Of a stretch of 49,190 nt of DNA, positions 1-49,190 are shown piece after piece. Position 1 is the stretch's first letter; the number at the start of each line of letters is the position of its first letter. A program made the translations under genes and the position numbers. The DNA comes from Tannerellaceae bacterium (GTDB lineage Bacteria > Bacteroidota > Bacteroidia > Bacteroidales > Tannerellaceae). The stretch is taken from assembly GCA_031264865.1 (NCBI GenBank), contig JAISDJ010000105.1, forward strand, positions 1 to 49,190. Reading direction: 5' to 3'. The notes under the pieces were generated by a model. That model saw only the letters and a list, made by a program, of their open reading frames with translations. It had not been told where the DNA came from and made no database searches.

Positions 1-336
1 CCACCTTCGATTCAGGAGAAACCGTATTATGTAAAAACGCTTAACGACAACTACAACCTGCGCTTTTCACCGGATATGAAAGCCTTTTCAGGCGACATCG
101 TGTTCACCTGTCAGCCGAACACCAATATCATTGCCACTATAAAAATCGGAGCGAGGCTGAAAGTTCTGGCGGAACTACCCGAAGAAGACCGTACCTGGCT
201 ATATGTGGAAGCAGAAGAAAAAGTCATTAAGAACAGATGTGATGTTACGGACTTTGATGAATTTACTGCCTTCAAAGATCATGGGAATCCGTCTGTAAGA
301 GGATGGGTTAGTAGCCGTTATACGGAAAAGGAATAA
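1..336 (+). CDS. C-terminal part of an SH3-like domain protein (5' truncated)
   Basis: The frame is open from base 1 and ends at TAA 334-336, so the gene starts outside the window. The 111 visible residues include a region with the feel of a bacterial SH3 (SH3b) fold: alternating hydrophobic strands (TIKIGARLKVLAEL, then TWLYVEAEE) and a closing GWVSSRY motif, which is how many SH3b repeats end. Such domains usually bind cell-wall peptides or proteins in the periplasm. No catalytic residues are visible in this part. An internal ATG at 76 is not a credible start because coding continues upstream in the same frame. The family call is moderate and the full product is unknown. Confidence 0.6.
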   Translation, partial: PPSIQEKPYYVKTLNDNYNLRFSPDMKAFSGDIVFTCQPNTNIIATIKIGARLKVLAELPEEDRTWLYVEAEEKVIKNRCDVTDFDEFTAFKDHGNPSVRGWVSSRYTEKE

Positions 337-408
337 AAATTTACACGTATGAATGTTGCTATAAAATAAAATTGTATTTTAGCATCATGAAAAAAAAGAA
401 ATTTGTTT

Positions 409-1023
409 ATGAGTAATCATATTATATTAACCATTGGCCGGCAGTTTGGTAGTGGTGGACGTGTTATCGGTAAAAAATTAGCTGATGCGCTTGGTATATC
501 CTATTATGATAAAGAACTTATAATCCTTGCGGCAAAGGAAAGTGGATTATGTCCGGAAGTATTTGAAAAAGCAGATGAAAAGGCTTCCGATAGTTTAGCA
601 CATGCTTTTACAACGGGATTCTCTTATTTAAGTATGTTCACACCTTAGGCCGATATTTTGTCGAACGAGGGGCTTTTCAAAATACAAAGCGACTCTATCC
701 GCAAACTGGCTGAGAGGGAATCATCTGTAATTGTTGGTCGTTGCGCCGACTATATACTACGGGATAATCCCCATTGTATCAGTTTCTTCATACATGACAA
801 AATGGAGAACCGGGTACAACGGGTAGTGGAACGACAACAAATCACTGTCGAACAAGCGAAAGAATTAATTACCAAAACGGATAAATCCCGTGCTGCCTAT
901 TACGATTATTTCACAAACAAAACATGGGGTATGTCATCCTCTTATAATTTTTCAATTGATATATCTCTTTTAGGAATTGATAATACGGTTGAATTTATAA
1001 AAAACGTTATAGAAAGGATATAA
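409..1023 (+). pseudogene. Cytidylate kinase-like P-loop protein, interrupted by an in-frame TAG
   Basis: The reading frame from ATG 409 to TAA 1021-1023 codes for about 204 residues with one TAG at 646-648. Both halves are in the same frame and match the AAA_26-type cytidylate kinase-like family common in Bacteroidales: an N-terminal P-loop-like segment (TIGRQFGSGGR, residues about 7-17), then SGLCPEVFEKADEKA, and after the stop a VIVGRCADYILR segment. Family members would phosphorylate a nucleotide, but the substrate is not established. Total length is normal and neither half shows other decay. The lost residue is probably Tyr (TAC/TAT to TAG), inferred from memory of relatives. A near-consensus -7 element (TATTTTAG, 375-382) lies upstream. 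TTG 403 is an alternative start but ATG 409 is preferred. Confidence 0.75.
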
Positions 1024-1038
1024 ATCAGTATACTCTTT

Positions 1039-2001
1039 TCATAAAGAATTTATATATTGTCTTTGTTTTTCAAAGAATTGGATTCGTTGCATTTCTCCAC
1101 TGATAGATATCAATGTTGAATATTTCCTTAATGAATGTATCCATTCTTTCTGATGTTCAAATACTTTCTGATCGGTAGTAGCTATTTCATTAATGGAATA
1201 TAAACGAACCATACTCAATTTAAAATCATCAGCTTCAAGATAACCGTAAGATGCTTCAAAGTTTATATTTGACACATAAATACGAATAGACTTTCCCTGT
1301 TTATGATAACCTTTGGCAGCCAATTGTTCCAATCCATCAATTAGGCAGAGGATTTCATTCTTCAGTATGTCTACTTCATCTCTGGTTATCAGGTTAATAT
1401 CCATAAAATATTTGATATCGTTCGTCAAGGAACAAAACATCATATTATCCCAAATAAAGTTAGACGACGCTACTTCCCTGGATACTTTCACATACTCTTT
1501 TTGCATTTCCCTTATAGCTTCACTGAATTGTAACTCGGAGAAATACTTAATGTAATTAATCTTTTCATGCTGATACATCCACTTATACATAAGAAATCTT
1601 GCCAGGTTATCGTGATCCAGATAAAACACTTGCGGAATGATATTCGATGCGGCGTACCATTCGAGTGTAGGATTATCTTTTATAGCTTTATAAATACGTG
1701 TATAATTTTCGATTTGAGCATGATATGTCTCGATCGGATGTTTATGATCGATAATATTCAGTCCAAACAAAGCATTCCTTGACGAATTAGTTCCCGAAAC
1801 CCGGTCGAGCGATACGCCTAACGAATTGGAAATAATAGAAGCTTCGGTAAATGTAAACGGTACTTCACCACGTAATCTACGGTAAACGGCTTCTTTACCA
1901 ATATATAAAGTATCCATCAAAACATTTGCTAAATTTACGCCTTTGGGAATTTTTTCTTTTACAGCCTCAATGAGGTTTTCGTTTAATGTTTCAGTTTTCA
2001 T
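1039..2001 (-). CDS. HTH-type transcriptional regulator of Bacteroidales
   Basis: This 320-residue protein has an N-terminal helix-turn-helix-like region (about residues 20-70) containing GKEAVYRRLRGEVPFTFTEA, followed by SIISNSLGVSLDRV. Many Bacteroidales regulators carry such an HTH joined to a long, poorly characterised helical C-terminal domain; this fits that pattern. The C-terminal 230 residues are rich in aromatic and charged residues, with no signal peptide or membrane segment, so the protein should be cytoplasmic. It is divergent from the ECF sigma gene at 2236, with 234 bp between them that contain a spaced inverted repeat (2036-2086), a possible operator. Stop is TGA. The target genes are unknown; control of the adjacent sigma operon is an inference from position. 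Confidence 0.6.
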   Translation of the reverse strand: MKTETLNENLIEAVKEKIPKGVNLANVLMDTLYIGKEAVYRRLRGEVPFTFTEASIISNSLGVSLDRVSGTNSSRNALFGLNIIDHKHPIETYHAQIENYTRIYKAIKDNPTLEWYAASNIIPQVFYLDHDNLARFLMYKWMYQHEKINYIKYFSELQFSEAIREMQKEYVKVSREVASSNFIWDNMMFCSLTNDIKYFMDINLITRDEVDILKNEILCLIDGLEQLAAKGYHKQGKSIRIYVSNINFEASYGYLEADDFKLSMVRLYSINEIATTDQKVFEHQKEWIHSLRKYSTLISISGEMQRIQFFEKQRQYINSL

Positions 2002-2035
2002 AGCATTTTTTTAATTTAAAATCCACTTATAAGAA

Positions 2036-2086
2036 TAAGACTTAAAATAAACATTTTGTTTTGAATTGTGTAAATAAAAAGTCTTA
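2036..2086. repeat. Spaced inverted repeat TAAGACTT...AAGTCTTA
   Basis: TAAGACTT at 2036-2043 is matched by its exact reverse complement AAGTCTTA at 2079-2086, 35 bp apart, in the divergent region between the HTH regulator (start 2001) and the ECF sigma gene (start 2236). The centre is about 60 bp upstream of the regulator's start codon. A dimeric repressor or autoregulatory operator is possible. The arms are short and AT-rich, so chance is a real alternative. Confidence 0.35.
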
Positions 2087-2235
2087 AATCTTCAAAAAAA
2101 GGAATTTTTTTTATCAATACATCTACCAATAATTGCATTAAGAGGTATACAGATGAAAAAAACAGCATTAAAATTTCTATCTTGCGTGCAGTATTTTCTG
2201 CTTTCATCCATTTATATATTAAAGCGTGAAGATTA

Positions 2236-2781
2236 ATGAGCGAAGCTGAGTTGGCTGGCAGATGTCGGAAAGGAGACAATCTGGCGTGGAAAGAACTATA
2301 CGAGCTATATGCCGGAAAGATGTTAACCTTTTGTGTACGCTACACGAACGATATAGATGTGGCTCATGATTTGCTACACGATGGTTTCTTAAAGGTTTAT
2401 GCCTCTATTTCTTCTTTTTCGTATAAAGGAGAGGGTAGTTTAAGAGCATGGCTTAGTAAAGTATTTATAAATGTATCGTTAGAATATTTGCGTAAAAAGG
2501 ATTTATTACGTGTTACGCTACCATTAGAGAATATCGAAGAAATGATTGATGAGACAGAAACAATGTATGATGAAGTTCCAATAGACATACTCATGGGGCT
2601 GGTGCTTGAACTACCTCTTGGTTATAGAACAGTATTTAACTTATATGTATTTGAAGAATGGAGTCACAAAGAAATAGCTGTAAAATTGCATATTAATGAG
2701 AAATCTTCTTCATCTCAATTAAACCGGGCGAAAAAGATATTGATGAAGAAAGTCAGCGAATATATAAATAAGAAGAAATGA
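2236..2781 (+). CDS. ECF RNA polymerase sigma factor (Das-like)
   Basis: A 181-residue sigma-70 family ECF factor. Region 2 is seen near the N-terminus (WKELYELYAGKMLTFCVRYTND, then DVAHDLLHDGFLKVY) and region 4 near the C-terminus (LPLGYRTVFNLYVFEEWSHKEIA, an HTH with the usual spacing). Length is normal. The stop codon TGA overlaps the start of the next gene (ATGA, 2778-2781), which indicates translational coupling with the anti-sigma/barrel protein. This two-gene layout matches the Das sigma / Dma dual-membrane anti-sigma pairs described in Bacteroides thetaiotaomicron. No FecR or SusC is adjacent, so it is not a PUL sigma factor. No clear housekeeping promoter was found immediately upstream. 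Confidence 0.9.
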   Translation: MSEAELAGRCRKGDNLAWKELYELYAGKMLTFCVRYTNDIDVAHDLLHDGFLKVYASISSFSYKGEGSLRAWLSKVFINVSLEYLRKKDLLRVTLPLENIEEMIDETETMYDEVPIDILMGLVLELPLGYRTVFNLYVFEEWSHKEIAVKLHINEKSSSSQLNRAKKILMKKVSEYINKKK

Positions 2782-3929
2782 TAGAAAAAGACGGACATCT
2801 GATTCAATCGTTCCGCAAACGGCGTGATGAATATAGCATACCCTTACGGAAAGAGAGTTGGGAGAAACTGGAAATCGAGCTCCTGTCTCGTTCTGTTTTT
2901 CGCCGGCGGATGTATCGATGGATATCCATTGCTGCCGTCATGCTTATTTGTCTTACTTTATCTATACCTTATAATAAAGAAAGTTTACCTCACAAAGGAA
3001 TCATACCTCAAATGCACATACAGCAGAAACAACAAACCATTTTAGCTATTGCTCCCACATCTGTTCCTTCTTCTGCGAATAGGAAAATACCGGATGAAAT
3101 AGTAGAGACCGAAACGAAAGAGGAATCCCTGCCTATCCTCAATGAATTGCCTGCAGAAGAAATAATCTTAATCGAAGAAGAAACTGAAAAACCTGAAAAT
3201 GTTTCCTTTGCAGGCCCTCAACAGGAAAAGAGAACGAATAAAAACTATGCGATACCTCCTGCTACTAAAAATAAACAACAACATAAATGGACGTTCGGTC
3301 TGTCGGCAGGGAGTAACAATCCCAAAGGTTCGCCATCAGAACAGACAATAAATAAACCGGGAATTACAGACCCTCCTTACACCGGCCCCGACTATGAAGG
3401 AGGTATTGGAGAAGGTGAAGGCAAGGGTGAGGAAATAACGCGGTACAATTATCATCATAGGATACCTCTATCCATAGGTATATCCGCCCAAAAGAAACTG
3501 AGCAATCATTTCGGTCTGGAAAGCGGTTTAACTTATACTTACTTATATTCCGATATAAATGAAGAAGGGATGATAGCCGAATATGCCGGGAATCAAAGAC
3601 TACATTATCTGGGAATACCATTAAAAGCCAACTGGTTATTATATAATCAAAAACACTTCAGTATTTACTTGTCGGGAGGAACCTTATTGGAATATTGCCT
3701 GTCGGCCGATCGTAAAATAAACAATCAAAAAGAGAAACCAGACTTTAATCGCTTTCAGGTGTCGTTAAATGCTGCGGCAGGTATGCAACTCGTTCTCACG
3801 AAACCTCTTTCTGTGTTTATCGAACCCGGAGTAAGTTATTTTATAGATAACGGAAACACCATTGAAACCATACGTACGGATAATCCTTTTATGTTTAACC
3901 TGCAGGTAGGAGTCCGTTTTACTTATTAA
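2778..3929 (+). CDS. Dual membrane-spanning anti-sigma factor (Dma-like) with C-terminal outer-membrane barrel
   Basis: The 383-residue product has three parts. Residues 1-45 are cytoplasmic, basic and carry a SWEKLEIEL motif, suited to holding a sigma factor. Residues about 46-63 (MYRWISIAAVMLICLTLS) form one inner-membrane helix. A Pro/Glu-rich linker of about 100 residues (about 70-170) could cross the periplasm. From about residue 170 to the end come alternating amphipathic strands (IPLSIGISAQKKL, FGLESGLTYTYLYS, FSIYLSGGTLLEY) finishing in FNLQVGVRFTY with a terminal aromatic, as in outer-membrane beta-barrels. Dma proteins of B. thetaiotaomicron have this architecture and are linked to vesicle formation. 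It overlaps the sigma gene by 4 bp. An ordinary porin-family barrel is less likely because it has an internal membrane helix instead of a cleavable signal. Confidence 0.75.
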   Translation: MIEKDGHLIQSFRKRRDEYSIPLRKESWEKLEIELLSRSVFRRRMYRWISIAAVMLICLTLSIPYNKESLPHKGIIPQMHIQQKQQTILAIAPTSVPSSANRKIPDEIVETETKEESLPILNELPAEEIILIEEETEKPENVSFAGPQQEKRTNKNYAIPPATKNKQQHKWTFGLSAGSNNPKGSPSEQTINKPGITDPPYTGPDYEGGIGEGEGKGEEITRYNYHHRIPLSIGISAQKKLSNHFGLESGLTYTYLYSDINEEGMIAEYAGNQRLHYLGIPLKANWLLYNQKHFSIYLSGGTLLEYCLSADRKINNQKEKPDFNRFQVSLNAAAGMQLVLTKPLSVFIEPGVSYFIDNGNTIETIRTDNPFMFNLQVGVRFTY

Positions 3930-3965
3930 CATAAACTATTAATTTAATTTAAAAAAACAATTAAC

Positions 3966-5243
3966 ATGAAACGAATTACCTTATTAGCCGCTTTACTCGG
4001 TTTATTAGCATGTCAGGATAATCCCGGAGCAGAAGGAACAGGTCCCGAAACGCCAACCATATGCCCTCCTGTGATTGAAAGAAAAAACATAACGCTGACC
4101 GAAGCCGAATGGCAAATAGTGGAAAAGAACAATCTTTTTGCTTTTGATTTGCTGAGAACAGTCTCTAAAAACGAAAAAAAGGAGAATAATATCCTTATTT
4201 CACCTTTGAGTGCCAGCCTGGCATTAGCCATGCTCAACAATGGGGCCAACAGTCTTACTCAGGAAGAAATACAAAGCGTCTTGGGATATGGCGATATTAC
4301 GCGCGACGAAATGAATGACTATTTCCAAAAGATGCTGGAAGCCATGCAGGAAATCGATCCTCTAACAGTATTCAAAAGCGCTAACTCGATATGGGTCAGG
4401 CAACAATTCCCGGTATTGACACCCTTTATCGATGTAAACAAAAGCTATTATGGTGCCGAAATAAGGAACGAGAACTTCACCGATCCGGCAACAGTCGGGC
4501 TGATCAACAATTGGTGTTCGGACAATACCGAAGGAAAAATACCTGAGATTATCAAGGAAATATCGTCGGATGCTGTGATGTTCCTTATAAATGCCCTGTA
4601 TTTTAAAGGAGAATGGACGGAGCCTTTTGATAAATCCAATACAAAAAACGAAGTATTCCATAATCAGGACGGTAGTGCCCCGCGGATTCCAACGATGAAC
4701 AAAACAATAGATATTCGCTGCTATAAAGCCGAAGACTTTACCCTGGCGGAACTACCGTATGGCAACAAGGCGTTCAGCATGGTATTCCTGCTTCCCGACG
4801 AAGGTGTTTCACTATCATCCATCGTCGAAAAAATAGATGTGCCAGCTTGGCAACAGTCGCTAGGGGAAATGGGTCGCGCCGAAATCCCGGTAAAGATTCC
4901 ACGCTTCAAAATAAAGTACGAACGGCAATTAAATGAGGATTTGGAGGAAATGGGTATGCAGTCTATGTTCAGCCCACTCTCCGCCGATTTCACCCTTATT
5001 CATCCAACTGCTCCCCTTTATGTATCTTTGGTAAAACAAAAGACTTTTGCCGAAGTGAACGAAGAAGGAACTGAAGCCGCTGCTGTCACAATTGTTGAGA
5101 TGGATTATTTGTCATCCGACTTACCACCGAAACCCAACATTACAAAATTCTATGTAGACCGTCCTTTCCTTTATTTTATTAAAGAACAAAGTACCGGTAC
5201 GATATTCTTTATTGGCGAAATGCGTAACCTGAAGGCAGAATAA
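3966..5243 (+). CDS. Serpin-family serine protease inhibitor, lipoprotein
   Basis: The 425-residue protein begins with a lipoprotein signal (ITLLAALLGLLACQDN, acylated Cys at about residue 16) and then a full serpin domain. Serpin signatures seen are NILISPLSASLALAMLNNGA, FLINALYFKGEWTEPFD, the hinge EEGTEAAAVT (about residues 366-375) and the C-terminal FYVDRPFLYFIKE. Taking G368 as P15 places P1 near Leu382 (loop ...MDYLSSD), which suggests chymotrypsin- or elastase-like targets. The hinge small residues are intact, so it should be inhibitory. It follows the Dma-like gene by 36 bp on the same strand and may be co-transcribed. Bacteroidales serpins such as miropin of Tannerella forsythia inhibit host or microbial proteases at the cell surface. 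Surface exposure here is inferred. Confidence 0.9.
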   Translation: MKRITLLAALLGLLACQDNPGAEGTGPETPTICPPVIERKNITLTEAEWQIVEKNNLFAFDLLRTVSKNEKKENNILISPLSASLALAMLNNGANSLTQEEIQSVLGYGDITRDEMNDYFQKMLEAMQEIDPLTVFKSANSIWVRQQFPVLTPFIDVNKSYYGAEIRNENFTDPATVGLINNWCSDNTEGKIPEIIKEISSDAVMFLINALYFKGEWTEPFDKSNTKNEVFHNQDGSAPRIPTMNKTIDIRCYKAEDFTLAELPYGNKAFSMVFLLPDEGVSLSSIVEKIDVPAWQQSLGEMGRAEIPVKIPRFKIKYERQLNEDLEEMGMQSMFSPLSADFTLIHPTAPLYVSLVKQKTFAEVNEEGTEAAAVTIVEMDYLSSDLPPKPNITKFYVDRPFLYFIKEQSTGTIFFIGEMRNLKAE

Positions 5244-5256
5244 AAACGATGGCAAA

Positions 5257-6708
5257 CTACTGTAGTTTCTTTAATTCAAAACGTTTATCTATACATGAAG
5301 GAAGCTCGTGCAGATAGTGAGTAACATATATCAGCGTCTTATCCGGTTCATTACAAAACTGTTCAATAATTTGGGCAGTTTTGTTCTTATTACATATATC
5401 CAATCCGTGAATGGGTTCATCCAAAATCAGCAAATCAGGATTCTTTACAAAAGCGCGAGCTAATAACACTAACCGTTGTTCGCCAGACGACAACGTCAGG
5501 AAGGGTTGTTCTTTTAAATGGCCTACACCAAAGACGTTCATCCATTGTAACGCTTGCTCTTCCTGTTCCGCATTACATTTACGATACAATCCTATGGAAT
5601 CGAAAAAGCCGGAACTTACGATCTGTAAAGCCGGAACATTCTCATTATAATAAAGATGTATTTCCGGCGAAACATAGCCGATACGCTTTTTTATATCCCA
5701 TATACTTTCACCGGAGCCTCTCTTTCTGTCGAATAAATAGATCGTATTAGCGTATCCTTGTGGATTATCGGCAAAAACAAGGCTTAGTAAAGTAGATTTT
5801 CCTGCTCCGTTAGGGCCTGACAAAGCCCATTTATCGCCGTTCTTCACTTCCCAATCCAATCCTGATAAAATCGTTCGCTCACCATATCGTATTGATACAT
5901 GTTCCATACGAAATGTAATGGAGTGCTTCGGATAATTACTTGCTTTCAGCGGCAATGAAACGTTCTGACTCGTAGTGTCAGGAAATAATTCACGTAGTAA
6001 TATGCTATTATCTAGGAAATCCCGGCGCAGCATAGCCGGATAAACCGTTTTATTCCTTACCGGCAGCACGTGTGTAATCATTGAGGGAATATCAGCAGGA
6101 TTGGAAAGTAAAAGGATGATCTGTAAATCTTTTATCCGGGTCATCTTTTCCAGCATTTCTACTAATACCATACGCGACGAAGTATCTAGTCCGATAAAAG
6201 GATTGTCGAGTATTAAAATGCCCGGGTTACTTACTAATGTATGCACAATTAGAAACTTTCGGAGTTCTCCACTTGATAAAAAGATTATCTTTTTGGTAAG
6301 CAGATACTCAATACCGAAAAGGGAAAGTAGTTCTTGTAAATATGTTTTATCTGTGATTCCTGTAAATAGATCTTCTACTAAAGGCATTTCAGTTGTTTCC
6401 GTTGCATGCCAGCGTTGTTGATAATAGGAATTACGAAAGTCTGCCAACTGATATATATCTTTAAATGTAATGCTTTTTATAAAACCAATCGTTGAAGCGC
6501 TACTTTTATAAACAACTTCTCCTTCCTTAAAAGCATACTTGCGCTGCAAGATATTTGCCAATACTGTTTTTCCTGCTCCATTAGGGCCTATAATTGCCCA
6601 TTGCTCGCCTTTCCTGATTTCCAGGTTTACCGATTCGGAAAATCTAAATTCAGGCAAACGGGTAACTACATTTCTGATACTTACCACGATATTATTATCA
6701 GTTGTCAT
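5257..6708 (-). CDS. Tandem ABC-ATPase without membrane domains (ModF-like)
   Basis: The protein holds two complete ABC cassettes and no transmembrane segments. Cassette 1 has Walker A GPNGAGKT (about residue 45), signature LSSGELRK and Walker B ILILDNPF; cassette 2 has Walker A GPNGAGKS, signature LSSGEQRLVLLA and Walker B LLILDEPIHGLD. This arrangement matches the ModF/PhrA-type soluble ATPases of uncertain function; molybdate transport is not supported because no ModA or ModB is nearby. The longer ORF start at 6732 sits inside a TAnnTTTG promoter element (6730-6737, minus), so the ATG at 6708 is chosen, giving 483 residues. It stops at TAG (5257-5259), one of only two genes here that do. 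It is divergent from prmA. Confidence 0.85.
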   Translation of the reverse strand: MTTDNNIVVSIRNVVTRLPEFRFSESVNLEIRKGEQWAIIGPNGAGKTVLANILQRKYAFKEGEVVYKSSASTIGFIKSITFKDIYQLADFRNSYYQQRWHATETTEMPLVEDLFTGITDKTYLQELLSLFGIEYLLTKKIIFLSSGELRKFLIVHTLVSNPGILILDNPFIGLDTSSRMVLVEMLEKMTRIKDLQIILLLSNPADIPSMITHVLPVRNKTVYPAMLRRDFLDNSILLRELFPDTTSQNVSLPLKASNYPKHSITFRMEHVSIRYGERTILSGLDWEVKNGDKWALSGPNGAGKSTLLSLVFADNPQGYANTIYLFDRKRGSGESIWDIKKRIGYVSPEIHLYYNENVPALQIVSSGFFDSIGLYRKCNAEQEEQALQWMNVFGVGHLKEQPFLTLSSGEQRLVLLARAFVKNPDLLILDEPIHGLDICNKNKTAQIIEQFCNEPDKTLIYVTHYLHELPSCIDKRFELKKLQ

Positions 6709-6729
6709 TATTATTTTGCTTTTATCCAA

Positions 6730-6779
6730 CAAAAGTAAGAAAAAAGCACAGGCTTATCTTTATAGTATTTGTATCTTTG
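6730..6779. promoter_or_regulatory. Divergent promoters for the ABC-ATPase gene and prmA
   Basis: On the minus strand TACTTTTG occupies 6737-6730, and on the plus strand TATCTTTG occupies 6772-6779. Both match the Bacteroidota -7 consensus TAnnTTTG. They predict starts near 6724 (minus) and 6786 (plus), giving leaders of about 15 and 25 nt. No clear -33 TTTG was found for either. Confidence 0.6.
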
Positions 6780-6811
6780 GTATCCTAAAAAAACAAAAAA
6801 TACAGATTAGC

Positions 6812-7672
6812 ATGATGAATTATTATGAATTGATATTTACCTATGATTCTACCATAGAAACAGCGATCGTTAACGACATTCTGGCTTGGGAATTGGGAGA
6901 GATTGGTTTTGAAAGTTTCACTGAAACCGAAAATGGACTGTCTGCCTATATCCGGGAAGCATTCTATAATCAAACTATATTGGAAGATACAATCGCTTCT
7001 TTCCCCTTAGAAAACGTTACGATCCGGTATACCAAGAATTATATGGAAAGTAAAGACTGGAATGATGTGTGGGAAAAGAACTATTTCCAACCTATATCCA
7101 TTGGCAAAGAATGTATCATCCATGCTTCTTTTCATAAAGTAGAGCCCGGCTATATGTATGATATCGTAATCGACCCCAAAATGGCTTTTGGAACAGGAAA
7201 TCACGAAACAACCTACCTGATGATTAACGAGATACTCCCTCTTGACCTGAAAGGAAAAGAAGTACTTGATGTAGGATGCGGTACGGCCGTATTGGCTATT
7301 TTAGCAGCGAAAAAGAAAGCAAAGCGGGTAGTGGCTGTCGACATTGATGAATGGGCTTACCGCAACGCCCTCGATAATATCCGGATTAATCAAACAGCAG
7401 ATATTGAAGTAATAGCGGGAGGAGCCGAACAGATTCCCCGTTTAGGCAAATTTGACGTCATATTGGCGAACATTAATCGCAATATTTTGTTAAATGATAT
7501 AAAGGTCTATGTTCCTTGTATGAAAAAAGAGGCATGCCTTTTTATGAGTGGTTTCTATAAAGAAGATATACCTCTCATTGAAGATGAATGTAAAAGAAAT
7601 GGATTATCCATAGTTTCATGTAGTGAAAAGAATAATTGGGTGGCAATAAAAACGCAATTCGTTGCAACGTAA
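6812..7672 (+). CDS. prmA: Ribosomal protein L11 methyltransferase
   Basis: A SAM-dependent class I methyltransferase of 286 residues. The SAM motif I is LDVGCGTAVLAILAAKK (about residue 148 on), motif II VVAVDIDEWAYRNALDNI, and the catalytic-loop region reads ILANINRNIL where E. coli PrmA has VANILA. The upstream GTGNHETT motif is diagnostic for PrmA, which trimethylates lysines and the N-terminus of ribosomal protein L11. The open frame extends upstream to 6539, but that part is antisense to the ABC gene and upstream of the promoter (6772-6779), so the real start is ATG 6812 or the adjacent 6815. Length fits the family. Stop TAA. Confidence 0.93.
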   Translation: MMNYYELIFTYDSTIETAIVNDILAWELGEIGFESFTETENGLSAYIREAFYNQTILEDTIASFPLENVTIRYTKNYMESKDWNDVWEKNYFQPISIGKECIIHASFHKVEPGYMYDIVIDPKMAFGTGNHETTYLMINEILPLDLKGKEVLDVGCGTAVLAILAAKKKAKRVVAVDIDEWAYRNALDNIRINQTADIEVIAGGAEQIPRLGKFDVILANINRNILLNDIKVYVPCMKKEACLFMSGFYKEDIPLIEDECKRNGLSIVSCSEKNNWVAIKTQFVAT

Positions 7673-7758
7673 TTTAAGAAAGAGTATGACGTTTCTGTAA
7701 ACTATCGCTCGTCTTAAACCGTTACATATATATTATAAACCATTTAAAGAATGTAGTT

Positions 7759-7980
7759 ATGAAAACAGGAGATTCAAAATTATTAGTGGGATTGTTGATT
7801 GGCGCTGCAGTTGGAGCAACCATTACTTATTTAGCAACAACAGACAAAAAAGATCAATTACTTGATGAGTTGAATGCCCTTGCCGATAAACTGAAAGAAG
7901 GTTACCATGCCGCCGTAGCTAAATATTGCGAAGGCAAAGGGGAAGTGAAAGAAGAAATTGAAACCATTGTCGAAGAATAA
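7759..7980 (+). CDS. YtxH-domain small membrane protein
   Basis: A 73-residue protein with a Gly/Ala-rich N-terminal membrane segment (LLVGLLIGAAVGATITYLAT, about residues 8-27) followed by a charged helix ending EEIETIVEE. This is the YtxH (formerly GvpT-like) pattern, found in many envelope-stress gene sets with no defined enzymatic role. It is followed 8 bp later by a holin-like protein and then by a third small gene; the three probably form an operon. The upstream 86 bp show no convincing TAnnTTTG box. Confidence 0.75.
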   Translation: MKTGDSKLLVGLLIGAAVGATITYLATTDKKDQLLDELNALADKLKEGYHAAVAKYCEGKGEVKEEIETIVEE

Positions 7981-7988
7981 CCGACCAA

Positions 7989-8366
7989 ATGGAAAAAGAT
8001 GCAAGACAAGTATTCCGTGAGCTGAAAGAAGATATAACGGCTTATGCGGAATCAAAATTTGAGTTGTTTAAATTAAGTTCATATGAGAAGGCTGGTAATG
8101 TAGCCGGTCTTCTCACATATGGATTAATTTTGATCTGCCTTGCTTTATTTGCCTTATTATTTATTTTCATTTCTGTAGGTTACTTCCTCGGTGAGATATT
8201 TCATTCCATTGGATTAGGATTTGCATGTGTAGCTGGATTATACCTTATTATCATGCTTGTTGTCGTAATAATGAAGAAACGCATAAAAACAAAGGTTCTC
8301 AACGAGATAATAGAGGCTTTAACTGCTAATGATGAAAAAGAAAATGGAAATGGAAACAATAGTTAA
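7989..8366 (+). CDS. Phage holin-like (holin-X type) membrane protein
   Basis: The 125-residue product starts with an amphipathic helix (about 1-35), then has two membrane helices: GLILICLALFALLFIFISVGYFLG (about 45-68) and a second at about 75-98 (GLGFACVAGLYLIIMLVVVIM), and ends with a short charged tail. This two-helix layout is seen in the actinobacterial holin-X-like family, widespread in bacterial chromosomes between YtxH and small envelope genes. No endolysin or phage gene is near, so a lysis role is not supported. It overlaps the next gene by 38 bp in a different frame. Confidence 0.75.
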   Translation: MEKDARQVFRELKEDITAYAESKFELFKLSSYEKAGNVAGLLTYGLILICLALFALLFIFISVGYFLGEIFHSIGLGFACVAGLYLIIMLVVVIMKKRIKTKVLNEIIEALTANDEKENGNGNNS

Positions 8367-8649
8367 AAGAACGCAACTTACTCCTTGGGAAAAATTGCAA
8401 TCCGACAAATTATCCGCTAAAAGAAGAAGCGAAGAGGCGGCACAAAGAATAAACGACAACTTCGCTTACATGCAGGATAACATCGGTAAACTCATGCTAT
8501 CGGGCATCAGTTCTTATTTGTCTCCTATTGGCACAACTCTTATGCCTCATCTCTGGGGAATGGTCAGACCTGCTCTTTTGACCTGGGGCATTGGCAAAAT
8601 GCAATCATTACTCCTTGGCATATTGTTTGGCAAAAAGAAGAAAAAGTAA
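8329..8649 (+). CDS. Hypothetical protein, third gene of YtxH/holin-like cluster
   Basis: A 106-residue product with a charged N-terminal helix (EKLQSDKLSAKRRSEEAAQRINDNFAY) and a weakly hydrophobic centre (residues about 60-95), ending in a run of lysines (GKKKKK). I do not recognise a named family. It overlaps the holin-like gene, and internal ATGs at 8332, 8344 and 8350 are equally possible starts. Position suggests the three proteins act together at the inner membrane. The protein is rich in Lys, Arg, Ala and Leu. Confidence 0.55.
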   Translation: MMKKKMEMETIVKRTQLTPWEKLQSDKLSAKRRSEEAAQRINDNFAYMQDNIGKLMLSGISSYLSPIGTTLMPHLWGMVRPALLTWGIGKMQSLLLGILFGKKKKK

Positions 8650-8721
8650 TCTCAACAATTAATTTATGTTAGAGAGCATATTTTTTCTAATCGTAATCCA
8701 ATGACATTAAAAAAACATAAG

Positions 8722-8729
8722 TAACTTTG
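8722..8729 (+). promoter_or_regulatory. TAACTTTG -7 element upstream of the gap leader
   Basis: TAACTTTG matches TAnnTTTG exactly and predicts a transcript start near 8736. That leaves about 150 nt before the gap start codon, in which a 27-codon lipoprotein-like ORF is embedded. No TTTG -33 box was seen at the usual distance. Confidence 0.6.
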
Positions 8730-8753
8730 TACTCGTTAAAAATCAATAACAAG

Positions 8754-9891
<1,138 letters not shown>

Positions 9892-9921
9892 TCTCCAATT
9901 CTGATAATTTTTCATTTTTCA

Positions 9922-9956
9922 GAGGCTTTCCTTTTGTGGGAAAGCCTCCTTTTTTA
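9922..9956 (+). terminator. Intrinsic terminator after gap
   Basis: GAGGCTTTCC (9922-9931) pairs perfectly with GGAAAGCCTC (9939-9948) around a 7-nt loop, followed by C and a run of seven T. It is a textbook rho-independent terminator 31 bp after the gap stop codon. Confidence 0.9.
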
Positions 9957-9977
9957 TATCCATAAAAGAACCTTTTC

Positions 9978-10020
9978 TGATATAGATCATTTTTCGTGCT
10001 AACAGATGGCCTTATTTTTG
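9978..10020 (+). promoter_or_regulatory. Crp/Fnr-type box plus -7 element for the HAD gene
   Basis: TGATATAGATCA (9978-9989) has the half-site pattern TGAT-N4-ATCA of Crp/Fnr operators. It is followed 23 bp later by TATTTTTG (10013-10020), a TAnnTTTG element. Box centre to -7 centre is 33 bp, which places the box near -43, as for class II activation. The same 12-bp sequence and the same spacing occur on the minus strand at 11221-11179. Confidence 0.65.
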
Positions 10021-10048
10021 CCACTTCAATAAATAAACTGTGTCATAT

Positions 10049-10690
10049 ATGATTAAGACGATATTTTTTGATTTGGATGGTGTAATTATAGATTCCGAAC
10101 CTATACACGCCAAAGCTAAAAAGCTAACATTAGATGAATATGGGATAGATTACCCGATTTCACTTTTTGATGATTTTATCGGGCAAACCGATGAAGCCTT
10201 CTTTAAGCATGTTTCAGAGACATTAGATACCGAAAGACGACCGATTGATTTACTGTTGCAACGGAAACAAAAGTTATTCGTTGAGTTATTACCTGAAATG
10301 AAGTTTGTCGACGGTTTTTTGTTTTTCCATCAAAAAGTAAAAGAAAAAGGATTAAAAACCGCTTTAGTAAGTTCTACCTCTTCTTATACATTTGAATTAA
10401 TAGACAAGATTTTCAATATAAGCCATTTAGTTGATTTATTGGTTACGGAAAAAGATACGGTATACCATAAACCCCATCCCGCACCCTATCTGAAAGCTTT
10501 ACAAACGCTCCCCGCTTCAACCGAAACGACGATCGTAATCGAAGATTCTCCTAATGGCATTATTTCTGCAAAGAAAGCCGGGTGTAAGGTGTTTGCACTG
10601 ACAACATCATTCAAAGCTGAGAAGCTTACCGATGCCGATAAGATTTTTCATCACTATTCAGCATTAGCGATGGAATTAGAAAATCCCTGA
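10049..10690 (+). CDS. HAD-superfamily phosphatase (beta-phosphoglucomutase-like)
   Basis: A 213-residue haloacid dehalogenase-fold enzyme. Motif I is DLDGVIIDSEP (nucleophile Asp near residue 8), motif II SSTSS, motif III the Lys in HKPHPAPYL and motif IV IEDSPNGI. The cap domain between motifs I and II is of the alpha-helical C1 type, as in beta-phosphoglucomutase and small sugar-phosphate phosphatases; the substrate is unknown. A GTG at 10040 could extend it by three codons, but ATG 10049 fits the MIKTIFFDLDG family start. It lies behind the Crp/Fnr box-promoter module at 9978-10020 and ends inside the bidirectional terminator at 10681-10711. Confidence 0.85.
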   Translation: MIKTIFFDLDGVIIDSEPIHAKAKKLTLDEYGIDYPISLFDDFIGQTDEAFFKHVSETLDTERRPIDLLLQRKQKLFVELLPEMKFVDGFLFFHQKVKEKGLKTALVSSTSSYTFELIDKIFNISHLVDLLVTEKDTVYHKPHPAPYLKALQTLPASTETTIVIEDSPNGIISAKKAGCKVFALTTSFKAEKLTDADKIFHHYSALAMELENP

Positions 10691-10711
10691 TAAGTATGCT
10701 ATCAGGGATTT
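10681..10711. terminator. Bidirectional terminator between convergent genes
   Basis: AAATCCCTGATA (10681-10692) pairs over 12 bp with TATCAGGGATTT (10700-10711), loop 7 nt. It contains the stop codon of the HAD gene (10688-10690) and lies 5 bp before the end of the convergent gene at 10717. T-rich tract follows on the plus strand (AATTTTTATTTTTC). Confidence 0.85.
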
Positions 10712-10716
10712 AATTT

Positions 10717-11100
10717 TTATTTTTCTTTTACTTGTTTTACGAGATCTGCCAATGAGGCTTCTTCCATTATGTTATTATTCTTATTGGTGGCCATTATAAG
10801 TGTAACGTATTTTTCAAATTGTACTTTAGAGAGTACCTTTTTCATGCCGGATAAATTTTCAGCTATTACCTGTTTCATTTTTTCCTCTTCTCCTCTATTT
10901 TCTTTCTGCATTTGGATAAAGCTTTCGTTAAGCACCTCTACTTTTTCGGTCTGATAAGGCCTTAGACTCAAATAACGGTCGAGTTTGGATGTTTTAACAT
11001 TAAAGGGAATTTCCTCTGCATTGGATTGCGCTACAATAGTTGTTATGCCGACAAATAATACAGCCATGACGATCATTAAACGTTTCATATTCATATTCAT
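10717..11100 (-). CDS. Small secreted helical protein of unknown function
   Basis: A 127-residue product with a signal peptide (MKRLMIVMAVLFVGITTIVAQ, cleavage probably after AQ near residue 25) and a mature part that is nearly all charged helix. It has a region LSLRPYQTEKVEVLNESF and later MKKVLSKVQFEKYVTLIMAT, which is reminiscent of the helical Spy/CpxP-type periplasmic proteins, but I cannot assign it to that family. It is expected in the periplasm. The first ATG could be 11100 or the internal one 12 bases later (the N-terminus reads MNMNMK). It lies behind the second Crp/Fnr box module (11221-11179) and converges on the HAD gene. Confidence 0.7.
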   Translation of the reverse strand: MNMNMKRLMIVMAVLFVGITTIVAQSNAEEIPFNVKTSKLDRYLSLRPYQTEKVEVLNESFIQMQKENRGEEEKMKQVIAENLSGMKKVLSKVQFEKYVTLIMATNKNNNIMEEASLADLVKQVKEK

Positions 11101-11178
11101 TTTATGAGTTAGACATAAATTAGTTGGTTGCTGAAAATGTTTCAGCCACTTTTATTCAAAACGTTTTGAAAAGTGTCA

Positions 11179-11221
11179 CTAAAGTAAAGGATGAGTTTGT
11201 CTAAAAAAATGATCTATATCA
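11179..11221 (-). promoter_or_regulatory. Crp/Fnr-type box plus -7-like element for the 11100 gene
   Basis: Read on the minus strand, TGATATAGATCA (11221-11210) is identical to the box before the HAD gene. It is followed 23 bp later by TACTTTAG (11186-11179), which differs from TAnnTTTG at one base. Predicted transcription starts near 11172, giving a leader of about 70 nt to the start codon at 11100. The box lies just downstream of the Crp-family gene ending at 11246. Confidence 0.6.
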
Positions 11222-11245
11222 GAAAATGGCATTATACCGAAAAAA

Positions 11246-11827
11246 TCAAAGTATCCCGCTTCTTACCCGGCTCAATGATTCAGGCGCCATTAAAAGATAC
11301 GAAGCAATATCGTTTATTGAAGCCCTTTTGGCGGCATCCGGAAAATCTTTTATAAAACGATTATACCGCTCACGGGCTGTTTCAAAACGCCAGGAATCGG
11401 CTTTATTTTGAGAAACAATCAAGCTATTTTCCAAAAGCCCCCGTAACATCGTAGCTATTTCACTGTATTCTTCAATCAAACAGCATAGTTTTCGGTAATT
11501 AATATTGTACACGAGCGTAGGTTCTACAATTGCTTCAATCATCAAATCAGTTGGCTGTTCGTTGAATAAACTGTTGATGCAATAAACCACTGTCCCTTCG
11601 CAACCAAAGTGTTCCGTCACATCTTTTCCTTTTTTGTAATAAAACTGACGTAGCATACCGGTATCTACATAGACCATATTTCGATGAATCTGTCCCTTAT
11701 CCAATAAAATTTCGCCCTTCTTTAATTTTATAGGTTCCAATATCTCTGCAAGTTTCTGTAAAGGTTCGGAAGATAAATTGTTATATGGCGAAGATATCTT
11801 CCTTGCTATTTCAATATATTCATGCAT
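11246..11827 (-). CDS. Crp/Fnr-family transcriptional regulator
   Basis: A 193-residue protein with a cyclic-nucleotide-binding-like N-terminal domain (about 1-115; KLKKGEILLDKGQIHRNMVYVDTG pattern) and a C-terminal winged HTH ending APESLSRVRSGI, the recognition helix of Crp-type regulators in Bacteroidota. The ligand is not visible from sequence; there is no Fe-S Cys cluster at the N-terminus, although Cys residues occur near positions 75, 83 and 114-115. The two Crp/Fnr boxes at 9978-9989 and 11210-11221 flank its target-like genes, so it is the best local candidate for their regulator. A further palindrome TGATT-N5-AATCA at 11843-11857 lies 16 bp upstream of its start and may be autoregulatory. 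Confidence 0.85.
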   Translation of the reverse strand: MHEYIEIARKISSPYNNLSSEPLQKLAEILEPIKLKKGEILLDKGQIHRNMVYVDTGMLRQFYYKKGKDVTEHFGCEGTVVYCINSLFNEQPTDLMIEAIVEPTLVYNINYRKLCCLIEEYSEIATMLRGLLENSLIVSQNKADSWRFETARERYNRFIKDFPDAAKRASINDIASYLLMAPESLSRVRSGIL

Positions 11828-11958
11828 CAGTTATGATTCTTTTGATTTATACAATCATCTTTCAATCTTACTAAGATAGTTATTTTTATCACGAAATATA
11901 CACGATTTCATCAATAATAGTTTTAAATGAATAAACTATTTCTTTTCGGTATGTTTGC

Positions 11959-11966
11959 TATCTTTG
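11959..11966 (+). promoter_or_regulatory. TATCTTTG -7 element that sets the miaA start
   Basis: An exact TAnnTTTG match 8 bp before ATG 11975. Transcription would begin near 11973, so the longer ORF start at 11927 cannot be used from this promoter and miaA mRNA would be essentially leaderless. Confidence 0.55.
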
Positions 11967-11974
11967 ACATCGGA

Positions 11975-12895
11975 ATGAAAACTTATCAACTAATTACCGT
12001 TTTAGGGCCAACGGCATCGGGTAAAACAAACTTTGCTGTGGCTTTAGCCAAACAGTTGAATACAGAGATTATCAGTGGCGATTCGCGGCAGGTGTACCGT
12101 TCCATGGATATCGGAACAGGAAAAGATTTGTCGGATTACGTCGTAAATGGCAAACAAATCCCTTATCATCTGATAGATATATGCGATCCCGGTTATAAAT
12201 ATAATGTGTTCGAATATCAACACGACTTCTTCCGTGTCTATAATGAGATAAAGGCTAAAGACAAACTTCCTATCCTTTGTGGTGGAACAGGAATGTATAT
12301 CGAGGCTGTCCTCAAAGGATTCAGATTACTTGATGTTCCCCAAAACCCGGAATTGCGGCATACATTAAAAGACAAATCACTGGAAGAACTTGAAATTATA
12401 TTAGCGAGTTATAAAGCGCTTCATAATAAAACGGACGTGGATACAGCTCAACGAGCCATCCGGGCTATCGAAATAGAAGAATACTACAAAAGAGAAGCGC
12501 CAGCAAAAAATGAATATGCCCCGGTTCATAGTCTTATAATCGGTATAGATATCGATCGTGAACTCCGTAGGGAAAAGATATCCAGACGTTTACAGACTCG
12601 GTTAAAAGAAGGAATGGTAGAAGAAGTAGAACGTATTCTGGCAACAGGTGTAGATCCCGAAGACCTTATCTATTATGGACTGGAATATAAATTTCTAACA
12701 TTATATATAACAGGTAAACTGATGTATGAAGATATGATCGCCCGGTTGGAAATCGCCATTCACCAGTTCGCAAAACGTCAAATGACCTGGTTTCGCGGTA
12801 TGGAGCGACGCGGATTCACTATCCATTGGATGGATGCCGGACTTCCGACAGAGGAAAAAATATCTCAGACAAAAATGTTATTAAATTTGTACTAA
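11975..12895 (+). CDS. miaA: tRNA dimethylallyltransferase
   Basis: A 306-residue enzyme that adds a dimethylallyl group to A37 of tRNAs reading UNN codons. The P-loop is GPTASGKT (about residues 10-17), followed by the DSRQVYRSMDIGTGK motif, the GGTGMYIEAVLKG motif and the C-terminal KRQMTWFRG, all diagnostic for MiaA. Length fits the family. The start at 11975 is chosen because the promoter element lies directly upstream and homologues begin with a short MKxx stretch before the P-loop. It is followed 10 bp later by kdsA and is probably co-transcribed. Stop TAA. Confidence 0.94.
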   Translation: MKTYQLITVLGPTASGKTNFAVALAKQLNTEIISGDSRQVYRSMDIGTGKDLSDYVVNGKQIPYHLIDICDPGYKYNVFEYQHDFFRVYNEIKAKDKLPILCGGTGMYIEAVLKGFRLLDVPQNPELRHTLKDKSLEELEIILASYKALHNKTDVDTAQRAIRAIEIEEYYKREAPAKNEYAPVHSLIIGIDIDRELRREKISRRLQTRLKEGMVEEVERILATGVDPEDLIYYGLEYKFLTLYITGKLMYEDMIARLEIAIHQFAKRQMTWFRGMERRGFTIHWMDAGLPTEEKISQTKMLLNLY

Positions 12896-12905
12896 ATTAG
12901 AGCTT

Positions 12906-13709
12906 ATGATAACAATAGACAAGTATAAAAACAATAAGAACTTCTTCCTCATGGCAGGACCATGCGTGATAGAAAATGAAGAAATGGCGTTGCAAATAGC
13001 TGAAAAGATAGGCGAAATAACTCATCGTTTGCATATTCCTTATATCTTCAAAGGGTCGTACAGGAAAGCAAACCGCTCACGGATTGATTCGTTTACCGGT
13101 ATTGGAGACTAGAAAGCGCTGAAGATACTTCGGAAAGTGAACGAAACATTTGATATTCCTACCGTTACGGATATTCATGAATCGGTAGAAGCAGCTATGG
13201 CGGCTGAATATGTAGATGTATTACAAATACCGGCGTTTTTGTGTCGGCAAACCGATTTATTAATGGCAGCTGCTAAAACAGGAAAGATTGTAAACATAAA
13301 GAAAGGCCAGTTTTTAGCTCCTTCGGGCATGCAATATGCCGCTCAAAAAGTAGTAGATGCAGGCAATAAAAATGTTATGATAACCGAACGAGGCGTTACT
13401 TTTGGCTATACGGATTTAGTTGTTGACTACAGAGGTATTCCTCAAATGCAAAAATTTGGATTTCCGGTTGTAATGGATGTAACTCATTCACTTCAACAAC
13501 CTAACCAATCATCAGGGGTAACAGGAGGAATGCCCGAATTAATAGAAACGATAGCCAAAGCAGCCATTGCCGTTGGCGCCGACGGACTATTTATCGAAAC
13601 TCATCCCGAACCAGGTAGGGCCAAATCAGACGGAGCCAATATGCTACGCCTTGACTTACTGGAAAGCTTACTTTTGAAATTAGTACGTATAAGAGAAGCT
13701 ATTCTATAA
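12906..13709 (+). pseudogene. kdsA: 3-deoxy-8-phosphooctulonate (KDO-8-P) synthase, interrupted by an in-frame TAG
   Basis: The frame from ATG 12906 to TAA 13707-13709 encodes 267 residues with one TAG at 13110-13112. KdsA condenses arabinose 5-phosphate with PEP to make KDO-8-phosphate for lipopolysaccharide. Conserved parts are intact on both sides: MAGPCVIENEE and FKGSYRKANRS before the stop, QIPAFLCRQTDLL, GQFLAPS, TERGVTFGYTDLVVD and DVTHSLQQPN after it. The residue at the TAG (context TGIGD-stop-KALKIL) aligns with a Glu of E. coli KdsA, so a single GAG to TAG change explains it. KdsA is essential in most Gram-negative bacteria, so loss is unexpected. Alternatives are sequence error, amber suppression or a second copy elsewhere. 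Confidence 0.85.
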
Positions 13710-13721
13710 TAACAACAACAA

Positions 13722-14423
13722 TTATCCCAGCTTACTGATTTTTCGAAGCTTTTCTTCGTCTATTAATTTAATTTTTCGGCCGTCTAAAGCAATCGTACGT
13801 TCGGCGGCAAAAGTAGATAGCGTACGTATTGCATTGGATGTTGTCATATTCGACAGGCTGGCTAAATCTTCACGGGCTAAATAAATACTGAGAGTTGCCC
13901 CATCTTCTTCCAGTCCGTAACTGTCTTTTAGAAAAAGTAAGGATTCGGCTAAACGTCCACGAATATGTTTCTGGGTAAGGTTAACCGTACGTTCGTCGGC
14001 TATACCTAAATCAAAGGAAAGCTGACGTATAAAAAACATGGCCAGGTTTGGATTACCCATCAACAGATCCATGACCACAGTCATAGGTATCAAACACACG
14101 ATGGAAGCTTCAAACGCAGATGCATTCGTTAAATAGTCTTCCTGGGCAAAATAAGCCCGGTAGCCAAAATACTGAATGGGTTTTATCATCCGGATAATCT
14201 GGCTTCTCCCGCCTACTCCTTCTTTAAAGATTTTGACTTTGCCTTTTAACAAACACATCATGTCACGAGGTTCATCCCCCTCGAAGTATATCAATTCATT
14301 CCGCTTAAAATGCTGAATAGACGAATGATTCCGGAGTATTTCACGTTCTTTTTCCGTTAATACTCTCCACACTTCTGCCAAACTGGCCGAAATATCGACC
14401 TCTTCTCTTTGCTGTCTTATCAC
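13722..14423 (-). CDS. Crp/Fnr-family transcriptional regulator (second copy)
   Basis: A 233-residue regulator with a cyclic-nucleotide-binding-like domain (KRNELIYFEGDEPRDMMCLLKGKVKIF, about residues 40-66), a dimerisation helix and a C-terminal winged HTH containing REDLASLSNMTTSNAIRTLS. It is only distantly related to the one at 11246. The start is GTG 14423: an in-frame TAG lies four codons upstream, and the next in-frame ATG is far inside the domain. A TATATTTG element on the minus strand (14462-14455) lies 32 bp upstream of this start and supports it. It is divergent from the DUF5686 barrel gene and converges on kdsA with 12 bp between. The ligand is unknown. Confidence 0.88.
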   Translation of the reverse strand: MIRQQREEVDISASLAEVWRVLTEKEREILRNHSSIQHFKRNELIYFEGDEPRDMMCLLKGKVKIFKEGVGGRSQIIRMIKPIQYFGYRAYFAQEDYLTNASAFEASIVCLIPMTVVMDLLMGNPNLAMFFIRQLSFDLGIADERTVNLTQKHIRGRLAESLLFLKDSYGLEEDGATLSIYLAREDLASLSNMTTSNAIRTLSTFAAERTIALDGRKIKLIDEEKLRKISKLG

Positions 14424-14454
14424 GACTCTGTTCTATAACATGTTTTATGAAGCA

Positions 14455-14564
14455 CAAATATATACTTTTTCTTTCTCAAAAGAAACAAATTATTTGACAA
14501 AAAGCTATTTGATAAGAAATCAAGCATTTTTATATAAAAACACAATTTTATTTTATTAAATTTG
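14455..14564. promoter_or_regulatory. Divergent promoters and a Crp-like palindrome
   Basis: The minus strand carries TATATTTG (14462-14455) for the Crp-family gene, and the plus strand carries TAAATTTG (14557-14564) for the DUF5686 gene; both match TAnnTTTG. Between them is TTGATaagaaATCAA (14509-14523), a palindrome like a Crp/Fnr box but with a 5-bp spacer. It may let the regulator control itself or the barrel gene. Confidence 0.45.
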
Positions 14565-14575
14565 TCTGAAAGAAG

Positions 14576-16771
14576 ATGCAAACCGTTTTGAGAAAGCATT
14601 TGGTCATATTAGTGGTTATTTCTATTACTACCGTAAGCTACCAGTTACTCGCTGAAGAAGCTTATGCTGATGATTCATTGTCGAATTCCAAATCCAAGCC
14701 GGTAAAAGTTTTTCCAGTTGATTCTATCATGAAGTTAGTGATAGAGAGCGCTGTATCCTACCAAAATTACCTTGCCGGTGCCGAAACCGAGATTTATATC
14801 AAGGGCCGTACGGAAATACTAAAGCAAAATCAACTTATACGCCTGGCGCATCATCTTTTTCCTGTAGACAGAAAAGTAAAAGATATGGTTTTCGAAATGG
14901 TTAGCGATTCAAAATTCGAACCACCCAGTATATTTGCACATAATCTCAGAGCGATAAACGGAAGTAGTATCCCAAATAGAAAAAAACAACAAGAAGTCAT
15001 CAATTTCCTGAATTTTAATGTCTATGCTTCCACAGCATATAATGATGCTATTTTAATGCCGGTAGCCAAGAAAGCTTTCAAATATTATGACTTTAAACTA
15101 ATGGACATAAGTGATACTACAGGATTGAAGATATACCGTATACGTTTTCTACCCAAACAATTAAGCCCTAAATTAATCAGTGGCGATTTATATGTTATCG
15201 ACCAGGTATGGACAATCGACAAAATCGATATGAGCGGAAGGTACGCATTTTCCGACTTCAATTTGGTTATGACATATGGGAGGGGATTTAATCGGTTCAA
15301 TCTTCCGGAAACAGCAGACTTTTATGTCAGGTATCATGCGTTGGGAAATGCAGTAGCCAACTCTTACCATTCCCGTTTTAATTATAAGTCGGTTGTTTGG
15401 TCGCAAGAAGCAGGAAACAAAAGGAAACGCAGGTCTTCTTTAGATGTTAGCAGCTATTACACACTATCGTCTGATACGGTTCCTATCATCTTGGATACCA
15501 CTTATTGGCATCGTAAACGTGATATGTCTCTAACTGAAGAAGAAGAGACGCTTTATCAAAATGTAACAGATAAAAGACTACAAAAGTCTGATAGCTTAGA
15601 TGATGCCCAACAGTATCTAAAGCTTACGGAAAAATTAGTTAATTCATACACTTTCGACTATAAAACTACTCAAATCAGGTATTCAGGCCTGCTAAATCCG
15701 AGCCAGTTAGGATATTCTAAATTTAATGGTATTACGTACCGGCAACGCGTACGCTTATCTAAAGATTTTAAGAATGACAGACAATTACGTCTGCACCCTG
15801 AAATCGGATTTGTATTTAAGCGAAAAGAAATCTATTGGAAGTTATTGGGGGAATGGGAATATCTTCCTGAAAAATTCGGAATACTAAGTCTTGTTGCCGG
15901 TAATGGAAACCAAACCTATTCTCATTCCATGACAACATTCATTAATGAACAATTAAAAGACTCTATTATTGATGTTGATGATTTAGGATTACAATACTTC
16001 CGTCATTATTACCTCGAACTGAAAAATCGTATCGAGCTTTTTCACGGATTCCAGTTAATAGCTGGCCTTACTTATAATAATCGATCGCCTGTAAAGAAAG
16101 TAAACAACCCAAATCTCAGCCCAGAAATATTGAATGTTGCCAATAGCGATTACAATGATTTTACCCCTACTCTCGGATTTACATACACGCCGCGACAGTA
16201 TTATCGAATAGACGGTAAACGTAAATCTTATGTGTTTTCTTATTATCCTACCATATCGGTCGAATTTGCAAGGGCTATACCGGGAGTTTGGAAAAGCAAG
16301 GGAGATTTCACCCGTATAGAAGCGGATATTCATCAAAGTATATCCTTAGGACTGTTGCGAAGGCTTAATTATCATATCAGCACTGGGATGTATACCCGTC
16401 AGAAGTCTACTTACTTTGCTGATTTCCGATACTTTACCCGGCGTAATTTCCCCGACTCATGGGATGATCAGATTGGAGGTATATTTAATGTACTGGAAAG
16501 AGACTGGTTCAATGCTTCCGATAAATACGCACAGGCTCATTTTATGTTCCAAAGCCCTTTTATCTTTTTACAATTTTACAAAAAGGAGGCGTCTAAGTAT
16601 GTTTTTTATGAACGTCTGTATCTAAGCCAGCTTTGGACTCCGGAGCTACCCTGTTTCACGGAAATAGGATACGGTATCGGAAACCATATCTTTAATGTTG
16701 GCGTCTTTGCCGGATTCGACAAATACAAATATCAGAATTTCGGTGTTAAGTTCGCCTTTGAATTGTTCTGA
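14576..16771 (+). CDS. DUF5686-family outer-membrane protein
   Basis: A 731-residue protein with an N-terminal hydrophobic signal-like segment (HLVILVVISITTVSYQLLA, about residues 8-26). The region after it (SYQNYLAGAETEIYIKGRTEIL) and the central GLKIYRIRFLPKQLSPKLISGDLYVID are typical of DUF5686. The rest of the protein is rich in amphipathic beta strands and ends NFGVKFAFELF with a terminal aromatic, so it is expected as an outer-membrane barrel. Many relatives also carry a carboxypeptidase-regulatory-like domain at the N-terminus; I do not see one here. The gene has its own promoter (14557-14564), starts only about 5 nt after the predicted transcript start, and converges on the DUF1460 gene with adjoining stop codons. 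Function unknown. Confidence 0.8.
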   Translation: MQTVLRKHLVILVVISITTVSYQLLAEEAYADDSLSNSKSKPVKVFPVDSIMKLVIESAVSYQNYLAGAETEIYIKGRTEILKQNQLIRLAHHLFPVDRKVKDMVFEMVSDSKFEPPSIFAHNLRAINGSSIPNRKKQQEVINFLNFNVYASTAYNDAILMPVAKKAFKYYDFKLMDISDTTGLKIYRIRFLPKQLSPKLISGDLYVIDQVWTIDKIDMSGRYAFSDFNLVMTYGRGFNRFNLPETADFYVRYHALGNAVANSYHSRFNYKSVVWSQEAGNKRKRRSSLDVSSYYTLSSDTVPIILDTTYWHRKRDMSLTEEEETLYQNVTDKRLQKSDSLDDAQQYLKLTEKLVNSYTFDYKTTQIRYSGLLNPSQLGYSKFNGITYRQRVRLSKDFKNDRQLRLHPEIGFVFKRKEIYWKLLGEWEYLPEKFGILSLVAGNGNQTYSHSMTTFINEQLKDSIIDVDDLGLQYFRHYYLELKNRIELFHGFQLIAGLTYNNRSPVKKVNNPNLSPEILNVANSDYNDFTPTLGFTYTPRQYYRIDGKRKSYVFSYYPTISVEFARAIPGVWKSKGDFTRIEADIHQSISLGLLRRLNYHISTGMYTRQKSTYFADFRYFTRRNFPDSWDDQIGGIFNVLERDWFNASDKYAQAHFMFQSPFIFLQFYKKEASKYVFYERLYLSQLWTPELPCFTEIGYGIGNHIFNVGVFAGFDKYKYQNFGVKFAFELF

Positions 16772-17629
16772 TCAAAGCGGGCGTGCCAGCATAATCCCGG
16801 TACTGTTTTTGCCTTTCTGCACATATTCTTTTAAAGTAGTACTTTCAACCACCACTTTCTGCTGCAAAGAAGAAGCATGGATAAACGTCAGCCGGTCTCC
16901 TTCCCAATAGATAAATCCTACATGTGAAGTATCCAATCCCTTTACCGCCGTAGTAAAACAAACCATATCGCCCGATTGCATTTTATCTGCATAAGCCTCT
17001 ATTTTATCCCTGGGTATAAAATGATAGGTCGTGCGAGCGCTGATCTCTTTTTCTTTTTGTGCTATTCTTTCTACTAACGGAGGATTTCCCTTCAATTGCC
17101 GGTAGCTGTCTGGGTAGGTAGACATAAAAGATAAATCAAACGTCAGGGGTATGCCTCCTATCTCTTTATTGATATCCCTTACTATCTTTCGTTTATCATT
17201 TACATATACCCAATCGGATGTATAGTGTAAACGGCTCAGATAATCCGAGACAATCCCTTCCTGATAACGAAGTTGCCGGAGGTTGAGGCAGAAGTTTTCA
17301 AACGAAGGGTTATCGCCTTTGATGGTACGGGATAAGGCGATTACATTGTCTACAAACGTGGCGCAATCCATTTCGCGTAAGTTCACCACTAATCCTTCCG
17401 GTTCTTTTTCCAGTGTAGATGCAACATAAGGAGTACCCAGGAAGAAAAGAGCGCTTTCTGTTATCAATTGTCCCATGGGTAATGACTTTTTCGATTTCAT
17501 TTCCGTAAGATACTTATCAAAGATTGCACGATCTTTGTCTGTCATGTAGATTCCTATCTGTTGCTTACAGGCTAAGCCGGTTAATACGGCGACGCATAAG
17601 CCTAAGCTGATCAATGTTATTTTCTTCAT
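16772..17629 (-). CDS. DUF1460 amidase-like (NlpC/P60 superfamily) protein
   Basis: A 285-residue exported protein. The N-terminal signal is MKKITLISLGLCVAVLTGLA followed by Cys, so it may be a lipoprotein, although the lipobox is not ideal. The catalytic-type Cys is in EMDCATFVDN (Cys89), with a His in TSHVGFIYW and a later FIHASS motif, as in DUF1460 N-acetylmuramoyl-L-alanine amidase-like proteins. These cleave peptidoglycan peptides or recycle muropeptides in the periplasm. It follows uvrB by 19 bp on the same strand, so the pspC-uvrB-DUF1460 order looks like an operon. Stop is TGA, directly abutting the DUF5686 stop. Confidence 0.85.
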   Translation of the reverse strand: MKKITLISLGLCVAVLTGLACKQQIGIYMTDKDRAIFDKYLTEMKSKKSLPMGQLITESALFFLGTPYVASTLEKEPEGLVVNLREMDCATFVDNVIALSRTIKGDNPSFENFCLNLRQLRYQEGIVSDYLSRLHYTSDWVYVNDKRKIVRDINKEIGGIPLTFDLSFMSTYPDSYRQLKGNPPLVERIAQKEKEISARTTYHFIPRDKIEAYADKMQSGDMVCFTTAVKGLDTSHVGFIYWEGDRLTFIHASSLQQKVVVESTTLKEYVQKGKNSTGIMLARPL

Positions 17630-17648
17630 CTGTAATGGTTATTCTTTT

Positions 17649-19670
17649 TTAATCTGTTCTTGTATGCAGCATATCCTGCAATTTAATCATTTCGTCCCGG
17701 TATTGGGCAGCTTCTATAAATTCGAGTTTTTTGGCTGCCTCCATCATCAGTTTCTTGGTTCGTTCGATCGCTTTTTCCAACTGTGGACGTGTCATGTACT
17801 GTACAATCGGGTCAGCTACCAAACTTGGTTCGGGTTCTATATAGACTAATTTACCTTCTATCTCTTGCTTTTCTATTAATAAGGATTTACTTGCTTTCAC
17901 TACCTGACGAGGGATGATGCCATGCTTTTCGTTGTAGGCCAATTGTTTTTCACGTCTGCGGTTTGTTTCATCCATTGTCAGCTTCATGCTTTCCGTAATG
18001 GTATCAGCATAGAAAATTACCTTTCCGTTTACATTACGTGCCGCACGCCCTGCCGTTTGGGTTAGTGAACGGTGCGAGCGTAAGAAACCTTCCTTATCGG
18101 CGTCCAAGATAGCTACCAATGAAACTTCCGGCAAGTCTAAGCCTTCGCGAAGGAGGTTTACGCCTATTAATACATCGAAGAGGCCATTCCTTAAATCATC
18201 CATTATTCTGATTCGTTCTAATGTTTCCACATCGCTATGGATATAGTTGCAACGAATGCCCATACGGCTTAGGTAGGCCGTTAACTCTTCCGCCATCCGT
18301 TTCGTTAGCGTAGTTATCAGCACCCGTTCATTTGCGGCTGTACGTTGGGTGATCTCTTCCATCAGGTCATCTATCTGGTTCTTTGTAGGTCTTACATCAA
18401 TAATAGGATCTAATAATCCTGTGGGGCGGATTACTTGGTCTACAACAATACCTTCGCTCTTGGCCAATTCGTAGTCGGCAGGCGTGGCGCTTACATAGAT
18501 AGCTGCAGGGGTTAACGATTCAAACTCCTCGAAAGTAAGCGGGCGATTATCTGTGGCCGCCGGTAGCCGGAAACCATATTCTACAAGGTTCTGTTTACGT
18601 GAACGGTCTCCTCCATACATGGCGCGTACTTGTGGAAGTGTAACATGGCTTTCGTCTACTACCAATAAGAAGTCTTTCGGGAAGTAATCCAACAGACAAT
18701 AAGGACGTTCGCCGGCTTCACGGCCGTCAAAATAACGGGAATAGTTTTCTATGCCCGAACAATGGCCCAATTCGCGTATCATTTCCAGGTCGAAGGTTAC
18801 CCGCTCGCGGAGTCGTTTGGCTTCATAAGGTTTGCCTACTTCTTCAAAGAAGGCTATTTGTTTACCTAAATCCACATCTATCTGCCCAATAGCGGTGTTT
18901 ATCCGCTCTTGTGTTGTGACAAACAGATTAGTGGGGTAGATATTCAATTCGCTCTGTTCATCTATTTCTCTTCCACTCAGGGGTTCAAAAGACGAAAGGC
19001 GTTCTATCTCATCGCCCCAAAACTCTATCCGGTAGGCTACACCGTCGAATGTTTCAATGGCCGGGAAGATGTCTACCGTATCTCCGTTTACCCTGAATGA
19101 ACCGCTTTTAAACTCTATTTTGTTATTTACATACAAGGCATCTACAAACCGCCTCAGTAGCTTATCCCGGCTGATTTTCATTCCTTTCTCCAGATGCGTT
19201 ACCTGTTGTGCGAAAGCTGTGGGGTCGGCCATACCATACAAGCAGGATACGGAAGATACCACAATAATGTCTTTACGTCCCGACAATAAAGAAGCGGTTG
19301 TACGCAAACGAAGTTTATCTATTTCCTCATTGATTTGCAGGTCTTTTTCGATATAAGTATCCGTTGTAGGGAGATAGGCTTCGGGCTGATAGTAATCGTA
19401 GTAGGATACGAAATACTCTACGGCATTACGAGGGAAGAAGGCTTTAAACTCGCTATACAATTGGGCGGCCAATGTTTTGTTATGGCTCAGGATCAAGGCA
19501 GGGCGTTGAACTTCTTTGATAACGTTCGCTATGGTAAACGTCTTTCCCGAACCTGTTACGCCCAGCAGTGTTTGAAAGGGGATGCCGCTTTTTACGCCGT
19601 CTGTCAAAGCAGCGATTGCCTCGGGTTGATCGCCTGTGGGGCTGAATGGAGATGATAATTCAAAATCCAT
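17649..19670 (-). CDS. uvrB: Excinuclease ABC subunit B
   Basis: A 673-residue nucleotide-excision repair helicase that verifies DNA damage after loading by UvrA and recruits UvrC. Walker A reads GVTGSGKT, the beta-hairpin region reads YYDYYQPEAYLPTTDTYIEKD without gaps, and the helicase motifs include LVVDESHVTLPQ and GRAARN. The C-terminal UVR coiled coil is present (KKLEFIEAAQYRDEMIKLQDML). Length is normal. It is preceded by the small pspC gene with 3 bp between and shares its promoter. No oddities seen. Confidence 0.97.
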   Translation of the reverse strand: MDFELSSPFSPTGDQPEAIAALTDGVKSGIPFQTLLGVTGSGKTFTIANVIKEVQRPALILSHNKTLAAQLYSEFKAFFPRNAVEYFVSYYDYYQPEAYLPTTDTYIEKDLQINEEIDKLRLRTTASLLSGRKDIIVVSSVSCLYGMADPTAFAQQVTHLEKGMKISRDKLLRRFVDALYVNNKIEFKSGSFRVNGDTVDIFPAIETFDGVAYRIEFWGDEIERLSSFEPLSGREIDEQSELNIYPTNLFVTTQERINTAIGQIDVDLGKQIAFFEEVGKPYEAKRLRERVTFDLEMIRELGHCSGIENYSRYFDGREAGERPYCLLDYFPKDFLLVVDESHVTLPQVRAMYGGDRSRKQNLVEYGFRLPAATDNRPLTFEEFESLTPAAIYVSATPADYELAKSEGIVVDQVIRPTGLLDPIIDVRPTKNQIDDLMEEITQRTAANERVLITTLTKRMAEELTAYLSRMGIRCNYIHSDVETLERIRIMDDLRNGLFDVLIGVNLLREGLDLPEVSLVAILDADKEGFLRSHRSLTQTAGRAARNVNGKVIFYADTITESMKLTMDETNRRREKQLAYNEKHGIIPRQVVKASKSLLIEKQEIEGKLVYIEPEPSLVADPIVQYMTRPQLEKAIERTKKLMMEAAKKLEFIEAAQYRDEMIKLQDMLHTRTD

Positions 19671-19673
19671 TGT

Positions 19674-19871
19674 TTATACCGTTCCTTCTTTCGGCATAAC
19701 AATCCAGAGCACCAGGTAGGCTATAACCCCGGAGAAAGCTGTTAATACACTTAGCAGGATATATCCTACTCGCACCAATGTGGGGTCCCAGCCTACGTAA
19801 TTGGCAATGCCTTCGCATACTCCGGCAATCATTCCTTTATTTGAACGAGTTAATCTTTTATTTGTATCCAT
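19674..19871 (-). CDS. PspC-domain membrane protein
   Basis: A 65-residue PspC-domain protein: basic N-terminus (NKRLTRSNKGMIAGVCEGIANYVG), then two hydrophobic stretches (VRVGYILLSVLTAFSGVIAYLVLWIVM). PspC proteins sit in the inner membrane and take part in phage-shock or envelope-stress responses; single-domain copies like this are common in Bacteroidales. It begins a probable operon with uvrB, with a TAGATTTG element on the minus strand at 19904-19897 (an exact TAnnTTTG) upstream. Confidence 0.9.
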   Translation of the reverse strand: MDTNKRLTRSNKGMIAGVCEGIANYVGWDPTLVRVGYILLSVLTAFSGVIAYLVLWIVMPKEGTV

Positions 19872-19896
19872 GACTGTTATTTATTATGTATAGGTA

Positions 19897-19904
19897 CAAA
19901 TCTA
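19897..19904 (-). promoter_or_regulatory. -7 element for pspC-uvrB-DUF1460
   Basis: TAGATTTG on the minus strand matches TAnnTTTG. It predicts transcription near 19890, about 20 nt before the pspC start codon at 19871. Confidence 0.55.
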
Positions 19905-19933
19905 CATAAAAAAATCTTCATAACTAGAATCCT

Positions 19934-22384
19934 TTATATATTAAACCAATAATTCAGCTTAATCATAAAAGTATTTGTGGCGGGAAGTCCGAACATGCGG
20001 TCTAAATTAGAACGCCATCCTGAAAGATACTGATTACTACGGTCGGACATGCGATGTTCCCATACGAAATAGAGGGTAGAGCCAGGCATGTATTCCCAAC
20101 GAGCAACCAGGTTGGAACGAAATTCATTGAAACTGAAGTCGGGATTATCAAACGATATGGAGCCGGGGACGAACACTTGGAAACGCTCTTCGTAAACATT
20201 CGACCGAGTATCGGCTGCTTCTTTGAAACGACTGAATGTAGCAGTGGATGTAAAAGGCGAACCGTATAATTGCAAAGATACATCCGGGGTGACGTTTACC
20301 TGTAATTTCATGGTGAGTCCATAGGTTTCTTGCTTCATATGGCCCATGATATTAGGAGCTACGTATTGCAGGTTGTCGGTATTCCATGAATAATTAAATT
20401 GTCCCGACATATATATATGGTTTCCCAGGCGGAAAGAAAGGCTGGGCGAAAGGGTATTAAAGCTGTTATAGCCATCGGTATTGTGATCACCTGTATAGTT
20501 GAGCATAAACATCATACGTTTCGCTTTGTCGGTATTAAACGTAGCGGTGGTCTGAAAGTAAGGGTCGTAGCGCACATCCGGGCCGCCTCTCAGCAGGCGC
20601 GTATCCAATCGGTTCCAGCCGTAGATCTCATTCAGGTTGAGTTCAAAGCGGTTGAGAAACATCGTTTTCCAGTTGAAACCTATGGCATTATTAATAGCGT
20701 TGCCTCCATAATTCCATTTGTTTTCCTGCGAGAAGGTGAGGGTATTCGAACGGAACATCTTCCATACTTCCGTTTGTCTAAACTCGATTGTTGTTATGGC
20801 AGACAAGGCATCCGCCTGTTTTAAATAACCTATATCATTTAAGTCGAAGCCCGGAGATGTCCAGTTGAATTCTTCTGAGAACGACCATTTGGCATTTCCT
20901 TTCCTACCTACCTTTACATACCCTCCCGTACCGTTTAAGGATTTGCGATTCTCGTCTACCCCCAGGTAGTGTGCGGCGGAAGTCCGCTGATAATAATGAA
21001 CCGGATTGTATTGCAGAAGAGCGATCGCCTGCCTGCTGCCATTCAGCGAACTAAACATTCCCTTTGCATCTATATAATATAAACGGTTATTGAAATAATG
21101 TGTATAATCAATGCCGGCTGTAAAAGCATTCCGTATCATTGCTTCTTCGAGGTAAGGCTTATCCAATGAACGGTTTACCGAAGTAAGCATACCGCCCAGG
21201 AGGATGTTTCCTTTCCAGTTCTTCTGTACCCTGGCTACCGTATAGTTCGTTAAGGGTTCTGTCACCTGTTTACTTCCTTCTTCGTCATGACGAGCTGTTA
21301 CGCTTTGCACTACCCCGATTGTTACACCTTTCCGGTTCGTCCCCGTCAGTTTTAAAGCGCCGATGATAGGTACATTTTTCGAACCGATACGACGGGTGTA
21401 AAACATCCTGTCGCCGCCCGATGAGAAATCAAGTATATGCTTCCCTTCCAGAAAGAAAGGGCGCATCTCATCGTAAAACGTTTCAAAAGCTGTCAGGTTC
21501 ATTACAGACGGGTCGAGTTCTACCTGTCCGAAGTCCGGATTAATCGTTACATCCAGTGTGAAATCAGACAGGGCAAACTTAGCATCCATACCGATATTCC
21601 CTCCCCAATCGTCTCCTTTCTTACCCATTACATAGGGGAGAAACTCTATGTTCCGGGGCTTAGGCAAATGGTTTACTCCATGCATCTCGCCGAATGAAAA
21701 CACATGCCCGTTATTTTTTAGTGGGATGAGGCTCCAATTCTGCGTTTCGTTTTTATGGCGAATCACCCGTCGCACGTGTAGTCCCCAGATACCCTCGTTG
21801 GATAGTTGGTTATATCGCAATTGGCTGAAAGGGATACTCAATTCGGCAGTCCAGCTCGAGTCGGCCATATTTACCTGTGTTTTTCCTTCCCATACGGCGT
21901 TCCAACTACGGTTGATGGTCAATTTGTCGGTTACAATCAAGTCGGTTTTATTTCCCCCTGCATTTATATTAAACTCCGGAGCCGCCCGGTAGTCGTGGTA
22001 AGTATCGAAAGCTACGCTTATCAAATCACCCAGGCTATTATCGTCTCTGTTTCCTATAAAACGGATGATCTTTTCCGGTTCACTTTCTCCACAATACACC
22101 CCTATAAATATGTACTTATCATCATACAATACTTTCATCCGGGTGGGAGAGGTAGTAGGAAACCTTTCATTCGGACTAACCTGTACAAAAGCCTCCGACC
22201 ATTCCCCTTGCGTCTGCCAAAATTCATCATCCAGCCGCCCATCGATCACCGGACGCATACCGGATACCTTCGTTACCTGATAAACCCGTTTATAAGCCTT
22301 ATCAAAAGGGACGACTGAATCTTGCTGTGCAAAAGAGAGCACATAAGAAGAACATAAAAAGAAGAGAAGCATTTGTTTTTTCAT
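19934..22384 (-). CDS. DUF5916 family outer-membrane protein with CBM9-like N-terminal domain
   Basis: An 816-residue protein with a signal peptide (MKKQMLLFFLCSSYVLSFAQ), an N-terminal CBM9-like domain (about 25-200; RPVIDGRLDDEFWQ and YIFIGVYCGE motifs) and a large C-terminal beta-strand-rich region typical of outer-membrane barrels, ending LNYWFNI. DUF5916 proteins are conserved in Bacteroidota; some are linked to carbohydrate-related export, but the role is not known. The open frame extends 33 bases upstream to 22417, but that ATG overlaps the TAAGTTTG promoter element (22424-22417, minus), and the signal peptide begins at the ATG at 22384, so that start is chosen. It is divergent from the larA-like gene. 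Confidence 0.85.
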   Translation of the reverse strand: MKKQMLLFFLCSSYVLSFAQQDSVVPFDKAYKRVYQVTKVSGMRPVIDGRLDDEFWQTQGEWSEAFVQVSPNERFPTTSPTRMKVLYDDKYIFIGVYCGESEPEKIIRFIGNRDDNSLGDLISVAFDTYHDYRAAPEFNINAGGNKTDLIVTDKLTINRSWNAVWEGKTQVNMADSSWTAELSIPFSQLRYNQLSNEGIWGLHVRRVIRHKNETQNWSLIPLKNNGHVFSFGEMHGVNHLPKPRNIEFLPYVMGKKGDDWGGNIGMDAKFALSDFTLDVTINPDFGQVELDPSVMNLTAFETFYDEMRPFFLEGKHILDFSSGGDRMFYTRRIGSKNVPIIGALKLTGTNRKGVTIGVVQSVTARHDEEGSKQVTEPLTNYTVARVQKNWKGNILLGGMLTSVNRSLDKPYLEEAMIRNAFTAGIDYTHYFNNRLYYIDAKGMFSSLNGSRQAIALLQYNPVHYYQRTSAAHYLGVDENRKSLNGTGGYVKVGRKGNAKWSFSEEFNWTSPGFDLNDIGYLKQADALSAITTIEFRQTEVWKMFRSNTLTFSQENKWNYGGNAINNAIGFNWKTMFLNRFELNLNEIYGWNRLDTRLLRGGPDVRYDPYFQTTATFNTDKAKRMMFMLNYTGDHNTDGYNSFNTLSPSLSFRLGNHIYMSGQFNYSWNTDNLQYVAPNIMGHMKQETYGLTMKLQVNVTPDVSLQLYGSPFTSTATFSRFKEAADTRSNVYEERFQVFVPGSISFDNPDFSFNEFRSNLVARWEYMPGSTLYFVWEHRMSDRSNQYLSGWRSNLDRMFGLPATNTFMIKLNYWFNI

Positions 22385-22416
22385 GGCTCCGTAAGAATTG
22401 AGATAGCACATCTGCA

Positions 22417-22454
22417 CAAACTTACGAAAAACTTCCCTGAATCGCTTATATTTG
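22417..22454. promoter_or_regulatory. Divergent -7 elements for DUF5916 and larA-like genes
   Basis: TAAGTTTG on the minus strand (22424-22417) and TATATTTG on the plus strand (22447-22454), both exact TAnnTTTG. The minus one predicts a start near 22410, about 25 nt before ATG 22384; the plus one a start near 22461, 18 nt before ATG 22479. Confidence 0.55.
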
Positions 22455-22478
22455 TATGCAAAACATTATATATAAGTT

Positions 22479-23822
22479 ATGGATATACAATTCAAATACG
22501 GAAAAGAAGACTTGTTTTTACAAGTACCCGATAACAGCAAGGTTTATACAGCGGATTATCCATTGGAAAATAGAACAGCGGAAGAGCTACTACTACACTC
22601 CATTACAACTCCCGTAGGTGGCCTGCCCCTGAAACAATTGGTACAACAACGAAAAAAAGGCCACGTAGTAATTGTCGTTTCCGATATTACACGCCCCATT
22701 CCCTACCGTTCTTTCCTACCATCTTTACTTGATTCCATCATAAAAGAAGGAGTAAGGAAAGAAGAAATCATCCTGCTGGTAGCTACGGGAATGCACAGAC
22801 CTTCTACGCAGGAAGAAAAAACCTATATGTTCGGCGAGTTGATTGCAACAAACTATCGGATTATCGACCATCAGGCAGAAGATGAAAACAATCTGGCCGC
22901 TTTACCCGGTAAAAGCTGGTCGGGAACAGAAGTCCGGCTAAACCGGTATTATGTAGAAGCCGGGTTCCGTATATTAACCGGTTTGGTAGAACCCCACTTT
23001 ATGGCCGGATTCTCCGGAGGACGGAAAGCTATTTGTCCGGGCTTAGCCTCATTAGAAACAATACAGATGTTTCACGGATACGAATTTCTCAACAACCCGA
23101 ATGCCGCTAATGCCGTATTAGAAGGGAATCCTTGTCATTTGGAAAACAGTTCGATAGCCCGCTTATGTCCGGCCGACTTCTCCATCAATATTGTGCTCGA
23201 TCAGCATAAGCAGCTTCATACCATCATCTCCGGCGAACCGTTTTTGTCACACGAAGCAACGATTGCCTATTTGAAAGAAAGATGCTGTAAGGTAGTAGAC
23301 AATCCGGCCGACCTTGCCATTACTTCCTGTGGCGGCTATCCGTTAGACGAAACTTTTTATCAATGCGTAAAAGGCTTTGTAAACTGTCTCCCTGCACTAA
23401 AAGAGAATGGCTCGATTATCGCATTCGGCAGTTGCACCGAAGGAATCGGCAGCTCGGAATACGAATCATTGATGAAAGCGTATTCCGGACGTATTGACGA
23501 TTTTCTGAAAGATATAAAAGAAAAAAGTTTCTTTATCAAAGACCAATGGCAGTTCCAAATGCAGATACGTGTCTTAAAGAAAGTAGGAATCAACAATCTT
23601 CACTTTTACACAGCAGCTATTCCGCAGAAGGAATTGGAGCTATTATCCATTCATGCACATGCTATAAGTAAAGGGGATATGGCTGCTGCAATTCAGTTGC
23701 AGATTAATGGAGCCGTCGCTTTGGGCAAAACAATCGCCGTCCTGCCGGAAGGGCCTTATTGTTCGCCTGTTATTCCGGATATTGCAGGAAAAAGAGATGC
23801 CTACCTTTTTTCAGAAAGATAA
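22479..23822 (+). CDS. LarA-family nickel-dependent racemase homologue
   Basis: A 447-residue homologue of lactate racemase LarA (DUF2088 family). LarA catalytic features are visible: DITRP (Arg72), TGMHRPS (His106) and EPHFMAGFSGGRK (His173, Lys183). The Lys is the residue that binds the nickel-pincer nucleotide cofactor in LarA. That cofactor needs LarB, LarC and LarE, none of which is in this window. LarA homologues act on various 2-hydroxy acids, so lactate is not certain. The gene converges on glycerate kinase, with a long hairpin spanning its last nine codons (23797-23847). Confidence 0.85.
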   Translation: MDIQFKYGKEDLFLQVPDNSKVYTADYPLENRTAEELLLHSITTPVGGLPLKQLVQQRKKGHVVIVVSDITRPIPYRSFLPSLLDSIIKEGVRKEEIILLVATGMHRPSTQEEKTYMFGELIATNYRIIDHQAEDENNLAALPGKSWSGTEVRLNRYYVEAGFRILTGLVEPHFMAGFSGGRKAICPGLASLETIQMFHGYEFLNNPNAANAVLEGNPCHLENSSIARLCPADFSINIVLDQHKQLHTIISGEPFLSHEATIAYLKERCCKVVDNPADLAITSCGGYPLDETFYQCVKGFVNCLPALKENGSIIAFGSCTEGIGSSEYESLMKAYSGRIDDFLKDIKEKSFFIKDQWQFQMQIRVLKKVGINNLHFYTAAIPQKELELLSIHAHAISKGDMAAAIQLQINGAVALGKTIAVLPEGPYCSPVIPDIAGKRDAYLFSER

Positions 23823-23847
23823 GCGTCTTCTCAAAAAAGGTAGGCAT
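23797..23847. terminator. Long hairpin between convergent larA-like and glycerate kinase genes
   Basis: ATGCCTACCTTTTTT (23797-23811) pairs perfectly over 15 bp with AAAAAAGGTAGGCAT (23833-23847); AGAA/TTCT pairs add four more bp after one mismatch. The left arm lies inside the last codons of the larA-like gene and the right arm in the gap before the glycerate kinase stop at 23872. A bidirectional terminator is the likely use. The T-run is inside the arm, which is unusual for an intrinsic terminator. Confidence 0.65.
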
Positions 23848-23871
23848 GAAATTTTTAACACGATATTAGTG

Positions 23872-25017
23872 TCATTTTTCATGGTAATGTCGAATAATAC
23901 GTAAGAATTGCGTTATTGTTCGTTCTATATTTTGCAAAGTAAATTTTTTATTCATTGCTTGTTGAAGAGTAACGGCTCCGGGTTGTATGGAGAAAACCGA
24001 TAAAAAGCCCTGTCGGTTCAAAGCTTCTGTTTCTTCAATTGATCCGCCAATGGCTATGACCGGGATAGACTGTTTTCGGGCTGCATGAAGTACGCCACTC
24101 GGCGTTTTTCCCATGCCGGTTTGTTTATCTAATTTACCTTCTCCGGTAATAATCAAGTCAGCTCCTTTTATTATTTCTTCAAATGATAAAGCATCCAGTA
24201 CCATTTGTATCCCCGGTTTGAGCGTCGTCGGAAGAAAGGCGAGAAAGCCGCCGCCCAATCCTCCGGCTGCTCCTGCTCCGGGAATAGCATCAATGTCTTT
24301 ATTCTCTTGTTGTCTGATTACGGAGGCAAAATGCTTTAGCCCGTTATCCAATACCTGTATCATTTTATCGTCTGCACCTTTCTGGCGAGCATATATAAAC
24401 GCCGCTCCATTCTTTCCGGAAAACGGGTTGTTTACATCACAGGCAACCGTAAATGTCGCTTCTTTTAATTGAGGCAGCGCTTGCGAGGTATCTATGGAAC
24501 AAATATCTTGAAGAATCCTTCCGCCCTGTTTTAATTCATTTCCTTCTTTATCCAAAAAACGGAAACCAAGTGCTTGGAGCATTCCTGTGCCGGCATCGTT
24601 TGTAGCGCTTCCTCCTATACCAATCAGAAAAGACCGACAGCCACGTTCCAGCGCGTCTTTTATTAGCTCTCCCGTTCCATAAGTTGTAGTTAATGAGGGA
24701 TTCCGTTTATCTTCGGGCACTAAGAGCAATCCGCTGGCAGAAGCCATTTCAATTACTGCTGTCGTGCCATCTCCCAATATACCATATTCGGTATGGATGA
24801 GATTCATCAGTGGGTCATGTACCTGACTGGTTACCATTTTTCCATCCATAGCATGTACCAACGCTTCTGTTGTGCCCTCGCCGCCGTCGGCAACAGGTAT
24901 TTTTACCACTTCGCAATCAGGAAAGATTCTCAGAATGGCTTTCTCAGCACTTTCTGCCACCTCCAAAGAAGTAACAGAGCCTTTAAATGAGTCGGAAGCG
25001 ACCACTATTTTTTTCAT
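23872..25017 (-). CDS. Glycerate kinase
   Basis: A 381-residue glycerate kinase of the GarK/GlxK type. It has the N-terminal VVASDSFKGS motif, VADGGEGTTEAL, GIGGSATNDAGTGMLQALG and LIITGEGKLDKQTGMGKTP, which is a near-perfect match to the family. It phosphorylates D-glycerate for entry into glycolysis; the position of phosphorylation (2 or 3) cannot be read from sequence. It is 35 bp downstream of the threonine aldolase gene on the same strand and probably in its operon. Confidence 0.93.
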   Translation of the reverse strand: MKKIVVASDSFKGSVTSLEVAESAEKAILRIFPDCEVVKIPVADGGEGTTEALVHAMDGKMVTSQVHDPLMNLIHTEYGILGDGTTAVIEMASASGLLLVPEDKRNPSLTTTYGTGELIKDALERGCRSFLIGIGGSATNDAGTGMLQALGFRFLDKEGNELKQGGRILQDICSIDTSQALPQLKEATFTVACDVNNPFSGKNGAAFIYARQKGADDKMIQVLDNGLKHFASVIRQQENKDIDAIPGAGAAGGLGGGFLAFLPTTLKPGIQMVLDALSFEEIIKGADLIITGEGKLDKQTGMGKTPSGVLHAARKQSIPVIAIGGSIEETEALNRQGFLSVFSIQPGAVTLQQAMNKKFTLQNIERTITQFLRIIRHYHEK

Positions 25018-25052
25018 CCTAATAAACGGATTCGATTTAAGAAGGGAATGTG

Positions 25053-26072
25053 TTATACTATTCCCTTCAAAGCCTGTTCTAACTGACGGATATCTTCATC
25101 TGTCGTATCCCAGGAGGTAACAAAGCGGACTTCGCTTATCTCTTCGTTCCAATAATAGAAGAAGTATTTTTCCATCAGCTTTTTAGCCGCTTCTGCGGGC
25201 ATAATAAGGAAAAGCTGGTTTGATTCTATTTTTTGTGTGAATTGAATCTTTGGATATTGTTGTAGTATTGCAGCTAACTTTTTGGCTTGCTGATTTGCCT
25301 TCGTCGCATTTTCCAACCATAGATTGTTTTCTAAATAGGGAATAAATTGTGCTGATAGATAACGCATCTTAGAAGCCAACTGGGCGGATTGTTTCCTGAA
25401 ATAATGGATATTTTCCGTTATCTCCGGCCGAAAGGATATAACCGCTTCTCCCATCATCATACCATTCTTTGTTCCGCCAAAGCTCAGGATATCCACACCG
25501 GCGTCTACCGTCAGTTCTTTCATTGTGCAGTTCAGATAAGCGCATGCGTTGGCCAAACGGGCGCCATCCATATGAAGATACATATCGTGGGCATGCAATA
25601 GATCAGCTATCGCTTTTACTTCTTCGATTGTATAAACCGTTCCCAACTCCGATACCTGTGAAATATATACCGTTTTCGGTTGAGCATGATGGCAAACGCC
25701 GAAGTTGTGCAGATGCGGTTTGATTTGTTCCGGCGTAAGTTTACCGTCTTCTGTTGGAATGGCTATAATTGTACAACCCGTCATCCGGGCAGGCGCACCA
25801 CATTCGTCTACATAAATATGAGCTGTTTGGGCGCAAATCACACTATGAAATGAACGGGTTACTGCTTGTAATGCTACCGAATTAGCTCCCGTACCGTTAA
25901 AAACAAAGAAAGGGGAAGCCTTTTCTCCAAACACTTCTTTTAATTTTTCTGTCGCCGCAGATGTCCAATAGTCATCACCATATCCTACAGCATGGTCTTT
26001 ATTTGCTTTGATTAGGGCATCCATTATCAAAGGATGCACTCCCGAATTGTTATCACTGGCAAAACTTCTCAT
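25053..26072 (-). CDS. Low-specificity threonine aldolase (beta-eliminating lyase family)
   Basis: A 339-residue PLP enzyme of the aromatic amino acid beta-eliminating lyase/threonine aldolase family. N-terminal FASDNNSGVHPLIMDAL is the family start, the PLP Lys is in LSFGGTKNGMM, and YLHMDGARLANA carries the cofactor Asp. It cleaves L-threonine or L-allo-threonine to glycine and acetaldehyde; glycine fits with gcvT elsewhere in this window. TACCTTTA on the minus strand (just upstream of the start) is one base off the -7 consensus. It likely leads a two-gene operon with glycerate kinase. Confidence 0.92.
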   Translation of the reverse strand: MRSFASDNNSGVHPLIMDALIKANKDHAVGYGDDYWTSAATEKLKEVFGEKASPFFVFNGTGANSVALQAVTRSFHSVICAQTAHIYVDECGAPARMTGCTIIAIPTEDGKLTPEQIKPHLHNFGVCHHAQPKTVYISQVSELGTVYTIEEVKAIADLLHAHDMYLHMDGARLANACAYLNCTMKELTVDAGVDILSFGGTKNGMMMGEAVISFRPEITENIHYFRKQSAQLASKMRYLSAQFIPYLENNLWLENATKANQQAKKLAAILQQYPKIQFTQKIESNQLFLIMPAEAAKKLMEKYFFYYWNEEISEVRFVTSWDTTDEDIRQLEQALKGIV

Positions 26073-26111
26073 AATTTTTATTTTTAGAGCCTAAAGGTAA
26101 TTATTATTTCA

Positions 26112-26144
26112 TAAAAAGGCTGTCTCCGATAAATGGAAACAGTC
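26112..26144 (-). terminator. Terminator of the decayed SusCD locus
   Basis: Read on the minus strand, GACTGTTTCC (26144-26135) pairs with GGAGACAGCC (26127-26118) with one mismatch, followed by TTTTTAT. It lies 30 bp downstream of the SusD-like relic's stop codon and 40 bp upstream of the threonine aldolase start, so it once ended the relic's transcript. Confidence 0.7.
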
Positions 26145-26174
26145 TTTAAATAGGTAAAAAAAACCAACACTATT

Positions 26175-26528
26175 TTAGTTTACAATCCAGTTTACATTCT
26201 GTACAAGTGCACCTTGCATCGTGTTAATCTGTCCACAGGGAATGGGTAGTGTCACCCATTTTCCTGATACGTTTCTGCTCTGTCTACGCTGCTCTGGCGT
26301 ACTTCAGGATCCAACCCTGAATAGCCTGTCAATATAAATACGTTAAACACCTGCCTATAGATACGTATTCTTCCGGATTGGCTACAGGATGCCAGGAGTT
26401 GTCGCGGCGATCTTTTGAATAGTTACTTTGTAAAGCGCCATAGTGCGTATAGAATTCATGCCTTCGGCAGCTACCACAGCTACCGAACCGGTGATGTCTT
26501 TCTTCGCTTGTGTACCATAATAGGCTAC
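26175..26528 (-). pseudogene. Decayed SusC/SusD remnant
   Basis: Translated on the minus strand, 26528-26460 reads a SusC plug-domain start (VAYYGTQAKKDITGSVAVV). Then frames shift; fragments YSKDRRDNSWHPVANPEEYV and LTGYSGLDPEV look like the C-terminal part of SusC. The end (KWVTLPIPCGQINTMQGALV, then QNVNW and a TAA at 26177-26175) resembles the usual C-terminus of SusD. The order plug, SusC end, SusD end matches a SusC-SusD pair on the minus strand that has lost most of its length by internal deletions and gained frameshifts. No transposase was recognised. A terminator still follows at 26112-26144. It is next to a live PUL, so it may be an old copy. Confidence 0.75.
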
Positions 26529-26540
26529 TGTTTTTTAGGC

Positions 26541-27229
26541 TGTTAGTTAAAGTAAGGAGGGTTTTCTTCAGCCTTTATATCCTCAACACAACAACAGAAG
26601 TATACCTAATCATCATTTTTTTTCGTCTCTTTTTAAGAGATGGGGAAAAACGATTACTTAAAGACGCTAATTTTCAATTCTTTATTACATGTTTTTTCTC
26701 TAATTCTATTTTTTTAGTTTAATCCTTTTTAAAGATAATCCCGACATACTCCCAACGCCAAACATCTACTTGGTGATATTCTTTCATGTCCAAATAAAAT
26801 GAACCAAATATCTATTTCACCTAAAAGCAACGAAATTTCAAATTATCATATTGATTATAAAATAGCAATTATAATAATAAATAGTTAGTAATTTGTAATA
26901 TATTATTTTTTATACGTCGTTAATTATTGATAAATGCGTTTATTTAGTTATTTATAAACTTCTTGAAAATCGATTATTTCCAACCATACCTTATTATTGA
27001 TCCAAATAACGTCTGAATTTGCCAGGTATTTTGATAGTTCACAAATAGTTAAAAAAATAAAAACATTTAGTGTATTTGTATGTTCAATCGCTTTTATCAT
27101 GACGGCGAATTTGCAGCCAATTTGAAGGCGTAAAAGGTTGTGCAAAGTATCTGCTGAAAGCCCCATTCGTTAAATAATTTCATACAAATCAAGAACTCCC
27201 GTTTTCAGAAATGACATGAGAGTTTCTTT
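26541..27229. other. AT-rich intergenic stretch with no supported gene
   Basis: About 690 bp of very AT-rich DNA between the SusCD relic and the ECF sigma gene. On the minus strand a 72-codon ORF (27166-26948, MGLSADTLHNLL...) and a 22-codon stretch ending DVWRWEYVGIIFKKD (near 26785-26720) look faintly coding, but I recognise neither and neither has a clear start context. Gene relics or chance are equally possible. Confidence 0.4.
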
Positions 27230-27814
27230 TTATCCTTTCAGTAGGAAAAGAAGCAATGGCATATATTCTTTAAGATCTTCCCGCAAGATTTTTAATGCTT
27301 GGGAAATACGGTAAGCAATCGTTTTAGAAGAAACGTTCATCTTTACCGCAATATCGTTATAAGTTTGATTTTCAAAACGATTCAATGTAAAAGCAATCCG
27401 GTAATCTTCCGGAAGGTTTTGTATAGCCTGGTCTAATTTAGTCATCATCTCATTTCCGATATACATATCCGGGTCTTCAAATGGTTCTTCAAATGTAGCA
27501 TATAAGCTCTCATGTACCCGTTGTTTAATCTGTTTGTGCGAAAGACTGTTCAAACATTTGTTCTTTACAATTGTAAATAAGAGAGTTTTGACAGACATTT
27601 CCGGTATCAGCGCTTTCCGGTTCTCCCAAAGCCACATCATCACATCTTGCACAATTTCTTCACACTCTTCCCTTTCTTCCACATACTGCGAAGCAAAAGC
27701 GCACAATCCCTTGTAGAAACTCTTGTAAACAGCCTCAAAAGCCTGTTCACTACCTTCTTTTAGCAGGCGTGTAATAAGTTCATTATTCACTATTTGATTT
27801 TTATTATCTTCCAT
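27230..27814 (-). CDS. ECF sigma-70 factor of the PUL
   Basis: A 194-residue Bacteroidota-type ECF sigma factor. Region 2 is FEAVYKSFYKGLCAFASQYV...EEIVQDVMMWLWENR and region 4 LPEDYRIAFTLNRFENQTYNDIA followed by MNVSSKTIAYRISQALKILRE, a typical HTH. It is divergent from a GH29 fucosidase, a FecR anti-sigma and an STN-type SusC, its expected signalling partners. A perfect housekeeping promoter (TTTG-N19-TAGATTTG) lies upstream. The C-terminus ends MPLLLFLLKG, with a short hydrophobic tail. Confidence 0.93.
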   Translation of the reverse strand: MEDNKNQIVNNELITRLLKEGSEQAFEAVYKSFYKGLCAFASQYVEEREECEEIVQDVMMWLWENRKALIPEMSVKTLLFTIVKNKCLNSLSHKQIKQRVHESLYATFEEPFEDPDMYIGNEMMTKLDQAIQNLPEDYRIAFTLNRFENQTYNDIAVKMNVSSKTIAYRISQALKILREDLKEYMPLLLFLLKG

Positions 27815-27822
27815 AGTATATG

Positions 27823-27853
27823 CAAATCTATATTCTTTTTCTGTTTTTTCAAA
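27823..27853 (-). promoter_or_regulatory. Consensus promoter of the PUL sigma gene
   Basis: On the minus strand TTTG (27853-27850), then 19 bp, then TAGATTTG (27830-27823). This fits the Bacteroidota housekeeping consensus TTTG-N19-21-TAnnTTTG exactly. Transcription would start near 27816, just at the start codon (27814), so the leader is nearly absent. Confidence 0.75.
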
Positions 27854-27936
27854 ACAATTTATTCATCAAAAAAAGAATATAAACCAGAGATGCCTTCAAG
27901 GTGACGAATAACTACATTGGAGTCAACCTGGAAAAA

Positions 27937-28046
27937 AGCATTGTGATCCTTCCGGGAAATTATTACGATGCTTTTCCAAAACCATTATGATGCCTTTATA
28001 AAACTATTATAATAATTTTCTCAAGCCATCACAATGATTTTTTCGC
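27937..28046. repeat. Five tandem 22-bp imperfect direct repeats upstream of the fucosidase
   Basis: Units at 27937-27958, 27959-27980, 27981-28002, 28003-28024 and 28025-28046. Positions 4, 5, 10, 11 and 15 are invariant, and most others agree in three or four units; the consensus is roughly ACCATTATGATGCTTTTCAAA. A 22-bp period is two helical turns and not a multiple of three, so the array is not coding and would place copies on one face of the DNA. It lies between the divergent sigma gene (27814) and fucosidase (28141), and a TACCTTTA -7-like element follows at 28105. Confidence 0.7.
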
Positions 28047-28140
28047 AGGTTTAAAAAATAAAACAGATATTTATATTTTGTGAGGTTACTTCCGAAGAAA
28101 CGACTACCTTTATCACTTATAACATTAATTTATTTCTAAT

Positions 28141-29457
28141 ATGGAAAGAAAATACATTTTTGTATTATTACTCTCTCTTGTGTATACGGGTATCTTCGGT
28201 CAGAATACAAATCAAAAGACGGATACCAAATGGTTTGAAGACGCCCGTTTTGGAATGTTTGTACACTTTGGGCCTTATAGTGTATTAGGCGCCGGCGAAT
28301 GGGTAATGAACAGTCGTCCGATTAAAGGAAGCGACTATTTACGCTTACAGGATTTTTTTAATCCGATTGGATTTGATGCAAAAGAATGGGTGAAGATTGC
28401 CAAAAATGCCGGGATGAAGTATATTACATTTACTTCACGTCACCATGATGGATTCAGCAATTGGGATACTAAACAATCTAATTGGAACATTATGAATACC
28501 CCTTATGGAAAAGACTTGATCAGACAATTGGCAGACGAATGTCATAAAGAAGGCATCAAACTTATTTTTTATTATTCGCTGCTTGACTGGATGCGGACAG
28601 ATTATCAATACGAAACCGGACGTACCGGACAACGAGCCGGACGTACGGAAAAAAGCAACTGGAATGCTTACCTGAACTTTATGAAAGCGCAATTAACCGA
28701 ATTGCTTACCAACTACGGACCCATTGCCGGCATTTGGTTTGATGGCCATTGGGACCAAACAGAAGATGAAAACCGAACTGATCACTCAACACATGTAGAC
28801 TGGCATTATCCCGAAATATATGCTTTAATACATAAGCTTCAGCCCAATTGTCTCATTGCCAATAATCATCACCTGCCTCCATTTCCCGGTGAAGATTATC
28901 AGATTTTTGAAAGGGATGTACCCGGAGAGAACAACGCCGGATTCAGCGGCCAAGAGGTATCGAGACTACCACTGGAAACATGCCAGACTATTAATGGCTC
29001 ATGGGGATTCAATATTACCGACGACAGATATAAACCTGCCAAAGAATTATTACATTTGCTTATCCGAACGGCTGGTACAGGCGCCAATCTATTACTGAAT
29101 GTCGGCCCTATGCCAAATGGAAAAATACAGCCGGAATGTATTGAAAGGATGCAACAAATAGGAGATTGGCTGAAAAAATATGGTTATACAATCTATGAAA
29201 CCCAACAAGGATTTGTAAAACCTCAGGAATGGGGAGCTACTACTAAAAAAGGAGAAAAAACATACTATCTGCATGTTCTAAATAAAGAAACAAAAATAAT
29301 CGCGCTAAACATACCCAATATCAAATCGGCCAAATGGGTAAATATAAATGCAAGCCTTACATGGAAGAAGGACAAAGAAACCGGCTATGTAATGTTTATT
29401 CTCGACGGAAATACGCTTGATGAGGTAGATTCCATTATTGAAGTACAAATAAAATAA
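28141..29457 (+). CDS. GH29 alpha-L-fucosidase
   Basis: A 438-residue secreted glycoside hydrolase of family GH29, with signal peptide MERKYIFVLLLSLVYTGIFGQ. Family motifs are WFEDARFGMFVHFGPYS, TFTSRHHDGFSNWDT and the nucleophile region GIWFDGHWD (Asp201). The acid/base Glu is probably in DYQIFERDVPGEN (Glu257 or Glu263), and NVGPMPNGKIQ closes the catalytic domain. It releases L-fucose from glycans, probably mucin or milk-type. It is divergent from the PUL sigma gene with the 22-bp array upstream, and ends before a strong terminator at 29504, with FecR beyond it. Confidence 0.94.
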   Translation: MERKYIFVLLLSLVYTGIFGQNTNQKTDTKWFEDARFGMFVHFGPYSVLGAGEWVMNSRPIKGSDYLRLQDFFNPIGFDAKEWVKIAKNAGMKYITFTSRHHDGFSNWDTKQSNWNIMNTPYGKDLIRQLADECHKEGIKLIFYYSLLDWMRTDYQYETGRTGQRAGRTEKSNWNAYLNFMKAQLTELLTNYGPIAGIWFDGHWDQTEDENRTDHSTHVDWHYPEIYALIHKLQPNCLIANNHHLPPFPGEDYQIFERDVPGENNAGFSGQEVSRLPLETCQTINGSWGFNITDDRYKPAKELLHLLIRTAGTGANLLLNVGPMPNGKIQPECIERMQQIGDWLKKYGYTIYETQQGFVKPQEWGATTKKGEKTYYLHVLNKETKIIALNIPNIKSAKWVNINASLTWKKDKETGYVMFILDGNTLDEVDSIIEVQIK

Positions 29458-29503
29458 AAAAAACTTTCATTCATAAAACATTAATATTCAGTTAATTTAT
29501 TTC

Positions 29504-29539
29504 AAAAAGCAATTTTTCTTCAAAAAAAATTGCTTTTTT
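29504..29539 (+). terminator. Terminator after the fucosidase
   Basis: AAAAAGCAATTTTT (29504-29517) pairs over 14 bp with AAAAATTGCTTTTT (29525-29538), loop 7 nt, followed by a further T. It separates the fucosidase from FecR, so the two are probably separate transcripts. Confidence 0.85.
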
Positions 29540-29591
29540 GTTTAGTACATTTTTTTTCTGAATTGTATTAATAATAGAAGCGAATTCAGAG

Positions 29592-30611
29592 ATGAATGTA
29601 GATGACAACATATTAATACAATACATAGACAACACGCTATCGGAAGGCGAAAAAGCGCAAGTAGAGACTTGGTTAAAAGCTTCTCCCGAAAACGAAAAAA
29701 TATTGGAACAAATGTACTTTGTACTACAACTTACCCAAAAGGTAAAGATTATGAATACAGTAGATACAGAGAAAGCATTTGCTCATTTTAAAGCAAAAAG
29801 GAAAAGACAAGTCAGTTTGGGTGTTTCATGGTTAAGTTTACAGCGTATTTCAGCTATTTTATTTGTCCCGTTGTTGGTTCTGTCAGGATATTTATTATTG
29901 CACAATAATGGAAAAGACAGATTAAGAATAGTTGAAATAAGCACAAATCCGGGTATTGTTTCGAATTTCAACCTGCCTGACGGGTCAAAAGTATGGCTCA
30001 ATACAAATAGTTCTTTGACATATACCGATAATTTCGCAACAGGTGAACGACTTGTTGAACTAAAAGGTGAAGGATATTTTGAAGTAGTAAAAGATGTCGC
30101 AAAACCTTTTGTTGTAAACGTTGGATCGTTTTATTCAATAGAAGTACTGGGAACGTCATTCAATGTATTGGCATATCCGGAAGATGAGGTTGTTGAAACG
30201 ACCCTTACGAACGGTTCCGTAATGATTAAAGCAGCAGCAAAGGATGGAAACCGTATTACTTGCCAATTAAAACCAAATGAGAAAGCCGAATATCAAAAAG
30301 ACAGCAAACAGTTGGAAACAAAACAAGTTAATGCGGATGTTGCTACCGGATGGATTAATGGAGAAATCATTTTCAAACAAGAATCGATGAGTAATGTATT
30401 AAACAAATTAAGCCGTCACTATAATGTAGAATTTGATGTAAAAGACCAGAAAATAATGGAAGCTGTTATTACTGCACGATTTAAAGATGAACAACTATCG
30501 CAGGTAATGGAATATTTAAAAGCTGCTTCGGGAATAAAATACATCATACACAAACCAACTATTGACGGTAATAATAACAATGCTATGCCTATGGTTGAAA
30601 TACATAAATAA
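29592..30611 (+). CDS. FecR-family anti-sigma factor
   Basis: A 339-residue inner-membrane anti-sigma factor. The cytoplasmic N-terminus (1-80) has an ILIQYIDNTLSEGEKAQVETWL helix pair typical of FecR, one membrane helix lies at about 85-103 (ISAILFVPLLVLSGYLLL), the periplasmic FecR domain at about 110-220 (LPDGSKVWLNTNSSL, LKGEGYFEVVKD) and a DUF4974 domain near the C-terminus (IFKQESMSNVLNKLSRHYNVEF). It should hold the sigma factor encoded at 27230 and receive the signal from the STN domain of the SusC protein that follows. No clear promoter was seen in the 50 bp before it. Confidence 0.94.
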   Translation: MNVDDNILIQYIDNTLSEGEKAQVETWLKASPENEKILEQMYFVLQLTQKVKIMNTVDTEKAFAHFKAKRKRQVSLGVSWLSLQRISAILFVPLLVLSGYLLLHNNGKDRLRIVEISTNPGIVSNFNLPDGSKVWLNTNSSLTYTDNFATGERLVELKGEGYFEVVKDVAKPFVVNVGSFYSIEVLGTSFNVLAYPEDEVVETTLTNGSVMIKAAAKDGNRITCQLKPNEKAEYQKDSKQLETKQVNADVATGWINGEIIFKQESMSNVLNKLSRHYNVEFDVKDQKIMEAVITARFKDEQLSQVMEYLKAASGIKYIIHKPTIDGNNNNAMPMVEIHK

Positions 30612-31041
30612 AATACCAAAAGTGATAAAAAGCATGCGGAAGAATATTCCCATACTCTTCCACAACAATTTAAAAAGCTGTTTTACAGCTTGTAAATAAC
30701 TTTATTATAAATTAATTGCATTACAAAAATAGGAATAATAATATTACTTTAAAATTATTTGTATGAAAAGTTTTATACTTTTCCAAGAAAATTTTTAATT
30801 GATGTTTGAATGTAATTCACATGTAGCCGGTATTGTTTTAAATAGACTAATTTGCACATCCTCAAGAACCAATATATTTACATTCCCTTTTAGAAAGGAT
30901 GTCCATTAGAGACATTGAGAGGGGCTGCCCTTGAAGGGTCGCCTCCCTCTTATTTTTACATTTTGAAGATATAATTTTTATAAAGTTATTCGTACCTTTG
31001 GCCGGAAACTACATTTTCTAAAAGACTATAATTATGATAAG
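30612..31041 (+). promoter_or_regulatory. FecR-SusC intergenic region with hairpins and promoter
   Basis: This 430-bp gap has a small palindromic stem AAGCTGT-ACAGCTT (30675-30691) and a stronger structured element at 30917-30957 (AGAGGG pairs with CCCTCT, inner GCCC with GGGT, then a T-rich tail), which looks like a terminator. A TAnnTTTG element TACCTTTG at 30993-31000 follows, giving a leader of about 35 nt to the SusC start at 31042. The rest is AT-rich without a gene. It splits the PUL into two units: sigma/fucosidase/FecR and SusCD. Confidence 0.5.
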
Positions 31042-34000
31042 ATGAGGATGATATTGATTGCTTTTCTACTTTACCTGACTTTAGTGTCGGAAATCTATGC
31101 ACAAAAAACAACACTGTCTATAAATGTGCATGACTGTCCTGTCTACAAAATACTGGAATTATTAGAAAAGCAAACTTCATTTTCTTTTATTTATGATGCA
31201 AATCTTGTGGATGTATCATACCGGCTTTCTTTACAAGCGCAAGAAGAAGACCTATTCAATATCTTAAATAATTTATTTAAAAACACAGATATAGCTTACG
31301 CCGTTATAAACAAACAGATTATTCTAAACAAAAAAGAAAATATCGCTTTCTTTAATCAACAGATAAAAGAAATAACCGGTGTAGTGAAAGATGAACAAGG
31401 CGAACCGGTAGTCGGAGCCAACATTTTGCTAAAGGGGACAACATCCGGAACCATGACAAATGCATATGGGGAGTTCCATTTAAAGATACCCAAAGATTCC
31501 GTTATACAAATATCCTATATAGGGTATTTGTCTCAAAACATTATTTATAAAGGCCAACCCACCCTCGAAATAATATTAATTGAAAACAGCCGTAATTTAG
31601 ACGAGGTAGTTGTAACTGCATTGGGTATCAAAAAGAGAGAAGCATCACTTACTTACGCAACTCAATCTTTTACCGGTTCGGAATTAACGCGGGTAAAAAG
31701 CGACAATTTCATGAATTCCTTATCTGGTAAGACTGCCGGTGTTTTTATCAACCGAAATTCTTCGGGCTTAGGTGGTTCTGCCAGAGTTATTATACGTGGA
31801 AGCCGTTCCATAAACGGAAACAATCAACCCTTATATGTTATAGACGGGATACCTATCTTAAACTCTACAAATGAACAAGCCTATACGGCAATTGGAGGGG
31901 CAGCCAACGCTGCAAACCGTGATGGGGGCGATGGCATATCGAACCTTAACCAAGATGATATTGAAAGCATCCATATATTAAAAGGTGCATCGGCTTCTGC
32001 CTTATATGGCTCCCAGGCAGCAAATGGAGTGATATTAATTACGACGAAAAAAGGCCGAGCCGGAGCTAAACAAATAGAATTTTCGTCGAATCTCTCGATA
32101 GACAAAGTAGTTCACCTTCCTACATTTCAAAATAGTTATGGCCGTTCCGAATCTTCTACCGGTAGTTGGGGAGACTTCGTCGGTATGCCTGCTTATGATA
32201 ACCTGAATGATTTCTTCCGTACCGGTATACATGCAAACAATTCTTTATCAATAACATCCGGAAACGAAACGCTGCAAACATATTTTTCTTACGCTAATAC
32301 TACAACACAAGGCCTTACCGAACATAGTACGATTAAAAAACATAATATCAACTTTCGTGAAACAGCAGGTTTGTTCAATAACCGACTGATAATAGATGGT
32401 AATATTAATCTGATTCTCCAGAATGTAAAAAATAAACCTTCATCCGGTGGTATTTATATGAATCCGTTATCCGGTTTATACACCTTTCCGAGAGGTATGG
32501 ATATATCGCCTTATAAAAAAGAATATGAAGTTTTTAACGAAGATAGAAATATGCCTGTACAGAATTGGTTTACCGAGATTACAGATTATGACCAAAATCC
32601 TTACTGGCTGACAAATCGTGCACAAAGTAAAGATAAGCGTTCACGTGCAATAGCGGCATTCACTGCTTCTATAAAAATAACAGACTGGTTCACTTTACAA
32701 GGACGTGGAAACATTGATTATATTGATGATAAGTTCCAACAAAGAATATATGCCGGCACATCACCGGGACTGGCCGGAATGAATGGACGTTTTATCAATT
32801 ATTCTTATCAGGAAACGCTTCTTTATGGAGATATTATGGCTACATTCAGTAAAAATCTTGATGGTTTTTCTCTGCAAGCTGTAATTGGGTCGAGTATTTC
32901 AGACAACCGGGTCAGCTCATTACGTTTAGATTCGAAAACCGCATCCTTATACTATCCGAATGTGTTTACTATTGCCAATATCAATATGTCGACAAGTGCA
33001 TTTATTGACGAACGCGACGATGATCGCCGACAGTTACAATCTGTCTTTTTTACAGCACAAACAGGTTATAAGAAAAGTGTTTATCTGGATCTGAGTATGC
33101 GTAATGATTGGGCATCAACATTGGCTTTTACCAAAAGTCGACAGAAGGGGTACTTTTATCCTTCTGTTGGTTTGTCGTGGATTCTAAGTCAAACAATCTC
33201 CTTGCCGAAATGGGTCAATTATGGAAAAATAAGAGGTTCATGGAACAGAGTTGGGAATGATATTCCTTTATATATGAGCTCTACCGTATCACATATCGGA
33301 GCCGGAGGTGCCTTGCTTCCTAGTGATATCGCTCCATTCGGGGATTTAAAGCCTGAAATGAGCACCTCTATCGAAACCGGTATTGAGTGGAGATTGTTTC
33401 AAAACAGATTATTTCTTGATTTTACTTACTACAAAACAAATACCAAAAACCAGTTATTTACACTTCCGTCGTCAGCCGGAGCTACTCATAAGTACTATGC
33501 CGTCAATGCAGGTAATATCCAAAATCAAGGCTTGGAACTCACCGTAGAGGGTACACCTCTTATAAGCTCCGATTTTATCTGGAAAATAGCCATTAATTAT
33601 GCACGGAACAGAAATTTGGTGAAAGAATTACACAAAGATCTTCCCACCTTTATATATGGTGATGAAGGTTTTTCTTCAAGCTATTCCATGCGTTTGGTGG
33701 AAGGCGGCTCATTTGGCGATATCTATGGAAAGGCATTTGACAGAGATGAAAAGGGAGCTATAAAATACGGGGAAAACGGTATTCCTCTTGTTATCGGAGA
33801 CGGCAATACTATAAAAGTAGGAAACAGCAATCCTGATTTTATGTTGGGCTGGAACAATACATTTACATATAAGAACTTTACTTTTTATTTCCTGATAGAC
33901 GGACGTTTTGGCGGCGATGTTCTCTCTCAAACACAAGCTATTTTAGACCAATATGGCGTTTCCGAAAAAACCGGAACAGACCGTTCTGTCGGTTATGTTG

Positions 34001-34335
34001 AGCTGGAAGGCCATAAAATATATAATGTGAAAGATTTTTACGAACAGATTGGCGGACGTAGCGGAGCCACTGAATATTACATGTATAATGCAACGAATAT
34101 CAGGCTACGGGAATTGTCTTTAGAGTATTCATTTCCAATGAAATGGTTAAACAAAACGAAAGTAGTACAACAGCTTCAATTATCTCTTACTGCAAGAAAC
34201 CTGTTCTTTATTTATAAAGAAACTCCTTTTGACCCGGATGTGGTATTATCAACCAATAATAACAATCAGGGAATTGATATCTTTGGTATACCTTCTACCC
34301 GAAATTTCGGACTTAATCTGAAAGTGATATTTTAA
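31042..34335 (+). CDS. SusC/RagA-type TonB-dependent transporter with STN signalling domain
   Basis: A 1097-residue outer-membrane transporter. A signal peptide (ILIAFLLYLTLVSEIYAQ) is followed by an STN/secretin-like domain (about 23-100; KTTLSINVHDCPVYKILELLEKQT), which contacts FecR. A carboxypeptidase-like domain (EITGVVKDEQGEPVVGANILLKG) comes next, then the TonB plug (NLDEVVVTALGIKKREASLTYATQ) with VIIRGSRSINGNNQPLYVIDGIP, and finally the beta-barrel ending NFGLNLKVIF. It imports glycan fragments bound by SusD. The nearby M at 31048 is an alternative start. It is 19 bp before SusD on the same strand. Confidence 0.94.
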   Translation: MRMILIAFLLYLTLVSEIYAQKTTLSINVHDCPVYKILELLEKQTSFSFIYDANLVDVSYRLSLQAQEEDLFNILNNLFKNTDIAYAVINKQIILNKKENIAFFNQQIKEITGVVKDEQGEPVVGANILLKGTTSGTMTNAYGEFHLKIPKDSVIQISYIGYLSQNIIYKGQPTLEIILIENSRNLDEVVVTALGIKKREASLTYATQSFTGSELTRVKSDNFMNSLSGKTAGVFINRNSSGLGGSARVIIRGSRSINGNNQPLYVIDGIPILNSTNEQAYTAIGGAANAANRDGGDGISNLNQDDIESIHILKGASASALYGSQAANGVILITTKKGRAGAKQIEFSSNLSIDKVVHLPTFQNSYGRSESSTGSWGDFVGMPAYDNLNDFFRTGIHANNSLSITSGNETLQTYFSYANTTTQGLTEHSTIKKHNINFRETAGLFNNRLIIDGNINLILQNVKNKPSSGGIYMNPLSGLYTFPRGMDISPYKKEYEVFNEDRNMPVQNWFTEITDYDQNPYWLTNRAQSKDKRSRAIAAFTASIKITDWFTLQGRGNIDYIDDKFQQRIYAGTSPGLAGMNGRFINYSYQETLLYGDIMATFSKNLDGFSLQAVIGSSISDNRVSSLRLDSKTASLYYPNVFTIANINMSTSAFIDERDDDRRQLQSVFFTAQTGYKKSVYLDLSMRNDWASTLAFTKSRQKGYFYPSVGLSWILSQTISLPKWVNYGKIRGSWNRVGNDIPLYMSSTVSHIGAGGALLPSDIAPFGDLKPEMSTSIETGIEWRLFQNRLFLDFTYYKTNTKNQLFTLPSSAGATHKYYAVNAGNIQNQGLELTVEGTPLISSDFIWKIAINYARNRNLVKELHKDLPTFIYGDEGFSSSYSMRLVEGGSFGDIYGKAFDRDEKGAIKYGENGIPLVIGDGNTIKVGNSNPDFMLGWNNTFTYKNFTFYFLIDGRFGGDVLSQTQAILDQYGVSEKTGTDRSVGYVELEGHKIYNVKDFYEQIGGRSGATEYYMYNATNIRLRELSLEYSFPMKWLNKTKVVQQLQLSLTARNLFFIYKETPFDPDVVLSTNNNNQGIDIFGIPSTRNFGLNLKVIF

Positions 34336-34354
34336 CTTACACCTTGTCTAAATC

Positions 34355-35938
34355 ATGAAACACGCCTATATGTTATATCTCGCCTTATTTAGTACAGTAT
34401 TATCATGTACAAGTCAATTTGAAGGTTATAATACGGATGATACCGGATTTACGGAAGAGCTACAAGATTACGATTTCAACAAATATGGTATTCCTATTTT
34501 AATTGTGCAACAAGGTATTTATTTTAACCATGACTGGGGTGGCGGGAAAAACTGGACTTTTCAGATAATGCAAAATCTCAGTGCTGATATGTTCTGTGGA
34601 TATATGCATAGTTATAATCCGTTTGTAGCTGGTTTAAGCAATACCGTTTACAATCTGAACGACGGTTGGAATGGGACTATGTGGGAAAATACCTACGGCT
34701 ATATTATGACGGAAGTTAAGAAGTCGGAAGACCTGAATAGGGAAGTATTACCTGTATTCTATGCAATCACCAAAATACTAAAAGTAGAACTTATGCACCG
34801 GGTATCGGATTACTACGGGCCAATCGTTTATTCCCAATTCGGAAAGTCTATTACCGGTTCGGAACCTGATTCACAAAGAGAAGCCTATTATCATTTTTTT
34901 GATGACCTTGAAGAAGCTGTCAATATCTTGAAAAATCAAAAAGGAGACGGCAGATTTAACAAATTCGACATTCTGACGAATGAAAATAAACGCAACAATA
35001 AACAATGGATAAAATTTGCCAACTCATTACGTCTCAGACTGGCTATCCGAATAGCAACAATCGAACCGGAGAAGGCAAAGGAAGAAGCCAATAAATCGCT
35101 TAATTCCGGCAATGGCGGCGTGTTGGAAGAAACAGACGATCTGATAGCTGTTTCTTCTGTTAATACCGGTTATTCCAATCCATTAGGGGAAATCAACCAA
35201 GCTTGGCGCGAAGCGTCTATGAATGCCAATATGGAATCGATATTGACAGGGTATAACGACCCCAGGATTTCAAAATATTTTGAACCTGCGACCGGTGAAG
35301 GATATGCCGGTCAGTACAGAGGGATCAGACAAGGTACGGGCTACAACCACACAAGATATATAAATCATTCCGCACTCACCATAAAACCATCCGGTAACGC
35401 TACGCTTATGACTGCATCGGAAGTATGGTTTCTACGAGCTGAAGCCGCCTTGCGAAACTGGACTACAGAAGACATCGAATATTGTTATACAAAAGGAGTT
35501 GAAACTTCTTTCAACCAATGGAGAGTAAAGAATGTTTCCGAATATCTGAAAAGTGATGCCACCGCCGCCAACTACATCGATACATTCAACCCCGCATATA
35601 ATATCGAAGCAAGATGCAACATATCCCCCAAATGGGAATCCGAAGCATCCGATGAAATTAAATTGGAAAAAATAATTACCCAAAAATGGATTGCGATGTT
35701 CCCCGAGGGATGTGAAGCTTGGGCAGAACAACGCCGTACGGGATATCCCCGCCTTTTCCCTGTCCTCGTAAATAGGAGTGAAGGTAAAATTGATACGGAT
35801 CACATGATTCGCCGTTTAAATTTCCCGGTAGGAATTATGAGCGCTAATCCTGCCCAGTATGAAGCCTTATGCAAAGAATTAAATGGTCCGGATACTGGTG
35901 GAACACGCTTATGGTGGGACACCGGAAGAAACTTCTGA
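34355..35938 (+). CDS. SusD/RagB-family glycan-binding lipoprotein
   Basis: A 527-residue outer-membrane lipoprotein. The lipobox is VLSC (LYLALFSTVLSCTSQF, Cys near residue 18). SusD-like family features include RLRLAIRIATIEPEKAKEEANKS and the helical repeats in the second half; it looks like the SusD-like_2 branch. It caps the SusC barrel and binds the glycan at the cell surface, here probably a fucosylated one. It directly follows SusC. Stop TGA. Confidence 0.92.
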   Translation: MKHAYMLYLALFSTVLSCTSQFEGYNTDDTGFTEELQDYDFNKYGIPILIVQQGIYFNHDWGGGKNWTFQIMQNLSADMFCGYMHSYNPFVAGLSNTVYNLNDGWNGTMWENTYGYIMTEVKKSEDLNREVLPVFYAITKILKVELMHRVSDYYGPIVYSQFGKSITGSEPDSQREAYYHFFDDLEEAVNILKNQKGDGRFNKFDILTNENKRNNKQWIKFANSLRLRLAIRIATIEPEKAKEEANKSLNSGNGGVLEETDDLIAVSSVNTGYSNPLGEINQAWREASMNANMESILTGYNDPRISKYFEPATGEGYAGQYRGIRQGTGYNHTRYINHSALTIKPSGNATLMTASEVWFLRAEAALRNWTTEDIEYCYTKGVETSFNQWRVKNVSEYLKSDATAANYIDTFNPAYNIEARCNISPKWESEASDEIKLEKIITQKWIAMFPEGCEAWAEQRRTGYPRLFPVLVNRSEGKIDTDHMIRRLNFPVGIMSANPAQYEALCKELNGPDTGGTRLWWDTGRNF

Positions 35939-36397
35939 CAAAGATCCATTTTGTCGGATGAATTCAAAAGTAGATTGGTCTGAGAAATGTAAACTGTCTG
36001 CCACTTGCTGTACAGTAATAACATATAAGTTTATTTCGTTTTTCGACCAACAAATATACATTTTTATCCTACAAATCTGTAAATCCTGCTTTGGGCGCAT
36101 TGATGTTGGAAGCTTTCGGTACCTTTGCGTAATTTGCGGTTGGTGTGAATATTCTCAAATTTGACGAATCATATAACAGAATAAACCATTTCGGTTTCTT
36201 AAATTTAGTAGAACTTTGCCCTCAATAAATAACATTTTAGCAAATAAGAATGTGAACTCTTTTATATCACTCATCGAAAATAATCCGTCATTCGTCGGGA
36301 ATAACTTGTAAACAGACGAGTTATATTCTTTGAGATATATTCATTATAGTACTTTTGTCATGTAAGTTATTTAATATTTATAACAAATCTATTTTAA
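35939..36397 (+). promoter_or_regulatory. Intergenic region before the efflux operon with candidate sRNA promoter
   Basis: A TACCTTTG element (36120-36127) in the middle of this 459-bp gap has no gene after it. A small stem AAACC-GGTTT near 36183-36197 and a T-rich tail follow, so a short RNA of about 70 nt is possible but unproven. Nothing else was recognised before the efflux promoter. Confidence 0.35.
36329..36357 (+). promoter_or_regulatory. Promoter of the efflux operon
   Basis: TTTG at 36329-36332 and TACTTTTG at 36350-36357 form a near-consensus Bacteroidota promoter (spacing 17 instead of 19-21). Start would be near 36364, about 34 nt before ATG 36398. Confidence 0.65.
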
Positions 36398-37885
36398 ATG
36401 AAACGATTAGAATTTAGCAAAAAGATGATGTTGGCAGTATTGATGTTACTGCTATCTATGGTTTTCATTCCGATTGAAGCGCAGGAGCAACCGATAGCGC
36501 TTAGCTTGGAAAAAGCGCTCGAGATTGCGATGAGCGAAAATCCAACCGTCAAGGTCGCCGAACAAGAAATTGAAAAGAAAAAATATGCTAAAAAGGGAGC
36601 ATATGCCGCTTTGTTTCCACAAGTTAATTTTGGCGCCGATTATTCACGCACTCTAAAAAAGCAAATTGTTTATTTTGGTGAAAGTGGTGGTTTTGACAAA
36701 ATGTTCGATCCGTTAATTAATGGAGCTGAAAAACTAATATCCGGTTATGTGCCGGACTATAAACCTGGTTCTTTAGCAGCGGCTATCGGAGAAGCATCGC
36801 AAGAAGCCTCCCAGGGGAGCGGAAGCTCTGATGGAGGGATGGAAATGGGCCTTTCCAATAATTGGAGCTTCGGTTTTACAGCAGGTATGCCTTTGATAAA
36901 TGCCGCCTTATGGAAAAGTATATCTATTTCGGGACAGGATGTGGAATTAGCGATAGAGCAAGCTCGTTCTTCTAAAATAGACCTGACTAATCAGGTAAAA
37001 AAGGCTTACTATAGTGTGCTTTTGGCGAATGATTCATATATCGTATTTAAGGATAGTTATGATAATGCGATGGAGAACTTTATGGATATCAAACAAAAAT
37101 ACGAACGAGGTTTAGTGGCCGAATACGATTTAATCCGGGCCGATGTAGCTGTTAAAAATGTTGAACCTAACATGCTGCAAGCTGAAAATGCAGTCAGACT
37201 GGTAAAATGGCAATTAAAAGCTCTGCTAGGAATGGACTTAGATCTGCCGATTGAATGCGACAGCAAATTAACCGATTTTGAATCGGAATTGTTTGGAGAT
37301 TATATGACTGCTGCAGCAAACGCTTCGCTGGATGATAATACAAATCTAAAACAACTGGATATACAAAATGAACAGTTGAGAAACACACTTAAACTACAGA
37401 AATTCGACTTTATTCCTACTCTTTCCCTCAGTGCGACATACAATTGGAATGCCATGAACGAAAATTTTAAATTTAAAGATTATAAATGGAATCCCTATTC
37501 AATGGTAGGCGTTTCTCTTTCTTTTCCAATATTCACAGGAGGAAGCAGGGTGCAAAAAGTCAATCAGACAAAAGTAACAATTACACAATTACAATTACAA
37601 AAAGATGATTTGGAACGCAACCTGCAATTGGTTGTAAGGCAATCGCTAGACAATATGAATACATGTATTAAACGATACGGCGCTGCCCAAAAAGGCGTTG
37701 AACAGGCCGGACGAGGTTACATGATTGCACAGAAACGTTATGACACAGGTGCAGGAACATTGTTGGAAATGAATGATGCCGAGCTTGCGATGACACAAGC
37801 TAAATTAAACTTTAATCAAGCTATTTATGATTATGTAGTAGCTAAATCCGATTTGGAAAAAACATTAGGTAAACAAGCAAAGTAA
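36398..37885 (+). CDS. TolC-family outer-membrane efflux protein (XepC-like)
   Basis: A 495-residue outer-membrane efflux channel with a signal peptide (MLAVLMLLLSMVFIPIEAQ) and typical TolC helical repeats (ALSLEKALEIAMSENPTVKVAEQEI and a matching C-terminal AKLNFNQAIYDYVVAKSDLEKTLG). It completes a tripartite pump with the membrane-fusion protein and RND permease that follow. Order and content match PG0538 of Porphyromonas gingivalis (XepC). It is the first gene behind the promoter at 36329-36357. Confidence 0.93.
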   Translation: MKRLEFSKKMMLAVLMLLLSMVFIPIEAQEQPIALSLEKALEIAMSENPTVKVAEQEIEKKKYAKKGAYAALFPQVNFGADYSRTLKKQIVYFGESGGFDKMFDPLINGAEKLISGYVPDYKPGSLAAAIGEASQEASQGSGSSDGGMEMGLSNNWSFGFTAGMPLINAALWKSISISGQDVELAIEQARSSKIDLTNQVKKAYYSVLLANDSYIVFKDSYDNAMENFMDIKQKYERGLVAEYDLIRADVAVKNVEPNMLQAENAVRLVKWQLKALLGMDLDLPIECDSKLTDFESELFGDYMTAAANASLDDNTNLKQLDIQNEQLRNTLKLQKFDFIPTLSLSATYNWNAMNENFKFKDYKWNPYSMVGVSLSFPIFTGGSRVQKVNQTKVTITQLQLQKDDLERNLQLVVRQSLDNMNTCIKRYGAAQKGVEQAGRGYMIAQKRYDTGAGTLLEMNDAELAMTQAKLNFNQAIYDYVVAKSDLEKTLGKQAK

Positions 37886-37917
37886 GAATGAAAACAATAA
37901 TAAACCATAACGATAGG

Positions 37918-38931
37918 ATGAAAACAAGCAACGTGTTTAAGTTCATACCGGTAATAACAGCATTTGCTCTGGTATCATGTGCCGGCGAGAAGAAAGAAAC
38001 AACTACGGTTGAAGAGAAGGTGAAAGTGAAAGTGGAAACTGTTCACAAACAAGAGGTGGAACAATTAAGTGAATTTACGGCTACTGTTCAGGCGAATATA
38101 ACAAATCAGATTGCTCCTCAATCTCCTGTGCGTATTCAGAGGTTGCATGTAGAGATAGGCGATCATGTAGGAACCGGGCAATTATTAGTAACTATGGATG
38201 ATACAAATCTAAAACAGGCTAAGATACAGATGGACAATCAAGAATTGGAATTTAATCGTATTGATGAATTATATAAAGTGGGAGGTGTTTCCAAATCGGC
38301 TTGGGATGCCCAGAAAACAGCTTTGGATGTCAGCCGTACAGCTTATAAAAATTTACAGGAGAATAATCAATTGTTGAGTCCTGTAACCGGTATCATTACT
38401 GCCCGCAACTACGATAACGGAGATATGTATGCAGGTACTCCGGTATATGTCGTTGAACAGATACGTCCGGTAAAATTGATCGTTAATGTGTCTGAAAGCT
38501 TCTATACGCAAGTAAAGAAAGGAATGGATGTTACTGTCAAACTGGATGTATATGATGATGAAACCTTCCAGGGAAAAGTATACCTCGTATATCCAACGAT
38601 TGATCCGTCAACCCGTACATTTGCCGTAGAGATCAGGATTAATAATAATGATGAAAGAGTACGCCCGGGGATGTTTGCCCGTGTTACAATGGACTTTGGT
38701 ATATTGCAGCATGTAGTAGTTCCCGATCAAGCAGTTGTTAAACAAGCCGGTTCGGGAGACCGTTATGTTTATGTGTATAAAAACGGAACTGTCGGTTACA
38801 ATAAAGTAGAGTTGGGACGTCGAATGAATGATAGATACGAAGTTGTCTCAGGCATAGAAGATAACGACCAGGTTGTTGTCACCGGGCAAAACCGTCTGAC
38901 AAATGGAATGCAGGTTGAAGTTGTTAATTAA
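37918..38931 (+). CDS. RND-efflux membrane-fusion protein (XepA-like), lipoprotein
   Basis: A 337-residue periplasmic adaptor of the HlyD family. Start at ATG 37918 gives a normal lipoprotein signal (MKTSNVFKFIPVITAFALVSC, Cys near residue 21); the earlier ATG at 37888 would add ten residues before it. Domains seen are the N-terminal hairpin with IAPQSPVRIQRLHVEIGDHVGTGQLL (lipoyl-like), a helical hairpin, and a beta-barrel and membrane-proximal region ending VTGQNRLTNGMQVEVVN. It joins TolC to the RND permease. Homologue of PG0539. Confidence 0.92.
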   Translation: MKTSNVFKFIPVITAFALVSCAGEKKETTTVEEKVKVKVETVHKQEVEQLSEFTATVQANITNQIAPQSPVRIQRLHVEIGDHVGTGQLLVTMDDTNLKQAKIQMDNQELEFNRIDELYKVGGVSKSAWDAQKTALDVSRTAYKNLQENNQLLSPVTGIITARNYDNGDMYAGTPVYVVEQIRPVKLIVNVSESFYTQVKKGMDVTVKLDVYDDETFQGKVYLVYPTIDPSTRTFAVEIRINNNDERVRPGMFARVTMDFGILQHVVVPDQAVVKQAGSGDRYVYVYKNGTVGYNKVELGRRMNDRYEVVSGIEDNDQVVVTGQNRLTNGMQVEVVN

Positions 38932-38945
38932 GTAAATTAGTAGGT

Positions 38946-41900
38946 ATGAGTTTATATGCAAGTGCGGTAAAAAAACCGGTCTCTACGGCGCTTATATTTG
39001 TTGCTGTAGTTATTCTGGGACTCTTTTCCCTGACTAGGTTATCTGTTGACCTGCTTCCTGAAATAGAGTCGAATATGATTCTGGTAATGACTGCTTATCC
39101 GGGGGCAAGTGCCGCCGATATAGAAACAAATCTTTCAAAGCCTTTAGAAAACGTTCTTAACAGTGTGAGCGACCTGAAAAATATTACCTCGCAATCGAAA
39201 GAAAATATTTCTATTGTGACGCTCGAATTTGAATATGGTACGGATATTGACGTGGCAACCAATGATGTGCGAGATAAACTCGATATGGTTACCTCTGCAT
39301 TGCCGGACGACGCCGAGAATCCCATCATCTTTAAATTCGGAACAGAGGATATTCCTATTCTTATTCTTTCGGTAACAGCCGACGAAAGTATGGACGCCTT
39401 ATATAAGATATTGGATGATAAGGTTGCCAATCCTTTAGCACGTATCGGAGGTGTGGGCGCTGTTTCCATATCAGGCGCTCCCATACGTGAAATACAGGTG
39501 TATTGCGACCCTTACAAATTGGAGGCATACGGACAGTCTATCGAAAGTATTTCTTCTGTTATTGCTCAGGAAAATAGAAATACGCCCGGAGGTACAATTG
39601 ATATTGGTTCGAATACCTATTCGTTACGTGTACAGGGAGAATTTACGGATGCTTCGCAAATGCTAAACCTGATAATTGGCAACCGGGAGGGAAAACCTGT
39701 ATATCTGCGTGATGTAGCCCGTGTTGAGGATACAGTAGAAGAACGGATGCAGGAAGCATACAATAATGGTAAGCGGGGAGGTATGATTGTTGTTCAGAAA
39801 CAAGCCGGAGCCAATTCGGTAAATATCTCCAGACTTGTACAAGATAAATTACCAGAATTACAGGCCGATCTTCCTTCTGATGTAAAATTGGGCATAATTA
39901 TTGATACGTCTACTAATATATTGAATACCATTGACAGTTTGGTAGAAACGATTGGGGTGACATTTGTCATTGTAATGTTAGTTGTCTTTTTATTCCTTGG
40001 ACGCTGGAGAGCTACATTTATTATTATTCTGACAATTCCGATTTCCTTGATTGCCGCTTTTGCTTATTTATTGGCATCCGGTAATACATTGAATATTATT
40101 TCGCTCAGTTCACTCTCTATTGCTATTGGTATGGTGGTAGATGATGCGATTGTAGTACTCGAAAATGTAACAACGCATATTGAGCGAGGGAGTAAACCCA
40201 AACAAGCGGCTGTATATGCTACGAATGAGGTCGCCATTTCGGTTATTGCTTCTACTCTTACCATGTTGGCGGTATTCCTGCCATTAACAATGGTAACCGG
40301 TATTGCCGGAATTTTATTCAAACAATTAGGTTGGATTGTAAGTATCATCATGATCGTATCTACGCTTGCTGCTTTGACCCTTATCCCGATGCTTTGTTCT
40401 AAAATGCTTCGTTTAGATCCGAAAAAGGGTAAATTATATGTATTATTCTTTACTCCGATTGAAAAAGCACTAAATAAGTTGGATGATCTTTATGCACATC
40501 TTTTGGATTGGGCGGTAAGGCACAGAAAAACAATTATAACCGGAGCTTTCTTTATTTTTGCAGGAAGTATGTTCTTAATTCCTGTTATTAAAACGGAATT
40601 TTTCCCTACGCAAGATAATGCCCGTATTGCTATATCGATAGAGTTACCAGTGGGAATACGCCAGGAAATCACAAGAGATTTGGCTGTTAAAATAAATCGG
40701 GAACTGACTGAAAAGTATCCCGAAATAGAAGTGATCAGTTTCAGCGAAGGACAAGCCGATACAGATAATACATTTGCTCAGTTGAGCGCTAATGGTCCGC
40801 ATATTATTGAATTTAACATTTCCTTATATAGTGTGGGAGTGCGTAAAGAAAAGAGTGGAAGTGACAGAGGATTGATTGAAATATGCGAATCAATGCGTCA
40901 TGTCCTGGCTGAATACTCCGAAATCAAAAAGTTTGAAGTAATGGCAGGAGGCGGAGCTAGTATGGGAAGCGAAACAGCGGTCAATATTGAAATATATGGT
41001 TATGATTTCAACGAAACGGATAGGGTTGCAGCCGAAATTGCCGAACGAATGAGAAAGACTAACGTAGTATCGCAGGTTAGTATTAGCCGTGAAGATTACA
41101 TTCCCGAATATCAGATTGATTTCGACCGTGAAAAATTAGCGCTGAATGGCCTGAATGTTGTTACGGCATCCATGTATTTACGCAACCGGATAAATGGTTC
41201 TCTGGCATCGCAGTACAGGGAAGACGGCGATGAATATGACATTCGTGTTCGCTATGCGCCGGAATTTCGCCATTCTATTGAAGACCTGGAGAATATTATT
41301 ATGTATAATAATTTAGGTCAGGGTGTTCGTATCCGGGATGTGGGTACGGTAGTTGAACGAATGACGCCTCCTACCATAGAGCGCAAAAACCGTGAACGTG
41401 TTATTACGATCTCTGCCGTAGTTGGCCAGGGAGCTGCGTTAAGCGACGTAGTAGCTGCCGCCAATCGGGAAATGAAGAGTATAGATATGTCATCGGGGCT
41501 AAGTTGGAGTATAGGCGGTACCTATGAAGATCAACAAGATACGTTCCGTGATTTAGGAATACTGATGGCCTTGATCATTGTTCTTGTATTTATTGTAATG
41601 GCTTCTCAGTTTGAATCGCTTATCGATCCGTTTGTCATTATGTTTACCATACCATTCGCTATCACAGGAGTCGTTCTTGGTTTATCAATTACGCAAACGC
41701 CATTAGGGGTAATGGCTTTAATCGGGCTTATTATGTTGATGGGTATTGTAGTAAAGAATGGTATTGTGATTATCGACTATATGATTCTTTGCCGCGAAAG
41801 AGGACAAAGTATCATTACAGCAGCCGTAACAGCTGGCAGATCTCGTCTTCGTCCGGTATTGATGACTACATTAACCACCGTATTAGGTATGCTTCCTTTG

Positions 41901-42086
41901 GCATTAGGTACAGGTGAAGGTGCTGAGATGTGGCGTTCAATGGGTATGACTGTAGCCTGGGGGCTTTCGGTTTCCACCTTAATTACGTTGGTGTTGATTC
42001 CTGTTGTATATTGTGTCTTTGCAGCGAATGGCGTAAAGCGTAAAAGAAGAAAATTTGCAAAGTTACGTTTTCTCGAAGAACGTTAA
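38946..42086 (+). CDS. RND-family efflux permease (XepB-like)
   Basis: A 1046-residue inner-membrane proton antiporter of the HAE1 type. The signature TM4 motif IGMVVDDAIVVLENV with the Asp pair for proton relay is intact, and PGASAADIETNLSKPLEN in the first periplasmic domain is typical. Twelve helices are predicted in two halves, with LIGLIMLMGIVVKNGIVIIDY in the second. It pumps drugs, dyes or detergents out through the adaptor and TolC. Homologue of PG0540. It is 14 bp after the adaptor gene. Confidence 0.95.
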   Translation: MSLYASAVKKPVSTALIFVAVVILGLFSLTRLSVDLLPEIESNMILVMTAYPGASAADIETNLSKPLENVLNSVSDLKNITSQSKENISIVTLEFEYGTDIDVATNDVRDKLDMVTSALPDDAENPIIFKFGTEDIPILILSVTADESMDALYKILDDKVANPLARIGGVGAVSISGAPIREIQVYCDPYKLEAYGQSIESISSVIAQENRNTPGGTIDIGSNTYSLRVQGEFTDASQMLNLIIGNREGKPVYLRDVARVEDTVEERMQEAYNNGKRGGMIVVQKQAGANSVNISRLVQDKLPELQADLPSDVKLGIIIDTSTNILNTIDSLVETIGVTFVIVMLVVFLFLGRWRATFIIILTIPISLIAAFAYLLASGNTLNIISLSSLSIAIGMVVDDAIVVLENVTTHIERGSKPKQAAVYATNEVAISVIASTLTMLAVFLPLTMVTGIAGILFKQLGWIVSIIMIVSTLAALTLIPMLCSKMLRLDPKKGKLYVLFFTPIEKALNKLDDLYAHLLDWAVRHRKTIITGAFFIFAGSMFLIPVIKTEFFPTQDNARIAISIELPVGIRQEITRDLAVKINRELTEKYPEIEVISFSEGQADTDNTFAQLSANGPHIIEFNISLYSVGVRKEKSGSDRGLIEICESMRHVLAEYSEIKKFEVMAGGGASMGSETAVNIEIYGYDFNETDRVAAEIAERMRKTNVVSQVSISREDYIPEYQIDFDREKLALNGLNVVTASMYLRNRINGSLASQYREDGDEYDIRVRYAPEFRHSIEDLENIIMYNNLGQGVRIRDVGTVVERMTPPTIERKNRERVITISAVVGQGAALSDVVAAANREMKSIDMSSGLSWSIGGTYEDQQDTFRDLGILMALIIVLVFIVMASQFESLIDPFVIMFTIPFAITGVVLGLSITQTPLGVMALIGLIMLMGIVVKNGIVIIDYMILCRERGQSIITAAVTAGRSRLRPVLMTTLTTVLGMLPLALGTGEGAEMWRSMGMTVAWGLSVSTLITLVLIPVVYCVFAANGVKRKRRKFAKLRFLEER

Positions 42087-42116
42087 ATAAATGATTAATC
42101 ATTAAAATGTTATCAA

Positions 42117-42410
42117 ATGAAAGCAGTATTTATATCATTCAATCAAGCCTATTACGAAATGATCCTGGCAATAATGGATCGCAATAATATCAGAGGCTTT
42201 ACCTACTGGGAGCAGGTACAAGGACGTGGTAGTGAAAACGGAGAACCTCACTATGGAAGCCATGCATGGCCTACATTAAACTCCTCTGTTTTAACGATCA
42301 TTGAAGGTAGGCAGGTTGACAATTTTTTAGATTTATTAAAGAAACTGGATAAACAAACAGAAGCGCTGGGTTTACGCGCTTTTGTTTGGAATGTTGAACA
42401 AAATATTTAA
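42117..42410 (+). CDS. PG0541-family transporter-associated protein (PII-like fold)
   Basis: A 97-residue protein matching the PG0541 family of efflux-associated proteins in Bacteroidales, small ferredoxin-fold proteins related to PII signal proteins. MKAVFISFNQAYYEMILAIMDRNNIRGFTYWEQVQGRG has the PII-like beta-alpha pattern, and HYGSHAWPTLNSSVLTIIEG the middle strand. It probably binds a ligand or the permease and tunes efflux, but this has not been shown. It is 30 bp after the permease gene and 4 bp before the next gene's preferred start. Confidence 0.85.
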   Translation: MKAVFISFNQAYYEMILAIMDRNNIRGFTYWEQVQGRGSENGEPHYGSHAWPTLNSSVLTIIEGRQVDNFLDLLKKLDKQTEALGLRAFVWNVEQNI

Positions 42411-42414
42411 AATA

Positions 42415-42972
42415 ATGATACCTAATGTAATTCGGTTTACGCTGATACGAAGAAAGATTATATGGTTGATAGTTGGAGCTATTTTAGCTTTAATAGGGGT
42501 AAGTGTTGAATTGTATTTGTTCGGCATACTGAAATATGGAGGTGGAAAGTTTATCCTGTTATGCCTTGTAGTTGTTTCTTGCTTTTATGCTCTCTTTTGT
42601 ATTAAAAGCTTTATCCAGCTTAAAAAAGAGAAATTTACAGCTATGTACATATCCGATGAAGGAATCAATGATATTTCTACCGGAAATGATATTGGCGTTA
42701 TTTTATGGAAGGATGTATATGAGATCAAAATTATGAGTGATCTGGGAAATTTTAAAGGTAAATATATTGTATTAAAAGTCCATAATCCCAACGAGTACAT
42801 AAGAAGAGAAACTACTAGGAGTAAAAGGCGTACGTTAGAATTAAAATTACAATATTATGGTTCTCCTATTTGTTTTTCTAATCGAGCTTTAAATTGTACC
42901 TTTGAGCAATTAAAAGATGCGGTATATTTAAAATACAATCAATATAAAGATATGCATCCAATAAAATCGTAA
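42415..42972 (+). CDS. STM3941-like membrane protein
   Basis: A 185-residue protein with two membrane helices near its N-terminus (KIIWLIVGAILALIGVSVEL and ILLCLVVVSCFYALFCI) and a cytoplasmic domain with SDEGINDISTGNDIGVILWKDVYEIKI, resembling STM3941-family proteins. Function is unknown. Start at ATG 42415 leaves 4 bp to the previous stop; upstream alternatives are ATG 42391 and TTG 42382, which would overlap the previous gene. Its place in the operon suggests a role with the pump or the regulator that follows. Confidence 0.6.
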   Translation: MIPNVIRFTLIRRKIIWLIVGAILALIGVSVELYLFGILKYGGGKFILLCLVVVSCFYALFCIKSFIQLKKEKFTAMYISDEGINDISTGNDIGVILWKDVYEIKIMSDLGNFKGKYIVLKVHNPNEYIRRETTRSKRRTLELKLQYYGSPICFSNRALNCTFEQLKDAVYLKYNQYKDMHPIKS

Positions 42973-42992
42973 CATAACATAAAATAAATACT

Positions 42993-43688
42993 ATGAACAA
43001 AGATCTGCATAAAGTATTTCTTTTTGAAAAAGATGAAAACGTGGGTTCTATGCTTCAGGAATTCATGCAAATGAATGGTTTCTCTACTGAAAGATTCACT
43101 AATTATAATGAGGCTTATAAAGCATTTTGTAATGATAAGTTCGACATTTGCCTCATCAGCCTTGAAGAAAAAATGGAGAATGGGTTCAGTTTCGCCCGGA
43201 AGATTATGGAAGTGAATTATGAAACGATTTTAATCTTTATCGGTTCTCAGCCAACACTCAGCGAATTAACACAGGCATACAAGATCGGAATTGACGACTT
43301 TATTCGTAAACATTTCATCCTGGAAGAGCTATACCTACGCATACTTGCAACATTAAGGCGTACACACGGACATAAAATGAACGATCATCAAGTTTATCGA
43401 TTAGGTGGATATACCTTTGATCCGCATAAGCAGTCCCTTATGTTTGACGGAGAACTTTTAAAGATCACGACAAAAGAATGTGATTTGCTTAAATTTCTGT
43501 GCGAACATTTGAATTTGTTGGTAGAAAGGGAGGCTATTTTAAAATATGTTTGGAAAAATGATTCTTTTCATAATGCACGAAGCATGGATGTATATATGAC
43601 AAAAATCCGTAATTTATTAAAAAGAGACAAAACGATTGCTGTCGTTAATATACACGGGAAAGGTTATAAATTGATGACAAATCTATGA
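42993..43688 (+). CDS. OmpR-type response regulator lacking the phosphoacceptor Asp
   Basis: A 231-residue regulator with an N-terminal receiver domain (about 1-120) and a C-terminal winged-helix OmpR DNA-binding domain (about 130-231; TTKECDLLKFLCEHLNLLVEREAIL and MDVYMTKIRNLLK). The usual phosphorylation site (hydrophobic-Asp, as in LLDVMLP) reads CLISLEEKM: Ser56 stands where Asp should be. The acidic pocket (FEKDEN) and the Lys of the RKHF motif are present. No histidine kinase lies in the window. It probably acts without phosphorylation, as atypical receivers do, and may control the efflux operon it closes. It is 20 bp after the previous gene. Confidence 0.88.
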   Translation: MNKDLHKVFLFEKDENVGSMLQEFMQMNGFSTERFTNYNEAYKAFCNDKFDICLISLEEKMENGFSFARKIMEVNYETILIFIGSQPTLSELTQAYKIGIDDFIRKHFILEELYLRILATLRRTHGHKMNDHQVYRLGGYTFDPHKQSLMFDGELLKITTKECDLLKFLCEHLNLLVEREAILKYVWKNDSFHNARSMDVYMTKIRNLLKRDKTIAVVNIHGKGYKLMTNL

Positions 43689-43706
43689 TAGTACAAATAA
43701 TATAGT

Positions 43707-43714
43707 TATCTTTG
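43707..43714 (+). promoter_or_regulatory. Promoter and leader of rplY
   Basis: TATCTTTG (43707-43714) matches TAnnTTTG; transcription should begin near 43721, leaving about 75 nt of leader. That leader contains a 7-bp stem AAATTAG-CTAATTT (43749-43755 with 43765-43771), which could be an autoregulatory structure for L25. Confidence 0.6.
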
Positions 43715-43796
43715 CAGCGCTTTTTTAAGCCCAGCCTCGTGTGATGGGAAATTAGGAAGCAAGACTAATTTTGAGTAACACAAACAAATTAAAAAA

Positions 43797-44453
43797 ATGA
43801 AAACTTTTCAATTAGAAGGAACCCCAAGAGAAGCCCTTGGAAAAAAAGCAGTAAAAGCGATCCGTAACGAAGGTGGTATACCTGCTATTTTATATGGTAA
43901 CGAACCGATTGCATTGCCTTATAAGGGTAAACTAAACAAAGGTGAAACGTTAATAGAAGTTGGCGACGGAAAAGGTATTATTGTAACAAATTTCACCGTA
44001 ACCAAAGAATCCGTCCGTAATTTGATCTATACACCCGAAATATTCCTTGTGGAACTTTCCCTTACAGGTAGTAAAAAAGTGATGGCTATAATTAAAGATA
44101 TGCAATTCCAGCCTGTTAAAGACTCTATCCTGCATATTGATTTCCTGGAAATTTTTGAAAACAAACCAATTGTTATAGAAGTTCCGGTTAAATTGGAAGG
44201 ACACTCAGAAGGTGTAAAAGCCGGGGGGAAATTAAGTCTCGAAATGAGAAAACTGAAAGTAAAAGGATTCTACAAAGATGTGCCCGAACAACTAATCATT
44301 GATATTACAAACTTAGGTTTGGGAAAAACGATACAAGTAGGTTCTCTTCACTACGACAAATTGGAATTAGTAAATGCTAAGAACGCTGTTGTATGCGCTG
44401 TTAAGTTGACACGTGCTGCCCGTGGTGCACAAGCTGCGTCTGCTGGCAAATAA
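43797..44453 (+). CDS. rplY: 50S ribosomal protein L25 (Ctc form)
   Basis: A 218-residue ribosomal protein of the L25/TL5/Ctc family, longer than E. coli L25. The 5S-rRNA-binding N-terminal domain includes NEGGIPAILYGNEPIALPYKG and the C-terminal TL5-like domain includes VPVKLEGHSEGVKAGGKLSLEMRKLKVKG. It binds 5S rRNA in the large subunit. A short leader with a hairpin precedes it, and a strong terminator follows. Stop TAA. Confidence 0.94.
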   Translation: MKTFQLEGTPREALGKKAVKAIRNEGGIPAILYGNEPIALPYKGKLNKGETLIEVGDGKGIIVTNFTVTKESVRNLIYTPEIFLVELSLTGSKKVMAIIKDMQFQPVKDSILHIDFLEIFENKPIVIEVPVKLEGHSEGVKAGGKLSLEMRKLKVKGFYKDVPEQLIIDITNLGLGKTIQVGSLHYDKLELVNAKNAVVCAVKLTRAARGAQAASAGK

Positions 44454-44479
44454 TCGATATACAATTTCCAAATTATACG

Positions 44480-44516
44480 AGGGAAGAGCGTTCTGCGAAT
44501 GTTCTTCCCTTTTTAT
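44480..44516 (+). terminator. Intrinsic terminator after rplY
   Basis: GGGAAGA (44481-44487) pairs with TCTTCCC (44503-44509) and the inner GCGTTC with GAATGT (two G-U), giving a 13-bp stem followed by TTTTTA. It lies 27 bp after rplY and contains the ATG (44499) of the longer pth frame, which rules that start out. Confidence 0.85.
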
Positions 44517-44528
44517 CTTATTGTAGTC

Positions 44529-45092
44529 ATGAAATATTTAATAGCCGGACTGGGTAATTTCGAGCCGCAATATTGGGGAACACGTCATAACATAGGGTTT
44601 CGTATCGTAAATGCTGTATCTGAAGACGCCGGTTCTCCTTTTACTGAAGCTCGTTACGGATCTGTATCCAAACTACGTATTAAAAATAAGGAACTGATAT
44701 TACTCAAACCGAATACGTTTATGAATCTTAGCGGGTTAGCTATCCGTTATTGGCTCCAGAAAGAGAGTATACCTATAGAAAACCTGTTGGTCGTTGTAGA
44801 CGATTTAGCCCTCCCTTTCGGCACATTACGCCTGAAACCAAAAGGAAGCCATGCCGGCCACAATGGTTTGCGTAACATTGAAGAAATTTTAAGCACACAG
44901 GAATATTGCCGATTACGCTTTGGCATTGGTAATGATTTCCCTCGCGGTGGACAGGTTGGCTTCGTTTTATCTCAATTCGATCCGGAAGAAATGGAAATCA
45001 TGCCCGAAAAGATTAAACAGGCTGTGGAAATGGTTAAAAGTTTCTGTCTGACAGGAGTTCAGGTTACAATGAATCAATTTAATAATAAGTAG
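44529..45092 (+). CDS. pth: Peptidyl-tRNA hydrolase
   Basis: A 187-residue enzyme that frees tRNA from peptidyl-tRNA. Family motifs are [21 protein letters not shown] (catalytic His in TRHNIGF), [12 protein letters not shown] and HNGLRNIEE. The start at ATG 44529 is chosen because the upstream ATG 44499 lies in a terminator; the resulting length is usual for Pth. It stops at TAG (45090-45092). The S4-domain gene that follows is in the same frame, nine bases later, so amber readthrough would fuse the two. Confidence 0.94.
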
Positions 45093-45101
45093 TTAGCCGA
45101 T

Positions 45102-45515
45102 ATGAACGAAGTTAGAATAGATAAATGGATGTGGGCGACCCGTATCTTTAAGACCCGTACCATTGCAACAGAAGCATGTAAAAAAAACCGGGTAATGATT
45201 AACAACGTAAATGTTAAACCTTCGCGTATGATTAAATTGGGTGATGTAATACAAGTACGCAAACCACCTGTAACGTTCTCTTTTAAAGTAGTAGGACTAA
45301 CAGAACACCGTATGGGAGCTAAATTGGTATCGGAATATCTTGAAAACATCACTCCTCCGGAAGAATATGAAATCTTGGAAATGAATAAAATTTCCGGTTT
45401 CGTAAATCGGGCAAAAGGATTAGGACGACCTACTAAAAAGGATCGCCGTGAGTTGGAACAGTTTGCCGATGATGGTTTCGACTTTGATTTCGACTTTGAT
45501 TCGGAAGAAGAGTAA
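45102..45515 (+). CDS. S4-domain RNA-binding protein (Hsp15-like)
   Basis: A 137-residue protein with an N-terminal S4 RNA-binding domain (RIDKWMWATRIFKTRTIATEACKK), similar to heat-shock protein Hsp15, which handles stalled 50S subunits with peptidyl-tRNA. That role fits its position right after pth. The C-terminus is strongly acidic and carries an FDFDFDFD repeat encoded by a doubled 12-base unit (ttcgactttgat), then SEEE. Stop TAA. Confidence 0.88.
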   Translation: MNEVRIDKWMWATRIFKTRTIATEACKKNRVMINNVNVKPSRMIKLGDVIQVRKPPVTFSFKVVGLTEHRMGAKLVSEYLENITPPEEYEILEMNKISGFVNRAKGLGRPTKKDRRELEQFADDGFDFDFDFDSEEE

Positions 45516-45528
45516 ATTCAATGTTTTT

Positions 45529-46554
45529 TTACGAATCCGCAGGATAAACAATTCCTAACTGGCGACGGATTTCATCTGTTATTTCTAATGTAGCAAGTGA
45601 ATTTTCATGTGAATTAATAGCTGATTCTCGTTTGCCGGACAGGATAAGATGTATAAACTCAGCCACCTCATAATAATATTCATCTTTACCGGTAGCAGCG
45701 CTTATGTCTTCCGTTGCCGATTGGGCGCTCTTACCGGAAGCAGCCTGTAAACGAGACGTAAAGACAACATTTCCGATATGATTTATACGGTCTAACGTTA
45801 TGTTCCCATCTTCACCCTGTATTTCTGTTGATAAAGTAGAATTGGCTATTTTAGAATAAAGTACCGTTGCATTCATGCCGTCGTAAACAAAATTTACAGC
45901 GCCCTGGCCGTCTACACCGGAAGAAAGAACAATGCCCGAAGCATCCATCTTTTTTGGACGGCCAAATAATACAACCATTGGATAAATGGTATAAACACCT
46001 ATATCCATTATTGCCCCATTTGAATATTCCGGCTTGAAAGCATTTAATACGATTCCTTCTTTAAATTTGTCATAACGAGAAGAATACTGGCAGTAACAAG
46101 CAAAATAACGGCGTACGACTCCTACCTTTTTTAGATTTTCTCTCACAGCCATAAAATTTGGTGTTAATATCGGTTTCATTGCCTCCATTAAAGTTACATG
46201 ATACTTTTGTGAAGCGGCTATCATTTCCTTTGCTTCTTTTGCATTAGAAGCCAAGGGCTTTTCGCAAAGAACATGTTTACCATATTGCATACATAAGATA
46301 CTTTGTGAAGCATGTAAAAAGTTAGGCGAAGCAATATAAACAGCATCTATCAACGTACTTTTAGCCATTTTTTCCAGAGAAGTAAACGTATAGGGTATTT
46401 GATGTTTAGCGGCAAAAACGTCAGCCGTTTCTTGTGTACGAGAGTAGATGGCTACTAGTTCAAAACGTTCATCTTGCCGGGCTCCGGCAATTACCCAATC
46501 CGTAATAAAGTTCGTCCCGATAATCCCAAAGCGTATTTTTTTCATTTCCTCCAT
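45529..46554 (-). CDS. Gfo/Idh/MocA-family oxidoreductase
   Basis: A 341-residue NAD(P)-dependent dehydrogenase. The N-terminal Rossmann motif is RFGIIGTNFITDW, and the family catalytic motif EKPLA is seen in HVLCEKPLASNAKEA. The C-terminal substrate domain includes YSNGAIMDIGVYTIYP. Members oxidise or reduce sugars or sugar derivatives; the substrate is unknown. The ATG at 46545 is an alternative start. It ends the minus-strand cluster pepT-gcvT-comB, 3 bp after comB. Confidence 0.88.
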   Translation of the reverse strand: MEEMKKIRFGIIGTNFITDWVIAGARQDERFELVAIYSRTQETADVFAAKHQIPYTFTSLEKMAKSTLIDAVYIASPNFLHASQSILCMQYGKHVLCEKPLASNAKEAKEMIAASQKYHVTLMEAMKPILTPNFMAVRENLKKVGVVRRYFACYCQYSSRYDKFKEGIVLNAFKPEYSNGAIMDIGVYTIYPMVVLFGRPKKMDASGIVLSSGVDGQGAVNFVYDGMNATVLYSKIANSTLSTEIQGEDGNITLDRINHIGNVVFTSRLQAASGKSAQSATEDISAATGKDEYYYEVAEFIHLILSGKRESAINSHENSLATLEITDEIRRQLGIVYPADS

Positions 46555-46557
46555 TTT

Positions 46558-47274
46558 TTAATTACGCAAAATCAGTGTCTCATTTTCTATATGAAGCTCA
46601 GGAACAGCCGGTGCGATATGTAAGGTTAAGCAATAGTCTACCGATCCTTCCAGGTTATTAGCTTTCAGGCGAGGCAGATGATCTGTTTGTTCCATATAGC
46701 TTTTCAGATTCTGTTTATGGGTATTCCACATATCACGGGCTATTACTGCAGCATCGCTTGCTGTTTGATACCGGCCTGTTTCAACTAAGACTTCTGTTAA
46801 TGCACCACCATATAACGTATCTTCTATATTTACTTTATCTTCCCAGCCCGAAGCAAGTATTATTACATTCCGCTGATATGTCAGGCAATAATCAGCTATT
46901 GCCTGCAAATTAACAAATCCGCCTATAACAACCCGGAAAGCTTCTTTGGCAATCGTAATTGCTTTTGTTCCGTTGGTCGTAGTGAAAACAATATCTTTTC
47001 CTTTTACTTTTTCCGGTGTATAATCAAATGGAGAATTGCCGAAATCAGCAAAATCACAACGTTTTACATTCCGTTCGGCACCAACCAACCAGCCCTCTTT
47101 CTTATACGCTTTAGCTTCTTCTATTGTAGCGACCGGACGAATACTACGAACCCCATTATAAAATGCTGTTACAATTGTAGTAGTAGCGCGAAATACATCG
47201 GCTACTACTACAATACTTTCAGGGTCATGATACATCGGGTATAAGGCCGGTGAAAAACAAACGTCTATTTTCAT
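46558..47274 (-). CDS. comB: 2-phosphosulfolactate phosphatase (ComB) homologue
   Basis: A 238-residue homologue of ComB, which dephosphorylates 2-phospho-3-sulfolactate. Family motifs are [28 protein letters not shown] and TTTNGTKAI. In methanogens it is part of coenzyme M synthesis; Bacteroidales lack that cofactor, so the substrate here is uncertain and the name reflects homology only. Its start overlaps the gcvT stop by 4 bp (ATGA), indicating coupling. Stop TAA. Confidence 0.85.
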
Positions 47275-48356
47275 TTCCTAAAGGGTCCTTTTATCACTTC
47301 AGCTTTCAACTCTTTGTTACGAACTTTGATAAAAAAGACTGTTCCTACCTTAGCATATTCCGGTTTTACATATCCCATTCCTATCCCCTTTTTTAGGTAA
47401 GGAGACATTGTTCCCGAGGTTACTGTTCCGATAATATTCCCGTCTTTATCTGCTATTTCATAGCCATGGCGCGGGATACCTTTATCTATCATTTCAAAAG
47501 GAATAAGCTTGCGGGTAACTCCTTCTTTTTTCTGATGTTCCAGTTCCATGCGATTGGTGAAGTTCTTGCCATCTGTAAATTTGGTAATCCAGCCCAAACC
47601 TGCTTCTATCGGCGAGGTTGTATCATCCAAATCATTTCCGTAAAGGCAGAAACCCATTTCTAAACGAAGCGTATCGCGTGCACCTAAGCCGATCGGTTTT
47701 ATGCCTTCTGATTTACCTGCTTCGAAGATAGCATTCCATATTGTCATCGCATCACTGGGATAGAAATATAATTCAAAACCACCGGCACCGGTGTAACCTG
47801 TATTTGATATAATTACATTTTTACACCCTGCAAATTCACCCGTTGCAAATGAGTAGTAAGGTATAGAAGATAAGTCGACCGGAGTAAGGCGTTGAAGAAC
47901 CTCTTTCGCTTTTGGGCCTTGTACAGCTAATTGAGCTATATGATCCGACGAATTTTCCAATTCGGCGCCCACCGTATTGTGGTTTACACACCAATCCCAG
48001 TCTTTTTGAATATTTCCGGCATTCACAACCAACAGATATTTCTCAGGTTCGTAGTAATACACAAGGAAATCGTCCACGATACCGCCTTTGTCATTGGGGA
48101 AGCAAGTATACTGCGCTTTTCCTATAGTAAGCGCTGATACATCATTCGATGTAATATATTGAAGAAACTCCAATGCTTTCGGGCCTTTTACCCAAAACTC
48201 TCCCATATGGGATACATCAAATACTCCCACTCCTTTACACACTGTCAAGTGTTCATCAATAATACCGGAATATTCGATAGGCATATTATATCCGGCAAAC
48301 TCATGCATTTTAGCGCCTAAAGCAATGTGTACATCCGTAAATGGCGTCTTCTTCAT
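47271..48356 (-). CDS. gcvT: Glycine cleavage system aminomethyltransferase (T protein)
   Basis: A 361-residue enzyme that moves the aminomethyl group from lipoylated H protein to tetrahydrofolate, releasing ammonia. GcvT features include [40 protein letters not shown] and [20 protein letters not shown]. No gcvP or gcvH is in the window. It overlaps comB by 4 bp and is 12 bp downstream of pepT. Threonine aldolase upstream in the window makes glycine, its substrate source by inference. Confidence 0.95.
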
Positions 48357-48368
48357 GTTGTTTTTTGT

Positions 48369-49190
48369 TTAAGATTTCTTTGTTAGTAATTCTATTAGTT
48401 GAATGATTGTTTCCATACTTTTTTCAAGCGACTGCACCGGAAGAAATTCATACCGCCCGTGAAAATTCAGGCCCCCGGCAAAGATATTCGGGCAGGGCAG
48501 CCCCATAAAAGAGAGGCGCGCACCGTCTGTTCCGCCGCGGATGGGCTTGACGATTGGCTGTACCCCCGCCGCTTCCATCGCGTTGAGTGCCAGATCAATG
48601 ATATGCTTCTTCGGCTCTACCATTTCGCGCATATTATAATACTGGTCGCGCATGTCTAATTGCGTGCTGCCGGGATGCCTTTCGTTCATCAACCGGGTAA
48701 GCGACTGGAGCATTTGTTTTTTCTGTTCGAACAACTGACGGTCGTGGTCGCGTATAATATAATGTAGGGACGCTTCCTCTACCGTGCCGCTCATCTGGGT
48801 GAGATGAAAGAAGCCTTCATAGCCTTCCGTGTACTCCGGGCGTTTGATTACCGGCAGCCACGAGGCAAACTCAATAGCCAGCAGCGAAGCATTGACCATC
48901 TTGTCTTTGGCCGTTCCCGGATGCACATTCAGGCCTTTAAAGCTTACTTTCGCGGCGGCGGCATTGAAGTTCTCATATTCCAGTTCGCCTATTTGCCCGC
49001 CGTCAATCGTATAGCCCCATTCGCAACCGAATTTTTCCACGTCGAAATGATCGGCCCCCTGCCCTATTTCCTCATCGGGGGTGAAGGCGATCCGTATTTT
49101 CCCATGCTCCGCTTCCGGATGTTCTAAAAAATACTGCATGGCCGATATAATAGCGGATACCCCGCCTTTGTCGTCCGCACCAAGCAAAGT
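48369..49190 (-). CDS. pepT: Peptidase T (tripeptidase), 5' end outside the window
   Basis: The frame is open to the last base, so the N-terminal part with its first zinc ligands lies outside. The visible 273 residues include [13 protein letters not shown] (bridging Asp), [14 protein letters not shown] (catalytic and zinc Glu), [28 protein letters not shown] and [14 protein letters not shown], all diagnostic for PepT, a zinc aminotripeptidase of the cytoplasm. From about 48425 on it is clearly GC-richer than its neighbours (73 of 120 bases are G or C in 48481-48600, against 20 of 60 at 47281-47340). A recombined segment is possible. Confidence 0.95.

Follow-up and report, generated by a model that had tools for sequence, protein, structure and literature searches.

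According to PMC8629427, the bacterial stop codon reassignments known so far all concern UGA, and pseudogenes and contamination are named as sources of false recoding calls. The gene considered here is a predicted kdsA, a lipopolysaccharide gene of the KDO-8-phosphate synthase family TIGR01362, that carries one in-frame TAG. It lies in a window of 49,190 nucleotides, by which we mean the whole stretch of DNA that was analysed (G000:C42:1-49190), from a draft assembly (G000) that belongs to the same genus as Parabacteroides sp. PH5-46 (G001). KdsA is essential in most Gram-negative bacteria. Among the papers listed for kdsA nonsense mutations, amber suppression in Bacteroidetes, and assembly errors, none dealt with this case. 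The coordinates of the features discussed are collected in Table 1.

Table 1. Features of the window, with positions counted from its first nucleotide.
Feature	Position	Strand	Basis or remark
kdsA, predicted KDO-8-phosphate synthase frame with one interruption	12906–13709	+	TIGR01362; NCBIfam on both halves; PDB KDO-8-P synthases
In-frame TAG, codon 69 of kdsA	13110–13112	+	Sequence and translation; 94 relatives stop-free
Longest mechanical ORF 3' of the TAG	13137–13709	+	GTG start, 190 aa, without the first 77 codons of kdsA
Cytidylate-kinase-like gene (PF13189) with one interruption; alternative start slightly upstream	409–1023	+	PF13189, 181.5 bits across the stop; orthologues intact
In-frame TAG inside the PF13189 gene, second of the contig	646–648	+	Relatives
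miaA-like gene, intact, directly upstream of kdsA	11927–12895	+	Relatives align over the full length
Peptidyl-tRNA hydrolase gene ending in TAG	44499–45092	+	PF01195 before and PF01479 after the TAG at 45090; S4-domain gene next, same frame

The kdsA frame begins with an ATG and ends with a TAA (positions 13707–13709), and the single TAG between them departs from the uninterrupted frame of the KdsA family. The preliminary description had placed this TAG at codon 69 with sound family sequence on either side, and both the sequence and the profile matches bear it out: the two halves, each searched separately, match positions 2–57 and 60–255 of the TIGR01362 profile (NCBIfam). Read through the TAG, the frame scores 393.2 bits against a curated cut-off of 314, so that by score it belongs to the family. 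The gene keeps every one of the 115 columns with a conservation of 95% or more among 94 relatives, and neither the sequence nor these columns revealed any further lesion or decay within kdsA. The TAG is located in the middle of the contig, away from its ends.

No stop was found inside kdsA among the 94 other loci compared. The residue at codon 69 is Glu in 82 of them, which agrees with the earlier proposal that a Glu was lost; it is Ile in five, Arg in three, and Gly, Met, Lys or Asp in one each. The Gly belongs to a close relative (G004), which thus also departs from Glu at this position. Across the taxonomic family, kdsA scores above the cut-off in 108 of 123 genomes, and the only one with a stop is that of the window; 107 of the 108 have one match above the cut-off and one (G084) has two. 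Among the matches listed from viral and phage collections, relatives of KdsA reach at most 63% identity.

The dN/dS values of kdsA are 0.055 against G017 and 0.034 against G004, and those of the neighbouring genes, where computable, range from 0.014 to 0.127. On these values kdsA is under purifying selection on both sides of the TAG and evolves like its neighbours, and the relaxed selection or additional lesion of a pseudogene is seen in neither the ratios nor the sequence. Since decay is absent and dN/dS falls within the range of the neighbouring genes, kdsA must have kept its function until very recently, if not to the present. Its DNA identity of about 85% to both G017 and G004 marks the window contig as genus-like.

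The search of the bin with the TIGR01362 profile gave five matches at four genes, kdsA included, and all the others were below the cut-off. Those on C13 and C31 were rejected as a second kdsA, being DAHP synthases according to NCBIfam, and that on C107 consists of two weak stretches; the second copy that the preliminary description had offered as an option was thus not found in the bin. The bin also has kdsB and waaA, each in two copies and free of stops.

It should be noted that the assembly is a draft of 4,688,347 bases in 376 contigs, with an estimated completeness of 94.08% and contamination of 6.86%. One of the two waaA genes (G000:C275 and C242) is 87.4% identical to that of G017 over 2117 bases, and the other is only about 64–72% identical to that of any member of the genus; each of four relatives carries a single waaA. 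Because the second waaA is distant from the genus and the relatives have one each, the bin evidently mixes two organisms, and at least one of the two waaA copies appears to come from another organism.

The kdsA TAG is not the only isolated stop in this genome. The claim in the preliminary description that there is no other lesion holds for kdsA but not for the contig, where the PF13189 gene is interrupted by a TAG as well. Among 13 aligned relatives the residue at this site is Tyr in ten, Ser in one and Glu in one, with a gap in one, and none of the matches listed from the genus has a stop in this gene. On another contig, a miaB gene, whose identity was settled by NCBIfam, carries a TGA (G000:C53:15870-15872) at a site that is Gly in two aligned relatives; the matches listed from G001, G002, G004 and G017 are without a stop. 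Another miaB-like frame, free of stops, is found on G000:C315. An AMP-ligase gene contains a TAA (C130:27873) 121 bases from a contig end, and a TAG at C1:10414, 127 bases from a contig end, is placed within a frame on the basis of one alignment of 131 residues, 63% identical to a frame of PH5-46, the C1 frame having no Pfam or NCBIfam match. Five interrupted genes are thus known in the bin (three TAG, one TGA and one TAA), two of which are less than 130 bases from the end of a contig, and all three kinds of stop occur singly in otherwise sound genes.

These genes emerged from scans of different kinds. In a dicodon scan covering 958,420 bases of the bin, 63 candidates came up in which the same frame continues across a stop (TAA 44, TGA 11, TAG 8). 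Pfam was applied to 46 of these and to two candidates from an earlier list; in four of the 46 (kdsA, the PF13189 gene, miaB and the AMP-ligase gene) the stop lies within one gene. Many others have different domains or families on the two sides of the stop and were rejected as interruptions, and several have no Pfam match on one or both sides. A codon-usage scan for hidden interruptions was too weak to use.

A homology scan compared 1,293,317 bases of the bin with 860,000 bases of PH5-46 and 63,034 bases of three other relatives. Its raw output of 15 rows covered ten positions, and seven of these were dropped: three on the opposite strand of a uvrB-like gene, three on the opposite strand of the gene at 14576–16771, and one that lies shortly before the start of an ORF (11833). 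In 58,412 aligned codons of the bin, three stops remained, all of them TAG (kdsA, PF13189 and C1:10414); those of miaB and the AMP-ligase gene were missed, apparently because no relative of either was present among the compared stretches. In the reverse direction, no internal stop was found in 52,231 aligned codons of PH5-46, nor in 11,157 codons of G017, G002 and G004. The difference between 3 of 58,412 and 0 of 52,231 (about 0.15 by codon share) is not significant alone. No stop interrupts any of the 63 ABC_tran matches of the bin, and none occurs among the Plug matches listed of a total of 115, which lie in frames mostly of about 1000 codons. Stops being rare in the bin at large, the two within 12.5 kb of the window contig form a local cluster.

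The translation apparatus offers a further test of how TAG is read. Release factor RF1 is intact (502 bits, without a stop), and among 807 frames with 200 codons or more TAA is the terminator in 529, TGA in 192 and TAG in 86. On the window contig itself, the TAG at 45090 works as a stop, since it separates the peptidyl-tRNA hydrolase gene from the S4-domain gene in one frame. The preliminary description had also raised the check for a CUA anticodon. None was found among the 39 tRNA matches in the bin, which come from a scan that left 83 of 233 first-look candidates unscored, and the tRNAs named include none for Asp, Phe, Trp or Ile. ARAGORN named 30 loci and seven of nine further ones, and the remaining two, read by eye, have no CTA anticodon. 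Genome-wide recoding of TAG was rejected on the intact RF1, the TAG terminators and the stop-free multi-copy families.

Overall, the data are best accommodated if the kdsA TAG arose through an error at a single base of the consensus, or by the consensus taking up a minority allele, in a draft assembly of the metagenome type, and we consider this explanation, which we rank first, to be the probable one. It is favoured because the bin, a draft of mixed origin, has isolated stops of three kinds in genes that are otherwise sound, as against none in the aligned codons of PH5-46. The signs of purifying selection, the intact conserved columns and the occurrence of a stop in only one of the 108 family genomes support it. 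Against it stand the position of the TAG in the middle of the contig and the rarity of stops across the bin, and the cluster on the window contig is left unexplained; the comparison of stops between the bin and PH5-46 does not reach significance by itself, and the further comparison comprised only 11,157 codons. The preliminary description had named readthrough and suppression, a further kdsA copy, and a sequence error as options. No second copy was found in the bin and no CUA tRNA among the 39 tRNA matches, and the isolated stops of all three kinds are best fitted by the sequence error, or by a broken allele that is rare. If so, the organism would very probably have a working kdsA and an ordinary KDO-8-phosphate synthase, and the reads, or most cells, would be expected to carry a sense codon at codon 69.

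A genuine and very recent nonsense mutation, which would leave KdsA inactive in the strain and imply either an altered lipid A or a short-lived variant, ranks second and is possible, if rather doubtful. Such a mutation would be expected to appear as one clean stop within a gene still under purifying selection, as it does here, and the contig has a further interrupted gene (PF13189); but KdsA is generally essential, the gene bears no decay or second lesion, and the rest of the pathway seems to be kept, kdsB and waaA being stop-free, with the reservation that each is present twice and at least one waaA is foreign. The absence of relaxation in dN/dS also speaks against the window copy being a dying duplicate of an intact second kdsA that escaped assembly or binning. 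The estimated completeness leaves room for a missing copy, but none was found in the bin and nearly all kdsA-bearing genomes of the family have one match, so that we regard this explanation as unlikely.

Readthrough of UAG, whether through near-cognate decoding or with the help of a suppressor tRNA, and with production of full-length KdsA, is unlikely. It would fit the fact that all three stops of the homology scan are TAG, two of them at Tyr positions of relatives, and the range of residues accepted at codon 69 (E, I, R, G, M, K, D) suggests that an inserted amino acid could be tolerated; a suppressor could also be among unassembled tRNAs, given the four amino acids missing from the named set. 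These points are opposed by the intact RF1 and the lack of a CUA anticodon among the tRNA matches, by the regular use of TAG as a terminator, including that of the peptidyl-tRNA hydrolase gene, by the TGA and TAA that interrupt genes in the same manner, and by the uninterrupted ABC_tran matches and listed Plug matches. In the most far-reaching version, a gut bacterium resembling Parabacteroides would decode UAG at a low level although it retains RF1, so that a small number of amber codons (in kdsA, the PF13189 gene and a third gene) are tolerated and full-length KdsA is still made; this seems to us very unlikely. Were it true, the decoding of UAG as an amino acid in an essential gene, with RF1 kept, would make it one of the rare examples of amber codons tolerated in nature. 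Nothing that we found points to special decoding of the kdsA TAG, and as it stands the case calls for caution: before a single stop in one conserved gene is put forward as recoding, stops of every kind in the same draft bin should be taken into account.

The window gene is a full-length match to the KdsA family across the TAG, with the conserved columns intact and the same gene in 94 relatives, and differs from the family by one in-frame TAG at codon 69. The kdsA of Parabacteroides sp. PH5-46 (NZ_JARXXA010000003.1) is 90.2% identical in protein over 266 aligned residues and shares with it a crp-like neighbour and the miaA-like neighbour, which we take to be miaA from family resemblance; unlike the window gene, it is stop-free. 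With the bacterial reassignments described in PMC8629427, the window gene has in common an in-frame stop in a conserved gene; the stop here, however, is UAG and not UGA, and the retention of RF1, the normal use of TAG at the ends of long frames and the lack of its recurrence within genes across the genome argue against a reassignment of UAG.
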